Origin: Ornithinibacillus caprae | GTDB lineage: Bacteria; Bacillota; Bacilli; Bacillales; Amphibacillaceae | Reading direction: 5' to 3' | Length of the DNA stretch: 64,000 bases | NCBI RefSeq assembly: GCF_009728145.1 | Contig: NZ_WOCA01000001.1 | Span: 62,001 to 126,000 of the forward strand | In this document: in pieces, positions 1 through 64,000 of the stretch | How positions within the stretch are numbered: position 1 is the first letter of the stretch | Layout: every line of letters begins with the position of its first letter | Notes under the pieces: generated by a model | Databases searched by the model: none | Told to the model about the DNA's origin: nothing | The model's input: the letters and a program-made list of their open reading frames with translations, nothing else | Made by a program: the position numbers and the translations under genes

Positions 1-1
1 T

Positions 2-82
2 TCTTATGTGGAGTATGTTGAAGAAGTTTCTAATCATCCAGATTATGATAAAGCATTAGATGCTGCTAAACAAGCAAAGTAA
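2..82 (+). CDS. tpx: thiol peroxidase, C-terminal end only
   Basis: Only the last 26 codons are inside the window; they read SYVEYVEEVSNHPDYDKALD and a short Lys/Ala-rich tail before TAA. This matches the C-terminus of Bacillus Tpx, a periplasmic-type atypical 2-Cys peroxiredoxin that reduces peroxides. The catalytic cysteines lie upstream of the window, so function rests on tail similarity plus the known tpx-ytxK-ackA order. A terminator follows 20 bases after the stop. Confidence 0.8.
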   Translation, partial: SYVEYVEEVSNHPDYDKALDAAKQAK

Positions 83-102
83 GTGTTTACATTGAAATGA
101 AA

Positions 103-137
103 CTCTCTTTCGACCCTGTCGAGAGAGGGTTTTTCTT
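103..137 (+). terminator. tpx terminator
   Basis: An imperfect stem (CTCTCTTTCGAC with GTCGAGAGAG) is followed by GGTTTTTCTTT. It separates tpx from ytxK. Confidence 0.75.
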
Positions 138-199
138 TGTACAGAAGTGCTATCTATTTGGTACAATGGATACGCTCTAGAATGAACGGAGGATTGGTT

Positions 200-1183
200 A
201 TGGAAAAATCAAACGTAGAAACACTATTTGAATGGATGGATAAAACAACACAGATGATTGAGCAGCATGAAAAAGAGCCATATTTAGATAGTTTAGCAAT
301 TACATTAGAAACTTTTTTCTATCAAAGTGTAGAAGATACGATGGACGATATTTTAACACATAAGTTGGAACAAGCTATAAAAGAAGTTGACATAAATTCG
401 TATCTTCCAGAGGAGATTCGAAAAGCAATTCAATTTGCAGTATTAAAAGGAATGAGCAACACAACTCAACAGCAACATATGATAACACCTGAATCAGTTG
501 CATTAATAATTGGGTATATTGCAGAAAAATTAACAAAAGACAAAGAAAAAGTTCGAGTATTTGATCCTGCAAGTGGTACCGCAAATTTACTTACGACTGT
601 GATCGGCCACCTAGGGGATAAAGTAGAAGCTTTTGCTAGTGAAGTAGATCAAACGTTAATTAAATTGGCTTTAGTAAGTGCAAACCTACAAAAAATGCAA
701 ATAGAGTTCTTCCATCAAGATAGTTTACGTCCGTTTTTAATAGACCCATTGGATTTGATTGTTTCTGACTTGCCAGTAGGCTATTATCCTGACGATATTC
801 GAGCAAATGACTTTGAATTAAAAGCTGACGAAGGTCATTCATATGCACACCATTTATTTATCGAACAAAGCTTACAGTATACAGTTGACGGAGGGTATTG
901 CATATTTGTAATTCCCAACTTTTTATTTGATAGTGATCAATCAGATAAATTAAACCAGTATATCCATAAAGTTGCTCATGTTGTTGGTGTCCTTCAGTTG
1001 CCGGAAACAGCTTTTAAATCGGAGAAAAATTTAAAAAGCATATTAATTTTGCAAAAGAAAGGAGAAAATACAACTGCGCCTAATCAACCATTACTAGTTA
1101 CACTACCTTCATTAAAAAATACGAAGGCAATGGAAGATATATTAGGACAGATGAATAATTGGTTTACATCATACAAAAGTTAA
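200..1183 (+). CDS. ytxK: class I SAM-dependent methyltransferase YtxK
   Basis: The start is ATG 200, preceded by CGGAGG with good spacing; a longer upstream reading to 137 has no ribosome site. This gives 327 aa, the usual YtxK length. Residues about 119-130 carry the SAM-binding loop (VFDPASGTANLL), as in HsdM-type N6-adenine methyltransferases. The position of the catalytic (N/D)PPF motif reads DLPVG near residue 190, so the substrate could be DNA, RNA or protein. It is 22 bases upstream of ackA and probably co-transcribed with it, an arrangement widely kept in Firmicutes. The substrate is unknown. Confidence 0.85.
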   Translation: MEKSNVETLFEWMDKTTQMIEQHEKEPYLDSLAITLETFFYQSVEDTMDDILTHKLEQAIKEVDINSYLPEEIRKAIQFAVLKGMSNTTQQQHMITPESVALIIGYIAEKLTKDKEKVRVFDPASGTANLLTTVIGHLGDKVEAFASEVDQTLIKLALVSANLQKMQIEFFHQDSLRPFLIDPLDLIVSDLPVGYYPDDIRANDFELKADEGHSYAHHLFIEQSLQYTVDGGYCIFVIPNFLFDSDQSDKLNQYIHKVAHVVGVLQLPETAFKSEKNLKSILILQKKGENTTAPNQPLLVTLPSLKNTKAMEDILGQMNNWFTSYKS

Positions 1184-1205
1184 GCACAATTAGGAGTGAA
1201 ACAAA

Positions 1206-2387
1206 ATGAGTAATGTATTAGCTATTAATGCTGGAAGTTCATCCTTGAAATTTCAATTAATGCAGATGCCGGAAGAAACTGTATTAGCAATAGGACTAGT
1301 AGAGAGAATTGGTTTAGAGGATGCTGTCTTTACCATTGAAGCAAACGATAATAAAGATAAACAAGTAACGGAAATTCCTGATCACGAAGTAGCAGTAAAA
1401 CTACTATTAGAAAAACTAATGGCATCAGGGGTTATTTCTTCATTTGATGAAATAGACGCAGTTGGTCACCGTGTTGTTCATGGAGGAGAAAAATTTAGTG
1501 ATTCTGTGAAAATTACGGATGAAGTAATTCGTGAAATCGAGGAAATTTCTGACTTGGCACCATTACACAATCCTGCAAACTTAACTGGAATTCGTGCGTT
1601 TAAGGAAGTGTTACCTAATGTTCCAATGGTAGCTGTTTTTGATACAGCCTTCCATCAATCGATGCCAGAAAAGTCATTTCTTTATAGCTTGCCTTATGAA
1701 TACTATGAGAAATATGGTATCCGTAAGTATGGCTTCCATGGTACTAGTCATAAATATGTATCACAACGTGCCTCTGAATTACTTGGAGTTCCTTTAGAGC
1801 AATTACGTTTACTTTCATGTCACCTAGGAAATGGAGCGAGTATAACTGCTATTGAAGGTGGAAAATCTATTGATACTTCTATGGGCTTTACCCCATTAGC
1901 AGGTGTTACAATGGGAACGCGCTCGGGTAACATTGATCCAGCATTGATCCCTTATATCATGGAAAAAACAGGACAAACTGCAGAAGAAGTTATTGATGTA
2001 TTAAACAAAAAGAGTGGTATGTTAGCTTTATCTGGTTTTTCAAGTGACTTACGAGATATTGAACAACAAGCAGAAGAAAATAAACGTGCGGAGCTTGCTC
2101 TTGACGTTTTTGCTGGTAGAATTCATAAGTACATTGGTTCTTATGCAGCTAGAATGTCAGGGGTAGATGCAATTATTTTTACGGCTGGTGTTGGTGAGAA
2201 TAGTGCAACTATCCGTGCAAAAGTACTTAAAGGATTAGAATTTATGGGAGTGTATTGGGATCCTGCTTTAAATAATACACGTGGAAAAGAAGCGTTTATT
2301 AGTTATCCGCACTCACCAGTAAAAGTAATTGTTATTCCAACGAATGAAGAGGTAATGATTGCTAGAGATACGATTCGACTTTCATAG
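1206..2387 (+). CDS. ackA: acetate kinase
   Basis: A 393-aa ASKHA-fold kinase that interconverts acetyl phosphate plus ADP with acetate plus ATP, completing overflow acetate formation with phosphotransacetylase. The signature NAGSSSLKF is at residues 7-15, [10 protein letters not shown] near 87, the HGTSHKYV segment near 180 and GTRSGNIDP near 238. ATG 1206 follows TAGGAGTG. It lies directly behind ytxK and ends in a terminator. Full length with no missing motifs. Confidence 0.97.
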
Positions 2388-2399
2388 TAATTAAAAATC

Positions 2400-2438
2400 A
2401 AGGTTTTGCTATAATAAAGCAGAGCCTTGTTTTTGTTT
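2400..2438 (+). terminator. ackA terminator
   Basis: The arms AAGGTTTTGC and GCAGAGCCTT form a stem followed by a T-rich run. Confidence 0.75.
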
Positions 2439-2488
2439 TATGATGGTTGGTAATGGTGTGAGAGTCCTATCTGAATCAGTTGGACTGC

Positions 2489-2699
2489 GGATCCAGGTTC
2501 CGTTAATAGGTGAAAAAGTTGCTCTAGAGAGGATGGAGTGGATCCTCGTTCCACTAAATGCATCAAAACAGATGAATTTGTATTGAAAAGGTCAAATAAC
2601 GGAACGATCCGAGATCATGTCTAAAACAAGGAATTTATAGCAAATAGCGGAATGAAGATTCAACAAAAACACTGGAGCGATCCTGGATCCGTTAAATCC
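2489..2699. repeat. five degenerate short repeats, both orientations
   Basis: The 408-base gap between ackA and moaB has no gene. It holds five diverged copies of a roughly 20-base unit close to GGATCCTSGTTCCRYTAWWTG. Copies are at 2489-2509 and 2540-2560 (forward), 2594-2612 and 2641-2661 (reversed), and 2679-2699 (forward, compressed). The shared GGATC...GTTCCGTTA core is direct evidence of a repeat family; its origin is unknown. Confidence 0.6.
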
Positions 2700-2751
2700 A
2701 AATTGGTGTTATAGCACCCGGTTTGAGACAGCGCAGAAAGCAATATCTATA

Positions 2752-2776
2752 CCGAAGCGGAATTACTTCGGGGTTT
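2752..2776 (+). terminator. hairpin just before moaB
   Basis: CCGAAG and CTTCGG pair around an 8-base loop and are followed by GGTTTT, ending 19 bases before the moaB start. It could be a weak terminator for upstream transcription or an attenuator in the moaB leader. Confidence 0.45.
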
Positions 2777-2795
2777 TACAAAGGGAGGGGAAAGA

Positions 2796-3305
2796 ATGTC
2801 GGTTCATGATCATATGAAAAATAAAACAAGTGTTAATTGCATGGTGATAACTATTAGTGACACAAGAAATCATGACACAGATAAAAGCGGAACATTAATG
2901 AAAGAACTTCTAGAAGAAGCAGGACACCATGTGTTAATTAGAGAAATTGTTACAGATGAGTTTGATGCCATTCAAAAGCAAATCCAAGCAGGATGTGAAA
3001 ATCCTATGATAGAAGTTATTTTAACAAATGGTGGTACTGGAATTGCGAAAAGAGATGTTACGATAGAGGCTATAAAACCTATGCTTGAAAAAGAAATTAC
3101 TGGTTTTGGAGAAATATTTCGTATGATAAGTTATCAAGAGGATATCGGTTCAGCAGCGATCCTATCTCGAGCTATTGCAGGCGTTCGTAATTCAACAGCT
3201 ATTTTTGCTACACCTGGTTCTTCTGGGGCAGTGAGACTTGCAATGAAAAAAATCATACTTCCTGAGCTTTCTCATGTAGTTCGTGAAATTAAAAAGGATT
3301 TATAA
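2796..3305 (+). CDS. moaB: molybdenum cofactor biosynthesis protein MoaB
   Basis: A 169-aa MoaB/Mog-fold protein that binds molybdopterin and probably adenylylates it before molybdenum insertion. The family motif TNGGTGIAKRDVTIEA occupies residues about 85-100. ATG 2796 follows GGGAGGGG. It stands alone here with no other cofactor genes beside it, which is normal for B. subtilis moaB near ackA. It ends at a convergent terminator shared with the stress gene. Confidence 0.93.
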   Translation: MSVHDHMKNKTSVNCMVITISDTRNHDTDKSGTLMKELLEEAGHHVLIREIVTDEFDAIQKQIQAGCENPMIEVILTNGGTGIAKRDVTIEAIKPMLEKEITGFGEIFRMISYQEDIGSAAILSRAIAGVRNSTAIFATPGSSGAVRLAMKKIILPELSHVVREIKKDL

Positions 3306-3370
3306 TTGTCGATAACCGATGTTCTTTCCAATACGTTATGGGAAAATTTTTGGATACAGGTGTAATTAAA

Positions 3371-3397
3371 AAGGAATCGGCATAAAACCGATTCCTA
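3371..3397. terminator. bidirectional terminator moaB / stress gene
   Basis: GGAATCGG and CCGATTCC pair around CATAAAA. The arms lie between convergent genes and overlap the last codons of the minus-strand gene. Confidence 0.75.
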
Positions 3398-3829
3398 TCT
3401 TACAATTAATACGTCACAAGAAGCGTAACGCGTAATGCTTTCAGATACACTACCAATTAAGAAGCGTTCTACTGCATTCATTCCAGTTGCACCACAGATG
3501 ATAAGGTCTGCTTGACAACTTTTAGCAATATCTTTTGCTATTTTAACTTTTGGAGAGCCATACTCTATACATCGAACAATATTGGTAATGCCTACTTCTT
3601 TTGCATTTTCGACATAACTATCAATTAAGTCCTTTGCATATTCTTCTGCTCGTTCTCCGAGAGTTCGGTCATAAGCTTCGGCGGTAGCAAACGTTCTTGA
3701 ATCAACTACGTGAGCAAGAATCAGTCGAGCATTATTTCTTTTTACAATTGCTAAGGCTTTTTTAAACGCTTTTTCAGAAGCTTCAGATCCATCCACAGCA
3801 ACAACAATATTATTGTACTCGAACTCCAT
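3395..3829 (-). CDS. universal stress protein (UspA family, ATP-binding type)
   Basis: A 144-aa single-domain Usp. The C-terminal ATP-binding signature G-x2-G-x9-G-(S/T) is present as GATGMNAVERFLIGSVSES, so this is the nucleotide-binding subclass. The start follows AAGGAGGAAG on the minus strand. Such proteins respond to starvation or stress; the partner here is unknown. Upstream is an AT-rich promoter with a cre-like CcpA site at 3877-3890, suggesting repression during growth on good carbon sources. Confidence 0.9.
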   Translation of the reverse strand: MEFEYNNIVVAVDGSEASEKAFKKALAIVKRNNARLILAHVVDSRTFATAEAYDRTLGERAEEYAKDLIDSYVENAKEVGITNIVRCIEYGSPKVKIAKDIAKSCQADLIICGATGMNAVERFLIGSVSESITRYASCDVLIVR

Positions 3830-3876
3830 ATCTTCTTCCTCCTTCTTGCCAATCTCCTTACACTATTATTATAATA

Positions 3877-3890
3877 TAAAAACGCTTACA
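3877..3890. promoter_or_regulatory. cre-like CcpA site before the stress gene
   Basis: TAAAAACGCTTACA fits the cre consensus TGWAARCGYTWNCW at 13 of 14 positions (second base A instead of G). It lies just upstream of a TATAAT-like -10 read on the minus strand, so bound CcpA would overlap the promoter. Confidence 0.55.
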
Positions 3891-3915
3891 TTTGGTAAAA
3901 GAATACAGGACAATG

Positions 3916-3960
3916 TTACAGATTTTTGTACACACTAATATAGAAACCTCATAATGAGGT
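3916..3960 (+). promoter_or_regulatory. promoter and palindromic operator of the 50-aa gene
   Basis: TTACAG, a 17-base spacer and TATAGA (3939-3944) make a sigma-A-type promoter. Directly after it is a perfect palindrome, ACCTCATAATGAGGT (3946-3960), at the expected transcription start. Confidence 0.5.
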
Positions 3961-3984
3961 CGTCAACTTTTGGAGGTGAACGTG

Positions 3985-4137
3985 TTGGCTAAAAAGAATA
4001 ATCAAAAAGTAGTTGAAGACAGGCAAGGTGTAGCTGCAGTTCAGAATCAGTTATTTCAAAGTTATCAAAGTGGTGTAGTTGAGGATCAAAAGCATAATAA
4101 CATTGGGGTTTGGCACTTTAATAACCGTAAAGCTTAA
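3985..4137 (+). CDS. small protein of unknown function, 50 aa
   Basis: TTG 3985 lies 6 bases after GGAGGTG; the GTG just upstream is too close to that site. The product is hydrophilic, rich in Gln, Asn, Lys and Val, starts AKKNNQKVVEDRQGVAAVQN, ends in VWHFNNRKA, and has no cysteine, membrane segment or signal peptide. A promoter, palindrome, strong ribosome site and strong terminator frame it, so it is likely a real monocistronic gene. I recognise no family. A small spore or stress protein is possible but unsupported. Confidence 0.6.
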   Translation: MAKKNNQKVVEDRQGVAAVQNQLFQSYQSGVVEDQKHNNIGVWHFNNRKA

Positions 4138-4147
4138 TGAAAAAATT

Positions 4148-4180
4148 ACAATCCACCCAAAAAAAGGGTGGATTGTTTTA
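4148..4180 (+). terminator. terminator of the 50-aa gene
   Basis: A perfect 11-bp stem, ACAATCCACCC with GGGTGGATTGT, around seven A residues, then TTTT. Confidence 0.85.
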
Positions 4181-4225
4181 AAGCTATCTAATATATTTAA
4201 TATGAGAGTGCTTTTTTTGGTATAC

Positions 4226-4249
4226 TTTGGTACAATGAAAGTGCTTACA
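4226..4249 (+). promoter_or_regulatory. ald promoter with cre-like site
   Basis: An extended -10 (TGGTACAAT, hexamer 4231-4236) is followed at once by TGAAAGTGCTTACA (4236-4249), which fits the cre consensus except for one central base. CcpA bound there would block initiation. Confidence 0.5.
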
Positions 4250-4278
4250 TAACTATCATATAGGGAAGGATGAAATAG

Positions 4279-5394
4279 ATGTTTATCGGGGTACCAAAAG
4301 AGATAAAAAACAATGAAAACAGAGTAGCAATTACACCAGCAGGAGTATTATCATTGAAAACTGGAGGACATGAGGTAGTAGTGGAAGCGGGAGCAGGATC
4401 TGGTTCCGGTTTTACAGACGATCAGTATCGTGAAGCAGGCGCTACCATTGTTCCAACTGCAAAAGAGGCATGGGCACAAGAAATGGTAATGAAGGTAAAG
4501 GAGCCCCTCCCCGAAGAATATGAATATTTTTATGAAGGATTAATATTATTTACATATTTACATCTAGCTGCAGAGCCTGGTTTAACAAAAGCACTTATAG
4601 AGAACAAGGTAGTAGGGATTGCATATGAAACCGTTCAATTGCCTAATGGTGGTCTACCTTTGTTAACACCAATGAGTGAGGTTGCGGGAAGAATGGCAGC
4701 ACAAATTGGGGCACAATTCTTAGAAAAATCTAAAGGTGGAAAAGGAGTACTATTAGGTGGTATTCCTGGAGTGAAACGTTCTAAAGTTACCATTATTGGT
4801 GGTGGTGTCGTTGGTATGAATGCAGCTAAAATTGCAATTGGATTGGGTGCGAATGTTACAATAATTGATTTAAACCCAGAACGTTTACGTGAGTTAGAGG
4901 ATATATTCGGTTCTTCTATTAATACGATTATGTCTAATCCAATGAATATTGCAGATTCTATAGCTGACTCAGACCTTGTAATTGGTGCAGTATTAATCCC
5001 TGGAGCAAGAGCCCCTCGACTAGTTAATGAAGAGATGGTTCAAGCGATGACAGAAGGTTCCGTTATTGTAGATGTTGCAATCGATCAAGGCGGTATCTTT
5101 GAAACAGTAGATCGTATCACAACACATGATAATCCAACATATACCAAACATGGCGTATTGCATTATTCTGTAGCAAATATGCCTGGGGCTGTTCCACGTA
5201 CTTCGACAATTGGATTGACAAATGTTACCGTACCATATGCATTACAAATTGCTAATAAAGGTTATAAACAAGCATGTTTAGACAATGGATCTTTATTAAA
5301 AGGAATTAATACAATAGAAGGTTATGTAACCTACCAAGCTGTTGCTGATGCACATGGTTTGGAATACGATAATGTAATGGAGCATTTGAAATAA
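4279..5394 (+). CDS. ald: alanine dehydrogenase
   Basis: A 371-aa NAD-dependent enzyme that reversibly deaminates L-alanine to pyruvate and ammonium, used for alanine catabolism and important in sporulating bacilli. The N-terminus [20 protein letters not shown] is the family signature. The Rossmann motif [19 protein letters not shown] is near residues 173-191, with catalytic Lys and His in the EMVMKVKEP and TYLHLA segments. The start follows GGGAAGG. Monocistronic, with its own terminator and a cre-like site on the promoter. Confidence 0.97.
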
Positions 5395-5398
5395 TAGT

Positions 5399-5434
5399 AA
5401 AAAGGACTGACTCTTTAAAGAGCCAGTCCTTTTG
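5399..5434 (+). terminator. ald terminator
   Basis: AAAAGGACTG and CAGTCCTTTT pair, with an inner CTCTTTAAAGAG pairing that extends the stem. Confidence 0.85.
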
Positions 5435-5661
5435 TATTTTCAATCGATTGAGGTATTTTTTTCTGCTTATTTAGAAATGATAGAAAAAGTTCCCATGAGA
5501 TTTTCATGGGAAGTGATCATCTCATATTGCCAACTTGCATGTACCATTTTCAACTTCCCTGTTGGAACTATAAGTAAAGGGTGCAGATCGTTGCTTACAT
5601 ACTCCTTTACACGTTTGATTGCTTAACACGAGGTATCAAGAGCACCTTTTCCGTTATTTTC
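5435..5661. other. non-coding gap with one free hairpin
   Basis: No convincing gene. A short hairpin lies at 5490-5512 (TTCCCATGA pairing with TTCATGGGAA) without a T-run. Otherwise I see nothing until the pspA promoter. Confidence 0.5.
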
Positions 5662-5687
5662 TGAAACCTTATTCAAGGAGATGCGTA
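5662..5687 (+). promoter_or_regulatory. sigma-W promoter of pspA
   Basis: TGAAAC (5662-5667), a 16-base spacer and CGTA (5684-5687) match the sigma-W consensus exactly. In B. subtilis pspA (ydjF) belongs to the sigma-W envelope-stress regulon, so site and gene agree. Confidence 0.8.
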
Positions 5688-5732
5688 TTACTAAGTAAGT
5701 AGTTCTACCACTTAATAAAGGAGGAGCATTTG

Positions 5733-6398
5733 ATGTTCAGATTTTTTAAGAGAATGAAGACTGTCGTTAGTTCGGAATTAAATGCCATGTTGGATAAAGC
5801 CGAGGATCCAGTAAAAATGTTAGATCAGTTTATGAGAGAAATGGGTGACGAAATACGAGAAGTAGAGTCAGCTGTTGCTAAACAAATTGCCAATGAAAAA
5901 ATGCTCAAACGAAAAGCAGATGATGCTAGTGCAATGGTAGAAAAAAGACAGAATCAAGCTGAAAAAGCAATTGAAGCAGGGGAAGAGGACTTAGCCAGAA
6001 GGGCACTTCAGGATAAAAAGGAATATGAAGGTCAAGAAAGTTCACTCCATGCATCGTGGGAACAAGCCAAAAATGATACAGAAGTACTTAAAAGTAAACT
6101 AGACGAAATGAAGAAAGAATATCAACAAATGCAAATAAAGAAAGATTCATTGAAGGCACGCGCTGAATCAGCTAAAACAAGAACAAGACTTAATCGAACC
6201 ATGTCATCTATTGGTGGAGATGAGTCCAAACAAGGCTTTGAACGAATGGAAGAAAAAGTAATGCGATTTGAAGCGGAAGCAGAAACATCCGAGGATTTAA
6301 AGCAAGCAAGTCGTACATTAGACGATGAATTTAAAAAGCTAGACAATGATGTAGATGATGAATTAGCAGCTTTAAAAAAAGCAATGGGAAAAGAATAG
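5733..6398 (+). CDS. pspA: phage-shock protein A / IM30 family membrane-stress protein
   Basis: A 221-aa PspA homologue. ATG 5733 has AAGGAGGAG at proper spacing; the TTG just before it is less likely. The chain is almost wholly helical coiled coil and highly charged, with an amphipathic N-terminus ([12 protein letters not shown]) that would contact the membrane, as in the ESCRT-III-like PspA/Vipp1/LiaH group. The downstream partners of B. subtilis ydjGH are absent. The sigma-W promoter places it in the response to envelope damage. A terminator follows. Confidence 0.92.
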
Positions 6399-6400
6399 AC

Positions 6401-6434
6401 GGAAGGGCTTGCTCTTGAAGCAGGCCCTTCTTTG
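6401..6434 (+). terminator. pspA terminator
   Basis: GAAGGGCTTGC and GCAGGCCCTTC pair around TCTTGAA, then TTT. Confidence 0.85.
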
Positions 6435-6591
6435 GATAATGGAAGTAAAAACATACGTATGTATATGTTTAACTAAACCATTGGCTAGCAGATTCTATGA
6501 TAAAAAGGTTAATAAATGTACACTAATAGAAGGAATTTTTAACTATCACATCGAAATAATTAATGTAGCAAATCTAAAAGGAGAGATTACG

Positions 6592-7272
6592 TTGAGAGTA
6601 TCATACCATGGACATTCAGTTGTACAGGTGAAAACAAAGAAACATACAATATTGATCGATCCATTTATTTCTGGAAATGAAGCATGTGATTTGGATGCAA
6701 ATACAGTAGAGGCAGATGTGATTCTTTTAACGCATGGTCATAACGACCATGTAGGAGATACCGTTGATATTGCCAAAAGAACAGGTGCCTTGGTGGTTGC
6801 TCCTAATGAATTAGCAGTTTATTTAGGTCAAAAGGGAATTAATACACATCCAATGCATATAGGAGGAGCACGTGATTTTGATTTCGGAAGGGTGAAATTT
6901 ACGCAAGCATTTCATGGATCTTCCTATACCGAAGAGGATGGCTCCATTATATATACAGGAATGCCAGGTGGAATACTATTTACAGTAGAAGGGAAAACAA
7001 TTTATCACTTAGGTGATACGGCCCTTTTCACCGATCTAAAAATGTATGGTGAAATGAATGAAATTGATCTAGCGTTTATTCCAATTGGTGATAACTTTAC
7101 AATGGGACCAGAGGATGCAGTGATTGCGGCTGACTGGATACAAGCAAAAGTGGTAGTTCCGGTACATTATAATACGTTTCCTGTAATTGAACAGGATCCT
7201 AAAGAATATGTTCAGAGAGTAAACACGGGTGAAGCTCGTGTTCTATCTATAGGAGAGTCAATCCAGTTATAA
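6592..7272 (+). CDS. ytkL: metallo-beta-lactamase-fold hydrolase YtkL (UPF0173)
   Basis: TTG 6592 with AAAAGGAGAG upstream gives 226 aa, the usual UPF0173 length; a longer in-frame extension to 6409 runs through the pspA terminator and is not used. The metal-binding signature [10 protein letters not shown] (HxHxDH) is near residue 47, with further metal His and Asp in FHGSSYT, HLGDT and PVHYNTFP. Members bind two metal ions; the substrate is unknown. It lies in its Bacillus neighbourhood next to ald and moaB. Confidence 0.9.
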
Positions 7273-7309
7273 CAAAAAAACGTGAGCAACAGCTCGCGTT
7301 TTTTTGTTA
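7271..7309. terminator. bidirectional terminator ytkL / solenoid pilin
   Basis: AACAAAAAAACGTGAGC and GCTCGCGTTTTTTTGTT pair around AACA; usable in both directions between convergent genes. Confidence 0.85.
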
Positions 7310-7318
7310 TGTTTTTTT

Positions 7319-8170
7319 TCAATTACATCCTAATATATGAGTAAAGTCTTCTTCTTTTAAGCCATTATGGAATATAGTATTTCCTTTAACACAAATTTTC
7401 CCACTGTTACCCTGTTGTGAAAATTCCTTATAAAAATGAGCGTCATTTTCAACAATTAGTTGGGAATTATTTTTTAATGTAATTTCACTATCAAAATGAG
7501 CGTTACCATCTACTTGAAGAATAGAACCGTTCTTTAATTCAAGTGTTTTGGTCGGATCATAAACATATAAGTCATCACTTATTATAAAATGAACCGAATT
7601 GTAAAGAGAAAGGTTTCCTTTAATATTTGCATCACCGTTTACCAAATATATATCATCTTTACAGATGTTTTTCTTAAATTTGATAAAACCACTAGGGCTA
7701 TCAGCAATAAAAGTTGGGTTGGTAAAAATACAGTCAGCAACATCTACTCCTTCTTCATTGTCTATGGAGATGTCTAAGACATAACTATTCTTCGATGTGA
7801 ATGTGGTCTCTAAGGAAAAGTCAGTAATTGTAGATGAAATTTTAATAGATAATGGAGAAGATGAATCAACATCCTGTATACAATTTTCTACGACAGCACC
7901 GTTCTCATTTCGTACCTCTATATAATATTTTTCATCGAGTTGAGTGCTACAAAGTTGTGAATTCCCCTCTAAAAATTGCGATCTTAATTCAGACACAATC
8001 ACATTCACTCGTTGATTACGATCTATGTGTTCCGAAGTCACGGTATTATTTCCTAATACTTGGAAAATTACCGTTGATGCTAAAAGAATAACCACTGCAA
8101 AAAGACTTATTGTTGCAAGTAATTCTACTAAGGTTATCCCTCTTTCTAGTCTAAATTGTCGAAATATCAT
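7319..8170 (-). CDS. pilin-like protein with C-terminal repeat (predicted beta-solenoid) domain
   Basis: The ATG at 8170 is chosen over the in-frame TTG at 8185 because it gives a normal prepilin leader. The protein is 283 aa. Leader MIFRQFRLERG is followed by ITLVELLATISLF: class III signal, cleavage after Gly11, Glu at mature position 5, hydrophobic helix. A globular part follows, then from about residue 195 four units of about 21 residues with the pattern N(G/N)SxLxVxGNAHFxxxIxLK, as expected of a parallel beta-solenoid. Six Cys in the exported part could form disulfides. It is divergent from the pilus operon, 65 bp away, so it is probably a minor or tip pilin, perhaps an adhesin. Confidence 0.8.
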   Translation of the reverse strand: MIFRQFRLERGITLVELLATISLFAVVILLASTVIFQVLGNNTVTSEHIDRNQRVNVIVSELRSQFLEGNSQLCSTQLDEKYYIEVRNENGAVVENCIQDVDSSSPLSIKISSTITDFSLETTFTSKNSYVLDISIDNEEGVDVADCIFTNPTFIADSPSGFIKFKKNICKDDIYLVNGDANIKGNLSLYNSVHFIISDDLYVYDPTKTLELKNGSILQVDGNAHFDSEITLKNNSQLIVENDAHFYKEFSQQGNSGKICVKGNTIFHNGLKEEDFTHILGCN

Positions 8171-8235
8171 TTTTTCCACATCCAATATAATGATATAATA
8201 GGAAGAAGGTCATGCTTTTTTAGGGAGTGAACTCT

Positions 8236-8664
8236 ATGTATCAAAAATTATATGAAAATAATAATGGGTTTACCCTTATTGAAATTATAGCATCAATTGC
8301 TATTTTAGGCATGGTAATTGCGGTATTTTTACCTATTTTCCCGCAAATTATGCAATGGTCGAACAATGCAGATGATGAATTAGTTGCTAGTAACTTACTA
8401 GGTCAAGTGACCTATGATATAAAACAACTACCATTAGTAGATTCAACAACCATTAATAGCTGTCCCGATATGAAAACAATTACTGGATTAGATTCGTTGG
8501 GAGAATCTGCAACGTACGTACTTAATAATCGAGAATATAGAATTGAATTAAACATATGTCAGGAAATTGATGTGGATTTATATCGTACGAATATACGGAT
8601 ATATTCACCAGATCATAAGCTAGTGAGTGAATCATACACATATATAGGTGAGAGCAATGAATAG
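8236..8664 (+). CDS. type IV minor prepilin (PulG/PilV-like)
   Basis: ATG 8236 lies 8 bases after TAGGGAGTGA; the upstream GTG falls inside that site. The 142-aa product has leader MYQKLYENNNG and mature start FTLIEIIASIAILGMVIAVF, the prepilin N-methylation motif with Glu5. Two Cys are in the C-terminal half (NSCPD, NICQE). It opens the plus-strand pilus operon and overlaps the next gene by 8 bases, indicating translational coupling. Likely a minor pilin that primes assembly. Confidence 0.85.
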   Translation: MYQKLYENNNGFTLIEIIASIAILGMVIAVFLPIFPQIMQWSNNADDELVASNLLGQVTYDIKQLPLVDSTTINSCPDMKTITGLDSLGESATYVLNNREYRIELNICQEIDVDLYRTNIRIYSPDHKLVSESYTYIGESNE

Positions 8665-9088
8665 GTTTAGAAACGAATCTGGAGCAGCTTTAGTACTAAC
8701 ATTGATGATTATTACATTAATTCTGTTATTCGTTCTAACCCTTTTTTATCAAATAGCGAATACAACAAAACAGGTTACTACAATGGAAAAACAAATCATT
8801 TCAGAACAGATTGCAGAAATGGGAGTTGACTATTACCGGTCATATACAAAAGCCACTATACCTGAAACCATTTCTGCCTCTAGCGAAATTCTACTTCCAG
8901 ATATAGAACTACAAGAAGAAGTAATCCTTGATTCAGAAGGAAAATTTAAATATTGGATTGAAACCCAGGAAATTGCAACACGATCTGAAAATGAAATCAT
9001 GATAAACTTTACGACTGTCGGTGAAGCATACGGAAAAATAACAACTATTGATTCGTCTATTACCATACAAATAGAAAGTGGGGAATAA
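8657..9088 (+). CDS. PilX-like pilus assembly pseudopilin
   Basis: A 143-aa product from ATG 8657 (AGGTGAG upstream). After a short basic stretch it reads ESG|AALVLTLMIITLILLFVLTLF, the degenerate type III signal typical of PilX_N or GspK-like minor pilins; the usual Glu5 is absent. The rest is a soluble domain without Cys. The lack of Glu5 is known for tip or priming subunits of related systems. It ends one base before the PilB start, so it is translated as part of the operon. Confidence 0.75.
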   Translation: MNRFRNESGAALVLTLMIITLILLFVLTLFYQIANTTKQVTTMEKQIISEQIAEMGVDYYRSYTKATIPETISASSEILLPDIELQEEVILDSEGKFKYWIETQEIATRSENEIMINFTTVGEAYGKITTIDSSITIQIESGE

Positions 9089-9089
9089 A

Positions 9090-10712
9090 ATGCCTACACG
9101 AAAAAGATTAGGTGATCTGTTAGTAGAAGCTGGACTTGTAGCTGAGGGGCAAATTAACGAAACCATAGAACATAAACGACGTGATCAAAAGCTAGGGGAT
9201 GCACTACTAGAACGTGGGTTTATTACGGAACGACAATTAATTGAAGTTCTAGAATTTCAATTAGGTATTCCTCATGTATCCTTATATCAATATCCAATAG
9301 ATGAACGGGTGTTAGGGTTTGTATCACAGGAAGTAGCACAAGAAAATTATATTATGCCACTAAAAATACAGGATAATGAAATGATGCTCGCGATGAAGGA
9401 TCCAATGGATTACTATGTTATCGATGATTTGGAATTATCGACTGGTCTAAGTATCTCGCCAGTTATCGCATCGAAGGATGATATTTTATATGCAATTAAT
9501 AAGTATTATTTTAAAAATGATGGTGTTGAACTAGAAGGACAAGTTGATGATGATGAATCGCCAATTATTCATTTGCTGGATCAAATATTAACTACTGGTG
9601 TTCAATTAAAGGCAAGTGACATACATATTGACCCCCAGGAAGCAAGTGTTCAAGTTCGGTACCGAATCGATGGTCAATTAAGGTCTGAAAAGACAGTTTC
9701 AAAGCAATTTCAAAATTCGCTAATAGCAAGAATTAAGATATTAGCGGATTTAAATATTACACAATCTAGGTTACCACAGGATGGACGAATTAAAACTACA
9801 GTTGGTGTTACTCCTGTCGACCTAAGAATATCAAGTTTACCAACTGTTCATGGAGAGAAAATAGTTATTCGTATTTTGGATTTAAATAATGCACTGATGC
9901 AATTAAATGAGCTAAATTTCTCTGTCCAAAATCAAAAAAAATATAAACAACTAATTTCACAACCTTCTGGATTAGTTTTACTTACTGGACCAACCGGATC
10001 TGGTAAGACTTCAACCCTTTATGCCTCCATTAATCAATTAAACAAGGAAAACGTCAATATCGTTACGATTGAAGATCCTGTTGAATTTCAATTGGAAGGT
10101 GTTAATCAGGTTCAAGTAAACAGTACGGTTGGATTAACCTTTGCAAATGGCTTACGTTCAATCTTAAGACAAGATCCAAATATCATCATGATAGGTGAGA
10201 TTCGAGATCAAGAGACGGCGGAAATAGCGATTCGAGCATCTTTAACTGGCCATTTAGTGTTTAGTACCTTGCACACCAACAGTGCCTTAGATACGATACC
10301 TCGATTAATAGACATGGGAATTGAACCATATTTAGTCGTATCTTCTTTAAATGGAGTTGTAGCACAACGTTTAGTCCGAAAGATTTGTCGTGATTGTAAA
10401 ACTGAGCGAGAAGCAACCGCAATGGAAAAACAAATTTTTAAGAAAAATGGATTAAATGCAGAACATGTTTCCTATGGAAGTGGATGTAGCAGTTGTCATC
10501 ATCGTGGCTATCGTGGAAGGTTAACAATTCATGAAGTGTTAGTAATGGATGATCACATGAAAAGTATGTTACTCAATAACCGCTCTATTGCAGACATCCA
10601 CACCTATGCTAGAGATGAAGGAATGGAATTTTTAATCCATGATGGACTAGAGAAAATTAAATCAGGTTTAACAACAATGGAAGAAATTATGCAGGTTTCT
10701 ATTCGTATTTAG
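9090..10712 (+). CDS. pilB: type IV pilus extension ATPase PilB (GspE family)
   Basis: A 540-aa cytoplasmic ATPase that powers pilin polymerisation. The N-terminal MshEN domain spans about residues 1-150 (RKRLGDLLVEAGL). The catalytic core has Walker A GPTGSGKTSTLY near 300, Walker B IIMIGEIRDQETAEIA near 365, His box GHLVFSTLHTNSA, and the zinc tetracysteine pair CRDC...CSSC near 433-469. ATG 9090 follows GTGGGG, one base after the preceding stop. Domain order matches PilB rather than ComGA, which is shorter and lacks the MshEN domain. Confidence 0.95.
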   Translation: MPTRKRLGDLLVEAGLVAEGQINETIEHKRRDQKLGDALLERGFITERQLIEVLEFQLGIPHVSLYQYPIDERVLGFVSQEVAQENYIMPLKIQDNEMMLAMKDPMDYYVIDDLELSTGLSISPVIASKDDILYAINKYYFKNDGVELEGQVDDDESPIIHLLDQILTTGVQLKASDIHIDPQEASVQVRYRIDGQLRSEKTVSKQFQNSLIARIKILADLNITQSRLPQDGRIKTTVGVTPVDLRISSLPTVHGEKIVIRILDLNNALMQLNELNFSVQNQKKYKQLISQPSGLVLLTGPTGSGKTSTLYASINQLNKENVNIVTIEDPVEFQLEGVNQVQVNSTVGLTFANGLRSILRQDPNIIMIGEIRDQETAEIAIRASLTGHLVFSTLHTNSALDTIPRLIDMGIEPYLVVSSLNGVVAQRLVRKICRDCKTEREATAMEKQIFKKNGLNAEHVSYGSGCSSCHHRGYRGRLTIHEVLVMDDHMKSMLLNNRSIADIHTYARDEGMEFLIHDGLEKIKSGLTTMEEIMQVSIRI

Positions 10713-10723
10713 GGGGGATTTTT

Positions 10724-11761
10724 GTGAAGGAACAATTTAATCAATGGTTGAAGAATGCTTTTTTTAAGCAAGCTTCAGATGTACATTTAACTATTGGGAA
10801 AGCCCCTATATTTAGAATTAATGGGAAGTTGCTAGAGCAAGAATTGCCTAAATTATGTCCTAACGATTCGACTAAAATTGTACAATCTATTCTTCCAGAT
10901 GAGTTATGGAAAAAATTAGAGAGTGAACGAGAACTTGATTTTTCATATGGTATTCCCGGAATTTCAAGATTTCGTATCAATACCTTTTATCAACGTGGAG
11001 AGCTATCGTTAGCAATTCGAATTATACCAACAAGTATTCCTTCGATAGAGGAATTACACTTACCACCAGTTTCAAAGGAAATTGTACAGCAACCACAAGG
11101 GCTAGTGTTAGTTACCGGGCCAACTGGAAGTGGGAAAAGTACCACACTTGCATCGATGATTGATTATATGAATCAAACCATGCAGAAACATATTATTACA
11201 TTAGAGGATCCAATAGAGTACATGCATGCACATAAGCAATCTATTATTGACCAGCGTGAAGTAGGGTTTGATACGAATAGCTTTGTCAATGGATTAAGAT
11301 CGAGCTTGCGCCAGGATCCTGACGTGATTTTAGTTGGAGAGTTACGAGACTTGGAAACCATATCTACAGCAGTTACCGCTGCCGAAACAGGGCATTTAGT
11401 ATTAGGTACATTACATACCAAAGATGCTGTGTCTACGATTCAACGAATTATTGACGTATTTCCTAGTGAACAACAAACGCAAATTCGAATTCAGCTATCG
11501 TCGATTCTTAAATCTGTAATTTCGCAACGATTATTACTAACGAAGCACCATAACAGTCGAAGAGTAGCAACAGAAGTATTGATTAATACACCAGCAGTAA
11601 AAAATCTTATTCGTAATGACAAACTCCATCAAGTGCAAAATGTTCTGCAAACCTCTAAAGAACAAGGGATGCATACATTAGAGATGGATCTAAGAAGATT
11701 GATGCAGGAAGATGTTATTTCATTTGAAACAGCTTCTCCGTTTATGCAGGAAAGAGGTTAA
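10724..11761 (+). CDS. pilT: type IV pilus retraction ATPase PilT
   Basis: A 345-aa PilT-family ATPase. GTG 10724 follows AGGGGGGAT. Walker A GPTGSGKSTTLASM is near residues 132-145, the Asp box EDPIEYMH near 160, and AAETGHLVLGTLHTKDAVSTIQR near 217. No zinc tetracysteine and no N-terminal MshEN domain, which separates it from PilB. A dedicated retraction motor means the pili can be pulled back, allowing twitching, DNA uptake or surface sensing, unlike the ComG pseudopilus of B. subtilis. It sits between pilB and pilC. Confidence 0.94.
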   Translation: MKEQFNQWLKNAFFKQASDVHLTIGKAPIFRINGKLLEQELPKLCPNDSTKIVQSILPDELWKKLESERELDFSYGIPGISRFRINTFYQRGELSLAIRIIPTSIPSIEELHLPPVSKEIVQQPQGLVLVTGPTGSGKSTTLASMIDYMNQTMQKHIITLEDPIEYMHAHKQSIIDQREVGFDTNSFVNGLRSSLRQDPDVILVGELRDLETISTAVTAAETGHLVLGTLHTKDAVSTIQRIIDVFPSEQQTQIRIQLSSILKSVISQRLLLTKHHNSRRVATEVLINTPAVKNLIRNDKLHQVQNVLQTSKEQGMHTLEMDLRRLMQEDVISFETASPFMQERG

Positions 11762-11764
11762 TAA

Positions 11765-12964
11765 ATGAATTATCAATATTCTGGTAAACGTTTATCAGGA
11801 CAAAAGGTTAAAGGGAAAATCGATGCGGATTCAAAAAAAGAAGCATTAGAGCAGTTAGAGAAAAGCGGACTTATTATTATTGATATTGACGAAACAAAGC
11901 CGTGGAACAAGGATATCATCATTAATAAAAAAATAAAGAATGAGGACTTTGTTATTTTTCTTAGACAGTATGCAACATTAATTCATGCTGGTATTTCTAT
12001 ATCTGATGCAACAAAAACGATGAGCAAGCAAACGAATAATTATGCCTTGCGTACGGCATTAGATGATATAGATAAACAACTAGATCAAGGAATATCTCTG
12101 TCTGTTGCAGCTGAACGTCATCCTAAAATTTTTCCTAGCTTACTTGTTAACATGATCCACGCTGGAGAGGCAGCAGGAAAGTTGGATGATATTTTAAACC
12201 AGATGGCTGACTACTATGAAAAAGATCATCGAAATAAGCAAAAATTAGTATCGGCACTTATGTATCCTAGTGTAGTTGCAATTGTGACATTTTTCCTTAC
12301 ACTATTCCTTTTGGTATTTATTGTACCTCAGTTTGTAAGCATGTTTCACTCATTTGGGGAGGATATTCCTGCATATACACAATTCATACTAAACCTAAGT
12401 AACTTAGCTGGATCGTATTGGTGGGTTGTACTAATTGCAATTGGGATAGGGTTAGTTGGATACAAGTATTTCTTACAATATGATAGGTTTGCTTATCGGA
12501 TTGATTACTTGAAGCTAAAGTTCCCATTACTGGGTGTCTTAGTGCATAAAGGTGTTATGGTTAGAATGACCCAGACATTAAGTACATTGGTGAATAGTGC
12601 AGTACCAATTCTACAATCGGTAGAGATCACGGAGAGGGTTGTTGGAAATCAAGTAATTCGTGATGTTTTAGTCCATTCAAGAAAGTCATTAGAAAAAGGG
12701 GAATCCATCACTAAGCCAATGAAAGAACATTGGGCTTTTCCGGCGCTAGTTGTACAGATGATTCAAATTGGAGAAAAGACCGGGACATTAGATCACATGC
12801 TATTAAAGGCAGCGGAGTTTTATGAAGAAGAATTAAAACAATTGTCCAATCGAATTAAGACGTTGATTGAACCGTTAATGATTATTGTGTTAACTGTAAT
12901 TGTTGGAGGCATTATTGCTGCAGTTGTTATACCTATGTTCTCATTGTTCGAAAATATTCAATAA
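11765..12964 (+). CDS. pilC: type IV pilus inner-membrane platform protein PilC (GspF family)
   Basis: A 399-aa polytopic protein with two T2SSF domains. The first cytoplasmic domain contains FLRQYATLIHAGISISDA and the paired second copy MTQTLSTLVNSAVPILQSVE. Membrane segments lie near residues 170-190, 215-240 and 370-395. It links the ATPases to the growing pilus and extracts pilins from the membrane. ATG 11765 is 3 bases after the pilT stop, with AAAGAGG as ribosome site inside pilT. The operon pauses after this gene for a separate pilin promoter. Confidence 0.95.
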   Translation: MNYQYSGKRLSGQKVKGKIDADSKKEALEQLEKSGLIIIDIDETKPWNKDIIINKKIKNEDFVIFLRQYATLIHAGISISDATKTMSKQTNNYALRTALDDIDKQLDQGISLSVAAERHPKIFPSLLVNMIHAGEAAGKLDDILNQMADYYEKDHRNKQKLVSALMYPSVVAIVTFFLTLFLLVFIVPQFVSMFHSFGEDIPAYTQFILNLSNLAGSYWWVVLIAIGIGLVGYKYFLQYDRFAYRIDYLKLKFPLLGVLVHKGVMVRMTQTLSTLVNSAVPILQSVEITERVVGNQVIRDVLVHSRKSLEKGESITKPMKEHWAFPALVVQMIQIGEKTGTLDHMLLKAAEFYEEELKQLSNRIKTLIEPLMIIVLTVIVGGIIAAVVIPMFSLFENIQ

Positions 12965-13127
12965 TTATATAGATGTTTGTCCTATTTTCCTATATAATTA
13001 TAACTAGGACTTATGTAGGATTTGATGACTGGCTATCTGTATTTGGGCACTTGGATAGTCGTGAATGAGTAGTGCAACCGACAACATTGTCTTAACATAA
13101 CAATCTTATAATAAAGGTGGGAATACT
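12965..13127 (+). promoter_or_regulatory. own promoter and 5-prime leader of the major pilin
   Basis: This 163-base gap has a TATAAT box at 12993-12998 with a poor -35, giving an untranslated leader of about 120 bases. A stem forms between GGCTATC (13031-13037) and GATAGTC (13054-13060, one wobble). I could not fit it to a c-di-GMP-I or -II riboswitch. A separate promoter would let the abundant pilin outrun the assembly genes. Confidence 0.4.
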
Positions 13128-13493
13128 ATGTTAAAGAAAATGAGGAAGAAGTTGAAGCAGGAGAAAGGGTTCACTCTAGTAGAACTATTAGCTGTAATAG
13201 CTATATTGGGTATTATTTTGGCAATTGCTATACCTACGATTGGTAACATAATTAGTAATTCAGAGAATGAAGCTAAAGAAGCTAATGTAAATCTGATATT
13301 AAATGCAGCTAGGTTAGCAGATGCAGCGGGTGAATTTAGTGGTGATAGTATGACTGTAGAAGAATTAAAAGAAGGGGGTTATTTAGATTCAGTTCCAGAA
13401 GTTCCTGGTACAGATGGGGATTATAGTACAGGTGAAGTAAAAAAAGAATCTAATGGAAAATTTTCGTACTCTGGACCTGGTGAGAGCGAATAA
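13128..13493 (+). CDS. pilA: type IV major pilin (PilA/ComGC-like)
   Basis: A 121-aa prepilin. Basic leader MLKKMRKKLKQEKG is cleaved before FTLVELLAVIAILGIILAIA, the textbook class III signal with Glu5 and hydrophobic helix. The mature part is short, acidic, cysteine-free and rich in Gly, Glu and Ser, ending DYSTGEVKKESNGKFSYSGP. AAAGGTGGG precedes ATG 13128. It is called the major subunit because it has the simplest structure, its own upstream leader and a weak terminator behind it; this is inference. Confidence 0.88.
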   Translation: MLKKMRKKLKQEKGFTLVELLAVIAILGIILAIAIPTIGNIISNSENEAKEANVNLILNAARLADAAGEFSGDSMTVEELKEGGYLDSVPEVPGTDGDYSTGEVKKESNGKFSYSGPGESE

Positions 13494-13522
13494 TACGTTT
13501 AATTATTGTGTTATATTATAAA

Positions 13523-13557
13523 GCCTTGCTTGAATAGCAGGGCCCTTTCTTTATACC
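13523..13557 (+). terminator. weak terminator after the major pilin
   Basis: GCCTTGCT and AGCAGGGC pair with one wobble around TGAAT, then a broken T-run. It probably trims but does not fully stop transcription into the peptidase gene. Confidence 0.5.
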
Positions 13558-13576
13558 TTATTAAAGGAGTATTAGT

Positions 13577-14329
13577 ATGGAGTTTTATATTACATTATTT
13601 GCTTTTTTCGGTCTCATCTTAGGCTCTTTTTTCAATGTTGTTGGCCTACGGGTGCCAAAAAAAAGACCATTTACCAATGATCGTTCCGTATGTCCGCATT
13701 GTAATCATACTCTGTCGTGGTATGAACTGATTCCAGTGTTATCATACATATTTCAAGGTGGTAAGTGTAGGAACTGTAAAAAAAGTATAGGCATCCTGTA
13801 TCCAGTCATCGAATTAGTAACTGGATTTTTATTTGCGTTTAGTTACGTACACTTTGGTATATCTATAGAATTAATCGTTGCTCTTTTATTAGTTTCTATG
13901 CTGGTCATTATAGTAATAACAGATATTAATTATATGCTAATTCCAAATAAAGTTTTGCTATTTTTCTTACCGCTCTTTATTATTCTGCGAGGGATAGAAC
14001 CTCTTGAACCGTGGTGGAGTTCATTAATAGGCGGGTTGATTGGATTTTGCTTGATCGCTCTTATTATTCTTATCAGCAATGGTGGAATGGGAGCAGGAGA
14101 TATGAAATTGTTTGCGGTTTTAGGGATTGTTTTAGGGGTAAATTTGGTTATTTTAACGTTTTTTTTAGCTAGTATTATTGGAGCTTTAGTAGGTATGATA
14201 CTACTATTACTTAGGATCATTGATCGTAAGCAACCCGTCCCATTTGGACCATATATTGTAGTTGCGGGACTTATTGCATATTTTTATGGTGAAACATTGA
14301 TCAGTTGGTATTTAAACATTTTAATGTAA
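13577..14329 (+). CDS. pilD: type IV prepilin peptidase and N-methyltransferase
   Basis: A 250-aa polytopic aspartic protease that cleaves prepilin leaders and methylates the new N-terminus. The N-terminal methylase domain has both zinc Cys pairs (CPHC 39-42, CRNC 64-67), showing it is the bifunctional form. Catalytic Asp residues are in VITDINYMLIP (about 116) and GMGAGDMKLF (about 175, GxGD motif). Its presence inside the locus makes the pilus system self-sufficient. Confidence 0.95.
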   Translation: MEFYITLFAFFGLILGSFFNVVGLRVPKKRPFTNDRSVCPHCNHTLSWYELIPVLSYIFQGGKCRNCKKSIGILYPVIELVTGFLFAFSYVHFGISIELIVALLLVSMLVIIVITDINYMLIPNKVLLFFLPLFIILRGIEPLEPWWSSLIGGLIGFCLIALIILISNGGMGAGDMKLFAVLGIVLGVNLVILTFFLASIIGALVGMILLLLRIIDRKQPVPFGPYIVVAGLIAYFYGETLISWYLNILM

Positions 14330-14341
14330 GTAGGTGATAGC

Positions 14342-15256
14342 ATGGGCTTAATGAATAATGGCAGGGTAAATATAGTGATCACAAATCAAGCTTTAAGGTA
14401 TTCCTATCACAAAAATCCATCTGTTGTTAGTATGATTACACATGGGGAAGTGGAGTTACCAGAAGGTACGATTGTGGACGGTATGGTCCAGAATAAAACT
14501 GTTTTTGAGGAGGTGGTACATAAGCTTGTCAAAGAAAATAAATGGAAGCGGAAAAAGCTTTACTTCTCTGTACCAGATGACACAGTAGTTATTCGGCAAA
14601 TACAAATACCTGTTTCTTTGACAAATGCCGAAGCGATTGGGTATATAAGGACACAAATTGGAAGTAGTATATATTTACCCTTTTCCAATCCATCATTAGC
14701 TGTTGATTTTATAGACGCTAGTGAGACAACTAGAAACGTACTGCTCTATGCGTACCCAAAGGAAAAAATTTCTGCTTATGAAGAAGTATTTGAGAAAAGC
14801 GGGTTGAGGCCTATTGTAGCTGATTTAACAGCATTATCGGTTTTCCGTTTTTATTATCAGCATAAACACGAAGAAAACGATCATGTGTTGTTGATTCATT
14901 GGAACAGGGATGGTCTTATATTAACAGCATTTCAACATGATAAAGCAGTTTTTACAAGACATATGAAAATTAATGGAAGAGAACCACAAGGAAATATAGC
15001 AGAGGAATCTGCAGAACAAACGATTAATGAATACATGATCGAAGTGAATCGTATTATTGACTTTTATCAATACTCGATTACAAAGGGACAATCTTCCATT
15101 GAACTGATTTTATTATCTGGGGACTACCCATCTTTACCTAGTGTAAGAAAGAACTTAACTGAGAATATATCTATTCCAGTCTTTCAATTCCCATTAGAAA
15201 AATTATCAATAAAGTATTTAGATGTCTTAGGTTTAGCATTGAAAAACGAAGGATAA
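14342..15256 (+). CDS. pilM: type IV pilus assembly protein PilM (actin-like)
   Basis: A 304-aa cytoplasmic protein recognised by position and by PilM-like features: VPDDTVVIRQIQIPV near residue 80, GYIRTQIGSSIYLPFSNPSLAVDF, and LLLIHWNRDGLILTAF-type ATPase-fold strands in the second half. PilM is an FtsA/actin-like protein that binds the N-terminal tail of PilN and couples it to PilB and PilC. It is slightly shorter than Gram-negative PilM. GTAGGTGAT precedes ATG 14342. Followed at 11 bases by pilN. Confidence 0.85.
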   Translation: MGLMNNGRVNIVITNQALRYSYHKNPSVVSMITHGEVELPEGTIVDGMVQNKTVFEEVVHKLVKENKWKRKKLYFSVPDDTVVIRQIQIPVSLTNAEAIGYIRTQIGSSIYLPFSNPSLAVDFIDASETTRNVLLYAYPKEKISAYEEVFEKSGLRPIVADLTALSVFRFYYQHKHEENDHVLLIHWNRDGLILTAFQHDKAVFTRHMKINGREPQGNIAEESAEQTINEYMIEVNRIIDFYQYSITKGQSSIELILLSGDYPSLPSVRKNLTENISIPVFQFPLEKLSIKYLDVLGLALKNEG

Positions 15257-15267
15257 GGGGGCTAACG

Positions 15268-15810
15268 ATGAATACAGAAATTAACTTTCTTGAAAAACAA
15301 CCAAAAAAATACATTGTTCCCCTTGTTTTTGGTATAATATTTCTTTTTCTGTTAGCAGTTGTACTAGTGGTTCTCGTTTACCAACAAAATCAGTATGTAA
15401 AATCCATAGAAGTTGATCAACATAGAGTAAGTCAAATGGAACAATCACTAAGAGAAAAAAATCAACAAAATGCAACTGTAGAGCATTTTAAAGAATTACA
15501 GGGATTGATTAGTGAAATAGAATATAATCATGTACCAAATGTAGCTTTATATAATGCTGTACTGGAATTATTAACATCACCGAATCAATTAACTAGCTTT
15601 ACCTACTCTGAAGGTAATCAATTCACAGTAGAAGCAAGCTTTAATCAGTTGGAGGATGTAGCTAATTATGTAGGAATGCTTTTAGACGAGATTTACATTA
15701 TTGATGCCGAATTATCAAATGTTTACCAAGCAGAAGAGAACTATCAAGCCACCTTAACCTTTGAAGTTGACGTCGACTCCATGAGAGAGGAGTTTAATCA
15801 TCGTGAATAA
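15268..15810 (+). CDS. pilN: type IV pilus alignment protein PilN
   Basis: A 180-aa bitopic membrane protein. The short cytoplasmic tail MNTEINFLEKQPKK holds the INFL motif that binds PilM. One membrane helix spans about residues 16-37, then a coiled-coil stalk and a ferredoxin-like domain. It overlaps pilO by 8 bases. In diderms PilN-PilO link to PilP/PilQ at the outer membrane; in this monoderm no such partners exist and the pair probably guides the pilus through the wall. Confidence 0.85.
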   Translation: MNTEINFLEKQPKKYIVPLVFGIIFLFLLAVVLVVLVYQQNQYVKSIEVDQHRVSQMEQSLREKNQQNATVEHFKELQGLISEIEYNHVPNVALYNAVLELLTSPNQLTSFTYSEGNQFTVEASFNQLEDVANYVGMLLDEIYIIDAELSNVYQAEENYQATLTFEVDVDSMREEFNHRE

Positions 15811-16327
15811 TTGGAAAAAATCATATACTTGGTTTTCGATAGGATTGATCTTATCTCTTGTTCTAGTTTATGGGATTAGTTATATAGTAATGTTGAAACC
15901 TCTTAAGGAAGAAATGCTATCCGTAGAAAAACAGGCTAATATGTTTGAAGAACAATATGAAGCCATCATTAATCGACCAAATGAAGAAACCGAGAACGAC
16001 GAATTTTCTAGAGTTACAAAAAAAATACCAAATGAAAAGTCGCCAGACGATGTAATATATAATCTTCAACATACTGCTGATGCTGCTGAAGTAAGTATAT
16101 CATCTATATCCTCGTTATCTCGGGGGGAAGAAGAGGAAGAATCTTCATTACGAGCCAACCATTATGCGTTAGAAATTGTAGGAAAGAATCTTGATCATGT
16201 AAATGAATATTTAGATTCTATTATGGATAGCGAACGATTAATTACCATTGATACGTTGGACGTACAACAGAGTGAGGAGTCTGTATCCCTTTCCATAACA
16301 ATTACAACCTATTACAAAGAAAGCTAA
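15803..16327 (+). CDS. pilO: type IV pilus alignment protein PilO
   Basis: A 174-aa bitopic protein with one membrane helix (about residues 9-29), an extracellular coiled coil rich in Glu, and a small alpha/beta domain (LEIVGKNLDHVNEYLDSIMD). The start is GTG 15803 overlapping pilN, with AGAGAGGAG as ribosome site in pilN. Same architecture as PilN, as expected of the heterodimer. Last gene of the pilus locus, closed by a clear terminator. Confidence 0.82.
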   Translation: MNNWKKSYTWFSIGLILSLVLVYGISYIVMLKPLKEEMLSVEKQANMFEEQYEAIINRPNEETENDEFSRVTKKIPNEKSPDDVIYNLQHTADAAEVSISSISSLSRGEEEEESSLRANHYALEIVGKNLDHVNEYLDSIMDSERLITIDTLDVQQSEESVSLSITITTYYKES

Positions 16328-16356
16328 ACAGGATGGAATTACATCCTGTTTTTTTC
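16327..16356 (+). terminator. pilus operon terminator
   Basis: AACAGGATG and CATCCTGTT pair around GAATTA, then seven T. Confidence 0.9.
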
Positions 16357-16431
16357 TGAAAAAGTAGTACAGGTTCTGATCATCGTTGATCCTTCATAAA
16401 CTACTACAAAGTAGATAAAGGAGGAATAGAT

Positions 16432-16650
16432 ATGCTTCATTACGCTATTTTACGTTTGCTATTAGCTGGATTTTTTCTATATTTTGCTTGGCCATTAATC
16501 CCTGCTGCAACAACACAATTAGAAGCTGTTTTTTGGGGAGCTTGGTTGGTATTTTTTATGTTAGTGGTAGGTGCGAATTTTGCAACGCTTTTACAAATGA
16601 CTTCCCCACCAGTTATGGAACAGGAACAAATTAGGCAACGTCAACGCTAA
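16432..16650 (+). CDS. small membrane protein of unknown function
   Basis: A 72-aa protein with two predicted membrane helices (about residues 4-24 and 32-54) and a charged C-terminal tail ending EQIRQRQR. AAAGGAGG lies 8 bases before ATG 16432. It is separated from the pilus operon by a terminator. I do not recognise the family. It could be a small inner-membrane stress or sporulation protein, but nothing in the sequence decides. Confidence 0.7.
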   Translation: MLHYAILRLLLAGFFLYFAWPLIPAATTQLEAVFWGAWLVFFMLVVGANFATLLQMTSPPVMEQEQIRQRQR

Positions 16651-16732
16651 TAATTATTGAGGTTCTGTTGAATCAACTGTATAATATTAGTTAATACTTG
16701 GACTAGTACAGTTGAAAGTCGGTGAACAAAAC

Positions 16733-18040
16733 ATGGCTACAAAACATGAACAAATTATCCAACATATCATTTCTTTAGATGTTGGTAACAAAATATCCGT
16801 ACGACAAATTGCCAAGAATTTAAATGTAAGTGAAGGAACTGCATATCGTGCGATTAAAGAAGCAGAAAACCAGGGGTTAGTTAGCACGATTGAACGTGTA
16901 GGAACCGTTCGTATTGAACGAAAGCGAAAAGAGAATTTTGAACGATTAACCTTTGCGGAAGTTATAAACATTGTCGATGGACAAGTCTTGGGCGGTCGAG
17001 AAGGGCTCCATAAGACATTAAATAAATTTGTAATCGGTGCGATGCAATTAGATGCGATGATGCGTTATACGGAAGCGGATTCCCTATTAATTGTTGGGAA
17101 CCGAGTTAAAGCTCATGAATTAGCTTTGAATGAAGGTGCTGCAGTTTTAATTACAGGTGGATTTGATACCGAGGATCATATTAAGAAGCTTGCTGATGAA
17201 AAACAGCTTCCAATTATATCGACTAGTTACGATACCTTTACAGTTGCAGCAATGATTAACAGGGCAATTTATGATCAGTTGATTAAAAAAGAAATCGTCT
17301 TTGTTGGAGATATTTTCACTCCATCAGATGAGGCGTTTTCGTTGACAGCAAAAGATACAGTAAAACGTTGGTATGAATTAAATGAACGATCAACTCATAC
17401 CAGATTTCCAGTATTAGATGAAAAAAAACGAGTAATTGGGATCGTAACCTCGAAGGATATCATTGGGAAAGACAGTGAGTTATTAATTGAAAAAGTAATG
17501 ACTAAAAATCCAATAGTTGTACAATCTAAAACTTCTTTAGCTTATGTGGCACACATGATGGTTTGGGAGGGAATAGAAGTAGTTCCTGTTGTTGATCAAT
17601 CTTCTGTTTTGCAAGGGATTGTTTCTAGGCAGGATGTTATAAAAGCATTACAGCAAATCCAACGTCAACCACAAATTGGGGAGACGATCGATGATATTGT
17701 CTCAAGTAACATGGTTGAAGTTGGGGAAGAAGAAGCGGCATACCAAGCAAAAGTTATTCCACAGATGACAAATCAACTCGGAACACTATCAAATGGAGTA
17801 TTTACATCACTAGTAACTGAAGCGAGTAGTCGAATGCTAGCTCATGTGAAAAAAGGTGAATTGGTCGTAGAGAACATAACCGTGTACTTTATAAAGCCAG
17901 TCCCAATTGATAGTTCGTTAACAATTAAACCGAAGTTACTTGAAGCGGGAAGAATTTATGCAAAAATTGACGTTGAAGTTTTTAATGAACGTAAATTAGT
18001 AGGTAAGGCATTATTAATGGCTCAAATTATGGATCGATAA
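16733..18040 (+). CDS. ytoI: CBS-domain regulator YtoI (HTH, DRTGG, CBS pair, hotdog)
   Basis: ATG 16733 (CGGTGA upstream) gives 435 aa, as in YtoI; the upstream TTG at 16712 is unlikely. Domains in order: winged helix-turn-helix (residues 1-60, VRQIAKNLNVSEGTAYRAIK), DRTGG domain (about 80-185), paired CBS domains (about 195-310, VLDEKKRVIGIVTSKD) that usually bind adenine nucleotides, and a C-terminal thioesterase-like hotdog domain. Probably a nucleotide-sensing transcription regulator; its target and ligand are unknown. Confidence 0.9.
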   Translation: MATKHEQIIQHIISLDVGNKISVRQIAKNLNVSEGTAYRAIKEAENQGLVSTIERVGTVRIERKRKENFERLTFAEVINIVDGQVLGGREGLHKTLNKFVIGAMQLDAMMRYTEADSLLIVGNRVKAHELALNEGAAVLITGGFDTEDHIKKLADEKQLPIISTSYDTFTVAAMINRAIYDQLIKKEIVFVGDIFTPSDEAFSLTAKDTVKRWYELNERSTHTRFPVLDEKKRVIGIVTSKDIIGKDSELLIEKVMTKNPIVVQSKTSLAYVAHMMVWEGIEVVPVVDQSSVLQGIVSRQDVIKALQQIQRQPQIGETIDDIVSSNMVEVGEEEAAYQAKVIPQMTNQLGTLSNGVFTSLVTEASSRMLAHVKKGELVVENITVYFIKPVPIDSSLTIKPKLLEAGRIYAKIDVEVFNERKLVGKALLMAQIMDR

Positions 18041-18043
18041 AAA

Positions 18044-18067
18044 AGCTGACTAGGTACCTAGTCAGCT
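18044..18067. terminator. perfect palindrome between ytoI and ytpI
   Basis: A 24-base perfect palindrome (AGCTGACTAG and its complement around GTAC), preceded by A residues. It contains the last codons of ytpI and serves as a bidirectional terminator. Confidence 0.75.
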
Positions 18068-18354
18068 GGATTTAAGCGTCGATATTCGCTGCGGTAATGT
18101 TTTGTTTCTTTGAAGCCGCGAACGACTTGTATCCCACCAAGGAAAATAAAGATGATTCCGATAAATAGGGAGATTCTTGTTCCGTAAAATATGTATTGAT
18201 TGATTCCAAATAATAGTATAAAGCTTCCTAAACAAATACGAGATTTTGCATTGAAATATGCTTGTGTTAATCCGTCTTTCGTTTTTAATATAGCAACTTT
18301 ATAATATACATATAATACAAGTGATAAAACAATGAGTATTGGAAAAATAATCAT
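18058..18354 (-). CDS. ytpI: YtpI-like integral membrane protein
   Basis: A 98-aa protein with three likely membrane helices (residues 2-20, 40-58, 63-80) and a basic C-terminal tail. Length, topology and place between ytoI and nrnA match B. subtilis YtpI, whose function is unknown. It is convergent with ytoI here and shares its terminator palindrome. Confidence 0.75.
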   Translation of the reverse strand: MIIFPILIVLSLVLYVYYKVAILKTKDGLTQAYFNAKSRICLGSFILLFGINQYIFYGTRISLFIGIIFIFLGGIQVVRGFKETKHYRSEYRRLNPAD

Positions 18355-18477
18355 ATCATAATCTACTCCTAGTTAATAATTTTCAGCTAAAAGAGCTCAC
18401 TTTATATTGTAGCTTGTTTTTGTTCATAACGCTAGAAAGAGATATGACAATAATTTAACAGTAAAGGAGAAAATAAT

Positions 18478-19422
18478 GTGACTACAAAAAAGATATTTGA
18501 AAATATCATCAACTATGACACGATTGTTATTCATCGTCATGTACGTCCAGATCCAGATGCATTAGGATCACAAGCAGGTTTGAAAGCAATTATCAATCAA
18601 TCCTTTCCAACAAAGAACGTTTATATTGTAGGGGAAGATGATCCTTCCTTAACATTTTTTGTAGAGATGGATCAAATAGATGATAACATCTATAAAAACG
18701 CCCTCGTTATTATCTGTGATACGGCAAATATGGAGAGAATTGATGACGGTCGATATGAATTAGCGGATAAAATCATAAAAATAGACCATCATCCTAATGT
18801 AGATGCATATGGAGATGTTGCCTGGGTTGATACTACTGCTAGCTCTACAAGTGAAATGATTTATGAATTTTTCTTAAATCATCAAAAGAAAGGACTAAAG
18901 ATGACCGATGAAGCAGCTCGGCTACTTTATGGAGGAATTGTAGGGGATACTGGAAGGTTTTTATTCCCAAGTACAACAAAAAAGACATTACAGTATGCAG
19001 CTGATTTAGTTACATATAACTTTGACCGTTCGAAACTATATGATGGGATCTATAGTGTGAAAGCTAATATAGCCCGTTTAAGGGGATATATTTTGCAAAC
19101 ATTCACGTTGTCTCCAAATGGAGTAAGCTCAGTCAAACTAACAAGAGATATTCTAGAACAGTATCATGTAAGCTCAACGGAGTCTGGACAGCTAGTTGGT
19201 GTACTAGGTGATATTGAAGGGATAAAAGCATGGGTGTTTTTTATTGAGGAAGAGGATTTAATACGTGTAAGACTACGCTCAAAGGGACCAATAATTAATG
19301 AGATCGCGGCAAGATACAATGGCGGTGGCCACCCGTTAGCTGCGGGAGCTTCTATTTATTCTTGGGATGATGCGGAGAAGGTTGTTTGCGAAATTGAAGA
19401 AGCTTGTCAAAAAAGTACGTAA
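18478..19422 (+). CDS. nrnA: oligoribonuclease NrnA / pAp phosphatase (DHH family)
   Basis: A 314-aa bifunctional enzyme that degrades 2-5-nt RNAs and dephosphorylates 3'-phosphoadenosine 5'-phosphate. GTG 18478 follows AAAGGAG. The DHH domain motifs are present: RHVRPDPDALGSQ near residue 20, DTANMERID, and IDHHPNVDAYGD near 101. The DHHA1 domain ends with the substrate loop GGGHPLAAGA near 289. Monocistronic, ending at a bidirectional hairpin. Confidence 0.95.
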   Translation: MTTKKIFENIINYDTIVIHRHVRPDPDALGSQAGLKAIINQSFPTKNVYIVGEDDPSLTFFVEMDQIDDNIYKNALVIICDTANMERIDDGRYELADKIIKIDHHPNVDAYGDVAWVDTTASSTSEMIYEFFLNHQKKGLKMTDEAARLLYGGIVGDTGRFLFPSTTKKTLQYAADLVTYNFDRSKLYDGIYSVKANIARLRGYILQTFTLSPNGVSSVKLTRDILEQYHVSSTESGQLVGVLGDIEGIKAWVFFIEEEDLIRVRLRSKGPIINEIAARYNGGGHPLAAGASIYSWDDAEKVVCEIEEACQKST

Positions 19423-19428
19423 AAAAAT

Positions 19429-19468
19429 AATAGCATTGATTTTTAAATGGTTAAAGATCAATGCTATT
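19429..19468. terminator. nrnA terminator hairpin
   Basis: The 12-bp arms AATAGCATTGAT and ATCAATGCTATT are fully complementary and lie between convergent genes. Confidence 0.75.
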
Positions 19469-19513
19469 TAATGCATCTTTGGTTTGTTATACAAACTGGG
19501 AATATCCATGGCT

Positions 19514-19711
19514 CTAACTACTCTTACTTTCTTTTATAGGTATAAACCAGCAACCAGTTGGTGTTTCATCGTAATAAACATCTAGATTGTTTTTCATGAT
19601 CTCTCTTTTCATTAAGCGAATAAGTTCTTTTGATTCGGCGTAAGCAGAGAAACCATTTTTAATCTGGTTGATCTTACGCTCACAAATTCTTTTCTCGTGT
19701 AAGACTAACAT
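19514..19711 (-). CDS. small conserved protein, YtzJ-like by position
   Basis: A 65-aa soluble protein, very basic in its first half (HEKRICERKINQIKN) and ending DVYYDETPTGCWFIPIKES. AAAGAAAGGGG precedes the start. It occupies the slot of B. subtilis ytzJ between nrnA and ytrI; the name is a positional inference. No known domain. Confidence 0.65.
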   Translation of the reverse strand: MLVLHEKRICERKINQIKNGFSAYAESKELIRLMKREIMKNNLDVYYDETPTGCWFIPIKESKSS

Positions 19712-19835
19712 TTAAATCTACCCCTTTCTTTAGAGTATATAAATGTAAAGAACAAAATATGATATTATAATTCTATTTTACATAAAAAATTGCGTAATCT
19801 CTACATTATATACAAGGTTTCATCAAATGTTCACA

Positions 19836-20339
19836 TTAATTCGATATTTTTGCTTTAGCACTTATTTTCACAGTCTTATGTATGAGTAATCGGTTGATTT
19901 CAAGTGAGTACGTAAAATCATCGACCTTAAAATTTTTATTTTCAATCGTTGCTTCTAATAATTGATTACTTTCATAAACAATATTTATATCTTGGCCGAT
20001 AATGTGACTAATTTCTTCTTTGACCAAGTCTTCAAGTTGAACCAATAGTAATTTATCGATACGAAGTTGTTCTGCGTTTGTAATTTCTAACTCTATTGAT
20101 TCAACGGTGGTAGGCTGTTTGGATTTTTGATCAAGGTTTTCATTATCTTCTTCTAATGCTTCAATATAATTTTCAGCGTCTTTAAGTTTAGACTGGATTG
20201 TACTATTTTCCTCTAATAATCGTTCATACATCGTTCCATACATGAAGATAATAACAAAATAAGAAATTAATGCCCCGAAAAATACTCCTACGAAAAAACG
20301 TTGCCAGCTTGGTTTTTTATGATACGGTGGAACATGCAT
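19836..20339 (-). CDS. ytrI: sporulation membrane protein YtrI
   Basis: The chosen ATG at 20339 overlaps the ytrH stop (TAATG) with AGGAGG inside ytrH, giving 167 aa, the B. subtilis length; an upstream in-frame start is not needed. One membrane helix at about residues 16-38, then a coiled coil (EENSTIQSKLKDAENYIEAL) and a C-terminal alpha/beta domain facing out. With YtrH it is required for normal sporulation in B. subtilis under sigma-E. Translationally coupled to ytrH. Confidence 0.9.
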   Translation of the reverse strand: MHVPPYHKKPSWQRFFVGVFFGALISYFVIIFMYGTMYERLLEENSTIQSKLKDAENYIEALEEDNENLDQKSKQPTTVESIELEITNAEQLRIDKLLLVQLEDLVKEEISHIIGQDINIVYESNQLLEATIENKNFKVDDFTYSLEINRLLIHKTVKISAKAKISN

Positions 20340-20674
20340 TATGTTATCTCCTCCTGAATTAGCCAACCAATTAATAACATAGCACCTTTTACTCCACCCA
20401 TTGCAGATAAAATGAGTAATCCTTGCTTTAATATATCGAGTGCAGATCCGTCTGGACCAAGACTTTTTTCTAAATTCTCAATTGCATCAAATGTGCCACC
20501 AATAGCTGCAACAATAGCCCATATACGAAGTTTTCTCGCTAATCGACTCATTTCGGCAAATGGTGCGTCGCCAGTTGCGAAAGCGCCGATACTACCAATA
20601 ATTGTTCCGCCAATTATTACTCCAAATGCAATAAAGAAACAATGAATAAGAGAAGCAAAAAACCTTTCCTCCAT
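20339..20674 (-). CDS. ytrH: sporulation membrane protein YtrH
   Basis: A 111-aa polytopic protein with helices near residues 6-32, 48-63 and 83-105. The sequence FGVIIGGTIIGSIGAFATGD is typical of YtrH. First gene of a two-gene minus-strand operon with ytrI. A sigma-E-like promoter (20708-20735) precedes it, consistent with mother-cell expression during sporulation. Confidence 0.92.
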   Translation of the reverse strand: MEERFFASLIHCFFIAFGVIIGGTIIGSIGAFATGDAPFAEMSRLARKLRIWAIVAAIGGTFDAIENLEKSLGPDGSALDILKQGLLILSAMGGVKGAMLLIGWLIQEEIT

Positions 20675-20707
20675 ATTAGACGCTCCCTTTTTAGATCTAC
20701 TTCTTTC

Positions 20708-20735
20708 ATTGTATGATGGAGATGGACTAGTTATG
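20708..20735 (-). promoter_or_regulatory. sigma-E promoter of ytrH-ytrI
   Basis: On the minus strand: -10 CATACAAT (20708-20715) is the exact sigma-E consensus; CATAACT (20729-20735) stands 13 bases upstream as a fair -35. Confidence 0.65.
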
Positions 20736-20814
20736 TTAAAGGTGTGTGGATATACAGAACATATGTATTTTCGTTATAATAGATAGTAGAGATTGTTAAA
20801 GGGACGGGATTCGT

Positions 20815-23800
20815 ATGTCATTTACCCATTTACAGGTAAGAAGTGGATACAGTTTAATGAATAGCACGATTACGATTGAAAAGTTAGTAAAAAAAGCAAG
20901 TGAATTAGAATTTGATGCAATTGCTTTAACTGATGAGAATGTATTGTATGGTGCTGTACCTTTTTATAAAGCATGTCGTAAATACGGTATAAAGCCTATC
21001 ATCGGAATGGTTATCACGATTTTAAATGATGATGAGCAGGAAGAATGTATTGTTCTAGCAAAGAATAATTATGCCTATCAACAACTTATTAAACTGAGTA
21101 CGATAATACAAACTTCTTCATTAGCGGGGATTGAAAAAGATAAACTAACCGATTTCACGAAGGATTTAATAGGTATTTTACCAATACATAGCAGTAAACT
21201 GAAAAGGAGAATAACCTCTACTTCCTATGATCGAATAAAGCCTTATATCGATTCGTGGGAAGAAATGTTTGCTCCAGGTGATTTCTACTTAGGTATACAA
21301 GAACATGGAGAGGAACTAGATCAAGCCATTACAACAGCTACTAAGGCATATGGTGAGAAGTACCAAACAAAAGTTGTTGCAATCAATGATGTTCGTTATG
21401 TAAATGAAAAGGATGATATCGCATTCGATTGTTTGCAAGCAATGAAATATGGTGAAAAGTGGAAATTGGGACAAGCTGTACCCAAGTTAAGACAACACCA
21501 TTTACGCTCAACAATTGAAATGGAGCAGGCGTTATATTCTGAGGCTGTTGCTGCTACACAAGAGATTCAAGAAAAATGTAATGTATCTTTTGATTTTGAG
21601 AAACGAATGATACCATCCTATCCTGTACCTGACAATACCTCACCACAGGAGTATTTAGAAAAACTTTGCTTCGCTAATCTCAAGAAACGGTATGATACGG
21701 TTACGGAAAAGATAAAAAATAGACTGGAATATGAGTTAGATGTTATTAAATCAATGCATTTTAGTGATTATTTCTTAATTGTATGGGATTTCATCAAATA
21801 TGCGAAAGATAATCAGATTGTTGTTGGTCCTGGAAGGGGATCATCAGCTGGTTCAATTGTTGCTTACGTACTCGAAATTACGGACGTTGATCCAATCAAA
21901 TATGATTTACTATTTGAACGTTTTCTAAATCCAGAACGTGTGACTATGCCAGATATAGATATTGACTTTTCTGATCAGCGTCGAGATGAAGTGATTCAGT
22001 ACGTGCGTGAGAAATATGGACAAGAGCATGTGGCTCAAATTATTACGTTTGGAACATTTGCTGCCCGTTCCTTATTGCGTGAATTAATTAAAACAATAGG
22101 AGTAGATCAACAGGATGCTTATTTTGTATTAAAAGAGATACCTGCTCAGTCTTCTAAAACGATCCTTGAACATGTTAAGTCATCTAACGAACTAGCAAAC
22201 TACGTGAAACAATCCGAAAAACTGAGGGCGTTATTTCAAGTAGCTGTAGTGTTAGAGGGACTTCCTAGGCATGTTTCTACCCATGCTGCAGGTGTGGTTA
22301 TTAGTGAACAACCGCTAGTCGAGCACGTGCCTTTAACGATTGGAACCAACGAAACGAGTTTAACACAGTTTACGATGACAGATTTGGAATCCATTGGACT
22401 GTTAAAGATAGACTTTCTAGGTTTACGCAATTTAACTTTATTAGAAAGAATCTTACAATCCATTCAATATACAGAAAAGATACATTTATCCTTAAATCAG
22501 ATTCCAGAAGAAGATCCAACTACATTTAATTTACTACAACGAGGGCTAACAAATGGAATATTTCAGTTAGAATCTGAAGGAATGAGACAAGTCTTAACTC
22601 GATTAAAACCAACAGCTTTTGAGGATATTGTGGCGGTAAATGCATTGTACCGTCCCGGTCCAATGGAGTTTATTTCGACATATATTGATCGTAAACATAA
22701 ACGAAAAGAAATTACTTATCCACATCCAGACCTAAAGCCTATTTTAGAATCTACCTATGGGGTATTAATATACCAAGAGCAAATCATGCAAATAGCAAAT
22801 CGGATTGCAGGGTATTCCTATGGGGAAGCGGATATCCTAAGAAGAGCAGTTAGTAAAAAACAACAGTCGATTATGGACGAACAAAAAGAGAAATTCATTC
22901 AAGGCTGTTTAAGCAATGGTTATTCAAAGGAAGTAAGTGAGGAGCTTTTTGCGTGGATCGTAAAATTTTCTAATTATGGTTTTCCAAAAAGCCATGCGGT
23001 TGCATACAGTAAAATTGCCTATCAATTAGCTTACTTAAAAACGCATTATCCGAAAAATTTCTATGCCGAATTACTGAGTTCTACGATAAATCAGCATGAA
23101 AAAATACATCTCTATTTAAATGAAATGAAGGATATAAATATTCCGATTCTCCCACCGCACATCAACAAGAGTTATGGAAAGTACACGGTTGAAAATGACG
23201 GAATTCGGATGGGATTAATGGCTATTAAAGGTATTGGGAATCAGGTTGTAAAGGAGGTCATTAGAGAGCGAAAATCAGGACCTTTTAAACATTTATTTGA
23301 TTTTTGTTTACGGATTTCTACAAAATTAGTCAATCGTTCAACTTTAGAATTACTGATTATGGCAGGAACTTTCGATGATACGCATTCTAATCGTGCGAGT
23401 CTGTTAGCTTCTATTGATCAAGCAATGGAACAAGGGGATTTATTTAGAGAGTTTTCCGATCAACCAAATTTATTTCAAGATCAATTGGATTTAGAAATTA
23501 CCTACGTAGATATAGAAGACTTTACTCAAATGAAAAAGCTATCTGATGAAAAAGAGTTATTAGGAGTCTATTTATCAAGCCACCCACTGAAAGGTTACCG
23601 GATCAAATTAAGACAAAATGGATATGTAACCATGGATCGTGCTCGAAAATTACCTGGTAAAAAGTATGTAAAAAGCGCAGTAATTGTCCAATCAATTAAG
23701 GTAATCCGAACAAAACGTGGTGACCCAATGGCTTTTATTACAATTGGTGATGAAACCAGTGAAATGGATGCAGTAATTTTTCCAGACCTATATCGTGATA

Positions 23801-24156
23801 TAAATAGGTGGATGAAGGAAGAAGAAATGATATTCATCCAAGGGAATATAGAGGAGCGGAATGAGAAGTTACAGTGGATTCTTTCTGATATTCAACCTTT
23901 TGATGAAAAAAGCCTTCAAATAACTACTAAGCAGCGTTTATTTATAAAATTAACCGACCAAACTAGTAAAGATGCCTTAGAGTATGTGCAACAAATAGCT
24001 TATCAATACCCAGGTGATACACCTATTATTATTTATCAAGAAGATCAAAAGAAAACATATCAATTATCCCATGAATATAATGTGGAGCCAAGCTATCGCT
24101 GTTTGCAGGAACTAAATCAACATTTTGGAAGAAACAGTGTTGTACTAGAAAAATAA
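20815..24156 (+). CDS. dnaE: DNA polymerase III subunit alpha DnaE
   Basis: A 1113-aa C-family polymerase that extends primers during lagging-strand start-up beside PolC. The PHP domain opens the protein (FTHLQVRSGYSLMNSTITIE). The palm holds GPGRGSSAGSIVAY near residue 342 and catalytic PDIDIDF at 379-385; the fingers carry FGFPKSHAVAYSKIAYQLAY-like segments near 725. An OB fold (near 955-1025) lies in the C-terminal part. Length equals B. subtilis DnaE. The start follows AGGGACGGG. Confidence 0.98.
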   Translation: MSFTHLQVRSGYSLMNSTITIEKLVKKASELEFDAIALTDENVLYGAVPFYKACRKYGIKPIIGMVITILNDDEQEECIVLAKNNYAYQQLIKLSTIIQTSSLAGIEKDKLTDFTKDLIGILPIHSSKLKRRITSTSYDRIKPYIDSWEEMFAPGDFYLGIQEHGEELDQAITTATKAYGEKYQTKVVAINDVRYVNEKDDIAFDCLQAMKYGEKWKLGQAVPKLRQHHLRSTIEMEQALYSEAVAATQEIQEKCNVSFDFEKRMIPSYPVPDNTSPQEYLEKLCFANLKKRYDTVTEKIKNRLEYELDVIKSMHFSDYFLIVWDFIKYAKDNQIVVGPGRGSSAGSIVAYVLEITDVDPIKYDLLFERFLNPERVTMPDIDIDFSDQRRDEVIQYVREKYGQEHVAQIITFGTFAARSLLRELIKTIGVDQQDAYFVLKEIPAQSSKTILEHVKSSNELANYVKQSEKLRALFQVAVVLEGLPRHVSTHAAGVVISEQPLVEHVPLTIGTNETSLTQFTMTDLESIGLLKIDFLGLRNLTLLERILQSIQYTEKIHLSLNQIPEEDPTTFNLLQRGLTNGIFQLESEGMRQVLTRLKPTAFEDIVAVNALYRPGPMEFISTYIDRKHKRKEITYPHPDLKPILESTYGVLIYQEQIMQIANRIAGYSYGEADILRRAVSKKQQSIMDEQKEKFIQGCLSNGYSKEVSEELFAWIVKFSNYGFPKSHAVAYSKIAYQLAYLKTHYPKNFYAELLSSTINQHEKIHLYLNEMKDINIPILPPHINKSYGKYTVENDGIRMGLMAIKGIGNQVVKEVIRERKSGPFKHLFDFCLRISTKLVNRSTLELLIMAGTFDDTHSNRASLLASIDQAMEQGDLFREFSDQPNLFQDQLDLEITYVDIEDFTQMKKLSDEKELLGVYLSSHPLKGYRIKLRQNGYVTMDRARKLPGKKYVKSAVIVQSIKVIRTKRGDPMAFITIGDETSEMDAVIFPDLYRDINRWMKEEEMIFIQGNIEERNEKLQWILSDIQPFDEKSLQITTKQRLFIKLTDQTSKDALEYVQQIAYQYPGDTPIIIYQEDQKKTYQLSHEYNVEPSYRCLQELNQHFGRNSVVLEK

Positions 24157-24157
24157 G

Positions 24158-24196
24158 AGAACGAATATGTCTATACTTTACAGACATATTCGTTCT
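24158..24196 (+). terminator. dnaE terminator
   Basis: A 15-bp perfect stem, AGAACGAATATGTCT with its complement, around ATACTTTAC. The next promoter's -35 lies inside it. Confidence 0.85.
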
Positions 24197-24228
24197 GTTA
24201 TAATGTAATAGTCGAGTGGTCTGACCAC
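24177..24228 (+). promoter_or_regulatory. malic-enzyme promoter with FadR-type operator
   Basis: TTTACA (24177-24182), 16 bases, TATAAT (24199-24204). Then GTGGTCTGACCAC at 24216-24228, a perfect inverted repeat around one T that contains TGGTCNGACCA, the operator core known for FadR-type GntR proteins. The position just after transcription start predicts repression. Confidence 0.65.
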
Positions 24229-24271
24229 CATATCTAATTAAATACCTTCTACTGCAAAAGGAGAGAATAAC

Positions 24272-25498
24272 GTGAATTTACGTGACGAAGCATTACAGAT
24301 TCATAAAGTAAATAAAGGAAAATTAACCACACAATCAAAGGTACCAGTACGTAATGCCAGAGATTTAAGTCTGGCTTATTCACCAGGTGTTGCTGAACCT
24401 TGTAAAGAAATTCATGACCGCAAAGAAACAGTTTATGATTATACGATGAAAGGAAATATGGTTGCAGTAGTAAGTGACGGTTCAGCAGTTTTAGGGTTAG
24501 GTAATATCGGTCCTGAAGCAGCATTGCCTGTTATGGAGGGGAAATCTGTACTTTTTAAAAGCTTTGCAGGAGTAGATTCATTCCCAATTTGCTTAGATAC
24601 CCATGATGTAGAAGAAATTGTTCGTACTGTAAAACTGATGGAACCAACATTTGGTGGAGTGAACTTAGAAGATATTGCTGCTCCTAATTGCTTTATCATT
24701 GAAGATCGTTTGAAAAAGGAGACGAATATTCCTATTTTCCATGATGATCAGCATGGAACTGCTATTGTAACAGTTGCAGGTCTCATCAATTCATTGAAAT
24801 TAGTTGGAAAATCCTTCTCAGAAATCAAAGTAGTCGCAAACGGAGCCGGAGCTGCAGGGATAGCAATTATTAAATTATTATATCATTTTGGTGTCCGTGA
24901 CATGGTTATGTGTGATTCAAGAGGAGCTATTTTCGAAGGTAGATCTTACGGAATGAATAATGTAAAAGATCAAGTTGCTAAGTTTACTAACTTGGATAAA
25001 AAGGAAGGTAGCCTTGAAGAAATGCTTGAGGGAGCAGATGTATTTATTGGTGTGTCTGTTGGTGGAGCATTAACAAAAGAAATGGTTAGCAAGATGAATG
25101 CCGACCCTATTATTTTTGCAATGGCTAATCCTGATCCGGAAATTATGCCAGAGCTTGCTAAGGAAGCAGGTGCTAAAGTAATTGGTACAGGAAGATCAGA
25201 TTTTCCCAACCAAGTAAACAATGTATTAGCATTCCCTGGAATCTTTCGTGGGGCATTAGATGTTAGGGCAACTCGTATCAATGAAAAAATGAAAATAGCA
25301 GCGGCTGAGGCTATCGCTTCACTCATTGATGAAAATGAATTAAATGCAGACTATGTAATACCTGCGCCGTTTGATGCTAGAGTTGCACCTTTAGTAGCAT
25401 CAAGTGTAGCAAAGGCTGCTATGGAATCTGGTGTAGCTCGTATACAAGTTGACCCGGAGGAAGTAGCAGAGAAAACAAGAAGATTAGCGCAAATTTAA
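24272..25498 (+). CDS. ytsJ: NAD(P)-dependent malic enzyme (YtsJ type)
   Basis: A 408-aa short malic enzyme that converts malate to pyruvate and CO2 with reduction of NAD(P). GTG 24272 follows AAAGGAGAG. Substrate site SLAYSPGVAEPCKEIHD is near residue 33, FHDDQHGTAIVTVAG near 157, the Rossmann loop VVANGAGAAGIAI near 188, and FAMANPDPEI near 285. It lies directly behind dnaE as in Bacillus, and 31 bases before the FadR-like gene, so both probably share the operator-controlled promoter. Confidence 0.95.
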   Translation: MNLRDEALQIHKVNKGKLTTQSKVPVRNARDLSLAYSPGVAEPCKEIHDRKETVYDYTMKGNMVAVVSDGSAVLGLGNIGPEAALPVMEGKSVLFKSFAGVDSFPICLDTHDVEEIVRTVKLMEPTFGGVNLEDIAAPNCFIIEDRLKKETNIPIFHDDQHGTAIVTVAGLINSLKLVGKSFSEIKVVANGAGAAGIAIIKLLYHFGVRDMVMCDSRGAIFEGRSYGMNNVKDQVAKFTNLDKKEGSLEEMLEGADVFIGVSVGGALTKEMVSKMNADPIIFAMANPDPEIMPELAKEAGAKVIGTGRSDFPNQVNNVLAFPGIFRGALDVRATRINEKMKIAAAEAIASLIDENELNADYVIPAPFDARVAPLVASSVAKAAMESGVARIQVDPEEVAEKTRRLAQI

Positions 25499-25529
25499 CT
25501 GGAGCAAATAGAATTTAAAGGAGTGGATC

Positions 25530-26156
25530 ATGGCTGTGTCCATGTCACCAAAGCAAAAAGTATATCAGGGAGTTTTGCAGGAAATTCGTAAGTTAATAGA
25601 TGACCATAAATTAAAAACGGGAGATAAATTACCCTCTGAACGAGAGCTATCTGAGAAATTAAAAGCCGGTAGGTCTTCGGTTAGAGAGGCATTACGCGCA
25701 ATGGAATTACTAGGATTAATTGAAACAAGGCATGGCGAAGGAACTTTTTTGAGTGCCTACAAACCTTTTCAAACCGTTGAAGTATTGGCATCTTTTATTC
25801 TTCAGGATAATTCTACTAGAAGTGGTTTGTTGTCAACAAAGCAAATTCTAGAAAAAGAAGCTGCGAAGTTAGCTTTTGGTCGAATAAATAAGGACCATAT
25901 AAATGAATTGATCAATATAATAGATGATAACTCCATGGATATTACTAAACAACATCGTTTATTTTTTAGTTATATATTTGAAAAGACGGAAAACCTTTTA
26001 CTATCAAAGATTTGGTGGCTTATGGAGGAATATTCTCATACGATGAATAAGGTACATTATCCAAAGAATTTTTACCGTAATTTAACTGATCTATATAATA
26101 AAAAAGATTATCAATCCATTGAATTATTGTTTAAAGATTTTGCAATCTTAAATTAG
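25530..26156 (+). CDS. GntR-family transcriptional regulator, FadR/FCD subfamily
   Basis: A 208-aa regulator. The winged helix spans residues 10-75 (LKTGDKLPSERELSEKLKAGRSSVREALRAMELLGLIETRHGEGTFL). The helical C-terminal domain is shorter than the usual FCD domain, with ILEKEAAKLA and QHRLFFSYIFEKTENLLL carrying possible ligand or metal contacts. It follows the malic-enzyme gene and precedes accDA. The perfect TGGTCTGACCA operator upstream of malic enzyme is its most likely target, giving autoregulation. Its ligand is unknown; acyl-CoA or an organic acid are candidates. Confidence 0.88.
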   Translation: MAVSMSPKQKVYQGVLQEIRKLIDDHKLKTGDKLPSERELSEKLKAGRSSVREALRAMELLGLIETRHGEGTFLSAYKPFQTVEVLASFILQDNSTRSGLLSTKQILEKEAAKLAFGRINKDHINELINIIDDNSMDITKQHRLFFSYIFEKTENLLLSKIWWLMEEYSHTMNKVHYPKNFYRNLTDLYNKKDYQSIELLFKDFAILN

Positions 26157-26292
26157 TATTATCGACCATTTATGACACCTTTTTTATTATTATTTCGATA
26201 TAGTTAGTAGAACACGAGTCAATCTATTATCACTTCTGAACTATGGCGCCTTATATTTAATATGAGCGCCTACGAAAAAGGGGGAAGTTATT

Positions 26293-27153
26293 TTGCTTAA
26301 AGACCTTTTTAGCAAAAAGAAGAAATACGCGTCGATCCCAAATGAACAAGCAAAATTGGATGTTCCCGAGGGGCTTATGAAAAAATGTGATAGTTGTTAT
26401 AAGATATTCTATCGAAAAGAAATGAATAAAAACTTAAATGTTTGCCCGAATTGTGGTCATCACCATCAGTTAAGAGCTTGGGAAAGAATTGAAAGCTTAT
26501 TTGATGAGGGAACGTTTCAAGAATGGGATAGTGGTTTAGCACCAAGTAACCCACTGGGGTTTCCAGGTTATGAAGAAAAACTGCAAAAGGATCGTGAAAA
26601 AACTGGTTTAAATGAAGGTGTAGTTACTGGGAAAGGGCTTATTGATGGACAAGCAACCGCCTTTGCTGTGATGGATTCTAGTTTCCGTATGGGAAGCATG
26701 GGATCTGTAATGGGAGAAAGAATTGCTCGTGCTATTGAAAATGCTAAGGAGCAGTCTCTACCGTTTATTATTTTTACAGCATCAGGAGGAGCCCGTATGC
26801 AAGAGGGAGTTCTCAGCTTAATGCAGATGTCAAAAACTTCTGTTGCGATTAAAAGATTTTCTGAAGCTGGAGGTTTGATGATCTCTGTTATGACACACCC
26901 TACAACCGGTGGGGTATCAGCAAGCTTTGCTTCCTTAGGTGATTATAATTTTGCAGAACCGGGTGCATTAATAGGATTTGCAGGACGACGTATTATTGAA
27001 CAAACTACACGTGAAAAATTACCCGATGATTTTCAAACGGCTGAATTCTTATTTAAACATGGACAACTGGATCAAGTAGTCCATCGTCATGATTTAAAGC
27101 AGCTCTTAGTTACGATTCTGAAAATCCATGAGAAGGGTGGGACCTCTTCGTGA
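26293..27153 (+). CDS. accD: acetyl-CoA carboxylase carboxyltransferase subunit beta
   Basis: A 286-aa subunit starting at TTG 26293 with GGGGGAAG upstream. The N-terminal zinc ribbon has Cys32, 35, 51 and 54 (CDSC...CPNC). The crotonase-fold carboxyltransferase core has [19 protein letters not shown] near 160 and [18 protein letters not shown] near 198. With AccA it moves CO2 from carboxybiotin to acetyl-CoA to make malonyl-CoA for fatty acids. It overlaps accA by 4 bases (GTGA). Confidence 0.97.
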
Positions 27154-28106
27154 AACAGATATTAGAATTCGAAAAGCCGATTGTAAATCTTAAAGAAAAA
27201 ATTGCGGAATTGAAAAAATTCACAGACGATAGCGAGATAGATTTATCAGAGGAAATCATTACACTTGAAAAGCGTCTAGCAATTTTAGAAGATGACATAT
27301 ATGGCAATTTAAAGCCTTGGCAACGTGTGCAGATGGCAAGACATCAAGAGCGTCCAACTACACTAGATTATATTAATGAATTATTTACTGATTTTGTTGA
27401 ATTTCATGGAGATCGCTCGTTCGGCGATGACGAAGCTATTGTATCAGGGATTGCCTTTTATAAAGATACACCGATTACGGTTATCGGGCATCAACGTGGA
27501 AAAAACACTAAGGAAAACCTTCGTCGTAATTTTGGCATGCCACACCCTGAAGGATACCGTAAGGCTTTAAGGCATATGAAACAGGCAGAGAAATTTAATC
27601 GTCCAATTATAACATTTATAGATACAAAGGGTGCAGACCCTGGGAAAGAGTCCGAAGAACGAGGTCAGAGTGAGGCAATAGCAAGAAATCTAATGGAAAT
27701 GGCTGGATTAACCGTCCCGATTATTTGTATTGTTATTGGTGAAGGTGGTAGTGGAGGTGCTTTAGCACTAGGTGTCGGAGATCGAATTCATATGCTAGAG
27801 AACTCAACTTATTCCGTTATTTCTCCTGAAGGTGCAGCTGCACTTTTGTGGAAGGATTCAGGACTGGCTCAAAAGGCAGCAGAATCCATGAAAATTACAG
27901 CACCTGATTTACATGAATTAGGGATCATTGATGAGATTATTCCCGAGCCAAAAGGTGGAGCTCATCGCGACATCAAAGAACAAGCCAAAAATATTGATCT
28001 AGTTTTAGATAAATCATTGAATGAACTAAAAAATGTATCTGAAGATGTATTACTTGAGCAAAGATGGGAAAAATATAAACAAATTGGAGATTACAAAGAA
28101 CTATAG
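27150..28106 (+). CDS. accA: acetyl-CoA carboxylase carboxyltransferase subunit alpha
   Basis: A 318-aa subunit starting at GTG 27150 overlapping the accD stop. Key segments: [20 protein letters not shown] near residue 70, [20 protein letters not shown] near 151, and [15 protein letters not shown] near 198, the acetyl-CoA and carboxybiotin binding crotonase core. The N-terminal helical region is shared by bacterial AccA. Terminator directly after the stop. Confidence 0.97.
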
Positions 28107-28146
28107 AAAATAATCATGAGGATTCGCAACCCTCATGATTATTTTT
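28107..28146 (+). terminator. accDA terminator
   Basis: AAAATAATCATGAGG and CCTCATGATTATTTT pair fully around a short loop, then T. Confidence 0.9.
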
Positions 28147-29442
<1,296 letters not shown>

Positions 29443-29501
29443 ACCTGGTTTGATTTAGGTTTTGAAATAATAAGGTTCATATAATGTAGGAGGATTTTTA
29501 A

Positions 29502-31262
29502 ATGAGAAAAACGAAGATAGTTTGTACGATTGGACCTGCTTCAGAGTCGATCGGAAAGTTAGAGCAATTAATTGAAGCTGGAATGAATGTTGCACGCTTA
29601 AACTTTTCCCATGGGGATTACGAAGAGCATGGCAATCGAATTAAAAACATTCGTGCTGCTGCTGAGAAAACAGGAAAGACAGTTGCAATACTTTTAGATA
29701 CAAAAGGACCAGAAATTCGTACTGGGACATTCAGGGATGGACAGGCTGAACTAGTTGAAGGAAATATCGTTTATATTTCTATGAAAGAAGTAGAAGGAAC
29801 AGCAGAACGTTTTTCCATTACGTATGATGGATTAATTGATGACGTTCATGAAGGTTCAAAAATCTTATTAGATGATGGTCTAATTGAGTTAGAAGTAGTA
29901 GAAATTGATCATGCAAATAAAGAATTAAAAACAAAAACGTTAAACTCTGGAACAATTAAAAATAAAAAAGGTGTTAACGTACCAAACGTAAAAGTTAATT
30001 TGCCGGGAATAACAGAGAAAGACGCAAATGATATTGTTTTTGGTATTGAACAGGATGTGGATTTTATTGCTGCTTCATTTGTTCGTCGTCCTTCTGATGT
30101 ATTAGATATTAAAGAATTGCTAGAGAAGCATCAAGCAGAGCATATAAAAATCATTCCTAAGATTGAAAATCAAGAAGGTGTAGATAATATTGACAGTATA
30201 TTAGAAGTCAGTGATGGCTTAATGGTTGCTCGTGGAGATCTTGGTGTAGAAATTCCTGCAGAGGATGTGCCGTTAGTTCAAAAGGAACTGATTAGAAAAT
30301 GTAATACAGCCGGTAAACCGGTTATTACAGCGACACAAATGCTTGATTCCATGCAACGCAATCCAAGGCCAACAAGAGCAGAAGCTTCTGATGTTGCGAA
30401 TGCTATCTTTGATGGTACAGATGCAATTATGTTATCTGGTGAAACAGCTGCGGGTAATTATCCAGTGGAATCTGTTAAAACAATGAACAACATAGCTGTT
30501 AAGACAGAAACTGGTTTAGATCATCGTACAATTCTAAAGCATCGTTCACAATCAGTCGATATGACAATAACGGATGCTATTAGTCAATCTGTAACACATA
30601 CTGCAATGAATTTATCAGTGGATGCAATAATTACTCCAACTGAAAGTGGTCATACCGCAAGAATGATTTCTAAATATAGACCAGATTCACCAATTGTTGC
30701 TGTTACCTTCTCTGAACGGGTAAATCGTCAGCTATCTTTAGTTTGGGGTGTTCATGCTGTTATGGGTGGTAGAGCATCGTCAACAGACGAAATGTTGGAT
30801 GTAGCAATCGATGCCGGAATTGGTGCTAACTTATTTAGTCGTGGTAGCCGCGTGATTATTACAGCAGGTGTACCTGTAGGTGAAAGTGGAACAACTAACT
30901 TGATGAAAGTTCATGTTATTGGGGACGTAATTGCGAAAGGTCAAGGTGTTGGAAAAAGAGTTGCTTATGGAAGAGCGATTATCGCGAAAAATTCAAACGA
31001 AGCAATTGATAAAGTAAAAGATGGAGATATCATTGTTACCTATGGAACAGATCGTGATATGATGCCTGCAATTGAAAAAGCTAGTGGTATTATCACAGAA
31101 GAAGGCGGACTAACTTCACACGCTGCCGTGGTAGGGCTAAGTTTGGGTATACCTGTTATTGTAGGTGTTAAAGATGTTGTTGATCAGCTTACTGATGGAG
31201 AAGATATTACAATAGATGGTAGCAAAGGTGATATTTATAAAGGTCATGCTAGTGTACTTTAA
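29502..31262 (+). CDS. pyk: pyruvate kinase with C-terminal PEP-utiliser-type domain
   Basis: A 586-aa enzyme that converts PEP and ADP to pyruvate and ATP. Catalytic barrel residues include [11 protein letters not shown] near 36, the active-site signature [14 protein letters not shown] near 217 and [12 protein letters not shown]. Beyond residue about 480 it carries the extra phosphohistidine-like domain typical of Bacillus Pyk ([20 protein letters not shown] near 530), absent from E. coli enzymes. TAGGAGG precedes ATG 29502. Confidence 0.98.
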
Positions 31263-31291
31263 AAAGAAGGGGATAACTCCCTTCTTTTTTA
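31259..31291 (+). terminator. pfkA-pyk terminator
   Basis: AAAAAGAAGGG and CCCTTCTTTTTT pair around GATAACT. The T-run abuts repeat copy 1. Confidence 0.9.
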
Positions 31292-31370
31292 GCAAATAAG
31301 AAATACTGCATAAGTGCAACATGGCTGTTTTACCATAAAACTTGGTGAAATAGCCAAATTCTCTAACATG
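31291..31370 (+). repeat. two-hairpin dispersed repeat, copy 1
   Basis: Starts at GCAAATAAG right after the pyk terminator T-run. The first hairpin is collapsed; CTGCATAAGTGCAAC is kept. The second hairpin pairs TGGCTGTTTTACCA with TGGTGAAATAGCCA. Confidence 0.7.
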
Positions 31371-31413
31371 ATCGCTATTCTTAATAATTTGTAATTAGAA
31401 AGGGTGAAGTTGG

Positions 31414-31803
31414 ATGCGCTGGTTGTTACTAGCTTTTCTTATAGTTCCAGCCCTAGAGATTGGTGTATTCCTATGGACTGGAGGGATGATTGGACCATGG
31501 TGGGTTGTTGGATTAATTCTACTTACAGGAGTTGTTGGAGTAGCGCTTGCCAGACAACAAGGTATGGAAACCTGGCAGCGTGCAAGGAATTCGATGAACT
31601 ATGGCCAGGTACCAACAGAAGAAATTCTAGATGGGATCTGTATTTTTGTTGGTGGTGTATTTTTATTCACACCTGGATTTATAACAGATATTGCTGGTTT
31701 TATACTAGTTATACCAAGTACACGAGGATTGTTCAAAGGAATGTTGCAACGCTTTATTAAACGGTTAATTGACAAAGATATGGTGATTTATCGTAAATGG
31801 TAG
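31414..31803 (+). CDS. fxsA: FxsA-family membrane protein
   Basis: A 129-aa membrane protein with helices near residues 2-18, 26-45 and 75-98. It has the conserved FxsA core LARQQGMETWQRARNSMNYG followed by PGFITDIAGFILVIP. E. coli FxsA lessens phage T7 exclusion by the F plasmid; the cellular role is unknown. GAAAGGGTGAAG precedes ATG 31414. It converges with ytvI, the stops only 8 bases apart. Confidence 0.93.
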   Translation: MRWLLLAFLIVPALEIGVFLWTGGMIGPWWVVGLILLTGVVGVALARQQGMETWQRARNSMNYGQVPTEEILDGICIFVGGVFLFTPGFITDIAGFILVIPSTRGLFKGMLQRFIKRLIDKDMVIYRKW

Positions 31804-31811
31804 TGCTAATC

Positions 31812-32918
31812 CTATCCTTTTATAAAACTCCATATTCTCAGAAATGCACCTGACTGTATGAGTACATAGAAACTAATCATTACGATTGGGGCAAAGAGAA
31901 TACCCATTACTCCCCATATTTGAATACAAATAAATAAAATAAATAATCCAAATAATGGGTTAACCCCTATGCTATCAGATAATACTTTTGGCTCTAAGAT
32001 TTGACGTACAACAATAATGATGCCGAATAAAATAGATAGACTAATGGTCATTGCATAATTTGCTGTAACAAATGAGTAGATAATCCATGGAATAAAAATC
32101 ATACCAGTTCCTATAAACGGCAAAATATCGAAAATAGCTGCAATGAACGTAATCGTTAAGGCATGTTCAACCTGAAGGATCATTAACCCTATCAAAATAA
32201 TACATGTTGTAATTGAAATTAGAATAGATTGTGCTTTTAGATAACCTGCAAATGCTCGTTTAAAATGAATACTAATGTTCTTAAAAAAGTCCATCGCTTT
32301 TTGGGAAATAGAGCGGTGAATGTGTTCCTTTAAGCTGTTCCAATCTTTCGTAATAAAGAATGTAGCTAGAATGATAAATAAAATAATTGTTACAGAGTTA
32401 GGTAATACTAGAATAACCGTTGGGATATTTAAGAAAAAGCTTTGCAACAAGGTAGTTCCAGTTGTTGTGATATTATTTAAAAACTGCTGTATTTTATCAC
32501 TTATGGTTTCTTGCTGTGCAGGGTGTAACGTGTTGAAATATGAAGTTATCGTTTCATATAATGGTAATAGTTTCGTGTAAACAAATTCCTCTATGATGGA
32601 TATGAATGATTGAAAATAAGTTGGAATCATGTCAGCGAGATAGATGGTTCCCTGGATAATTTCTGAAATGATTAAGAAGATGATTCCAATTAATATAAAA
32701 AATATAAATATAATCACTATAAAAGTAGCAAGTGTTCGAGGTACTCTTCCTTTTTCCTCTAATAAAGTAACTAGTGGATTAATTAGAAACGATACTCCAA
32801 TTGCAATAAGAAATGGATACGTAAACGGTATTGTATATACAAATAGAAAGTAGCAACCCAAGATAATAGCTATGATCATTACACATCTTAATATTTGATT
32901 AGATACCTGCTTGTACAT
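31812..32918 (-). CDS. ytvI: AI-2E family transporter-like protein YtvI
   Basis: ATG at 32918 gives 368 aa, the YtvI length; an in-frame extension to 33080 encodes a non-membrane stretch unlike the family and is rejected. Seven or eight membrane helices. Family segments include FLINPLVTLLEEKGRVPRTL near residue 47, GYLKAQSILISI near 215, and FDILPFIGTGMIFIPW near 258. Such proteins are permeases of unclear substrate; B. subtilis YtvI is uncharacterised. Confidence 0.9.
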   Translation of the reverse strand: MYKQVSNQILRCVMIIAIILGCYFLFVYTIPFTYPFLIAIGVSFLINPLVTLLEEKGRVPRTLATFIVIIFIFFILIGIIFLIISEIIQGTIYLADMIPTYFQSFISIIEEFVYTKLLPLYETITSYFNTLHPAQQETISDKIQQFLNNITTTGTTLLQSFFLNIPTVILVLPNSVTIILFIILATFFITKDWNSLKEHIHRSISQKAMDFFKNISIHFKRAFAGYLKAQSILISITTCIILIGLMILQVEHALTITFIAAIFDILPFIGTGMIFIPWIIYSFVTANYAMTISLSILFGIIIVVRQILEPKVLSDSIGVNPLFGLFILFICIQIWGVMGILFAPIVMISFYVLIQSGAFLRIWSFIKG

Positions 32919-33179
32919 AAAATAACCCCATTTTAAATTGGAACTATAATTCTCTATAGTTTTACTTATGATCACATTTGGAAATTTAGACGTGCCTCCA
33001 TGTATAAAAAATACATGTTTTTGTTTAGTAGGTAGGAAAGCATAAACCATTTGCATCGTGTATACGTGCAGAGAAGGCATTCCACATAAAGGATGGGCTG
33101 AATATTAAGATTTCTAAAATGGCATAAAAACAGGTTTTTTGTCGCTCGAAAATGAATATTTATGAAATAATCCTCGAAA

Positions 33180-33300
33180 ATTAAACGGTTTCAATTCACA
33201 TTATCGTCCGAATACTTTATAATTGTTCATGGGGATGGCAATGTTTTTCTTTTACAAGGGATATTGTCGATAATATTTTAACATTATATATGTTATAACT
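33180..33300 (+). promoter_or_regulatory. citZ promoter region with candidate CcpA and AT-dyad sites
   Basis: TTGTCG (33264-33269), 17 bases, TATATG (33287-33292). The -10 lies inside a dyad, TTATATATGTTATAA (33284-33298). A cre-like sequence (read on the minus strand, 12 of 14) is at 33180-33193. B. subtilis citZ is controlled by CcpC and CcpA, so both sites are plausible but unproven. Confidence 0.4.
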
Positions 33301-33333
33301 CTTAAACTATCTATAGAAAAGGAGAGGGTTTAT

Positions 33334-34449
33334 ATGACAGCAACGAAAGGACTTGAAGGGGTTGTTGCAACACAATCATCGATTAGTTCTATTATTGATG
33401 ATCAACTTACATATGTTGGTTATAAAATTGATGATTTAGCTGAGAATTCAAGTTTTGAGGAAGTAGTTTATTTATTATGGAACTTGAAACTACCAACTCA
33501 ATCTGAATTAGAAGCTTTTAAAAAAGACCTTGCAGACCATATGGAGGTGCCTGACGCGGTTATAGAACATTTACGTTCTTATGACTTATCTACTGTACAC
33601 CCAATGGCAGCATTACGTACTGCAGTTTCTTTATTAGGATTATATGATGAAGAAGCAGACGTGATGGACGAAGAAGCAAACAGACGTAAAGCTATTCGTT
33701 TACAAGCACAAATTTCAAGTGTAGTGGCTGCTTTTGCTAGAATTCGTAAAGGACTAGATCCTGTTAAACCGAAACAAGGTGTTAGCTATGCAGAAAACTT
33801 CTTATATATGCTAAATGGAAAAGATCCAGAAGCTATTGAAGTTGAAGCTATAAATAAAGCGTTAGTACTTCATGCTGATCACGAATTAAATGCATCTACA
33901 TTTACTGCAAGAGTATGTGTAGCTACTTTATCAGATGTTTACTCTGGTATTACTGCCGCTATTGGAGCATTAAAAGGACCACTACACGGTGGAGCAAACG
34001 AACGGGTAATGAAGATGTTAACTGAAATTGGTGAAGAAGAAAACGCAATCCCTTACATTAAAGAAAAGCTTGCAAACAAAGAAAAGATCATGGGTATGGG
34101 CCATCGCGTGTATCGTAATGGTGATCCTCGTGCCAAACACTTAGAGAAAATGTCAAAAGAACTTACGAAGCTTACAGGACAGGAAAAATGGTATAACATG
34201 TCCGTTAAAATTGAAGAATACATTAAAGAGAATAAAGGACTTCCTGCTAACGTTGATTTCTACTCGGCATCTGTATACCATAGTCTAGGAATTGATCATG
34301 ATTTATTTACACCTATTTTTGCAATGAGTCGTGTATCAGGATGGTTAGCACATATCCTAGAGCAGTATTCAAATAACCGTTTAATTCGCCCTCGTGCGGA
34401 GTGGGTAGGACCAAATACACAAGAATATGTAGCAATTGAAAATCGCTAG
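33334..34449 (+). CDS. citZ: citrate synthase
   Basis: A 371-aa type II citrate synthase condensing oxaloacetate and acetyl-CoA. Catalytic His in LHADHELNAST near residue 187, GPLHGGANERVMKML near 218, GMGHRVYRNGDPRA near 256 and catalytic Asp in VDFYSASVYHSLGI near 308. AAAGGAGAGGG precedes ATG 33334. First gene of the citZ-icd-mdh set, in the order found in Bacillus. Confidence 0.97.
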   Translation: MTATKGLEGVVATQSSISSIIDDQLTYVGYKIDDLAENSSFEEVVYLLWNLKLPTQSELEAFKKDLADHMEVPDAVIEHLRSYDLSTVHPMAALRTAVSLLGLYDEEADVMDEEANRRKAIRLQAQISSVVAAFARIRKGLDPVKPKQGVSYAENFLYMLNGKDPEAIEVEAINKALVLHADHELNASTFTARVCVATLSDVYSGITAAIGALKGPLHGGANERVMKMLTEIGEEENAIPYIKEKLANKEKIMGMGHRVYRNGDPRAKHLEKMSKELTKLTGQEKWYNMSVKIEEYIKENKGLPANVDFYSASVYHSLGIDHDLFTPIFAMSRVSGWLAHILEQYSNNRLIRPRAEWVGPNTQEYVAIENR

Positions 34450-34465
34450 ATGAAATAATAAAATG

Positions 34466-34493
34466 ATAATAGCCGGATTTTCCCGGCTATTAT
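34466..34493 (+). terminator. citZ-icd intergenic hairpin
   Basis: ATAATAGCCGG and CCGGCTATTAT pair perfectly but no T-run follows. Probably a leaky terminator or an mRNA-stabilising stem. Confidence 0.6.
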
Positions 34494-34533
34494 TCTGATA
34501 AATTACAGGTATAAAGACTAGGAGGATATCGTT

Positions 34534-35805
34534 ATGACACAAGGTGAAAAAATCGTAGTAGAAAATGGACAGATGAAAGTTCCTAACAATCCAATTGTTC
34601 CTTTTATCGAAGGAGACGGAACTGGTCCAGACATTTGGGCAGCAGCTAGCAGAGTTCTAGAAGCAGCTGTTGAGAAAGCATACAATGGTACGAAAAAAAT
34701 TGAATGGTTAGAGGTACTAGCAGGTCAAAAAGCTTTTGATCAAACTGGTGAATGGTTACCACAAGAAACACTAGATAAAATTGATGAATACAAAATTGCA
34801 ATTAAAGGACCTCTAACAACTCCGATTGGAGGAGGAATTCGTTCATTAAACGTAGCATTACGTCAAGAACTAGACTTATTTACTTGTTTACGTCCTGTAC
34901 GTTATTTTGAAGGTGTACCATCCCCTGTTAAACGTCCTGAAGATGTGGATATGGTTATTTTCCGTGAAAACACAGAAGATATCTATGCTGGAATCGAATG
35001 GCAAAAAGGTTCTGACGAAGTGAAAAAAGTTATCGAATTCTTAAATAATGAAATGGGAGTACATAAAATTCGTTTCCCAGAAACTTCTGGTATTGGAATC
35101 AAGCCTGTATCTGAAGAGGGAACAAAGCGTTTAGTGCGTTCAGCGATCGAATACGCGTTAACAGAAGGTCGTAGTAGCGTAACACTTGTTCACAAAGGGA
35201 ACATTATGAAATTTACAGAAGGTGCGTTTAAAAATTGGGGATACGAAGTGGCTGAGCAAGAATTCGGTGATAAAGTATTCACATGGGCAGAATACGATCG
35301 TATCGTTGAAAAAGAAGGAAAAGATGCAGCGAACAAAGCTCAAGATGAAGCTGTTGCAGCTGGTAAAATTATTGTAAAAGATGCGATTGCTGATATTTTC
35401 CTACAACAAATTCTAACTCGTCCAAATGAGTTTGATGTTGTTGCTACAATGAACTTAAACGGAGACTATATTTCTGATGCACTTGCAGCACAAGTGGGTG
35501 GAATTGGTATTGCACCAGGTGCAAATATTAATTACAACACTGGACATGCAATCTTTGAGGCTACACATGGTACAGCGCCTAAATATGCAGGTTTAGATAA
35601 AGTAAATCCATCATCAGTGATTCTATCAGGTGTACTAATGCTTGAACATCTTGGTTGGAGAGAAGCAGCTGATTTAATTACTAAATCTATGGATAAAACT
35701 ATTGCTTCTAAAGTTGTAACATACGACTTTGCTCGTCTAATGGATGGTGCAACGGAAGTAAAATGTTCGGAATTTGGTAATGAATTAATTCAAAATATGG
35801 AGTAA
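34534..35805 (+). CDS. icd: NADP-dependent isocitrate dehydrogenase
   Basis: A 423-aa enzyme converting isocitrate to 2-oxoglutarate, CO2 and NADPH. Substrate loop [19 protein letters not shown] is near residues 97-115, with Ser104 equivalent to the regulatory phosphorylation site. Metal and cofactor segments: [19 protein letters not shown] near 299 and [12 protein letters not shown] near 341. TAGGAGGAT precedes ATG 34534. Second gene of the citrate-branch operon. Confidence 0.97.
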
Positions 35806-35823
35806 TCGCTCTAGCACTTGTCT

Positions 35824-35851
35824 CGCCACGTCCTTATACAAGGACGTGGCG
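35824..35851 (+). terminator. strong icd-mdh intergenic hairpin
   Basis: CGCCACGTCCTT and AAGGACGTGGCG pair over 12 bp around ATAC. A delayed T-run (GATTCTAGTTTTT) follows, so it may be a partial terminator or an RNase barrier that sets icd/mdh ratios. Confidence 0.7.
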
Positions 35852-35896
35852 GATTCTAGTTTTTCATCCTAATACCGCGACAGAGGAGGATTTATC

Positions 35897-36835
35897 ATGG
35901 GTAACAAAAGAAAGAAGATTTCGGTAATCGGTTCAGGTTTCACCGGAGCAACAACAGCACTAATGGTGGCTCAAAAAGAGCTAGGAGATGTAGTTCTTGT
36001 TGATATTCCAAATATGGAAGACCCGACAAAAGGTAAAGCTTTAGACATGTTGGAAGCTAGTCCTGTACAAGGATTTGATGCAAACATTATTGGTACTGCG
36101 GATTATGCTGAAACAAAAGATTCGGATCTTGTAATCATTACTGCAGGAATTGCTCGTAAGCCGGGAATGAGTCGTGATGATCTTGTAAACACAAATGCTA
36201 AAATCATGAAATCAGTAACACAAGAGGTTGTAAAATACTCACCTGAAACAACAATTGTTGTTTTAACAAATCCAGTTGATGCTATGACATACACGGTATA
36301 TAAAGAATCTGGTTTCCCGAAAGAACGTGTCATTGGTCAGTCTGGAGTACTTGATACAGCTCGTTTCCGTACATTTGTGGCTCAAGAATTGAACCTGTCT
36401 GTTAAAGATGTTACTGGCTTTGTATTGGGTGGACATGGGGACGATATGGTTCCGCTAATCCGTTACTCTTATGCCGGTGGTATTCCATTAGAAAAGCTAA
36501 TCTCTAAAGATCGCTTGGATGCAATTATCCAGCGAACACGTACTGGTGGTGGAGAGATTGTTAATCTACTAGGTAATGGGAGTGCATACTATGCACCTGC
36601 TGCATCTTTAACTGTTATGGCGGAAGCTATCCTTAAAGATCAACGTCGTGTTCTTCCTTCTATAGCATACTTAGAAGGTGAATATGGATATAATGACATC
36701 TATCTTGGTGTACCTACTATCCTTGGTGGAAATGGTATTGAGGAAATTATTGAACTTGATTTAACAGAAGAGGAAAAAGCTGCATTAGATAAATCAGCAG
36801 AATCTGTTAAGAGTGTTTTAAATATCTTAAATTAA
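35897..36835 (+). CDS. mdh: malate dehydrogenase
   Basis: A 312-aa LDH-like NAD-dependent malate dehydrogenase. Rossmann motif [20 protein letters not shown] near residues 9-28; catalytic Arg/Asp/His in [22 protein letters not shown] near 151 and [14 protein letters not shown] near 177. GAGGAGGAT precedes ATG 35897. The active-site loop matches malate rather than lactate dehydrogenase, and the operon context (citZ-icd) agrees. Confidence 0.97.
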
Positions 36836-36850
36836 TTAAAAATCAATAAA

Positions 36851-36880
36851 AGCATCTTTCTATGTAGGAAGGTGCTTTTT
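36851..36880 (+). terminator. mdh terminator
   Basis: AGCATCTTTC and GGAAGGTGCT pair around TATGTA, then five T. Confidence 0.85.
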
Positions 36881-36897
36881 AACATTTTATCGAACTT

Positions 36898-36963
36898 GGG
36901 CGAGAAGACTCCTTCCTCAAAACGCGACAGCGTTTAGGTAGGAGATGAATCGCCTATTTTTTT
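36898..36963 (+). repeat. terminator-like long hairpin joined to repeat copy 2
   Basis: An outer GGCGA...TCGCC pair encloses a hairpin, CTCCTTCCT/AGGTAGGAG and AAACGC/GCGTTT around GACA, and ends in seven T. No gene is nearby that would need this terminator; mdh already has its own. Confidence 0.6.
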
Positions 36964-36964
36964 G

Positions 36965-37054
36965 GCAGATAAGAAAGTATAAGATTTCTTATGCTGCATA
37001 AGTGCAACTAAGGCTTTTGCCATAAATACTTGGCAAAAGCCAAGTTTTCCAATG
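36965..37054 (+). repeat. two-hairpin dispersed repeat, copy 2 (fullest)
   Basis: Hairpin 1: GCAGATAAGAAA with TTTCTTATGCTGC. Then ATAAGTGCAAC. Hairpin 2: a perfect 11-bp stem GGCTTTTGCCA with TGGCAAAAGCC, ending AAGTTTTCC. Confidence 0.8.
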
Positions 37055-37153
37055 TGTAGATAAATGAAAATCTAAAACCATGACAAACATACGATCCATT
37101 TGGTTTGTGTAAGTAAGAAACAGCATTTTTAAAAACTATGCTAGAATGTTGAT

Positions 37154-37179
37154 ATATGGTATAATAGAAAACGCTTACA
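37154..37179 (+). promoter_or_regulatory. extended -10 promoter with cre site before the MaoC-like gene
   Basis: TGGTATAAT (hexamer 37160-37165) is followed by AGAAAACGCTTACA (37166-37179), matching the cre consensus at 13 of 14 positions. CcpA repression is predicted. Confidence 0.65.
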
Positions 37180-37196
37180 TATTTGGAGGTGCTACA

Positions 37197-37673
37197 ATGA
37201 TTGGAAAAAAAAGAAAGTTAGGTAAAAAGATTAACGATCTACATATTGGTGAATCTTATACAGCAACCCATATGATTCAAGACAAGGATCTATTGTTGTA
37301 TTTAGGTTTAACAAATGATGCAAACCCTCTCTATATTCAACATGACTATGCATCTCAGACCCCTTATCACCAACCGATAGTACCATCTGTTATGCTTTTT
37401 GGGATGGTTTCTTCTATTGTTTCCATGCACTTACCAGGCCCAGGAAGTCATATTATCGAGCATGAAATGAAATTTCCAAAGCCGGTATACCATAATACCG
37501 AAGTGAAATTTACGATTGAAATAACTGCTATTGATGAAAAAAATCACCATGTTACATTATCCGTTCATGGATTCGATGTCGAAGGCGATGAAGTGATCTA
37601 TGGAAAATTAACCGTATGTCCTGCTTATGAACCCAAATCAATTACTGCAAGTTCATTAGAAAATTTCTTTTAA
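37197..37673 (+). CDS. MaoC-like hotdog-fold protein
   Basis: ATG 37197 with TTGGAGGTG upstream gives 158 aa. It has the MaoC dehydratase hotdog fold: the TNDANPLYIQHDYA segment (about residues 39-52) corresponds to the hydratase motif GDxNPxH, and LPGPGSHIIEHEMKFPKPV to the substrate helix and strand. The catalytic His is replaced by Tyr (NPLY), so canonical (R)-enoyl-CoA hydration is doubtful. It is monocistronic, under a cre-like site, between mdh and phoP. Confidence 0.82.
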   Translation: MIGKKRKLGKKINDLHIGESYTATHMIQDKDLLLYLGLTNDANPLYIQHDYASQTPYHQPIVPSVMLFGMVSSIVSMHLPGPGSHIIEHEMKFPKPVYHNTEVKFTIEITAIDEKNHHVTLSVHGFDVEGDEVIYGKLTVCPAYEPKSITASSLENFF

Positions 37674-37683
37674 GAAAAAATAT

Positions 37684-37710
37684 AACTATCCAATTATGGA
37701 TAGTTTTTTT
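37684..37710 (+). terminator. terminator of the MaoC-like gene
   Basis: AACTATCC and GGATAGTT pair around AATTAT, then seven T. Confidence 0.9.
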
Positions 37711-37844
37711 AAAATAAGAAAACATATATTCACCTATTATGTTTTTTAAAGTTTTCTTTACAATTGAAATCCTTTGTTTATTTTATTTATCATCCATTGT
37801 AAGATAAATATAAGGGATTGTTTTATCGAAATGGGGAATGGATA

Positions 37845-38540
37845 ATGAACGAAAAAATTCTTATTGTAGATGATGAAAGTTCAATTGTAACATTATTAAA
37901 GTTTAATATTGAAAAGGCAGGTTTTCAAACTGATGTAGCATACGATGGATTGGAAGCCGTTAATAAAGTTGAAGAAAATGAATATGATTTAATCGTGTTG
38001 GATTTAATGCTACCAGAGATGGATGGTATGGAAGTATGCAAACATTTAAGAAGACAACAAATTGACACACCAATATTAATGTTGACTGCTAAAGATGAAG
38101 AATTTGATAAAGTATTAGGATTAGAAATAGGAGCTGACGACTATTTAACCAAACCATTTAGTCCGAAAGAGGTCGTAGCACGTATTAAAGCAATATTAAG
38201 AAGGACTACGAAACAGTCAGACAATCGCCAAAACACACTAAAAATTGGTGATATTATTATTTATCCTGAAAGATATGAAGCAGAAAAAGGGAATGAAGTA
38301 TTAACCTTTACTCGTAAAGAATTTGAGTTACTACATTATCTTGCAAATCACAAAGGAAAAGTCCTTTCTAGAGATCAATTATTAAGTGCGGTATGGGATT
38401 ATGATTTTGTTGGGGATACTAGGATTGTAGATGTTCATATCAGTCATTTGCGAGAAAAAATAGAACCAGATACAAAAAAACCGGTGTATATTAAAACAAT
38501 CCGTGGATTGGGATATAAAATGGAGGTTCCAACTACATGA
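37845..38540 (+). CDS. phoP: phosphate response regulator PhoP (OmpR family)
   Basis: ATG 37845 gives 231 aa. Receiver domain with phosphoacceptor Asp in LIVLDLMLPEMDGMEVCK near residue 52, Thr/Lys switch residues in MLTAKDEEFDKVLGLEIGAD and TKPFSPKEVVARIKAILRR, then a winged-helix DNA-binding domain (DQLLSAVWDYDFVGDTRIVDVHIS). The EEFDKVLGLE stretch is distinctive of PhoP. It overlaps phoR by 4 bases (ATGA). Confidence 0.93.
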   Translation: MNEKILIVDDESSIVTLLKFNIEKAGFQTDVAYDGLEAVNKVEENEYDLIVLDLMLPEMDGMEVCKHLRRQQIDTPILMLTAKDEEFDKVLGLEIGADDYLTKPFSPKEVVARIKAILRRTTKQSDNRQNTLKIGDIIIYPERYEAEKGNEVLTFTRKEFELLHYLANHKGKVLSRDQLLSAVWDYDFVGDTRIVDVHISHLREKIEPDTKKPVYIKTIRGLGYKMEVPTT

Positions 38541-39895
38541 AGTCGCTTTTTAAGAAACCGATTAATTATTATGCAATAGGTATTACGATTTTAATCATTA
38601 TTACCGGTTTCGTATTACTTCAAGTAATTGATAATTATATCGTATTGGCTTCTGTTTTATTAACGGAATACATCATTTTGATCATGATTCTTCTTCATGT
38701 ATTTGATACTTATATTAAACCGATTCAAAAGGCAACGAAAACGATGGATGAATTAGTTAAAGGTAATTTTCGAGCGAGAATGCACCACCCAATAACAGGT
38801 AGTATTGGGGAACTAAGCAGTAAAATTAATGCTTTAGCACGAAACTTAAGTGAACTATCATTCCATGAACAAATGCAAGCGGAACAATTTTCTACAGTTA
38901 TTAATAATACCCAAAGTGGATTAGTGTTAATCGATGAAAAAGGGTATATCCATTTAGTCAATCGAAAGTTCGTATCGATGTTTGGAAAGGCGCAAAAAGA
39001 TTACGTTGGTTATTTATATTACGATGTTCTTTCAAATGAGAAGGTGCACCGTACGGTTCAAGAAACATTTTTGTATGAGAAAAATGTAAAAAAATCCTTC
39101 ACAAAAATGAATGGAGGAAGGCAGTATATAGAAATAGTTGGTGCACCCATATTTAATGAACGAAATATATTAAAAGGTGCAGTGCTAGTATTTTATGATA
39201 TTACGGAGTTAAAAAAACTAGAAGTAATGCGTAAAGACTTTGTAGCGAATGTATCCCATGAGTTAAAAACACCAATTACGTCGATTAAAGGGTTTTCTGA
39301 GACACTACTTGATGGTGCTATGGAAGACCCTGAATCAAGAAAGCATTTTACCCAAATTATTTATGATGAGAGCAAAAGGTTGCAATCGCTAATAGAGGAT
39401 TTACTTACACTATCTAGGTTGGAAAAGGAAGATTCTCAATTAACATTGACAGAAGTTAATGTTTCTCAGTTAATTGAAGAAATTAAACCGATAATAGAAC
39501 AGTATGCCGAACAACACCATATCAACTTATCTATGAAGTGTAGTGATCTATCGTTTACAGCAGATTACGATCGAGTCAAACAGGTGTTTATAAATCTTTT
39601 AACAAATGCGATTAACTATACGCCTGCTAACGGCAATGTTGCACTTTCCGTAGATGAAACGGATGAAAATATTCGAATTGAAGTTCGTGACACGGGAATT
39701 GGTATTCCGGAAGAGTCATTACCTCGAATATTTGAACGTTTTTATCGTGTAGATAAAGCGCGAAGTAGAAACACAGGTGGTACCGGTCTAGGGTTAGCAA
39801 TTGTGAAGCATATAGTTGATGTTCATGAAGGAAAAATTGAAATAGATAGTGAAGTAAACAAAGGAACATCAATTAATGTTTATTTTCCGAAATGA
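38537..39895 (+). CDS. phoR: phosphate sensor histidine kinase PhoR, short form
   Basis: A 452-aa kinase, far shorter than B. subtilis PhoR (579 aa). Two membrane helices (about residues 11-29 and 35-56) are separated by only a few residues, so the extracytoplasmic sensor domain is missing. Then HAMP (about 57-108), PAS (about 118-225, NTQSGLVLIDEKGYIHLVNR), HisKA with FVANVSHELKTPITSIKGF near 237, and HATPase with DRVKQVFINLLTNAINYTP and TGGTGLGLAIVKH. Signal input is therefore cytoplasmic or intramembrane. Confidence 0.92.
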   Translation: MKSLFKKPINYYAIGITILIIITGFVLLQVIDNYIVLASVLLTEYIILIMILLHVFDTYIKPIQKATKTMDELVKGNFRARMHHPITGSIGELSSKINALARNLSELSFHEQMQAEQFSTVINNTQSGLVLIDEKGYIHLVNRKFVSMFGKAQKDYVGYLYYDVLSNEKVHRTVQETFLYEKNVKKSFTKMNGGRQYIEIVGAPIFNERNILKGAVLVFYDITELKKLEVMRKDFVANVSHELKTPITSIKGFSETLLDGAMEDPESRKHFTQIIYDESKRLQSLIEDLLTLSRLEKEDSQLTLTEVNVSQLIEEIKPIIEQYAEQHHINLSMKCSDLSFTADYDRVKQVFINLLTNAINYTPANGNVALSVDETDENIRIEVRDTGIGIPEESLPRIFERFYRVDKARSRNTGGTGLGLAIVKHIVDVHEGKIEIDSEVNKGTSINVYFPK

Positions 39896-39950
39896 ATACT
39901 TCGCTTAATTTAAAATAATGATTTACTTTAGATATGATTAACAAGCTTAA

Positions 39951-39987
39951 ACGCATGGGTTTTCCAGTAGGGATCCCATGTGTTTTA
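39951..39987 (+). terminator. phoPR terminator
   Basis: AAACGCATGGG and CCCATGTGTTT pair around a 15-base loop, then T-rich sequence. Confidence 0.7.
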
Positions 39988-40247
39988 TTGTTATTGGTTT
40001 AAGTAGTGAAGCCGTAAAAAAGAGTTCCTTTTCATCATGTCAGGAATGGTTAAGAAAAGATGGGTTCAATAAAGATGTAACGAACGTAATAAGAAGGGAA
40101 ATGTACTTAATGTAATGAGGGTATTACAACGATCATGTAGTGCTCATTTTTGTGTGATTGTACATAATAAAACTATTTCTAAAAATAATAGTTAATAATA
40201 TAAGTTAGTGTAAATGAAGAAAAAACAGAGACCGATTAGGAGGCGCC
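39988..40247. other. non-coding gap before the accessory membrane gene
   Basis: About 260 bases without a supportable gene. A 45-codon open stretch (39978-40115) lacks a good ribosome site. The end is AT-rich and contains a normal GATTAGGAGG ribosome site for the next gene. Confidence 0.4.
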
Positions 40248-40793
40248 ATGACTTATCCATCTTTTGAAGAAATCCTTGATATGCAGCATAAATTATCTGA
40301 TTGGAGAAAACGATATTGGATTGAACATGATTTATTTACGTGGCAATGGTGGCTTTTACTTGCAATGTTCATTGTTCCGTGGATTATCTGGTTCAAAGTA
40401 ATTCCAATAGAAAAGAAAGCGGAATGTTTATCTTTTGGTCTTTTATTAGCTGCTTTGGCTAGTCAATTAGATGAAATAGGACTTAATTTAGGCGCTTGGG
40501 CATATCCCTATCAATTAACACAATTAAACAGAGGATTAAATCCATATAATTTTTCTTTTATTCCTGTTGCCTATATGATTGTTTATTACTATTTCCCTAA
40601 GTGGAAGCATTTTATCCTTGGTAACGTGGGTGTTGCTGTATTAGCTTCATTTGTAACTGAACCTATTTTAATCAAAATGGGAATATATAAAACATTGTAT
40701 TGGAAGCCAATTTATTCCTTTCCGATTTATATTCTTCTCCCTATTATTTTTCGATTAATAATTTATTATTTATTAGAAAAAAACAAGGATTAG
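40248..40793 (+). CDS. CBO0543-like polytopic membrane protein
   Basis: A 181-aa protein. A soluble N-terminus rich in Trp (HDLFTWQWWLLLAMFIVPWI) is followed by five likely membrane helices (about residues 33-50, 62-80, 100-115, 123-140, 153-175). This Trp-rich start and topology are typical of the CBO0543 family, often found in spore formers; function unknown. TTAGGAGG precedes ATG 40248. Not present between phoR and polA in B. subtilis, so it is an accessory gene here. Confidence 0.75.
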   Translation: MTYPSFEEILDMQHKLSDWRKRYWIEHDLFTWQWWLLLAMFIVPWIIWFKVIPIEKKAECLSFGLLLAALASQLDEIGLNLGAWAYPYQLTQLNRGLNPYNFSFIPVAYMIVYYYFPKWKHFILGNVGVAVLASFVTEPILIKMGIYKTLYWKPIYSFPIYILLPIIFRLIIYYLLEKNKD

Positions 40794-40816
40794 CATATAA
40801 TTTCTAATCCTTGTAA
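40783..40816. terminator. bidirectional terminator
   Basis: ACAAGGATTAG and CTAATCCTTGT pair around a 10-base loop between convergent genes. Confidence 0.8.
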
Positions 40817-40847
40817 GCTTGATTTTGTACATCGTATTATCTAATTA

Positions 40848-41867
40848 TCAAGTAAGTAGTTCTTCTTCACTTCCATCCATTACATCGAAAGCTCCATTTG
40901 AGATGTTGGCACATACGGCTAATGTAATGTTTTGATTTGGATAATATGCAGAGTGAAAACTTACACCTGGATCATATCCCATAACATGATACTTAAAGAG
41001 AGCTTCTTCTTTTTTAGTAATCCAAACCCCATAACCGTAGTATTCGTTATCATCTTCTTGAACATGTGGTGTGAGAAGCTGCGTAGTCAAATCTTTGTTA
41101 ATAAGACGATAATTTGCTAGGGCATCCCAAAATTGTAGCATATCTTTGGTGGTAACAAATGCACCACCATCTGAACCACCTTGTACTGGTATAGAATACA
41201 TATTTGTTCTAAAGGTGCCATCCGGGTTCTTAATATATCCTATTGCAGTATCTTTTGGAAGTTGATCTAAAGCAAAATAACCTGAATCTAGCATCCTGGC
41301 TTTACTAAAGATATACTTCTCCATATAGTCCGCGAAAGGGGTCCCGCTTACTTGTTCCACAATTAATCCCAGAAGTATGTACCCAGCGTTATTATAATGG
41401 AAATGCTCACCTGGTTTGTATTTCATCTTTTCATTTTTGAAGAATGGTAAAAAATCATGAAGTCTACGAATTTGATACATTGGTTTTTGGATCCATAATT
41501 CTTCAAAGTCGTCCATAACTTTTTCATCAAAATAATCAGGTATACCAGAAGTGTGTGTTAGAAGCTGATGAATAGTAATTCCCTTATCAAAATTCGGAAA
41601 TGAAATATCAAGACAATCCGTTAATTTTGTGTCGAAGGATAATTTAGCTTCTTCAACAAGCTGACAAATGGCAACAGCAGTGAAAATTTTGCATCCAGAC
41701 GCAATTCCAAATCGGGTGTGATTTGTGATTTTTAATTGGTCTGCTTTATTTGCATAACCAGTGCTTGTATCTGCAAGTACTTCTCCACTTTTTTGAATTA
41801 AGGTGGTACCGGATAATTGGATTTCTTTATAGATCCGATTGATACGATTTAATAGTTTCATGTTCAT
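40848..41867 (-). CDS. serine hydrolase of the class C beta-lactamase / PBP family
   Basis: A 339-aa serine hydrolase. Active-site S-x-x-K is SGCK near residue 57, the Y-x-N motif YNN near 159 (HFHYNNAGYILLGLI), and the KTG-equivalent strand reads HVMGYDPG near 293. No signal peptide, so it is probably cytoplasmic; such proteins are often esterases or peptidases, not resistance enzymes. TAGGAGTG precedes the start. An accessory gene in the phoR-polA gap, convergent with the membrane protein gene. Confidence 0.88.
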   Translation of the reverse strand: MNMKLLNRINRIYKEIQLSGTTLIQKSGEVLADTSTGYANKADQLKITNHTRFGIASGCKIFTAVAICQLVEEAKLSFDTKLTDCLDISFPNFDKGITIHQLLTHTSGIPDYFDEKVMDDFEELWIQKPMYQIRRLHDFLPFFKNEKMKYKPGEHFHYNNAGYILLGLIVEQVSGTPFADYMEKYIFSKARMLDSGYFALDQLPKDTAIGYIKNPDGTFRTNMYSIPVQGGSDGGAFVTTKDMLQFWDALANYRLINKDLTTQLLTPHVQEDDNEYYGYGVWITKKEEALFKYHVMGYDPGVSFHSAYYPNQNITLAVCANISNGAFDVMDGSEEELLT

Positions 41868-42097
41868 TGAATTACACTCCTATATATTTACTTTTTTATA
41901 TTTATTCACACATGATAGTAGAAAAGTAAATATTAGAGTTTCTTTCATACGAATAAATTCATAATTATCGCTCCTTTTCAAAAATTATAACATAGGTCCT
42001 GTATGTAGGATACAGATTACACCGTATTTTTTTACGCCTTGTGAACGAAGTGATAAAATAGATATAATAGTAATTTGAGAATGGAGGAAACGTATCT
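41868..42097. promoter_or_regulatory. divergent region with inverted repeat before polA
   Basis: A 230-base AT-rich spacer between divergent genes. It contains CTGTAT-GTAGG-ATACAG at 41999-42015, an operator-like 6-5-6 inverted repeat. No gene seen. Confidence 0.35.
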
Positions 42098-44734
42098 ATG
42101 TCTAATAAATTAGTTTTAATTGATGGCAATAGTATCATATACCGTGCTTTTTTTGCTCTCCCTCTACTAAATAATGATAAAGGTGTATATACAAATGCTG
42201 TTTATGGATTTACAACAATGCTACTACGTATTTTAGAAGAACAAAAACCTACTCATATGTTAGTGGCTTTTGATGCTGGCAAAACGACTTTCCGTCACAG
42301 TACATATAAAGAATATAAGGGTGGCAGACAGAAGACACCACCAGAATTATCTGAGCAATTTCCTCTCGTAAAAGAATTGCTTGATAAATTTAATATTAAA
42401 CATTACCAACTAGATCAATATGAAGCGGATGATATTATTGGTACATTAGCTAAACAAGGCAATGAACAACAATGGGATGTTTCTGTTATTTCGGGTGATA
42501 AAGATTTACTACAGCTTGTTTCTGATTCTGTTACAGTTAACGTAACGAAGAAGGGAATAAGTGATGTAGAAGCCTATACTCCATCCTATCTGCTTGAAAA
42601 GATGGAAATTACGCCAGAACAAATCATTGATCTAAAAGCTCTAATGGGAGATAGCTCGGATAATATCCCAGGTGTCCCTGGAGTTGGAGAAAAAACAGCT
42701 ACAAAGTTATTAAAACAATTTAAAACATTGGAAGAAGTATATGAGCATGTAGAGGAAGTCAGTGGTAAAAAACTAAAAGACAAGCTCATTAACCATAAAG
42801 AGGATGCATTTATGAGTAAGGAGTTAGCGACGATCAATCGTACCTCTCCAATTGAAATTTCACTTGAGGACTTAGTGTACACAGGGTATCACCCCAATCA
42901 AGTTAGTACTATTTTTAAGGATCTTGGCTTCCAATCATTATTGGAACGAATTGGTGTAGAAGGTGAATCGGAAGAAGAAAAAGCGGAATTAGAGGCTTTA
43001 GATTTCTCTATCGTAGATGAAGTTTCTAAAAACATGTTTACAGGTGAAGATGCTCTTGTTATCGAAATGTTAGTTGATAATTATCATAAGACACCAATAG
43101 AAGGAATTGGTCTTGTTAATCATAGTGGAGCATATTTTATTCCAACAGAGGTAGCAGCAGCTTCAAAAGAGTTTAAAACTTGGGCAGAAGAATCATCCAA
43201 TAAAAAAGTAGTGTTTGATGCAAAGAAAACATTAGTAGCATTACTAAAGCATGATATCCATTTAAAGGGTATAAATTTTGATATGTTGCTCGCATCCTAT
43301 TTACTAAATCCATCAGAGAACAATCATGACATACCTGCAATAGGTCATCGGTTTGGGAAGAAAGGTATTCTATTTGATGAAGAGGTTTATGGAAAAGGTG
43401 CAAAAATGAAAGTTCCCGAGGAATCTGTATTAGCAGATCATATTGTTCGAAAAACTAACGTGTTATTTGAACTACAAGCCGAGATGGAGAAGCAGTTAGA
43501 AGATAATGAGCAATTAGAATTGCTGAAGGAATTAGAGATGCCACTTGCATTAATTTTAGGAGAAATGGAACACACTGGTGTTCAAGTTGATATTGACCGG
43601 TTGGAGGAGATGGGTTCTGAACTCAAAGAACGGTTAGATGAAATTGAGCAACGTATTTATGAAATTGCAGGAGAAAGATTCAATCTGAATTCTCCTAAAC
43701 AATTAGGCCCGATTTTATTTGAGAAGCTAAAGCTACCAGTTATTAAAAAAACCAAAACGGGATATTCAACAGCTGCCGATGTTCTTGAACAATTAGAAAA
43801 TGAACATGAAATAATTCCTAAGATTCTTTTATATAGACAATTAGGGAAATTACAATCCACTTATATTGAAGGATTGTTAAAGGTTGTGGATAAACAGACA
43901 AGTAAAATACATACTCGTTTTAATCAAGCGTTAACGCAAACGGGAAGATTAAGTTCTATCGATCCAAACCTACAAAATATACCAATTCGTTTAGAAGAGG
44001 GGAGGAAAATTCGCCAAGCTTTTGTACCAGCGAAAAAGGATTGGATCATGTTTGCAGCGGATTATTCACAAATTGAATTGCGAGTACTAGCACATATCGC
44101 AAATGATGAAAAGCTTATCTCAGCATTTAAAAATGATTTAGATATTCATACCCAAACAGCAATGGACGTTTTTCATGTTGAAAAAGATGAGGTTACTTCT
44201 AATATGCGAAGACAGGCGAAAGCTGTTAACTTTGGAATCGTATATGGAATAAGTGACTATGGCCTTTCACAAAATCTAGGAATTACTCGAAAAGAAGCCA
44301 AGCGATTTATTGATCGATATTTTGAGAGCTATCCTGGTGTAAAGCAGTATATGGAGGATATCGTTCAAGAAGCAAAACATAAAGGATATGTAACAACTTT
44401 AATGAAGCGGAGAAGGTATTTACCTGAAATAACAAGTCGAAATTTTAACCTGCGAAGTTTTGCTGAACGAACTGCCATGAATACTCCAATTCAGGGATCA
44501 GCTGCTGATATTATTAAAAAAGCGATGATCGATTTGCATGAGAAATTGTTGGATGAAAAACTACAAGCCAGAATTCTTTTACAGGTACACGATGAATTGA
44601 TTATCGAAGCACCTAAAGAAGACGTTGATTCTTTAAAAGAAATAGTACCAGCAATGATGGAAAATACAGTTGAACTAAATGTACCTTTAAAGGTTGACTA
44701 TGCTTATGGATCAAGCTGGTTTGATGCAAAATAA
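42098..44734 (+). CDS. polA: DNA polymerase I
   Basis: An 878-aa A-family polymerase for repair and Okazaki-fragment maturation. The N-terminal 5'-3' exonuclease (VLIDGNSIIYRAFFALP; GVPGVGEKTATKLLKQF) spans about residues 1-290. The middle 3'-5' exonuclease domain lacks the DxE catalytic pair (VIEMLVD instead), as in Bacillus Pol I, so no proofreading. The polymerase domain has FAADYSQIELRVLAHI near 650, RRQAKAVNFGIVYG near 704 and LLQVHDELIIEAP near 828. GGAGGAAACG precedes ATG 42098. Confidence 0.98.
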   Translation: MSNKLVLIDGNSIIYRAFFALPLLNNDKGVYTNAVYGFTTMLLRILEEQKPTHMLVAFDAGKTTFRHSTYKEYKGGRQKTPPELSEQFPLVKELLDKFNIKHYQLDQYEADDIIGTLAKQGNEQQWDVSVISGDKDLLQLVSDSVTVNVTKKGISDVEAYTPSYLLEKMEITPEQIIDLKALMGDSSDNIPGVPGVGEKTATKLLKQFKTLEEVYEHVEEVSGKKLKDKLINHKEDAFMSKELATINRTSPIEISLEDLVYTGYHPNQVSTIFKDLGFQSLLERIGVEGESEEEKAELEALDFSIVDEVSKNMFTGEDALVIEMLVDNYHKTPIEGIGLVNHSGAYFIPTEVAAASKEFKTWAEESSNKKVVFDAKKTLVALLKHDIHLKGINFDMLLASYLLNPSENNHDIPAIGHRFGKKGILFDEEVYGKGAKMKVPEESVLADHIVRKTNVLFELQAEMEKQLEDNEQLELLKELEMPLALILGEMEHTGVQVDIDRLEEMGSELKERLDEIEQRIYEIAGERFNLNSPKQLGPILFEKLKLPVIKKTKTGYSTAADVLEQLENEHEIIPKILLYRQLGKLQSTYIEGLLKVVDKQTSKIHTRFNQALTQTGRLSSIDPNLQNIPIRLEEGRKIRQAFVPAKKDWIMFAADYSQIELRVLAHIANDEKLISAFKNDLDIHTQTAMDVFHVEKDEVTSNMRRQAKAVNFGIVYGISDYGLSQNLGITRKEAKRFIDRYFESYPGVKQYMEDIVQEAKHKGYVTTLMKRRRYLPEITSRNFNLRSFAERTAMNTPIQGSAADIIKKAMIDLHEKLLDEKLQARILLQVHDELIIEAPKEDVDSLKEIVPAMMENTVELNVPLKVDYAYGSSWFDAK

Positions 44735-44746
44735 GGAGAAATAAAT

Positions 44747-45574
44747 ATGCCAGAATTACCAGAAGTGGAAACGATTAGAAATACACTAAAACATTTTGTT
44801 CTAGATAAAAAAATTGAAGATGTACATGTTTTTTGGGGGAAAATTATCAAGGAACCAGATGATGTAGAACAATTTAAACATCTATTAATTGGACAAACCA
44901 TTCACAATATCAATCGAAAAGGAAAATTCCTTTTATTTGAATTAGACGAATATACACTTATTTCGCATTTAAGAATGGAAGGGAAATATAGTGTGGTCAA
45001 CCGTGAAGAGCCAATTAAAAAACATACTCATGTTATATTTAGGTTCACAGATGGAGAAGAACTTCGTTATAATGACGTCCGTAAATTTGGTACGATGCAT
45101 GTCTTTCCTAAAGGACAGGAGTTTTCAGATAAGCCGCTAAATCAATTAGGACCAGATCCATTTGATGAAACGTTTACGTTTGATTATTTTTACCAAAAAC
45201 TTAAAAAAACAAATCGAGTCATCAAATCTGTTCTTTTAGATCAAACTGTAGTAGCTGGTTTAGGAAATATATATGTGGATGAAACATTATTTAGAGCAGG
45301 TGTTCATCCTTTAAAAAAAGCAAACAAACTTACCAAAAAAGAAGTGAAGATGGTCCAGGAACAGGCTATTTTAACCTTAAAGGAAGCAGTGGCACAAGGC
45401 GGTACTACTATTCGTTCCTACGTAAATGGACAAGGTGAAATGGGGATGTTCCAACAAGAATTATTTGTATATGGACAAGAAAATAAGGCTTGTAAAAAAT
45501 GTGGAAAACCAGTAATTAAAATGAAAGTTGGCGGTCGAGGTACGCACGTTTGTCCGAGTTGCCAACGTAATTAA
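44747..45574 (+). CDS. mutM: formamidopyrimidine-DNA glycosylase MutM (Fpg)
   Basis: A 275-aa base-excision enzyme removing 8-oxoguanine. The mature N-terminal Pro and Glu nucleophile pair is intact (MPELPEVETI), catalytic Lys lies in INRKGKFLLFEL near 57, HLRMEGKYSV follows, and the C-terminal zinc finger has CKKCGKP...CPSCQ near 247-270. AAGGAG precedes the start 12 bases after polA, so polA-mutM-coaE form an operon. Confidence 0.97.
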   Translation: MPELPEVETIRNTLKHFVLDKKIEDVHVFWGKIIKEPDDVEQFKHLLIGQTIHNINRKGKFLLFELDEYTLISHLRMEGKYSVVNREEPIKKHTHVIFRFTDGEELRYNDVRKFGTMHVFPKGQEFSDKPLNQLGPDPFDETFTFDYFYQKLKKTNRVIKSVLLDQTVVAGLGNIYVDETLFRAGVHPLKKANKLTKKEVKMVQEQAILTLKEAVAQGGTTIRSYVNGQGEMGMFQQELFVYGQENKACKKCGKPVIKMKVGGRGTHVCPSCQRN

Positions 45575-45611
45575 TAAATATTGTCTACTTTGTAGAGAAG
45601 GGAATTTCACT

Positions 45612-46211
45612 ATGGCGTTAATTATCGGTTTAACCGGGAGTATAGCTAGTGGGAAGAGCACGGTTTCACTAATGTTTGATGATTTGAATATCCCTGTAAT
45701 CGATGCTGATAAGATTTCTAGAGAGGTAGTTAAACCTGGAGAATCGGCCTATCACGAAATTGTAAAAGCATTCGGAACAGAGATCTTACGAGACGATCAG
45801 ACAATTGACCGTAAGGAATTAGGTGCAATTGTATTTGCTAATGAAACAAAACGCAAAACGTTAAATCATATTGTTCATCCAGCTGTTAGAGAACGTATGC
45901 TGTACTATAGAGATTCATTGGTTGAAGATGGAGAAAAGTGTGTTGTCTTAGATATTCCATTGTTGTTTGAAAGTAAGTTAACGCATCTTGTAGATAAAAC
46001 TATTGTTGTTTATGTTGATGAAAAAACACAACTCCAACGGTTAATGGAGCGTGATGGTTTTAGCGAGAATGAGGCTTTACAACGCATGAATGCACAGATT
46101 CCTGTAAAAGAAAAGGCAGCATTAGCTGATGCTGTAATCAATAATAACGGAACTAAATATGAGTCTTTTCAGCAACTAGAGAAAATCCTTAAAATCTGGG
46201 ACGTCTTGTAA
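45612..46211 (+). CDS. coaE: dephospho-CoA kinase
   Basis: ATG 45612 follows AGAAGGGA and gives 199 aa; upstream in-frame sequence lies within mutM. It catalyses the last step of CoA synthesis. P-loop GLTGSIASGKSTVS is at residues 6-19, DADKISREVVKPG near 34, and LDIPLLFESKL near 117. Third gene of the polA-mutM-coaE operon. The ytaF gene that precedes coaE in B. subtilis is missing here. Confidence 0.96.
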   Translation: MALIIGLTGSIASGKSTVSLMFDDLNIPVIDADKISREVVKPGESAYHEIVKAFGTEILRDDQTIDRKELGAIVFANETKRKTLNHIVHPAVRERMLYYRDSLVEDGEKCVVLDIPLLFESKLTHLVDKTIVVYVDEKTQLQRLMERDGFSENEALQRMNAQIPVKEKAALADAVINNNGTKYESFQQLEKILKIWDVL

Positions 46212-46220
46212 TTTATGAAG

Positions 46221-46286
46221 AGGCTGAGACAAAAGTGTATCAATCAAAGGAAATCCGAACAAAAAATTTGTTCGGATTTTCCTTTG
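46221..46286 (+). terminator. polA operon terminator in a GAGGCTGAGACAAAA context
   Basis: The perfect arms AAAGGAAATCCGAAC and GTTCGGATTTTCCTTT make a strong hairpin. Just before it stands GAGGCTGAGACAAAA, a motif that recurs in intergenic regions of many Firmicutes. Confidence 0.85.
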
Positions 46287-46361
46287 TGAAATTTTCGTAA
46301 GCTTTATTGCTAATTTTACATAGAATCCTCAGTAACCGGAAATGATGGTTGGTGTTTTATC

Positions 46362-46455
46362 CCCGCTCCGAAAATACACTTCGCTTTCCACGGGCTCGTA
46401 GAGGAAATCACGTTGCTGTTACTCGGCATTCTCCTGAGTGTTTTCTGGACAATTG
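46362..46455. repeat. decayed intergenic repeat with inverted ends
   Basis: GCTCCGAAAATACACTTCGC at one end and AGTGTTTTCTGGAC at the other form imperfect inverted ends around CTTTCCACGGGCTCGTAGAG. The sequence resembles a repeat common in Bacillaceae intergenic DNA (from general familiarity). Together with the terminator it fills the 457-base gap before gapB. Confidence 0.55.
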
Positions 46456-46607
46456 GTAACTGCGCTTTTATATCAACTACGAATTAAGATCCAGTAGTGA
46501 AAAAATAACATTCTATACTTCCTGACCTTGAATCATTCTCCTTTAAAATGGAGCGTTTGTTTTGTTCAAGTCTCAATTTCTGTAAAAAAGTATTCCTTTT
46601 TAATATA

Positions 46608-46620
46608 TATATGTTATACT
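46608..46620 (+). promoter_or_regulatory. gapB promoter with CcpN-type box
   Basis: TATGTTATACT (46610-46620) matches the CcpN consensus TRTGHYATAYW at every position and contains an extended -10 (TGTTATACT). CcpN represses gapB under glycolytic conditions in B. subtilis. Confidence 0.65.
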
Positions 46621-46668
46621 ATTTATGAAAAAAGCGAAATAAGTATAACACACTTAGGAGGACTATCA

Positions 46669-47697
46669 ATGGAGAGAACCCGAATTGCAATTAATGGATT
46701 TGGCCGCATTGGACGAATGGTATTTCGCCAAGCAATTCAAGATGATCAATTAGAGGTTGTTGCAATCAATGCAAGTTATCCTCCAGAAACACTTGCCCAT
46801 TTAGTGAAATACGATAGTGTCCATGGAATTTTTGATGGAAAAGTGGAAGCGCTTCAAGAGGCGTTAGAGGTGAATGGGAAAGAAATTCTTTTAGTTAATT
46901 CAAGAGAACCTGAAAAACTTCCTTGGAAAGAAAATGATATTGATGTCGTAATAGAAGCAACTGGTAAATTTAAGACAAAAGAAAGTGCTGGGTTACATTT
47001 AAAGGCAGGGGCAAAGAAAGTAGTAATTACAGCTCCTGGTAAAGATATTGATAAAACTATTGTAATGGGTGTAAATCATCATACCTATGAAGAAAGTGAT
47101 GAGGTTATTTCCAATGCTTCCTGTACCACGAACTGTTTAGCACCGGTTGTTAAAGTACTGGATGATCGCTTTAAAATTGTTAACGGATTAATGACGACAG
47201 TTCATGCATTTACCAATGATCAAAAAAATTTAGATAACCCGCATAAGGATCTAAGACGGGCTAGAGGTTGTACACAATCTATTATCCCAACATCTACCGG
47301 TGCAGCAAAGGCGTTAGCTGAAGTTTTACCACATTTAGAAGGAAAATTACACGGTATGGCTTTACGAGTTCCAACTCCAAATGTTTCATTAGTAGATTTA
47401 GTTGTAGATGTGGAAGATACTGTAACTGTTGATGAAGTTAATCACGCATTTAAGTATGCTGAATTAAACGAATTACAAGGAATTATTAAATATAGTGAAG
47501 AACCTCTTGTATCTATTGATTATACGACAACAGAACATTCTGCAATAATTGATGGATTATCAACTATGGTCATGGAAGGCAATAAAATCAAGGTTCTAGC
47601 ATGGTATGATAATGAATGGGGTTATTCGAAACGAGTCGTTAATTTAACCAAATATGTCGGATCATTTCTATATGAAAAACATGTAAATTTAACCTAG
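46669..47697 (+). CDS. gapB: glyceraldehyde-3-phosphate dehydrogenase, gluconeogenic GapB type
   Basis: ATG 46669 with TAGGAGGAC upstream gives 342 aa. NAD(P)-binding GFGRIGRMVFRQAI is near residues 10-23; catalytic Cys in SNASCTTNCLAPVVKVLDD near 152. It is called GapB rather than GapA because of neighbours (coaE upstream, nrdR-dnaB downstream, as in B. subtilis) and because of the CcpN-type promoter box. It would work toward glucose synthesis, mainly with NADP. Confidence 0.93.
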   Translation: MERTRIAINGFGRIGRMVFRQAIQDDQLEVVAINASYPPETLAHLVKYDSVHGIFDGKVEALQEALEVNGKEILLVNSREPEKLPWKENDIDVVIEATGKFKTKESAGLHLKAGAKKVVITAPGKDIDKTIVMGVNHHTYEESDEVISNASCTTNCLAPVVKVLDDRFKIVNGLMTTVHAFTNDQKNLDNPHKDLRRARGCTQSIIPTSTGAAKALAEVLPHLEGKLHGMALRVPTPNVSLVDLVVDVEDTVTVDEVNHAFKYAELNELQGIIKYSEEPLVSIDYTTTEHSAIIDGLSTMVMEGNKIKVLAWYDNEWGYSKRVVNLTKYVGSFLYEKHVNLT

Positions 47698-47716
47698 ATT
47701 AATAGAAATTTTACCG

Positions 47717-47750
47717 GAGTTGATTCAAAATGAGAATCAGCTCTTTTTTT
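47717..47750 (+). terminator. gapB terminator
   Basis: GAGTTGATTC and GAATCAGCTC pair around AAAATGA, then seven T. Confidence 0.9.
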
Positions 47751-47842
47751 ATGCCCAAAATTACTAGGGGATTTTTCTAAAACATGTTAAAATAATAATA
47801 GAGTATTTTGTCGGAATTAAACTATAACTGGAGTTGACATAG

Positions 47843-48229
47843 ATGGCTATTCGTCATAAAGTATCTAAGTATTTAAATAATCATGCAGAAACAAGTGAAT
47901 CACACTGGGATCCTGCATTACAAACAAAATATTATAAAACAACAAAGGACAAAGCTTTAGCTTCTTTAGAGAACTATTTTAACAATGCTTCAAAATATAA
48001 ATTAAACTCCTTATCACATGAACACGGAGAGATTAGTGTTCATGTTAAAAAAGGAAAGAAAGCATTTATCGTAATTACTGTAATTATGGTACGTCCATAT
48101 CAAACTGCAATTGATTTCTCTGTAACAACAGAATCAATGCTTCCTATCGACTTTGGTTATAGTTCTAAGTTAATAGTAGAATTGTATGGGCAGATCAATA
48201 AGGAATTACCTTTGATCGATAAGAAGTAA
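47843..48229 (+). CDS. conserved cytosolic protein of unknown function
   Basis: A 128-aa soluble alpha/beta protein without signal peptide, Cys or membrane helix. Segments such as NNHAETSESHWDPALQTKYY and EISVHVKKGKKAFIVITVIM suggest a small ligand-binding fold. It takes the place of speD, which stands between gapB and nrdR in B. subtilis, but is not related to it. TGGAGTTG precedes ATG 47843. Only 20 bases before nrdR, so probably co-transcribed. Confidence 0.75.
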   Translation: MAIRHKVSKYLNNHAETSESHWDPALQTKYYKTTKDKALASLENYFNNASKYKLNSLSHEHGEISVHVKKGKKAFIVITVIMVRPYQTAIDFSVTTESMLPIDFGYSSKLIVELYGQINKELPLIDKK

Positions 48230-48249
48230 AATGATTGGAGTTAATGCAG

Positions 48250-48720
48250 ATGAGATGTTCAAATTGTCAATATAAGAGCACTAAAGTACTAGATTCAAGA
48301 CCAATAGAGGAAGGTCGATCTATCAGAAGACGGCGCGAATGTGAACAATGTGGATTTCGTTTTACTACATTTGAACGTATTGAGGAAATCCCATTAATTG
48401 TAGTAAAAAAAGATGGAACAAGACAGGAATATAGTAGAGAAAAACTAATAAGAGGACTTATCAAGTCATGTGAAAAACGACCAGTATCTATTGAAACGAT
48501 CGAATCACTAGCACTTGATGTTGAGAAGGAATTACGGAATACAGGAGCTTCTGAAATAGACAGCAATGAAATTGGAGAAATGGTCATGGAAAGACTTTCA
48601 AAAATTGATGAAGTTGCCTATGTTCGTTTTGCTTCCGTTTATAGACAATTTAAAGATATTAGTGTGTTTTTAGAAGAATTAAAGGACTTGATTAATATAG
48701 ATAAAAAAGAATCTGAATGA
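48250..48720 (+). CDS. nrdR: transcriptional repressor NrdR
   Basis: Of three in-frame candidates, ATG 48250 has proper spacing from TTGGAG, giving 156 aa. The N-terminal zinc ribbon uses Cys3, 6, 31 and 34; [21 protein letters not shown] is the family signature. An ATP-cone domain follows ([20 protein letters not shown]) that senses dATP/ATP. It represses ribonucleotide reductase genes, none of which are in the window. Upstream of dnaB-dnaI as in B. subtilis. Confidence 0.95.
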
Positions 48721-48745
48721 GCCAACAAATAGGCTCTTTCTTTTG
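48719..48745 (+). terminator. nrdR terminator
   Basis: GAGCC and GGCTC pair around AACAAATA, then TTTCTTTT. Short stem, moderate strength. Confidence 0.6.
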
Positions 48746-48758
48746 GTGGATAGACATC

Positions 48759-48809
48759 AAGAAAACGAAGGCTTTCGTCATCAAGACTTGACGGAAGTTA
48801 CGTTTTTTT
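48759..48809 (+). repeat. second terminator-like hairpin joined to repeat copy 3
   Basis: GCTTTCGTCA and TGACGGAAGT pair (two wobbles), closed by AACG/CGTT, then seven T. It comes after nrdR already has a terminator, and abuts repeat copy 3. Confidence 0.55.
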
Positions 48810-48883
48810 GCAGATAAGAAAATAAAAGTTTTCTAATCCTGCAGACGTGTTACTAAAGCTTTACGAAAGCTAAGTTTTCTAAA
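48810..48883 (+). repeat. two-hairpin dispersed repeat, copy 3
   Basis: Hairpin 1: GCAGATAAGAAAA with TTTTCTAATCCTGC. Hairpin 2 is shortened to AGCTTT/AAAGCT, then AAGTTTTCTAA. Ends 20 bases before the dnaB start. Confidence 0.65.
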
Positions 48884-48903
48884 TTAAAGGGGAAAGATGA
48901 CTT

Positions 48904-50292
48904 ATGAATTTTATCGGCAAAATTTTACCGGTCGATGGTTACCATGTCCATTATAAAGGAAATGCTTTACCAGTTGATTATATGCAATCATTAACTCATT
49001 TATATCAGCCATTAATCGGGGGGAAAGCAGTCATGCTGTATCAAACTCTTCTCCATGAAATGGATTTTCAGTATGATTCGCCTCAACAAACACACCACAC
49101 ATTAATGAATTATTTAAATCTTCCTTTAGATGAAATATATGAAGCACGTTTGAAGTTGGAAGGAATCGGTTTATTAAAAACGTTTGAAACTAATTCACCT
49201 GACAAAACGACATTTACGTATGTATTACAGAGCCCTTTTGCGCCTCACGATTTCTTTCAGGACGGAATGCTTTCGCAATTATTATTACATCATATCGGAC
49301 AAAATAAATATATCATGCTGCAAAACCATTATGTACGAAAGAGCGACCAGGTGGAAGAAGATGGACGTGAAGTGACCGTCACATTTCGTGAAGTTTTTAA
49401 TACTTTTTCACCAATGGATGGAACAAAGGGACCGGCACCTAGCCAGCAAGTGCATAGAGGACCAAATATTGAAGAATTAGATTTTTCCTGGATTGAGCAA
49501 ATGTTAAAGCAACGAATGATTCCTGCAAAACAAGTGTTAACAAATGACAATCGACGAATTATTAATCAGATGATGGTACTATACGACCTGGCAAGTCATG
49601 AGATTGAAAAAGCTATTCTTTGGGCATTATCAGATGAAAATAGGTTAAATATTGAAGAATTTAAAGAAGCATGTCATGATTTATTCAGTGAAAAACCTAG
49701 TCAATCTAAAGTTAGATTAGTTGAAAAAAATGAACATATAGTAGACAATCGGTCTGAAGATAAAATGAAACCTTTATCAAAAGAAGAGCAGTTAATTAAG
49801 GAATTAGAAACAATATCTCCTAAGCAATTACTAGAGGACCTTTCAAGTGGGAATCAAGCTTCTACACAAGATTTAAAAGTAATACGTGAGGTTATGACTT
49901 CTCAAGGCTTACCATCACCAGTTATGAATGTGTTAATTCACTACGTATTACTACAGTCAAATATGAAACTATCAAAGGCCTATTTAGAAAAAATTGCAAG
50001 CCATTGGTCACGAGCTAATTTAAAAACAGCAAAGGAAGCTATGGTTTTTGCTAAGCGAGAACGTTATCGTACAAGTACAGCCAAAACACAAACGTATAAT
50101 AATAACTATAAGAAACAGCAATCTAAGGAAGTGATTCCTGATTGGTTTAAGGAAAGAAAAAGTAAAAAGCCACAAGGTTCAGTTTCTAATAAACAAGCAA
50201 CCGTTGATTTAGAGAAGGAAAAAGAAGAGATTGCTGCATTATTAAATCGTTATTCTAGTACGTCGTCTAAAAATAATCATTTCCAAGGATGA
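48904..50292 (+). CDS. dnaB: replication initiation and membrane attachment protein DnaB
   Basis: A 462-aa Firmicutes DnaB (not the replicative helicase), which with DnaD and DnaI loads the helicase at oriC and at restart sites. N-terminal winged helix region (residues about 1-170: IGKILPVDGYHVHYKGNALP) and C-terminal DDBH2-type helical domain (LLEDLSSGNQAS; DWFKERKSKK) are recognisable. GGGGAAAGATG precedes the start. It overlaps dnaI, the helicase loader. Confidence 0.93.
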   Translation: MNFIGKILPVDGYHVHYKGNALPVDYMQSLTHLYQPLIGGKAVMLYQTLLHEMDFQYDSPQQTHHTLMNYLNLPLDEIYEARLKLEGIGLLKTFETNSPDKTTFTYVLQSPFAPHDFFQDGMLSQLLLHHIGQNKYIMLQNHYVRKSDQVEEDGREVTVTFREVFNTFSPMDGTKGPAPSQQVHRGPNIEELDFSWIEQMLKQRMIPAKQVLTNDNRRIINQMMVLYDLASHEIEKAILWALSDENRLNIEEFKEACHDLFSEKPSQSKVRLVEKNEHIVDNRSEDKMKPLSKEEQLIKELETISPKQLLEDLSSGNQASTQDLKVIREVMTSQGLPSPVMNVLIHYVLLQSNMKLSKAYLEKIASHWSRANLKTAKEAMVFAKRERYRTSTAKTQTYNNNYKKQQSKEVIPDWFKERKSKKPQGSVSNKQATVDLEKEKEEIAALLNRYSSTSSKNNHFQG

Positions 50293-50297
50293 TTTCA

Positions 50298-51230
50298 ATG
50301 AAACCAGTACAATCAACATTAAAAAAATGGATGCAAGAGAATAGTAACTTCAAGGAAAATTATACAAAAATAAAAAATGAAGTACTAAGTGATCCAGAAA
50401 TCAAGGAATTTTTAGAGCAACACCCGCAAATTCCTCAAACAGAAATTGATAAAAAACTGATTAAATTATATGAATACAAATCGCAATCTAAACAATGTGA
50501 CCAGTGTTCATCCATACATTCCTGCCAAAATATGCTTAAAGGGTACACCCCTGTGTTGCATGTGGATAATAATGAAATTCATTTATCCTATGAAAAGTGT
50601 CATAGTAGAATTGTGTATGAAAAGGAGCAAAAGCAACAAAGCTTAATCCAAAGTCTGTATATGCCTAAGGAGATATTGCAGGCAACTATTCCTGATATAG
50701 ACCATGATCCGAAAAGAAGTCAAGCAGTACGAGAGTTAATTACATTTCTTGATCAAGCTCGAGAAGGGGAAATCCCTTCTAAAGGAATCTATTTTTACGG
50801 TCCGTTTGGTGTAGGTAAAACGTATTTTATTGGTGCGTTAGCTAATGAACTGAAAAAATTTAATATATCGTCCATGCTAATCTATATGCCAGAATTTGTT
50901 CGAGAAATAAAATCTTCCCTTAAAGACGATTCAATCAATGAAAAGATTGATTACTTTAAAAAAGCGGATGTGTTGATGATCGACGATATTGGGGCAGAAA
51001 TGCAGTCTGCTTGGTTTCGAGATGAAGTACTGGGATCTATTTTACAATACCGTATGATGGAAGGATTACCTGTATTTTTTACATCAAACTATAGTATGGA
51101 GCAACTAGAAAGTCATCTAGCTAAAACCAACCGTGGCGATATAGATGAAGTTAAGGCAGGGCGTATATTAGAGAGAATTAGGCAGGTAAGTAGAGAAGTT
51201 CCTATCTTTGCTGAAAACCGAAGAGGGTAG
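50298..51230 (+). CDS. dnaI: primosomal helicase loader DnaI
   Basis: ATG 50298 is preferred over ATG 50289 because AAGGATGA lies 8 bases upstream of it but touches the first. The product is 310 aa. The N-terminal domain has a zinc-binding Cys cluster (CDQCSSIHSCQNM near residues 68-78). The C-terminal AAA+ domain has Walker A YGPFGVGKTYFIGALANEL near 168, Walker B VLMIDDIGAEMQSAWFRDEV near 227 and sensor residues in FFTSNYSMEQL. It loads the replicative helicase together with DnaB and DnaD. Confidence 0.95.
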   Translation: MKPVQSTLKKWMQENSNFKENYTKIKNEVLSDPEIKEFLEQHPQIPQTEIDKKLIKLYEYKSQSKQCDQCSSIHSCQNMLKGYTPVLHVDNNEIHLSYEKCHSRIVYEKEQKQQSLIQSLYMPKEILQATIPDIDHDPKRSQAVRELITFLDQAREGEIPSKGIYFYGPFGVGKTYFIGALANELKKFNISSMLIYMPEFVREIKSSLKDDSINEKIDYFKKADVLMIDDIGAEMQSAWFRDEVLGSILQYRMMEGLPVFFTSNYSMEQLESHLAKTNRGDIDEVKAGRILERIRQVSREVPIFAENRRG

Positions 51231-51232
51231 AC

Positions 51233-51269
51233 AAAAAATAGCTAACATTTTTGTTAGCTATTTTTTTAG
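51233..51269 (+). terminator. dnaB-dnaI terminator
   Basis: AAAAATAGCTAACA and TGTTAGCTATTTTT pair around TTTT. The T-run abuts repeat copy 4. Confidence 0.9.
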
Positions 51270-51400
51270 TATATAGAAAGAGAATAACTTTCCTATCTTG
51301 CATAAATGCAACTATGGCCATCACCATAATGGTTTGGCGAATGCCAAGTTTTCTAATAAAAACATGTAAAGCTTGGTGAAATCCAAGTATTCTTATAGAA
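51268..51400 (+). repeat. two-hairpin dispersed repeat, copy 4 plus an extra half-unit
   Basis: Hairpin 1: TATAGAAAG with CTTTCCTAT; TTGCATAAATGCAAC follows. Hairpin 2: TGGCCATCACCA with TGGCGAATGCCA. An extra 3-prime half, GCTTGGTGAAATCCAAG, stands at about 51371-51388. Confidence 0.7.
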
Positions 51401-51490
51401 GAATTAACTAAAGTTACTAGTTTTGATTGATTAATCATTTTTTTGATTCCTTGTCCATATAATGTAACAGTTTGGTTTTGGATGAGGGTG

Positions 51491-52351
51491 ATGTTGTTGC
51501 TGGATGTTTATTTTAGTTCGAATAAAGAAGTAATTAGTTTTTGCGAGCAATTATTTCGTTATAACAAAAAAATTGAATTACATTGGAAAACACATGAAGA
51601 TTGGGGGAATCATTTACAGATTGATGATCAAGATACGAATCATGAAACGTTTGAAACTGTAGCTAAATCGATGGTCGATGTCTTCAAATCACATCGTCTT
51701 TCACCGATGATCAAAGGAGTTATAGAGGATTTTTATTATTATACAAATGCGGATGAAATTGAAAGGATATTAGAAATTACCCATTGGATTGTCTCAGGAG
51801 AAGATGATGACAGTCTACAGGTAAGAAACAGTAAGGAAGATCCTACAGAGCTTTTATATTCATTATTTATAGCTAATATTAAAAACACAAGTCCTGTTCA
51901 TTTTGACTCTATAGTAAATTTTCGATTGAAGGCATTTAAAGATCAAATTATTTACTTTGTTGGCTTAGCCATTGATGAATTTAAACGAGAAGAGGATCAT
52001 CAAGAATTTGTGAACATGCTCAGGGAATTTATTACCAAAAAAGAACCAAAATATAATACGATTCATATATTACAAGGAAATCCTTTTTCGTTTTTTAAGC
52101 CAAATGGAAAACGGTTTTCTAAAATGGAATTAAGAATGATATTGCAGCAAGAGCCATTATACATTGTTGGTTTAGAAAGTGATGAATTAAATCTAGCTCC
52201 ATTAGTTGCCATGGCACCAAAAAAGATTAAAATTTATGGAGATCATCCCTCTGAGCCAAAAACATTAACAGTCATTAATGTATTCCAAGAAAGAGTGGAA
52301 TTTGAACCAGTTAGTAAATTTCCTTTTCCGTACTATTTAAAAAATCAATAA
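51491..52351 (+). CDS. ytxC: putative sporulation protein YtxC
   Basis: A 286-aa soluble protein from ATG 51491; TTG 51497 with GAGGGTG 6 bases upstream is equally possible, so the start is uncertain by a few codons. It lies between dnaI and thrS, the place of B. subtilis ytxC, and has the matching length and all-helical, acidic makeup (FRLKAFKDQIIYFVGLAIDE; FVNMLREFITKKEPKY). No known domain with assigned activity. Function unknown; the sporulation label comes from the family name. Confidence 0.8.
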   Translation: MLLLDVYFSSNKEVISFCEQLFRYNKKIELHWKTHEDWGNHLQIDDQDTNHETFETVAKSMVDVFKSHRLSPMIKGVIEDFYYYTNADEIERILEITHWIVSGEDDDSLQVRNSKEDPTELLYSLFIANIKNTSPVHFDSIVNFRLKAFKDQIIYFVGLAIDEFKREEDHQEFVNMLREFITKKEPKYNTIHILQGNPFSFFKPNGKRFSKMELRMILQQEPLYIVGLESDELNLAPLVAMAPKKIKIYGDHPSEPKTLTVINVFQERVEFEPVSKFPFPYYLKNQ

Positions 52352-52357
52352 TTGGGC

Positions 52358-52386
52358 TTGATTATACATTTAACTCACGCTATAAT
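52358..52386 (+). promoter_or_regulatory. thrS promoter
   Basis: TTGATT (52358-52363), 17 bases, TATAAT (52381-52386), immediately upstream of the T-box leader. Confidence 0.7.
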
Positions 52387-52389
52387 GAT

Positions 52390-52660
52390 GTTTATATTAT
52401 ACGATAAACGAACAAGTTATGAGAAGGATATGATCATTTGTCTACTAGTTGTACAGAGAAGGAAGTCAAGGCTGAAAGCTTCCGCTACTACTCAAATGAT
52501 TACCACCTTTGAACTCTTCTATTGAACTTCTAGTAAATAGAGGCGTACCATCTGCGTTAAAGATCTATGAGCCGCAATGTATTTTGCGGGAAATAGGGTG
52601 GAACCACGTGACCAAGCGCTCGTCCCTTTGCATTTAGGCAAAGGGGTGGGCGTTTTTTGA
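52390..52660 (+). ncRNA. T-box leader of thrS
   Basis: A complete T-box riboswitch. Stem I contains GGAAGTCAAGGCTGAAAGC and the specifier ACC (Thr, 52502-52504) before ACCTTTGAAC. The conserved T-box AGGGTGGAACCACG is at 52595-52608; its TGGA would pair with UCCA at the tRNA-Thr acceptor end. The terminator pairs CGCTCGTCCCTTTGC with GCAAAGGGGTGGGCG, then six T. Uncharged tRNA-Thr would allow read-through into thrS. Confidence 0.92.
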
Positions 52661-52713
52661 TTATTTTTAATTTTTAACCCTAAACAATACATACAAAAAA
52701 AGGAGTGTTCAAG

Positions 52714-54660
52714 ATGGCAGAAATTGAATTTATTTTTCCAGATGGAGCAAGTAAATCTTTTCCTCAAGGTACAACTGGAGAAGATATTGCGGCATCAATT
52801 TCACCCGGTTTAAAAAAGCAAGCATTAGCAATTAAGTTAGATGGAGAGTTATATGACTTAAGAAGAGAACTTACGAATGGTGGAGCTATTGAAATTATTA
52901 CGTACAAAAATCAAGAAGGAATTGAAATTGTACGTCACTCAACAGCCCACTTGATGGCACAAGCTATAAAACGTACTTATAAAAATGTTAAATTTGGTGT
53001 TGGTCCTGTTATTGAAGAAGGATTTTATTATGACATGGATTTAGAGCAATCTATTACACCTGAAGACTTACCAAAAATCGAAAAAGAAATGAAACGAATT
53101 GTAGATGAGAATTTGGAAATAGAACGAATCGAAGTATCTCGAGAAGAAGCGAAGTCAATGTTCCAGGAAATAGGTGACGAGTTAAAATTAGAATTAATTG
53201 ATGCTATTCCTGAAGAAGAACAAGTGACTATTTATAAACAAGGTGAGTTTTTTGATCTTTGTCGAGGTGTTCATGTTCCTTCAACAAGTAAACTTAAAGC
53301 CTTCAAATTATTAAGTATTTCAGGTGCTTATTGGCGTGGAGATAGTAATAATCAACAGTTACAACGTATTTATGGAACAGCTTTCGAAAAGCAAAGTCAA
53401 GTAGAAGAATACTTGCAAATATTAGAAGAAAGAAAAGAAAGAGATCATCGTAAGCTTGGAAAAGAACTTGATATATTCACGGTCAATCAAAAAGTTGGTC
53501 AAGGCTTACCTCTTTGGTTACCTAAAGGTGCAACGATTCGTCGCCAAATTGAACGGTATATAGTTGATATTGAAGAACGTTTAGGGTATGATCACGTTTA
53601 TACTCCAGTCTTAGCAAATGTTGATTTATATAAAACAAGTGGTCACTGGGATCACTATCAAGATGATATGTTTCCGGTTATGGAGATGGATAATGAAGAG
53701 TTAGTGCTTCGTCCAATGAACTGTCCACATCATATGATGGTATTTAAAAATCAACTATGGAGTTATCGTAATTTACCAGTTCGTATAGCTGAACTTGGAA
53801 CCATGCATCGTTATGAAATGTCGGGTGCATTGGCGGGATTACAGCGTGTTCGTGCAATGACTTTGAATGATGCGCACATTTTTGCTCGCCCAGATCAGTT
53901 AAAAGATGAGTTTATCCGAGTAGTTGAGCTAGTTCAACGCGTATATAAAGATTTTGGAATTGACGACTATTATTTCCGTTTGTCATACCGTGATCCTGAA
54001 GATACAGAGAAATATATCGATAATGATGAAATGTGGGAGAAAACGCAAAGCATCCTCAAAGAAACAATGGAAGATATGGAATTGGAATATGTGGAAGCAG
54101 AAGGAGAAGCTGCATTCTATGGTCCTAAACTTGATGTACAGGTGAAAACAGCACTTGGAAAAGATGAGACATTATCAACTGTACAAATCGATGTGCTATT
54201 GCCTGAGCGTTTTGATTTATCATATATTGGAGAAGATGGTAAAGAACATCGTCCAGTTGTAATCCATCGTGGAGTAGTATCAACAATGGAACGTTTTGTG
54301 GCTTTCCTATTGGAAGAATATAAAGGTGCCTTCCCTACTTGGTTAGCACCAGTTCAAGTAAAAGTAATCCCAGTTTCACCACAAGTTCATTTAGATTACG
54401 CGAAAGATGTAGCTGATAAATTGAAATTACAAGGGGTACGCGTACAAGTAGATGAACGAGACGAAAAAATTGGATATAAGATTCGTGAAGCTCAAACTGA
54501 AAAAATACCTTTTGCTCTAGTAGTAGGTGATAACGAAATCAGTGAAAATGGAGTAAATGTTAGAAGGTATGGAGAGCAGAAATCAGAGACACTGACTTAT
54601 GCTGATTTCGAAAAGCTAATCAAACAGGAAATTGACGAGAAAATATTACGAAAAAAATAA
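52714..54660 (+). CDS. thrS: threonyl-tRNA synthetase
   Basis: ATG 52714 has AAAAGGAG upstream and gives 648 aa. Domains: TGS (1-62), editing domain with [12 protein letters not shown] near 74 and [12 protein letters not shown] near 183, class II catalytic core (motif 2 [20 protein letters not shown] near 362, metal Cys in [12 protein letters not shown] near 333, motif 3 [17 protein letters not shown] near 512), and anticodon-binding domain (540-648). It charges tRNA-Thr and clears Ser-tRNA-Thr. Confidence 0.98.
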
Positions 54661-54675
54661 GTTAGAATATAACAA

Positions 54676-54712
54676 TGCCCAAGCTCCTTTCATATAATGT
54701 ATGGTGCTTGGG
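54676..54712 (+). terminator. thrS terminator
   Basis: GCCCAAGC and GCTTGGGC pair around a long loop; the T-run is weak. Confidence 0.6.
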
Positions 54713-54772
54713 CTATTCATTAGTAAACGTTTATGTTATACTAAGATTAGCCAATGGAAAAAGAGTTTTTAA

Positions 54773-54801
54773 GTTGACAGATTATACAATACATGCTATT
54801 G
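54773..54801 (+). promoter_or_regulatory. infC operon promoter
   Basis: TTGACA (54773-54778), 17 bases, TATTGT (54796-54801), just upstream of the L20 leader. Confidence 0.7.
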
Positions 54802-54807
54802 TATAAA

Positions 54808-54950
54808 AGTTGATTAAAACTTAATGATCTGAGACAAGTAGAAGCACCCGCTTCTCACCTGATCAACGCTAGTACGCAGTTGACTGGTTAAAACATCTTT
54901 AAATTTAACGATTTAAGACGTGTGGGTGCATTTATGTGCCCACTTTTTAA
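54808..54950 (+). ncRNA. ribosomal protein L20 leader
   Basis: The leader of the infC-rpmI-rplT operon. AGAAGCACCCGCTTCT forms one hairpin; its GCACCC can instead pair with GGGTGC in the terminator stem GTGGGTGCA/TGTGCCCAC (about 54921-54944, then TTTTT). In B. subtilis L20 binds this leader and causes premature termination, giving feedback control. Confidence 0.85.
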
Positions 54951-54977
54951 TTTGAAATAAAGACTTGTCAATAATGA

Positions 54978-55085
54978 TCGGTAATGAAAAGGTGGAAGCG
55001 ACCGGGAAGAGACGTATAGACTGGACTGAATCACAGGAGATGAAGGAAGTCAACTAGTCGCTGGGAGCTGAAACTGGATTAAAAT
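54978..55085 (+). other. structured segment resembling a T-box 5-prime part
   Basis: Between the L20 terminator and infC lies GCGACCGGGAAGAGACGTAT, then GAAGGAAGTCAACTAGTCGC and GGGAGCTGAAACTGG. AGCGAC and GTCGCT can close a stem. GGGAAGAG and GAAGGAAGTCA also occur in T-box stem I, and the latter is shared with the thrS leader. No specifier-side strand, AGGGTGG box or terminator follows, so a remnant is more likely than a working T-box. Confidence 0.3.
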
Positions 55086-55104
55086 AATTTGGAGGTGGCT
55101 GGCT

Positions 55105-55623
55105 ATTAGCAAAGATATGAATGTTAATGAGAAGATTCGTGCGAAAGAGGTACGTCTTATTGATTCAAATGGTGATCAACTTGGGGTGAAATCACGTCAA
55201 GAAGCATTGGACATTGCACAAACTAGAAACTTAGACTTAGTATTAGTTGCACCAAATGCAAAACCACCAGTTTGCAGAATCATGAATTACGGTAAATACC
55301 GTTATGAGCAACAGAAGAAAGAAAAAGAAGCTCGTAAAAACCAAAAGGTTATTAACATTAAAGAAGTTCGCTTTACACCGGGAATTGGCGATCATGATTT
55401 TAATACAAAATTAAAAAACGCTAGAAAATTCCTTGAAAAAGGTGACAAAGTAAAAGCAACTGTTCGTTTCCGTGGACGTGCGATTACGCACAAGGAGCTT
55501 GGTCAGGAAGTTTTAGATAGATTCGCTGAAGAAGTGAAAGATATTGCTACGATCGAATCTAAACCTAAAATGGAAGGTCGTAATATGTTTATGATGCTTG
55601 CTCCAATTAATGAAAAACAATAA
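55105..55623 (+). CDS. infC: translation initiation factor IF-3, ATT start
   Basis: GGAGGTGG (55091-55098) stands 6 bases before ATT 55105 but about 18 before the first ATG (55117). The start is therefore ATT, giving 172 aa that begin (M)[17 protein letters not shown], as in B. subtilis IF-3. The rare start allows IF-3 to limit its own synthesis. The N-domain ([20 protein letters not shown]) and C-domain ([35 protein letters not shown]) are intact. First gene of infC-rpmI-rplT. Confidence 0.95.
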
Positions 55624-55652
55624 TTTTTGATGCTTACAAGGAGGAAATCAAC

Positions 55653-55847
55653 ATGCCAAAAATGAAAACCCATAAAGGTTCTCAAAAACGTTTCAAAAGA
55701 ACTGGAACTGGAAAATTAAAACGCGCTCATGCTTACACAAGCCATATGTTTGCGAATAAATCACAAAAACAAAAACGTAAATTACGTAAAGGTGCTCTTG
55801 TATCTTCTGGAGACTACAAACGCATCAAAACAATGCTTCCTAAGTAA
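55653..55847 (+). CDS. rpmI: 50S ribosomal protein L35
   Basis: A 64-aa very basic protein with the L35 signature [20 protein letters not shown] at the N-terminus. AAGGAGGAA precedes ATG 55653, 29 bases after infC. Confidence 0.98.
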
Positions 55848-55924
55848 TAGAAGCTTATTTAGAAATCGACACAACTAAAATACTAACTTGATATACAATG
55901 GAATTGTATTAGGAGGGAATTAAT

Positions 55925-56281
55925 ATGCCACGTGTAAAAGGTGGAACAGTTACGCGCAGACGTCGTAAACGCGTATTAAAATTAGCTAAAGGTTATTATG
56001 GTTCGAAGAGAACGTTATTTAAAACAGCGAAGCAACAAGTAATGAAATCAGGTCAATATGCATATCGTGACCGTAAGCAGAAAAAACGTGAATTCCGTAA
56101 GCTTTGGATCGCACGTATTAATGCTGCTGCACGTATGAACGACCTTTCTTACAATAAATTAATGCATGGTTTAAAATTAGCAGGTATCGAAATCAATCGT
56201 AAAATGTTGTCAGATCTTGCAATCCATGATGAAAAAGCATTTGCTCAATTAGCTGAAAAAGCAAAAGCAGCGCTTAAGTAA
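55925..56281 (+). CDS. rplT: 50S ribosomal protein L20
   Basis: A 118-aa basic protein with the L20 signature ([40 protein letters not shown]). Besides 23S rRNA it binds the leader at 54808-54950 to repress its own operon. TAGGAGGG precedes ATG 55925. Last gene of the operon. Confidence 0.98.
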
Positions 56282-56292
56282 TATAATGAATG

Positions 56293-56330
56293 GCCAAACC
56301 GCATTTTAATTTGCTGGTTTGGCTTTTTTA
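56293..56330 (+). terminator. rplT terminator
   Basis: GCCAAACCGCA and TGCTGGTTTGGC pair around TTTTAATT, then six T. Confidence 0.9.
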
Positions 56331-56359
56331 TGTGAGATAAGTGTTTTTCAAGAAAAGGG

Positions 56360-56425
56360 TTCTCACGGACAAAAGAGAGTAGGAATTGGGTCATGAAGGC
56401 CCAGAAAAATTCTCACAAACGAAAA
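56360..56425 (+). repeat. two direct copies of TTCTCACRRACRAAAA
   Basis: TTCTCACGGACAAAA (56360-56374) recurs as TTCTCACAAACGAAAA (56410-56425), 50 bases apart, within the rplT-ysdA gap. No gene seen in the gap. Confidence 0.4.
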
Positions 56426-56509
56426 TAGGCAAAACATAAGCGAAAAAAATCTTTACTAAGTGCTTTAATTGACAATACCTTACTCAATTTTAAAAAGGAG
56501 ATTAGTATA

Positions 56510-56788
56510 ATGTATCAAATCGATGTGTGGTTACCTTATATTTTGGCTGTTAATTTAATTGGATTTCTTTTCATGGGAGTTGATAAACGCAAAGCTAAAA
56601 ATAATCAGTATAGATTGCCAGAACGAACATTGTGGGGAATTGCCATTCTTGGTGGAGCTATCGGATCATTAGTTGGTATGAAAGTATTTCGTCATAAGAC
56701 CAAGCATCGTTCCTTTGTTATTGGTATGCCACTATTAATTGTAGTGCATCTCGTCTTAATTGTTTACATAAATGTTTTTCTGTCATAA
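56510..56788 (+). CDS. ysdA: DUF1294 membrane protein YsdA
   Basis: A 92-aa membrane protein with helices near residues 8-22, 44-60 and 73-90. The DUF1294 core FMGVDKRKAKNNQYRLPERT is followed by GGAIGSLVGMKVFRHKTKH. Function unknown. AAAGGAG precedes ATG 56510. It follows rplT as in B. subtilis. Confidence 0.92.
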   Translation: MYQIDVWLPYILAVNLIGFLFMGVDKRKAKNNQYRLPERTLWGIAILGGAIGSLVGMKVFRHKTKHRSFVIGMPLLIVVHLVLIVYINVFLS

Positions 56789-56860
56789 TGGCTCGTCTAT
56801 TGTCATATACTTGTTCTAGGCTTTTGGATTTTCATGATCAAGCTCTAAGGGAGGTAGATG

Positions 56861-57433
56861 ATGGAAGTTTTTAGCACTTATATTTTAGCTGTTATTGAAA
56901 CGGGCGGTTTATTAGCACCATTATTATTTATTAGCTTTCATTTACTAAGACCGCTTTTCTTTCTTCCGGTTGTTTTTATATGTATTACTGGAGGAATTAT
57001 GTTCGGTGCAGTAGCTGGTACGTTATACTCCATTATTGGAATTACACTTTCTAGTATAGTTTTTTATGGGGTTATTCGTTGGATGCCAGGGACATTTGAT
57101 AGGCTTGTACGTCTTAAATCGAAGATCATTGGAAAACACTCTGAGCTAACAACGTCTCAAGTGACTGTACTTCGGCTTGTACCATTTATCCATTTTCATT
57201 TATTGTCACTATGCTTAATCGAGATATCTACCAGTTTTAGAGATTATACGAAAGCATCCATTATCTCAAATATACCATTAGCTTTTATTTATACTTCTAT
57301 CGGTCAGTGGATCGCGAACCTGTCTCCTCTTTATATCTCCGCATTTTTAATTATTTTACTACCTCTTATTTATGCATTAAGGCGTAAAGAAGTGATCATA
57401 AAATGGCAAGACTTTTTCCAAGTTAGCACATAA
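56861..57433 (+). CDS. TVP38/TMEM64-type (VTT domain) membrane protein
   Basis: The second of two adjacent ATG codons (56861) has better spacing from AAGGGAGGT; 190 aa. Five or six membrane helices. The VTT domain core is PVVFICITGGIMFGAVAGTL near residue 40, then SSIVFYGVIRWMPG and LRLVPFIHFHLLSLCLIE with the re-entrant-loop pattern. DedA-related proteins include lipid scramblases and flippases. Not found between ysdA and ysdB in B. subtilis, so an accessory gene here. Confidence 0.85.
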   Translation: MEVFSTYILAVIETGGLLAPLLFISFHLLRPLFFLPVVFICITGGIMFGAVAGTLYSIIGITLSSIVFYGVIRWMPGTFDRLVRLKSKIIGKHSELTTSQVTVLRLVPFIHFHLLSLCLIEISTSFRDYTKASIISNIPLAFIYTSIGQWIANLSPLYISAFLIILLPLIYALRRKEVIIKWQDFFQVST

Positions 57434-57477
57434 AAAATAATGCTCATCTACATGGACAGATGAGCATTATTTTTTTC
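57432..57477. terminator. bidirectional terminator VTT gene / ysdB
   Basis: AAAAAATAATGCTCATCT and AGATGAGCATTATTTTTT pair around an 8-base loop. Confidence 0.9.
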
Positions 57478-57521
57478 AATTTTACTACAGAAACGATCAC
57501 GTTCAGCGAATTGCTATTTTC

Positions 57522-57908
57522 CTAATCAGTGATCATTAGTTGGTTTATCGGGTGTTTCCATTTTATTGTTGCGTAAGGATAGTGTATTAATAATTCTTTT
57601 TCTAAAAAATATAAGTCATCTCGTGTTAATCCCCGTAACTCTAAAGGGTTATGAACAACAACATGAATATCTACAACCTCGAATGATTGTTCCGTGGCTC
57701 CTAAATACTTTTCTCCTTCAAATAGGCATCCTTTATATACAAATTGCAAATTCTTTTTACTGTTACTAGGTTCATCAAGAAAATAAAATTCGTTTGATTC
57801 CTTAGCCTTGTATAATTTCCTTTGTGGATTAAGAAAATATTGAATCACGGTATATATAACAAGTGCAATTGCGATTATAATTAGAATGCGAAATAAATAA
57901 ACTATCAT
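57522..57908 (-). CDS. ysdB: sigma-W pathway protein YsdB
   Basis: A 128-aa protein with one N-terminal membrane helix (residues 4-24) and a soluble domain (LYKAKESNEFYFLDEPSNSK; NPLELRGLTRDDLYFLEKEL). Length, position and topology match B. subtilis YsdB. A consensus sigma-W promoter precedes it. Role in envelope stress unknown. Confidence 0.9.
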   Translation of the reverse strand: MIVYLFRILIIIAIALVIYTVIQYFLNPQRKLYKAKESNEFYFLDEPSNSKKNLQFVYKGCLFEGEKYLGATEQSFEVVDIHVVVHNPLELRGLTRDDLYFLEKELLIHYPYATIKWKHPINQLMITD

Positions 57909-57942
57909 TCAGATCGTCTCCCTAGTTATTGTTAGTATCCCA

Positions 57943-57969
57943 TACGTCTTACATAGCCACATAGTTTCA
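57943..57969 (-). promoter_or_regulatory. sigma-W promoter of ysdB
   Basis: On the minus strand: TGAAAC (57964-57969), 17-base spacer, CGTA (57943-57946). Exact consensus hexamers. ysdB is a known sigma-W target in B. subtilis. Confidence 0.8.
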
Positions 57970-58026
57970 CTATTTGTAAAAAAACATGATACAATCATAT
58001 AAAACGTACGAAATGAGGTTGAGAAT

Positions 58027-58512
58027 TTGGACTGGTCATCTCTTTTTTCCATGCAAAAAAAATTAGACTCATATATAGAGTCTAACCATCAATTAGAAAA
58101 TAAAGATGTTTTTCATGATAAATATTTAGCATTGCTAGTAGAACTTGGTGAGCTTGCGAATGAAACAAGATGTTTTAAGTTTTGGAGTAATAAACCGAGA
58201 AGTAGTGATAGCGTAGTTTTAGAGGAATATGTGGATGGAATTCATTTTATTTTATCGTTAGGAATCGAAAAGGGGTTATACTATCATTCGATAGAGCTAG
58301 AAAACACATCTGTTTCTGAAACCGAGCAATTTAATTCAATATTTGAATTATGTGTTAAGTTTAACAATAATCCTGTACAGGAAAACTATGATCGTTTGTT
58401 TTATAATTATCTGCTATTAGGTCAAATACTAGGTTTTACAGAAGTAGATATTCAGGATGCTTACTTCAAGAAAAATGAAATTAATTATGAGCGTCAAAAC
58501 CAAGGTTATTAA
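58027..58512 (+). CDS. dimeric (all-alpha) dUTPase-like NTP pyrophosphatase
   Basis: A 161-aa helical protein from TTG 58027, GAGGT 7 bases upstream. The metal-binding motifs of the MazG-related dUTPase_2 family are present: LLVELGELANETRCFKFW near residue 39 (ExxE) and EEYVDGIHFILSLG near 67 (ExxD). Likely hydrolyses dUTP to dUMP and PPi to keep uracil out of DNA. It stands between ysdB and ysdC, not a B. subtilis arrangement. Confidence 0.85.
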   Translation: MDWSSLFSMQKKLDSYIESNHQLENKDVFHDKYLALLVELGELANETRCFKFWSNKPRSSDSVVLEEYVDGIHFILSLGIEKGLYYHSIELENTSVSETEQFNSIFELCVKFNNNPVQENYDRLFYNYLLLGQILGFTEVDIQDAYFKKNEINYERQNQGY

Positions 58513-58579
58513 TTATTTTATTATTTTCAAAAAACAGTTATACTGAAGAAGTGGAAGATAAAGGAGGAAAATAATACAT

Positions 58580-59665
58580 ATGGCAAAATTAGATGAAACA
58601 TTAACCATGTTGAAAGACTTAACAGATGCCAAAGGAATTTCGGGTAACGAAAAAGAATCAAGAGAAGTAATGGAACGATACATTACACCTTACGCAGATG
58701 AAGTATATACTGATAATTTAGGTAGTCTGGTTGCTAAAAAAACAGGGGATGAAAACGGACCTAAAATTATGGTAGCTGGTCATTTAGATGAAATTGGGTT
58801 TATGGTAACTCGTATTGATGATAATGGATTTGTTTATTTCCAAACGATTGGTGGCTGGTGGAGTCAAGTAATGCTTGCTCAACGAGTTACAATTGTTACA
58901 GCTAATGGAGATGTGACAGGTGTTATTGGTTCTAAACCACCTCATATTCTACCAGCGGAAGCTCGTAAAAAACCGATAGACATAAAAGATATGTTTATTG
59001 ATATTGGAGCATCTAGTAAGAAAGAGGCTCAAGAGTTTGGAGTCAAGCCTGGAGATTCCGTTGTACCATATTTTGAATTCACACCTTTAAAAAATGAAAA
59101 AATGTTACTTGCAAAAGCATGGGATAATCGTATTGGATGTGCCATTGCAATAGAAGTATTAAAACAACTAAAGGATGAAAACCACCCAAATATCGTTTAT
59201 GGGGTTGGAACGATTCAAGAGGAGACTGGACTTCGCGGTGCAAAAACTTCTGCGCATTTAATACAGCCTGATATTGGTTTTGGTGTAGATGTTGGTATTG
59301 CAGGGGATACACCAGGAATAAAAGATCATGAAGCAGATAGTAAATTAGGTAAGGGACCACAAATTATCATTTATGATGCATCGATGATCTCACATAAAGG
59401 TGTACGTGATTTAGTTGTTCAAACAGCTGATGAGAATAATATCCCTTATCAGTATGCTTCCATTGCTGCTGGTGGTACAGATTCAGGTTCGATCCACTTA
59501 ACAGCAAATGGAGTACCATCATTGTCAATTACCGTGGCATCCCGTTATATCCATACACATGCAGCAATTATTCATCGTGATGATTTTGAAAATGCTGTTA
59601 AACTAATTGTAGAGACCATCAAGAAACTAGATAGTGATAAAGTAAAAGAGATTATTTTAGCATAG
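58580..59665 (+). CDS. ysdC: M42-family metallo-aminopeptidase YsdC
   Basis: A 361-aa cytoplasmic peptidase of the PepA/TET type with two metal ions. Metal ligands: HLDEIGFMV near residue 67, [15 protein letters not shown] near 181, catalytic Glu pair in [14 protein letters not shown] near 213, [11 protein letters not shown] near 236, and [15 protein letters not shown] near 323. Often annotated endoglucanase by old error; it is an aminopeptidase. AAAGGAGG precedes ATG 58580. Confidence 0.95.
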
Positions 59666-59692
59666 AAACCCAATATTTTTAAGTTTTGATTA

Positions 59693-59723
59693 AAGACCAT
59701 TTCAAACGAAATGGTCTTTTTTC
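59693..59723 (+). terminator. ysdC terminator
   Basis: AAGACCATTTC and GAAATGGTCTT pair around AAAC, then six T. Confidence 0.9.
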
Positions 59724-59732
59724 TTGAACTCT

Positions 59733-59750
59733 ATTGCATTTTTATTCATA
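59733..59750 (-). promoter_or_regulatory. ARG box before argG
   Basis: Read on the minus strand it is TATGAATAAAAATGCAAT, matching the Bacillus ArgR/AhrC box CATGAATAAAAATKCAAK at 17 of 18 positions. A weaker second copy lies at about 59754-59771. Confidence 0.7.
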
Positions 59751-59820
59751 ATAATGCATAATGATCCATAAATATAAAAGTAAACATTAGATTTACTTTA
59801 AAAGGTAAGGGGAGAGATAG

Positions 59821-61080
59821 ATGAGTAAAGAGAAAATTGTTTTAGCTTATTCAGGTGGACTGGACACGTCTGTCGCTATTAAATGGTTGCAGGATCAATA
59901 TGATTATGATGTTATTGCGGTTGGTTTAGACGTTGGTGAAGGGAAAGACTTGGCATTTGTTAAACAGAAGGCATTGGATGTGGGAGCAATTAAATCATAT
60001 ACAATAGATGCAAAAGCATTGTTTGCAAATGAATATGTTTTACCGTCCCTACAAGCGAATCTTCTATATGAAGGAAAATACCCATTAATTTCTGCACTTT
60101 CAAGACCACTTATCGCAAAAGTATTAACAGAAATAGCAGAGCAAGAAGGGGCAGTGGCAGTAGCGCATGGGTGTACAGGTAAGGGGAATGATCAGGTACG
60201 TTTTGACGTTGCATTTACTGCATTAAATCCAAACTTGAAAATTGTTGCTCCAGTTCGTGAATGGAAAATGACAAGGGATGAAGAAATTAACTATGCTAAA
60301 GAGAACAATATTCCAATTCCGATTGATTTTGATAACCCGTATAGTATAGATCAAAATCTTTGGGGGAGAAGCAATGAATGTGGTGTATTAGAAGATCCAT
60401 GGGCTGAGCCGCCAAAAGATGCATATGAATTAACGGTGGATCCTATAGACGCACCAGGCCAAGCACAAACCATTGAAATAACGTTTGAGAAAGGGAAACC
60501 AGTAGCAATAGATGGAAGTTCATTACCTTTAGAAGAGCTGATCCTAGAGCTGAATGAGGTTGCTGGAAAACATGGTATTGGAAGAATAGACCATGTAGAA
60601 AACCGTCTAATTGGTATAAAATCACGCGAAATTTATGAGAGTCCTGCTGGAGTAACATTGATTGCAGCGCATCAGGAGCTAGAGGCTTTAACCTTGCCAA
60701 GAGAGGTAGCTTCATTCAAACCTATTATTGAACAAAAATTAGCCGAAACAGTTTATAACGGTCTTTGGTATTCACCACTAACCGAAGCTCTGAAAGCTTT
60801 TATTAAAGAGACCCAAACATTTGTGTCTGGTATTGTGAAAGTTAAATTATATAAAGGAAACCTTGCAGTAATTGGCCGTAAATCTTCTCATTCACTTTAT
60901 GATTTTGATCTAGCTACATATAACAAGGAAGATGCATTTGACCATGAGTCAGCACTTGGATTTATCAAGCTTTGGGGATTACCTACTGAGGTGCACTCTT
61001 CTGTAACGAAGGTACATGAACAAAAGGGTGGATTTTTAAGTAAAACAATCGTTGAAGTAAAGGAAGCTGTGAAACAATGA
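59821..61080 (+). CDS. argG: argininosuccinate synthase
   Basis: A 419-aa enzyme joining citrulline and aspartate with ATP to argininosuccinate. PP-loop [15 protein letters not shown] is at residues 9-23, [17 protein letters not shown] near 118 and [20 protein letters not shown] near 177. About 15 residues longer than B. subtilis ArgG, spread over the C-terminal part. GGGGAGAG precedes ATG 59821. Overlaps argH by 4 bases (ATGA); ARG box upstream. Confidence 0.97.
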
Positions 61081-62495
61081 AGCTATGGGGAGGGAGATTT
61101 ATAAAACCAACAAATGAATTAGTAGATGAATATACTGCTTCTATTCAATTTGATCAAAAATTAGCTAAATATGACATCCAAGGAAGCTTAGCTCATGTGG
61201 AAATGTTAGCAGCATGTAAGATTATATCAGAGCAAGATGCAGCTAAAATTGCAGAAGGATTAAAGGTAGTTGCCGAAAAAATAGAGTCTAAACAAGCGGA
61301 GCTTACAAAGGATCATGAAGACATTCATATGAATATAGAAAAATTACTAATAGATGAAGTGGGTTCTGTTGGTGGAAAACTACACACTGGAAGAAGTCGT
61401 AATGATCAAGTTGCCTTAGATATGCGTTTATATTTGCGTGAAGCTATTGTGGGTATTGCCCAAAAGCTAGTTAGTCTGCAGCAATCACTACATCAACAAG
61501 CAGCATCGAATCTAGATACAGTATTCCCAGGATATACGCATTTACAACGAGCGCAGCCAGTCTTATTCGCACATCATATGATGGCATATGTGTTTATGTT
61601 TCAGCGTGATATGGAACGATTAATCGATAGCTGGAAGCGTGTGAATCAATCTCCTTTAGGAGCAGGTGCGCTTGCTGGAACCACTTATCCTATTGATCGT
61701 CATTATGTTGCTAGGAAACTGAATTTTGAAGGTATTTGTGATAATAGTTTAGATGCAGTTAGTGATCGAGATTTTGTAGTAGAATTTTTATCGAACGCAT
61801 CTTTACTATCGACACATCTATCTCGATTATGTGAAGAATTAGTCCAATGGTCTAGTATTGAATTTAATTTTGTAGAATTAGATGATGCCTTTTGTACTGG
61901 AAGTAGTATGATGCCACAGAAGAAAAATCCAGATGTAGCGGAATTAGTACGGGGGAAAACAGGACGTGTGTATGGAAACTTGATGGGTATGTTAACTACC
62001 TTGAAGGGATTACCTCTCGCCTACAATAAAGATATGCAAGAAGATAAAGAAGGTATGTTTGATACGGTTGACACTCTAAAGGGAGCGCTAGAACTTTTTG
62101 CACCAATGATTGAGACTATGGTTGTGAAAAAAGGAGTTATGTATCAAGCTGTAGCTAACGATTATTCAAATGCAACTGATTTAGCTGATTACTTAGTAGA
62201 TAAGGGCTTACCATTTCGAGAGGCGCATGCGGTGGTTGGCCAGGTTGTATTGCATTGTATTCATCAAAATAAGTATTTATTAAATATGTCAATAGAGGAA
62301 CTTAAGGTGTTTTCTACATTAATAGAAAAGGACATATATACTGTCCTTTCACCTAAAGCAGTTGTTAATGCTCGAGATGTAGTAGGAGGTACAGCAAAAA
62401 CACAAGTAGAAGCACAACTTACTAAAGCAGAAATCATATTGGAAGAGAATAAGACTTGGATTACCGAACGCATGAAACAGATTGAATTATGGTAA
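61077..62495 (+). CDS. argH: argininosuccinate lyase
   Basis: A 472-aa fumarase-superfamily enzyme cleaving argininosuccinate to arginine and fumarate. Segments: [20 protein letters not shown] at the start, [17 protein letters not shown] near 103, catalytic His in [17 protein letters not shown] near 149, and the signature loop [20 protein letters not shown] near 273. ATG 61077 overlaps argG. Completes arginine synthesis from citrulline. Confidence 0.97.
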
Positions 62496-62586
62496 AAATA
62501 GGGGGAAACGAAGTAATTCAGCAATAGTGCTTCGTTTCCTTACAAAAGGTAATTTCACGATCTAAAATAGTATTAAATATACATAC

Positions 62587-62604
62587 TAATGAATATTTAT
62601 TAAT
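62587..62604 (+). promoter_or_regulatory. candidate ARG box before carA
   Basis: TAATGAATATTTATTAAT resembles the ARG box, about 13 of 18 positions. A second weaker copy follows at 62605-62622. It fits the arginine-regulated carbamoyl-phosphate synthetase. Confidence 0.5.
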
Positions 62605-62639
62605 TTATGAGTATAAAACTTCAGTTGGGAGGAGAAGTA

Positions 62640-63734
62640 ATGAATGAACAAACTGGTTATCTTGTATTAAGTACTGGAGATGTACTAGAAGGAAAATGGC
62701 TTGGAGACATACTACCTACCGAAGGAGAAGTGGTATTTAATACTGCTATGACAGGATATCAAGAAGTTATGACTGACCCATCCTATGCCGGACAAATAGT
62801 GACCATGACATACCCACTTATCGGAAATTATGGGGTCAATGAAGTGGACTCAGAAAGTATAATGCCTTCCCTTTCCGGATTAATTATTTCTTATCCGTGT
62901 GTTACGCCAGAACATTATCAATCTACTAAGTCCATTCGAGAAATGATAACGGAATATAAGATACCGACGTTATATGGAATTGATACAAGGGAGCTTACAC
63001 GTATTATTCGAGATAACGGAGAAGTATATGGGAGAATCTCAACGAATAAAAATGATCATCCTACTAAAAACGCAGTTGATCAAGACATTGTACCAAGTGT
63101 CTCCGTATCTAAGATAAGAAAATATACAATAACAGAAAACGAGTTAGATGTTCGCCCTCATATTGTCTTAATGGATTTTGGCTATAAGCAGTCAATTGTC
63201 CAGTCTTTACTTGATTTAGGATGTGACGTAACTGTTGTTCCATACGATACCAATCCAAACCAAATTCTAGAATTACGTCCACATGGTATATTGTTATCCA
63301 ATGGACCAGGAGATCCTAATGATTTGAGCTATCTAATAGATAATATAAAGGTTATTTGTGAGAATTATAAGGTTTTAGGGATTTGTTTTGGACATCAATT
63401 GATAGCTCTAGCTCATGGTGCAAAAATAACACGACTTTCTTACGGTCATCGTGGGAGTAATCATCCAGTTAAAAATTTGCTAACTGGTAAAGTGTCTATA
63501 ACATCACAAAATCACGGTTATATTGTGGATCCGGATACCATTGAAGAAAAGAATTGGATCATAACGTTCCGTAATGTAAATGATGGATCCATTGAAGGTC
63601 TTTGCCATCGTTCCAAACAAATTATAACAGTTCAATTTCATCCAGAAGCACACCCTGGTCCAATTGATACACAGAACATTTTCTCAGACTTTGTTAACGA
63701 AATAGTAAATAAAGGAATGAAACTTCATGCCTAA
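62640..63734 (+). CDS. carA: carbamoyl-phosphate synthase small subunit, arginine type
   Basis: ATG 62640 with GGGAGGAG upstream gives 364 aa. The N-terminal domain ([38 protein letters not shown]) is followed by a class I glutaminase with nucleophile Cys in [12 protein letters not shown] near 245 and His/Glu in [11 protein letters not shown] near 340. It supplies ammonia to CarB. Placement behind argGH and the ARG-like box suggest the arginine-specific enzyme rather than PyrAA. Confidence 0.93.
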
Positions 63735-64000
63735 ACTTGAACATATACATAAAGTTCTTGTCATTGGCTCTGGTCCGATAGTAATTGGGCAAGCAGCAGA
63801 ATTTGATTATGCAGGGACTCAAGCATGCATAGCACTAAAAGAAGAAGGAATTGAAGTTATATTAGTTAATAATAATCCCGCTACAATTATGACGGATGAA
63901 CATATCGCCGACAAAATTTTTCTAGAACCATTAACTAGCAAGTCTTTAGAAAATATCATAAGAGAAGAAAAACCGGATGGACTGCTACCAACACTTGGTG
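63727..64000 (+). CDS. carB: carbamoyl-phosphate synthase large subunit, 5-prime part
   Basis: Truncated by the window end; 91 complete codons are visible. The start reads [20 protein letters not shown] followed by [20 protein letters not shown] and [11 protein letters not shown], the ATP-grasp entry of CarB. It overlaps carA by 8 bases, so translation is coupled. Makes carbamoyl phosphate from bicarbonate, ammonia and two ATP. Confidence 0.95.

Follow-up and report, generated by a model that had tools for sequence, protein, structure and literature searches.

The gene at 7,319–8,170 in the window (the whole 64,000-nucleotide stretch of Ornithinibacillus caprae DNA that was analysed) probably codes for a modular minor pilin belonging to the adjacent pil-type type IV pilus (T4P): a ComGF/GspJ-type pilin bearing a disulfide-stabilised beta-solenoid that would act as an adhesin head at the pilus tip. 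The tip position, the disulfides, the adhesin function and a coupling of attachment to retraction are parts of this reading that we infer. Among relatives in the family the enlarged subunit is either this pilin (J) or another minor pilin (K), and exactly one of the two is enlarged in nearly every genome that could be assigned.

A minor prepilin gene beside a pilus operon

An earlier first-pass annotation, made from the sequence alone, proposed a pilin gene divergent from a pilus operon. Both points stand: the minus-strand reading frame is a real prepilin gene encoding 283 residues, and the operon begins at 8,236 on the opposite strand (Table 1). The translation opens with MIFRQFRLERG followed by ITLVELLA and so carries a type IV prepilin leader, Gly11 preceding ITLVE with Glu5 in the hydrophobic helix. 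The N_methyl profile (PF07963) scores 19.9 bits on this protein, just short of its 21.2-bit cutoff, and exceeds the cutoff on relatives from loci L043 and L126. Cleavage, expected after Gly11, would leave a mature protein of 272 residues (30.2 kDa, pI 4.6); the alternative TTG start would add five residues. Leader, hydrophobic helix and pilin domain are followed by a C-terminal half with repeats. Searched against its own genome, the protein finds a single match at E ≤ 0.001, and a promoter scan around the gene gave results at chance level (6 found, 7.8 expected).

Table 1. Features at and around the long-J gene (positions counted from the first letter of the window)
Feature	Position	Strand	Basis and remarks
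Terminator-like hairpin	7268..7311	plus	between pilin gene and convergent hydrolase-like gene; 1 found versus 0.4 expected from shuffles
Long-J minor prepilin gene	7319..8170	minus	283 aa; ATG at 8170, alternative TTG start at 8185
Residues 150–283, predicted beta-solenoid	7322..7723	minus	about five 20-residue turns; Cys170, Cys260, Cys282; boundary approximate
Residues 128–149, low-confidence linker	7724..7789	minus	pLDDT <50 at 128–142; Cys147
Residues 12–127, ComGF/GspJ-type pilin module	7790..8137	minus	helix 14–67 plus strands; Cys74, Cys97; boundary approximate
Residues 1–11, prepilin leader	8138..8170	minus	sequence; N_methyl match; cleavage inferred
ComGE/GspI-like minor pilin (I), divergent partner	8236..8664	plus	N_methyl 28.5 bits; ComGE 33.5 bits, below cutoff of 49
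Short K-like (PilX/GspK/ComGG-like) minor pilin	8648..9088	plus	146 aa ORF; K profile 120 bits
PilB-like assembly ATPase	9078..10712	plus	MshEN and T2SSE
Second T2SSE ATPase	10724..11761	plus	T2SSE match; size and order fit PilT
PilC-like platform protein	11765..12964	plus	T2SSF
Putative major pilin	13128..13493	plus	121 aa; N_methyl 34.3 bits; ComGE 34.0 and ComGC 33.5 bits, both below cutoff
Prepilin peptidase-like protein	13577..14329	plus	named by appearance and position
PilM	14342..15256	plus	PF11104, 69.8 bits
PilN by position	15268..15810	plus	no family match over cutoff
PilO	15803..16327	plus	PF04350, 26.4 bits

The neighborhood is that of a T4P, with two T2SSE matches, T2SSF, PilM and PilO within 8.2 kb; the second ATPase is presumably PilT. 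The short K is recognized by a profile match between short and long K over 160 columns, other database matches to it being weak and below cutoff. A separate com locus elsewhere in the genome is marked by a match to ComGF (C11:358484) and by an ATPase of the T2SSE family (C11:361163). A further locus (L264, C11:257800-265500) encodes a CpaF-type ATPase and two TadB/C-like proteins; we call this locus at C11:~258 kb tad-like on the basis of gene order and appearance.

A 20-residue repeat and a predicted beta-solenoid

The annotation had described a repeat of about 21 residues in the C-terminal third. The repeat is real, but its period is 20, as judged from the peaks in self-identity and hydropathy and from a pooled echo at 40. 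Over the last 124 residues the best self-match among lags 16–25 falls at lag 20 (identity 0.173, equalled by 4 of 5,000 residue shuffles), and the autocorrelation of hydropathy is also maximal at 20 (10 of 5,000 shuffles). Forty long relatives show a mean self-identity of 0.124 at lag 20 and 0.101 at lag 40, the remaining lags from 8 to 44 giving 0.054–0.088; the first 140 residues of these relatives have no peak at lag 20. Two units fit the proposed motif NxSxLxVxGNAHF well (SILQVDGNAHF and SQLIVENDAHF), the others more loosely. Rather than a third, the repeat region takes up nearly the C-terminal half of the protein (∼150–283, confidently modelled from ∼171).

Structure prediction with AlphaFold2 drew on the window protein and on ten relatives from nine named loci (L040–L048; genera Paucisalibacillus, Ornithinibacillus, Virgibacillus, Oceanobacillus and Lentibacillus). 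The model of the window protein is modest overall (pLDDT 73.6, pTM 0.47); in it a long helix and a pilin sheet lead, by way of a weak linker (128–142), to short strands from ∼153 to 267. It is confident from ∼171, with pLDDT 82–91 in blocks over 171–250, and predicts about five turns of beta-solenoid after the pilin domain. A 402-residue relative from Oceanobacillus halotolerans (L043) is modelled with pLDDT 91–97 over 201–360, as a coil of nearly regular rungs of ∼20 residues with three strands per turn. It is in these predicted models that a pilin module and a separate folded module are seen. The suggestion of a beta-solenoid is therefore borne out by prediction for both proteins. A predicted structure lacking a solenoid, or close homologues lacking the repeat, had been named as grounds for giving it up; neither was found, since the solenoid is predicted and the repeat is present in homologues.

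Foldseek returned no PDB chain at E ≤ 0.001 for the window or the L043 model. Re-examination of Foldseek's own match list (VIA-align) places Caldicellulosiruptor adhesin domains in the top rows for both models. The window model aligns with 4wa0 (annotated ‘possible adhesin’, which we take to be a tapirin) at Z 12.6 and 3.3 Å over 131 residues, and the L043 model with the tapirin 6n2c at Z 19.5 and 2.4 Å over 222 residues. Tapirins may be linked to T4P. The similarity is not peculiar to tapirins, the runners-up for L043 being close in score and of low identity (HMW1, Z 17.6; TibA, 16.5; an antifreeze protein, 16.4). The window model also aligns with the bactofilin filament 6rib (Z 9.9, 2.6 Å, 99 residues), below which come pectate lyases, a formylmethanofuran dehydrogenase subunit and ice-binding proteins at Z ∼6–9. 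As to ‘bactofilin-like’, the description used in the annotation, it is apt for the shape but not for the family, there being no match of the window protein to the bactofilin profile (PF04519) at E ≤ 1; two long-J relatives match that profile below its cutoff. Bactofilins are cytoplasmic polymers. Two structures presumably of the left-handed hexapeptide class, 5tyh (window) and 2pig (L043), align only at 12.2 Å rmsd, which suggests that the modelled coil is right-handed. A profile search of PDB sequences with alignment A4 gave no solenoid adhesin or tapirin among five rows at E ≤ 10, and no Pfam domain exceeds its cutoff on the solenoid module.

The protein has the six cysteines attributed to it (74, 97, 147, 170, 260 and 282). 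Cysteine number is even in all 40 long-J proteins, which come from 38 genomes: two in 4 proteins, four in 6, six in 27, eight in 2 and ten in 1. Such counts are as expected from disulfides and suggestive of them, although they overstate the evidence because the relatives are not independent. Of the 40, 35 have Cys74 together with Cys97 and five have neither; no protein has just one of them. The other two pairs lie in poorly aligned regions and are not confirmed by alignment column: for 147/170, 25 proteins have both cysteines, 11 have one and 4 have none, and for 260/282 the numbers are 4, 7 and 29.

Relatives of the gene and the type of its pilin domain

A search of genome contigs with the window protein alone found no relative, and the neighboring I pilin (alignment A2) was then used as an anchor. 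This led to nine named loci carrying a long-J gene (L040–L048) among the best 80 of 93 confirmed loci; the other 71 were weak matches (E 4e-7 or worse), mostly from other phyla to judge by their titles. At E ≤ 0.001 the window protein matches seven of 11 genomes of the genus, its own included, with identities to the genus relatives of only 21–31%. Alignment A1 matches 63 of 159 family genomes at E ≤ 1e-8, a good part of these matches being short J or other pilins, in frames of ∼120–180 residues, where the match is confined to the pilin domain or to its beginning. Because A1 also matches short J over the pilin domain, the module is best seen as an addition to a ComGF/GspJ-type pilin. In numerous genera of the family, long homologues lie next to the genes for I and K. 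Their mature length ranges from 236 to 597 residues, the number of rungs varying widely. In a class-wide sample, limited to at most six candidates per genome, 12 of 299 genomes match alignment A4 at E ≤ 1e-12; the frames are shorter than 160 residues in eight of these, the long ones being from the window, G276, G441 and G128.

Sequence comparison assigns the pilin domain to the ComGF/GspJ (‘J’) type, with similarity over the whole domain found for the J group as opposed to the window protein alone. The latter scores 13.8 bits against the ComGF model (NF041002), whose cutoff is 80, and is thus ComGF-type rather than ComGF; alone, it matches the model over 10–90 at E 0.05. J pilins of T4P loci are matched by the ComGF model over positions 1–129 (G019), 1–128 (G024) and 1–126 (G025), and the long J of G128 over 1–136 (E 1.7e-4), all below cutoff; the model also matches, mostly below cutoff, in six of 14 control genomes. 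Profile alignment with hhalign spans 120 columns between short J and ComGF, but only 56 between long J and ComGF. From 20 loci, the ComG profiles used only 7 ComGF, 7 ComGE, 7 ComGD, 6 ComGC and 6 ComGG rows; the labels followed gene order and in some cases seem mistaken (e.g., L248 and L250).

Two tandem genes for long-J solenoid pilins occur in one locus each in Ornithinibacillus halophilus (L041:4851-6925, also L145) and in genome G011 (L120:3075-5803). In G092 (L128) the long-J gene is apparently broken, leaving three match pieces, one with a stop, and an open piece of 141 residues. The Oceanobacillus halotolerans locus contains two major-pilin-like genes in tandem (L043:11792-12951).

One of two minor pilins is enlarged

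Pilus regions were collected by way of PilM. The profile PF11104 (PilM_2) matches in 129 of the 159 family genomes, and in six of the 14 control genomes, B. subtilis among them; it also matches a protein of ∼700–760 residues, which was left out. From the PF11104 matches listed, 84 regions with frames of ∼250–390 residues were picked by hand. The addition of 15 regions for genomes with minor pilins elsewhere, and of the window, L138 and L139, gave 102 regions from 87 genomes. Profiles from hand-picked seeds were used to assign I, J and K. Of the 87 genomes, 85 received an assignment for both J and K, G092 (broken J) and G013 yielding no I/J/K set. Genomes were classed as long-J (J ≥ 250 with K ≤ 200 residues) or long-K (J ≤ 200 with K ≥ 350), by cut-offs chosen after the lengths were known. 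A wide gap in length separates the two groups; lengths were counted from the first possible start and may be somewhat too long.

Exactly one of J and K is enlarged in 84 of the 85 assigned genomes. The long-J class comprises 38 of the 85, with J of 262–646 and K of 126–192 residues; the long-K class (PilX/GspK-like) comprises 46, with J of 138–187 and K of 381–650 residues. None of the 84 classified genomes has both enlarged or both short. The one unclassified genome, G049, has a K of 155 residues, a J-like frame of 536 residues that scores only 40 bits, and an I-like frame of 789. This exception is probably a failure of assignment, the J profile having taken a probable major pilin. The divergent pil locus concerned (L208:7117-11583) encodes J-like and I-like pilins that are both enlarged. 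As two genomes hold two long-J genes each, ‘one head’ is to be understood as one kind of subunit.

Of the long-K proteins, 14 were scanned for the nature of the module: DUF7305 is over its cutoff in eight and pAdhesive_15 (‘ice-binding-like’) in six. DUF7305-like sequence is also met on long J, with 26.4 bits against a cutoff of 27 in G020 (L121) and 17.0 bits in G003 (L007); the long J of G119 groups with these two by eye and in the J tree. Gene order in G020 (L173) and G119 (L170) is I-K-J, with the DUF7305-like module on J. In G019 (L191), from the same genus as G020, the order is I-J-K and the large protein is at K. An hhalign comparison of J and K modules gives E 8.2e-10 over 99 columns, and of the DUF7305-like J group with K 3.4e-8 over 58 columns; we do not accept these values as evidence of homology, both modules being repetitive.

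Phylogeny and the probable exchange of tip genes

All trees were quick ones, those of the pilins being built on short domains, and the result needs confirmation; G049, G036, G118, G045 and G072 form long branches in the PilB tree, as does G072 in the J tree. On the PilB tree, which has 84 rows, at least seven changes of the long-J label are needed, six of them forced by well-supported branches, and a single long-J clade is rejected (p-AU 1.75e-45). The J-pilin tree, in contrast, shows four label changes, one of them forced, and does not reject long-J as a single clade: the constrained tree even scores better, by 29 log units (p-AU 0.914). The I tree has two label changes. A sign test on independent pairs gave six of six (p 0.031).

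Since the J tree does not reject a single long-J clade, the reciprocity of J and K may stem from only one to four evolutionary changes. Repeated hopping of the module between J and K, our first reading of the PilB tree and of the sign test, was dropped as the main reading because the J tree allows one clade. Minor-pilin sets have probably been exchanged between pilus machines, given that a single long-J clade is rejected by the PilB tree but not by the J tree. The simplest reading of these sequence comparisons is that the long-J set arose once or a few times and came to be paired with different pilus engines. Both types occur within three genera: g7 (G020, G019), g3 (G012, G014) and g1 (window, G004, G007, G009). 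The J-I-K genes and PilB of G012 lie on different contigs.

From this we put forward a broader proposal, tentatively and with slightly more doubt than conviction: that T4P of Bacillaceae display one kind of bulky solenoid tip head, on J or on K and never on both; that the I-J-K set is an exchangeable tip cassette; and that new binding specificities are gained by swapping tip genes while the engine is kept.

Proposed function and alternatives

On the reading we favor, the prepilin peptidase would cleave the J-type N-terminal part, and J would assemble with minor pilins I and K into a complex that starts and caps the pilus. From the tip the solenoid would project as a rigid binding head, by which the cell would hold on to a polymer or surface outside it, after which the pilus would retract by means of the second ATPase. 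That the ligand is a polysaccharide is a guess. Placement in the tip complex with the solenoid outward is argued from analogy: the Com pilus of S. sanguinis, as modelled, has its filament capped by four minor pilins (ComGD, GF, GE and GG; PMC12153270), and bulky pilin modules have been argued to fit best at the tip in the cases of S. sanguinis PilB (PMC8179133) and ComZ (PMC6561018). By this analogy tip display of the solenoid is plausible.

The head might bind no ligand at all, being instead a structural cap or spacer that helps to start assembly or holds the tip parts off the cell surface. The variable number of rungs fits the loose constraint on an exact binding site that this would entail, and the four-minor-pilin tip complex is required for biogenesis of the Com pilus (PMC12153270). 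We nonetheless think it unlikely: one bulky subunit is retained in 84 of 84 classified genomes though its carrier differs, and the vWA module on S. sanguinis PilB is a tested adhesin (PMC8179133).

ComZ, a beta-solenoid pilin of Thermus, binds DNA (PMC6561018), and ComGF takes part in DNA capture by the Com pilus (PMC12153270), so the solenoid could likewise be a DNA receptor and the pilus serve DNA uptake. Against this, the genome has the separate com locus described above, and the solenoid module carries a net negative charge in 37 of 40 relatives and one of −8 in the window protein, which makes DNA somewhat less likely as the ligand. The charge is weak evidence, because the ComZ solenoid is also described as being without a positive patch (PMC6561018). 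On balance a DNA receptor seems to us quite improbable.

We give equally little credence to the solenoid being mainly an exposed, variable target on which diversifying pressure is exerted, for instance by phages using the pilus tip: the low identity among J proteins of the genus and the tandem (L041) and broken (L128) copies fit such pressure, but age alone may explain the divergence.

The family bears on how T4P come by new binding functions: it offers a natural series of predicted solenoid heads of differing length on one pilin frame, and the reciprocal division into J heads and K heads yields a prediction of the head's place within the tip complex. Should the tip genes indeed move as a set, swaps between laboratory strains would directly test whether the tip alone sets the target of adhesion.

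Comparison with known systems

The first-pass annotation knew of no described Bacillaceae pilin of this build. As a kind, such proteins are already known, from ComZ (PMC6561018) and from the modular pilins (PMC8179133); a Bacillaceae example was not found in the literature, as covered by top-ranked results judged on title or start of abstract and including few subscription papers. Pil operons are reported from Bacillus and Geobacillus species in a survey of Gram-positive T4P (PMC3244431).

The K-type pilins of other Bacillaceae that combine PilX_N with DUF7305 (PF23981) and pAdhesive_15 (PF20597) belong to the same kind of operon and are likewise enlarged minor pilins; their module, however, is on K rather than J, and the window protein matches neither domain at E ≤ 1. 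Tapirins, beta-helix adhesins that bind cellulose (PMC7142884), supply the best structural rows for the solenoid, although other solenoids are close and no sequence match was found. With bactofilins the beta-helix shape is shared. PilB and PilC of S. sanguinis resemble the window protein in having a grafted module on a pilin module, a proposed tip position and a monoderm T4P; their modules are vWA and concanavalin A-like (PMC8179133), whereas that of the window protein has no Pfam match over cutoff.

A close parallel is ComZ of Thermus thermophilus, in which a type IV pilin-like domain carries a large beta-solenoid argued to lie at the pilus tip (PMC6561018), as is predicted and proposed here. 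FfIBP (4nu2), a comparator of the ComZ solenoid, aligns with the window model at Z 8.3; the absence of ComZ itself from the VIA-align rows listed is no evidence of different folds. The two proteins differ in architecture. The ComZ solenoid, of ∼380 residues, is described as an insertion that separates the final two strands of a GspK-like pilin (PMC6561018), whereas the ∼134 predicted solenoid residues of the window protein follow a ComGF/GspJ-type pilin at its C-terminus. Modular pilins, and in ComZ one solenoid pilin, are thus already known; the reciprocity of J and K is the more surprising part.
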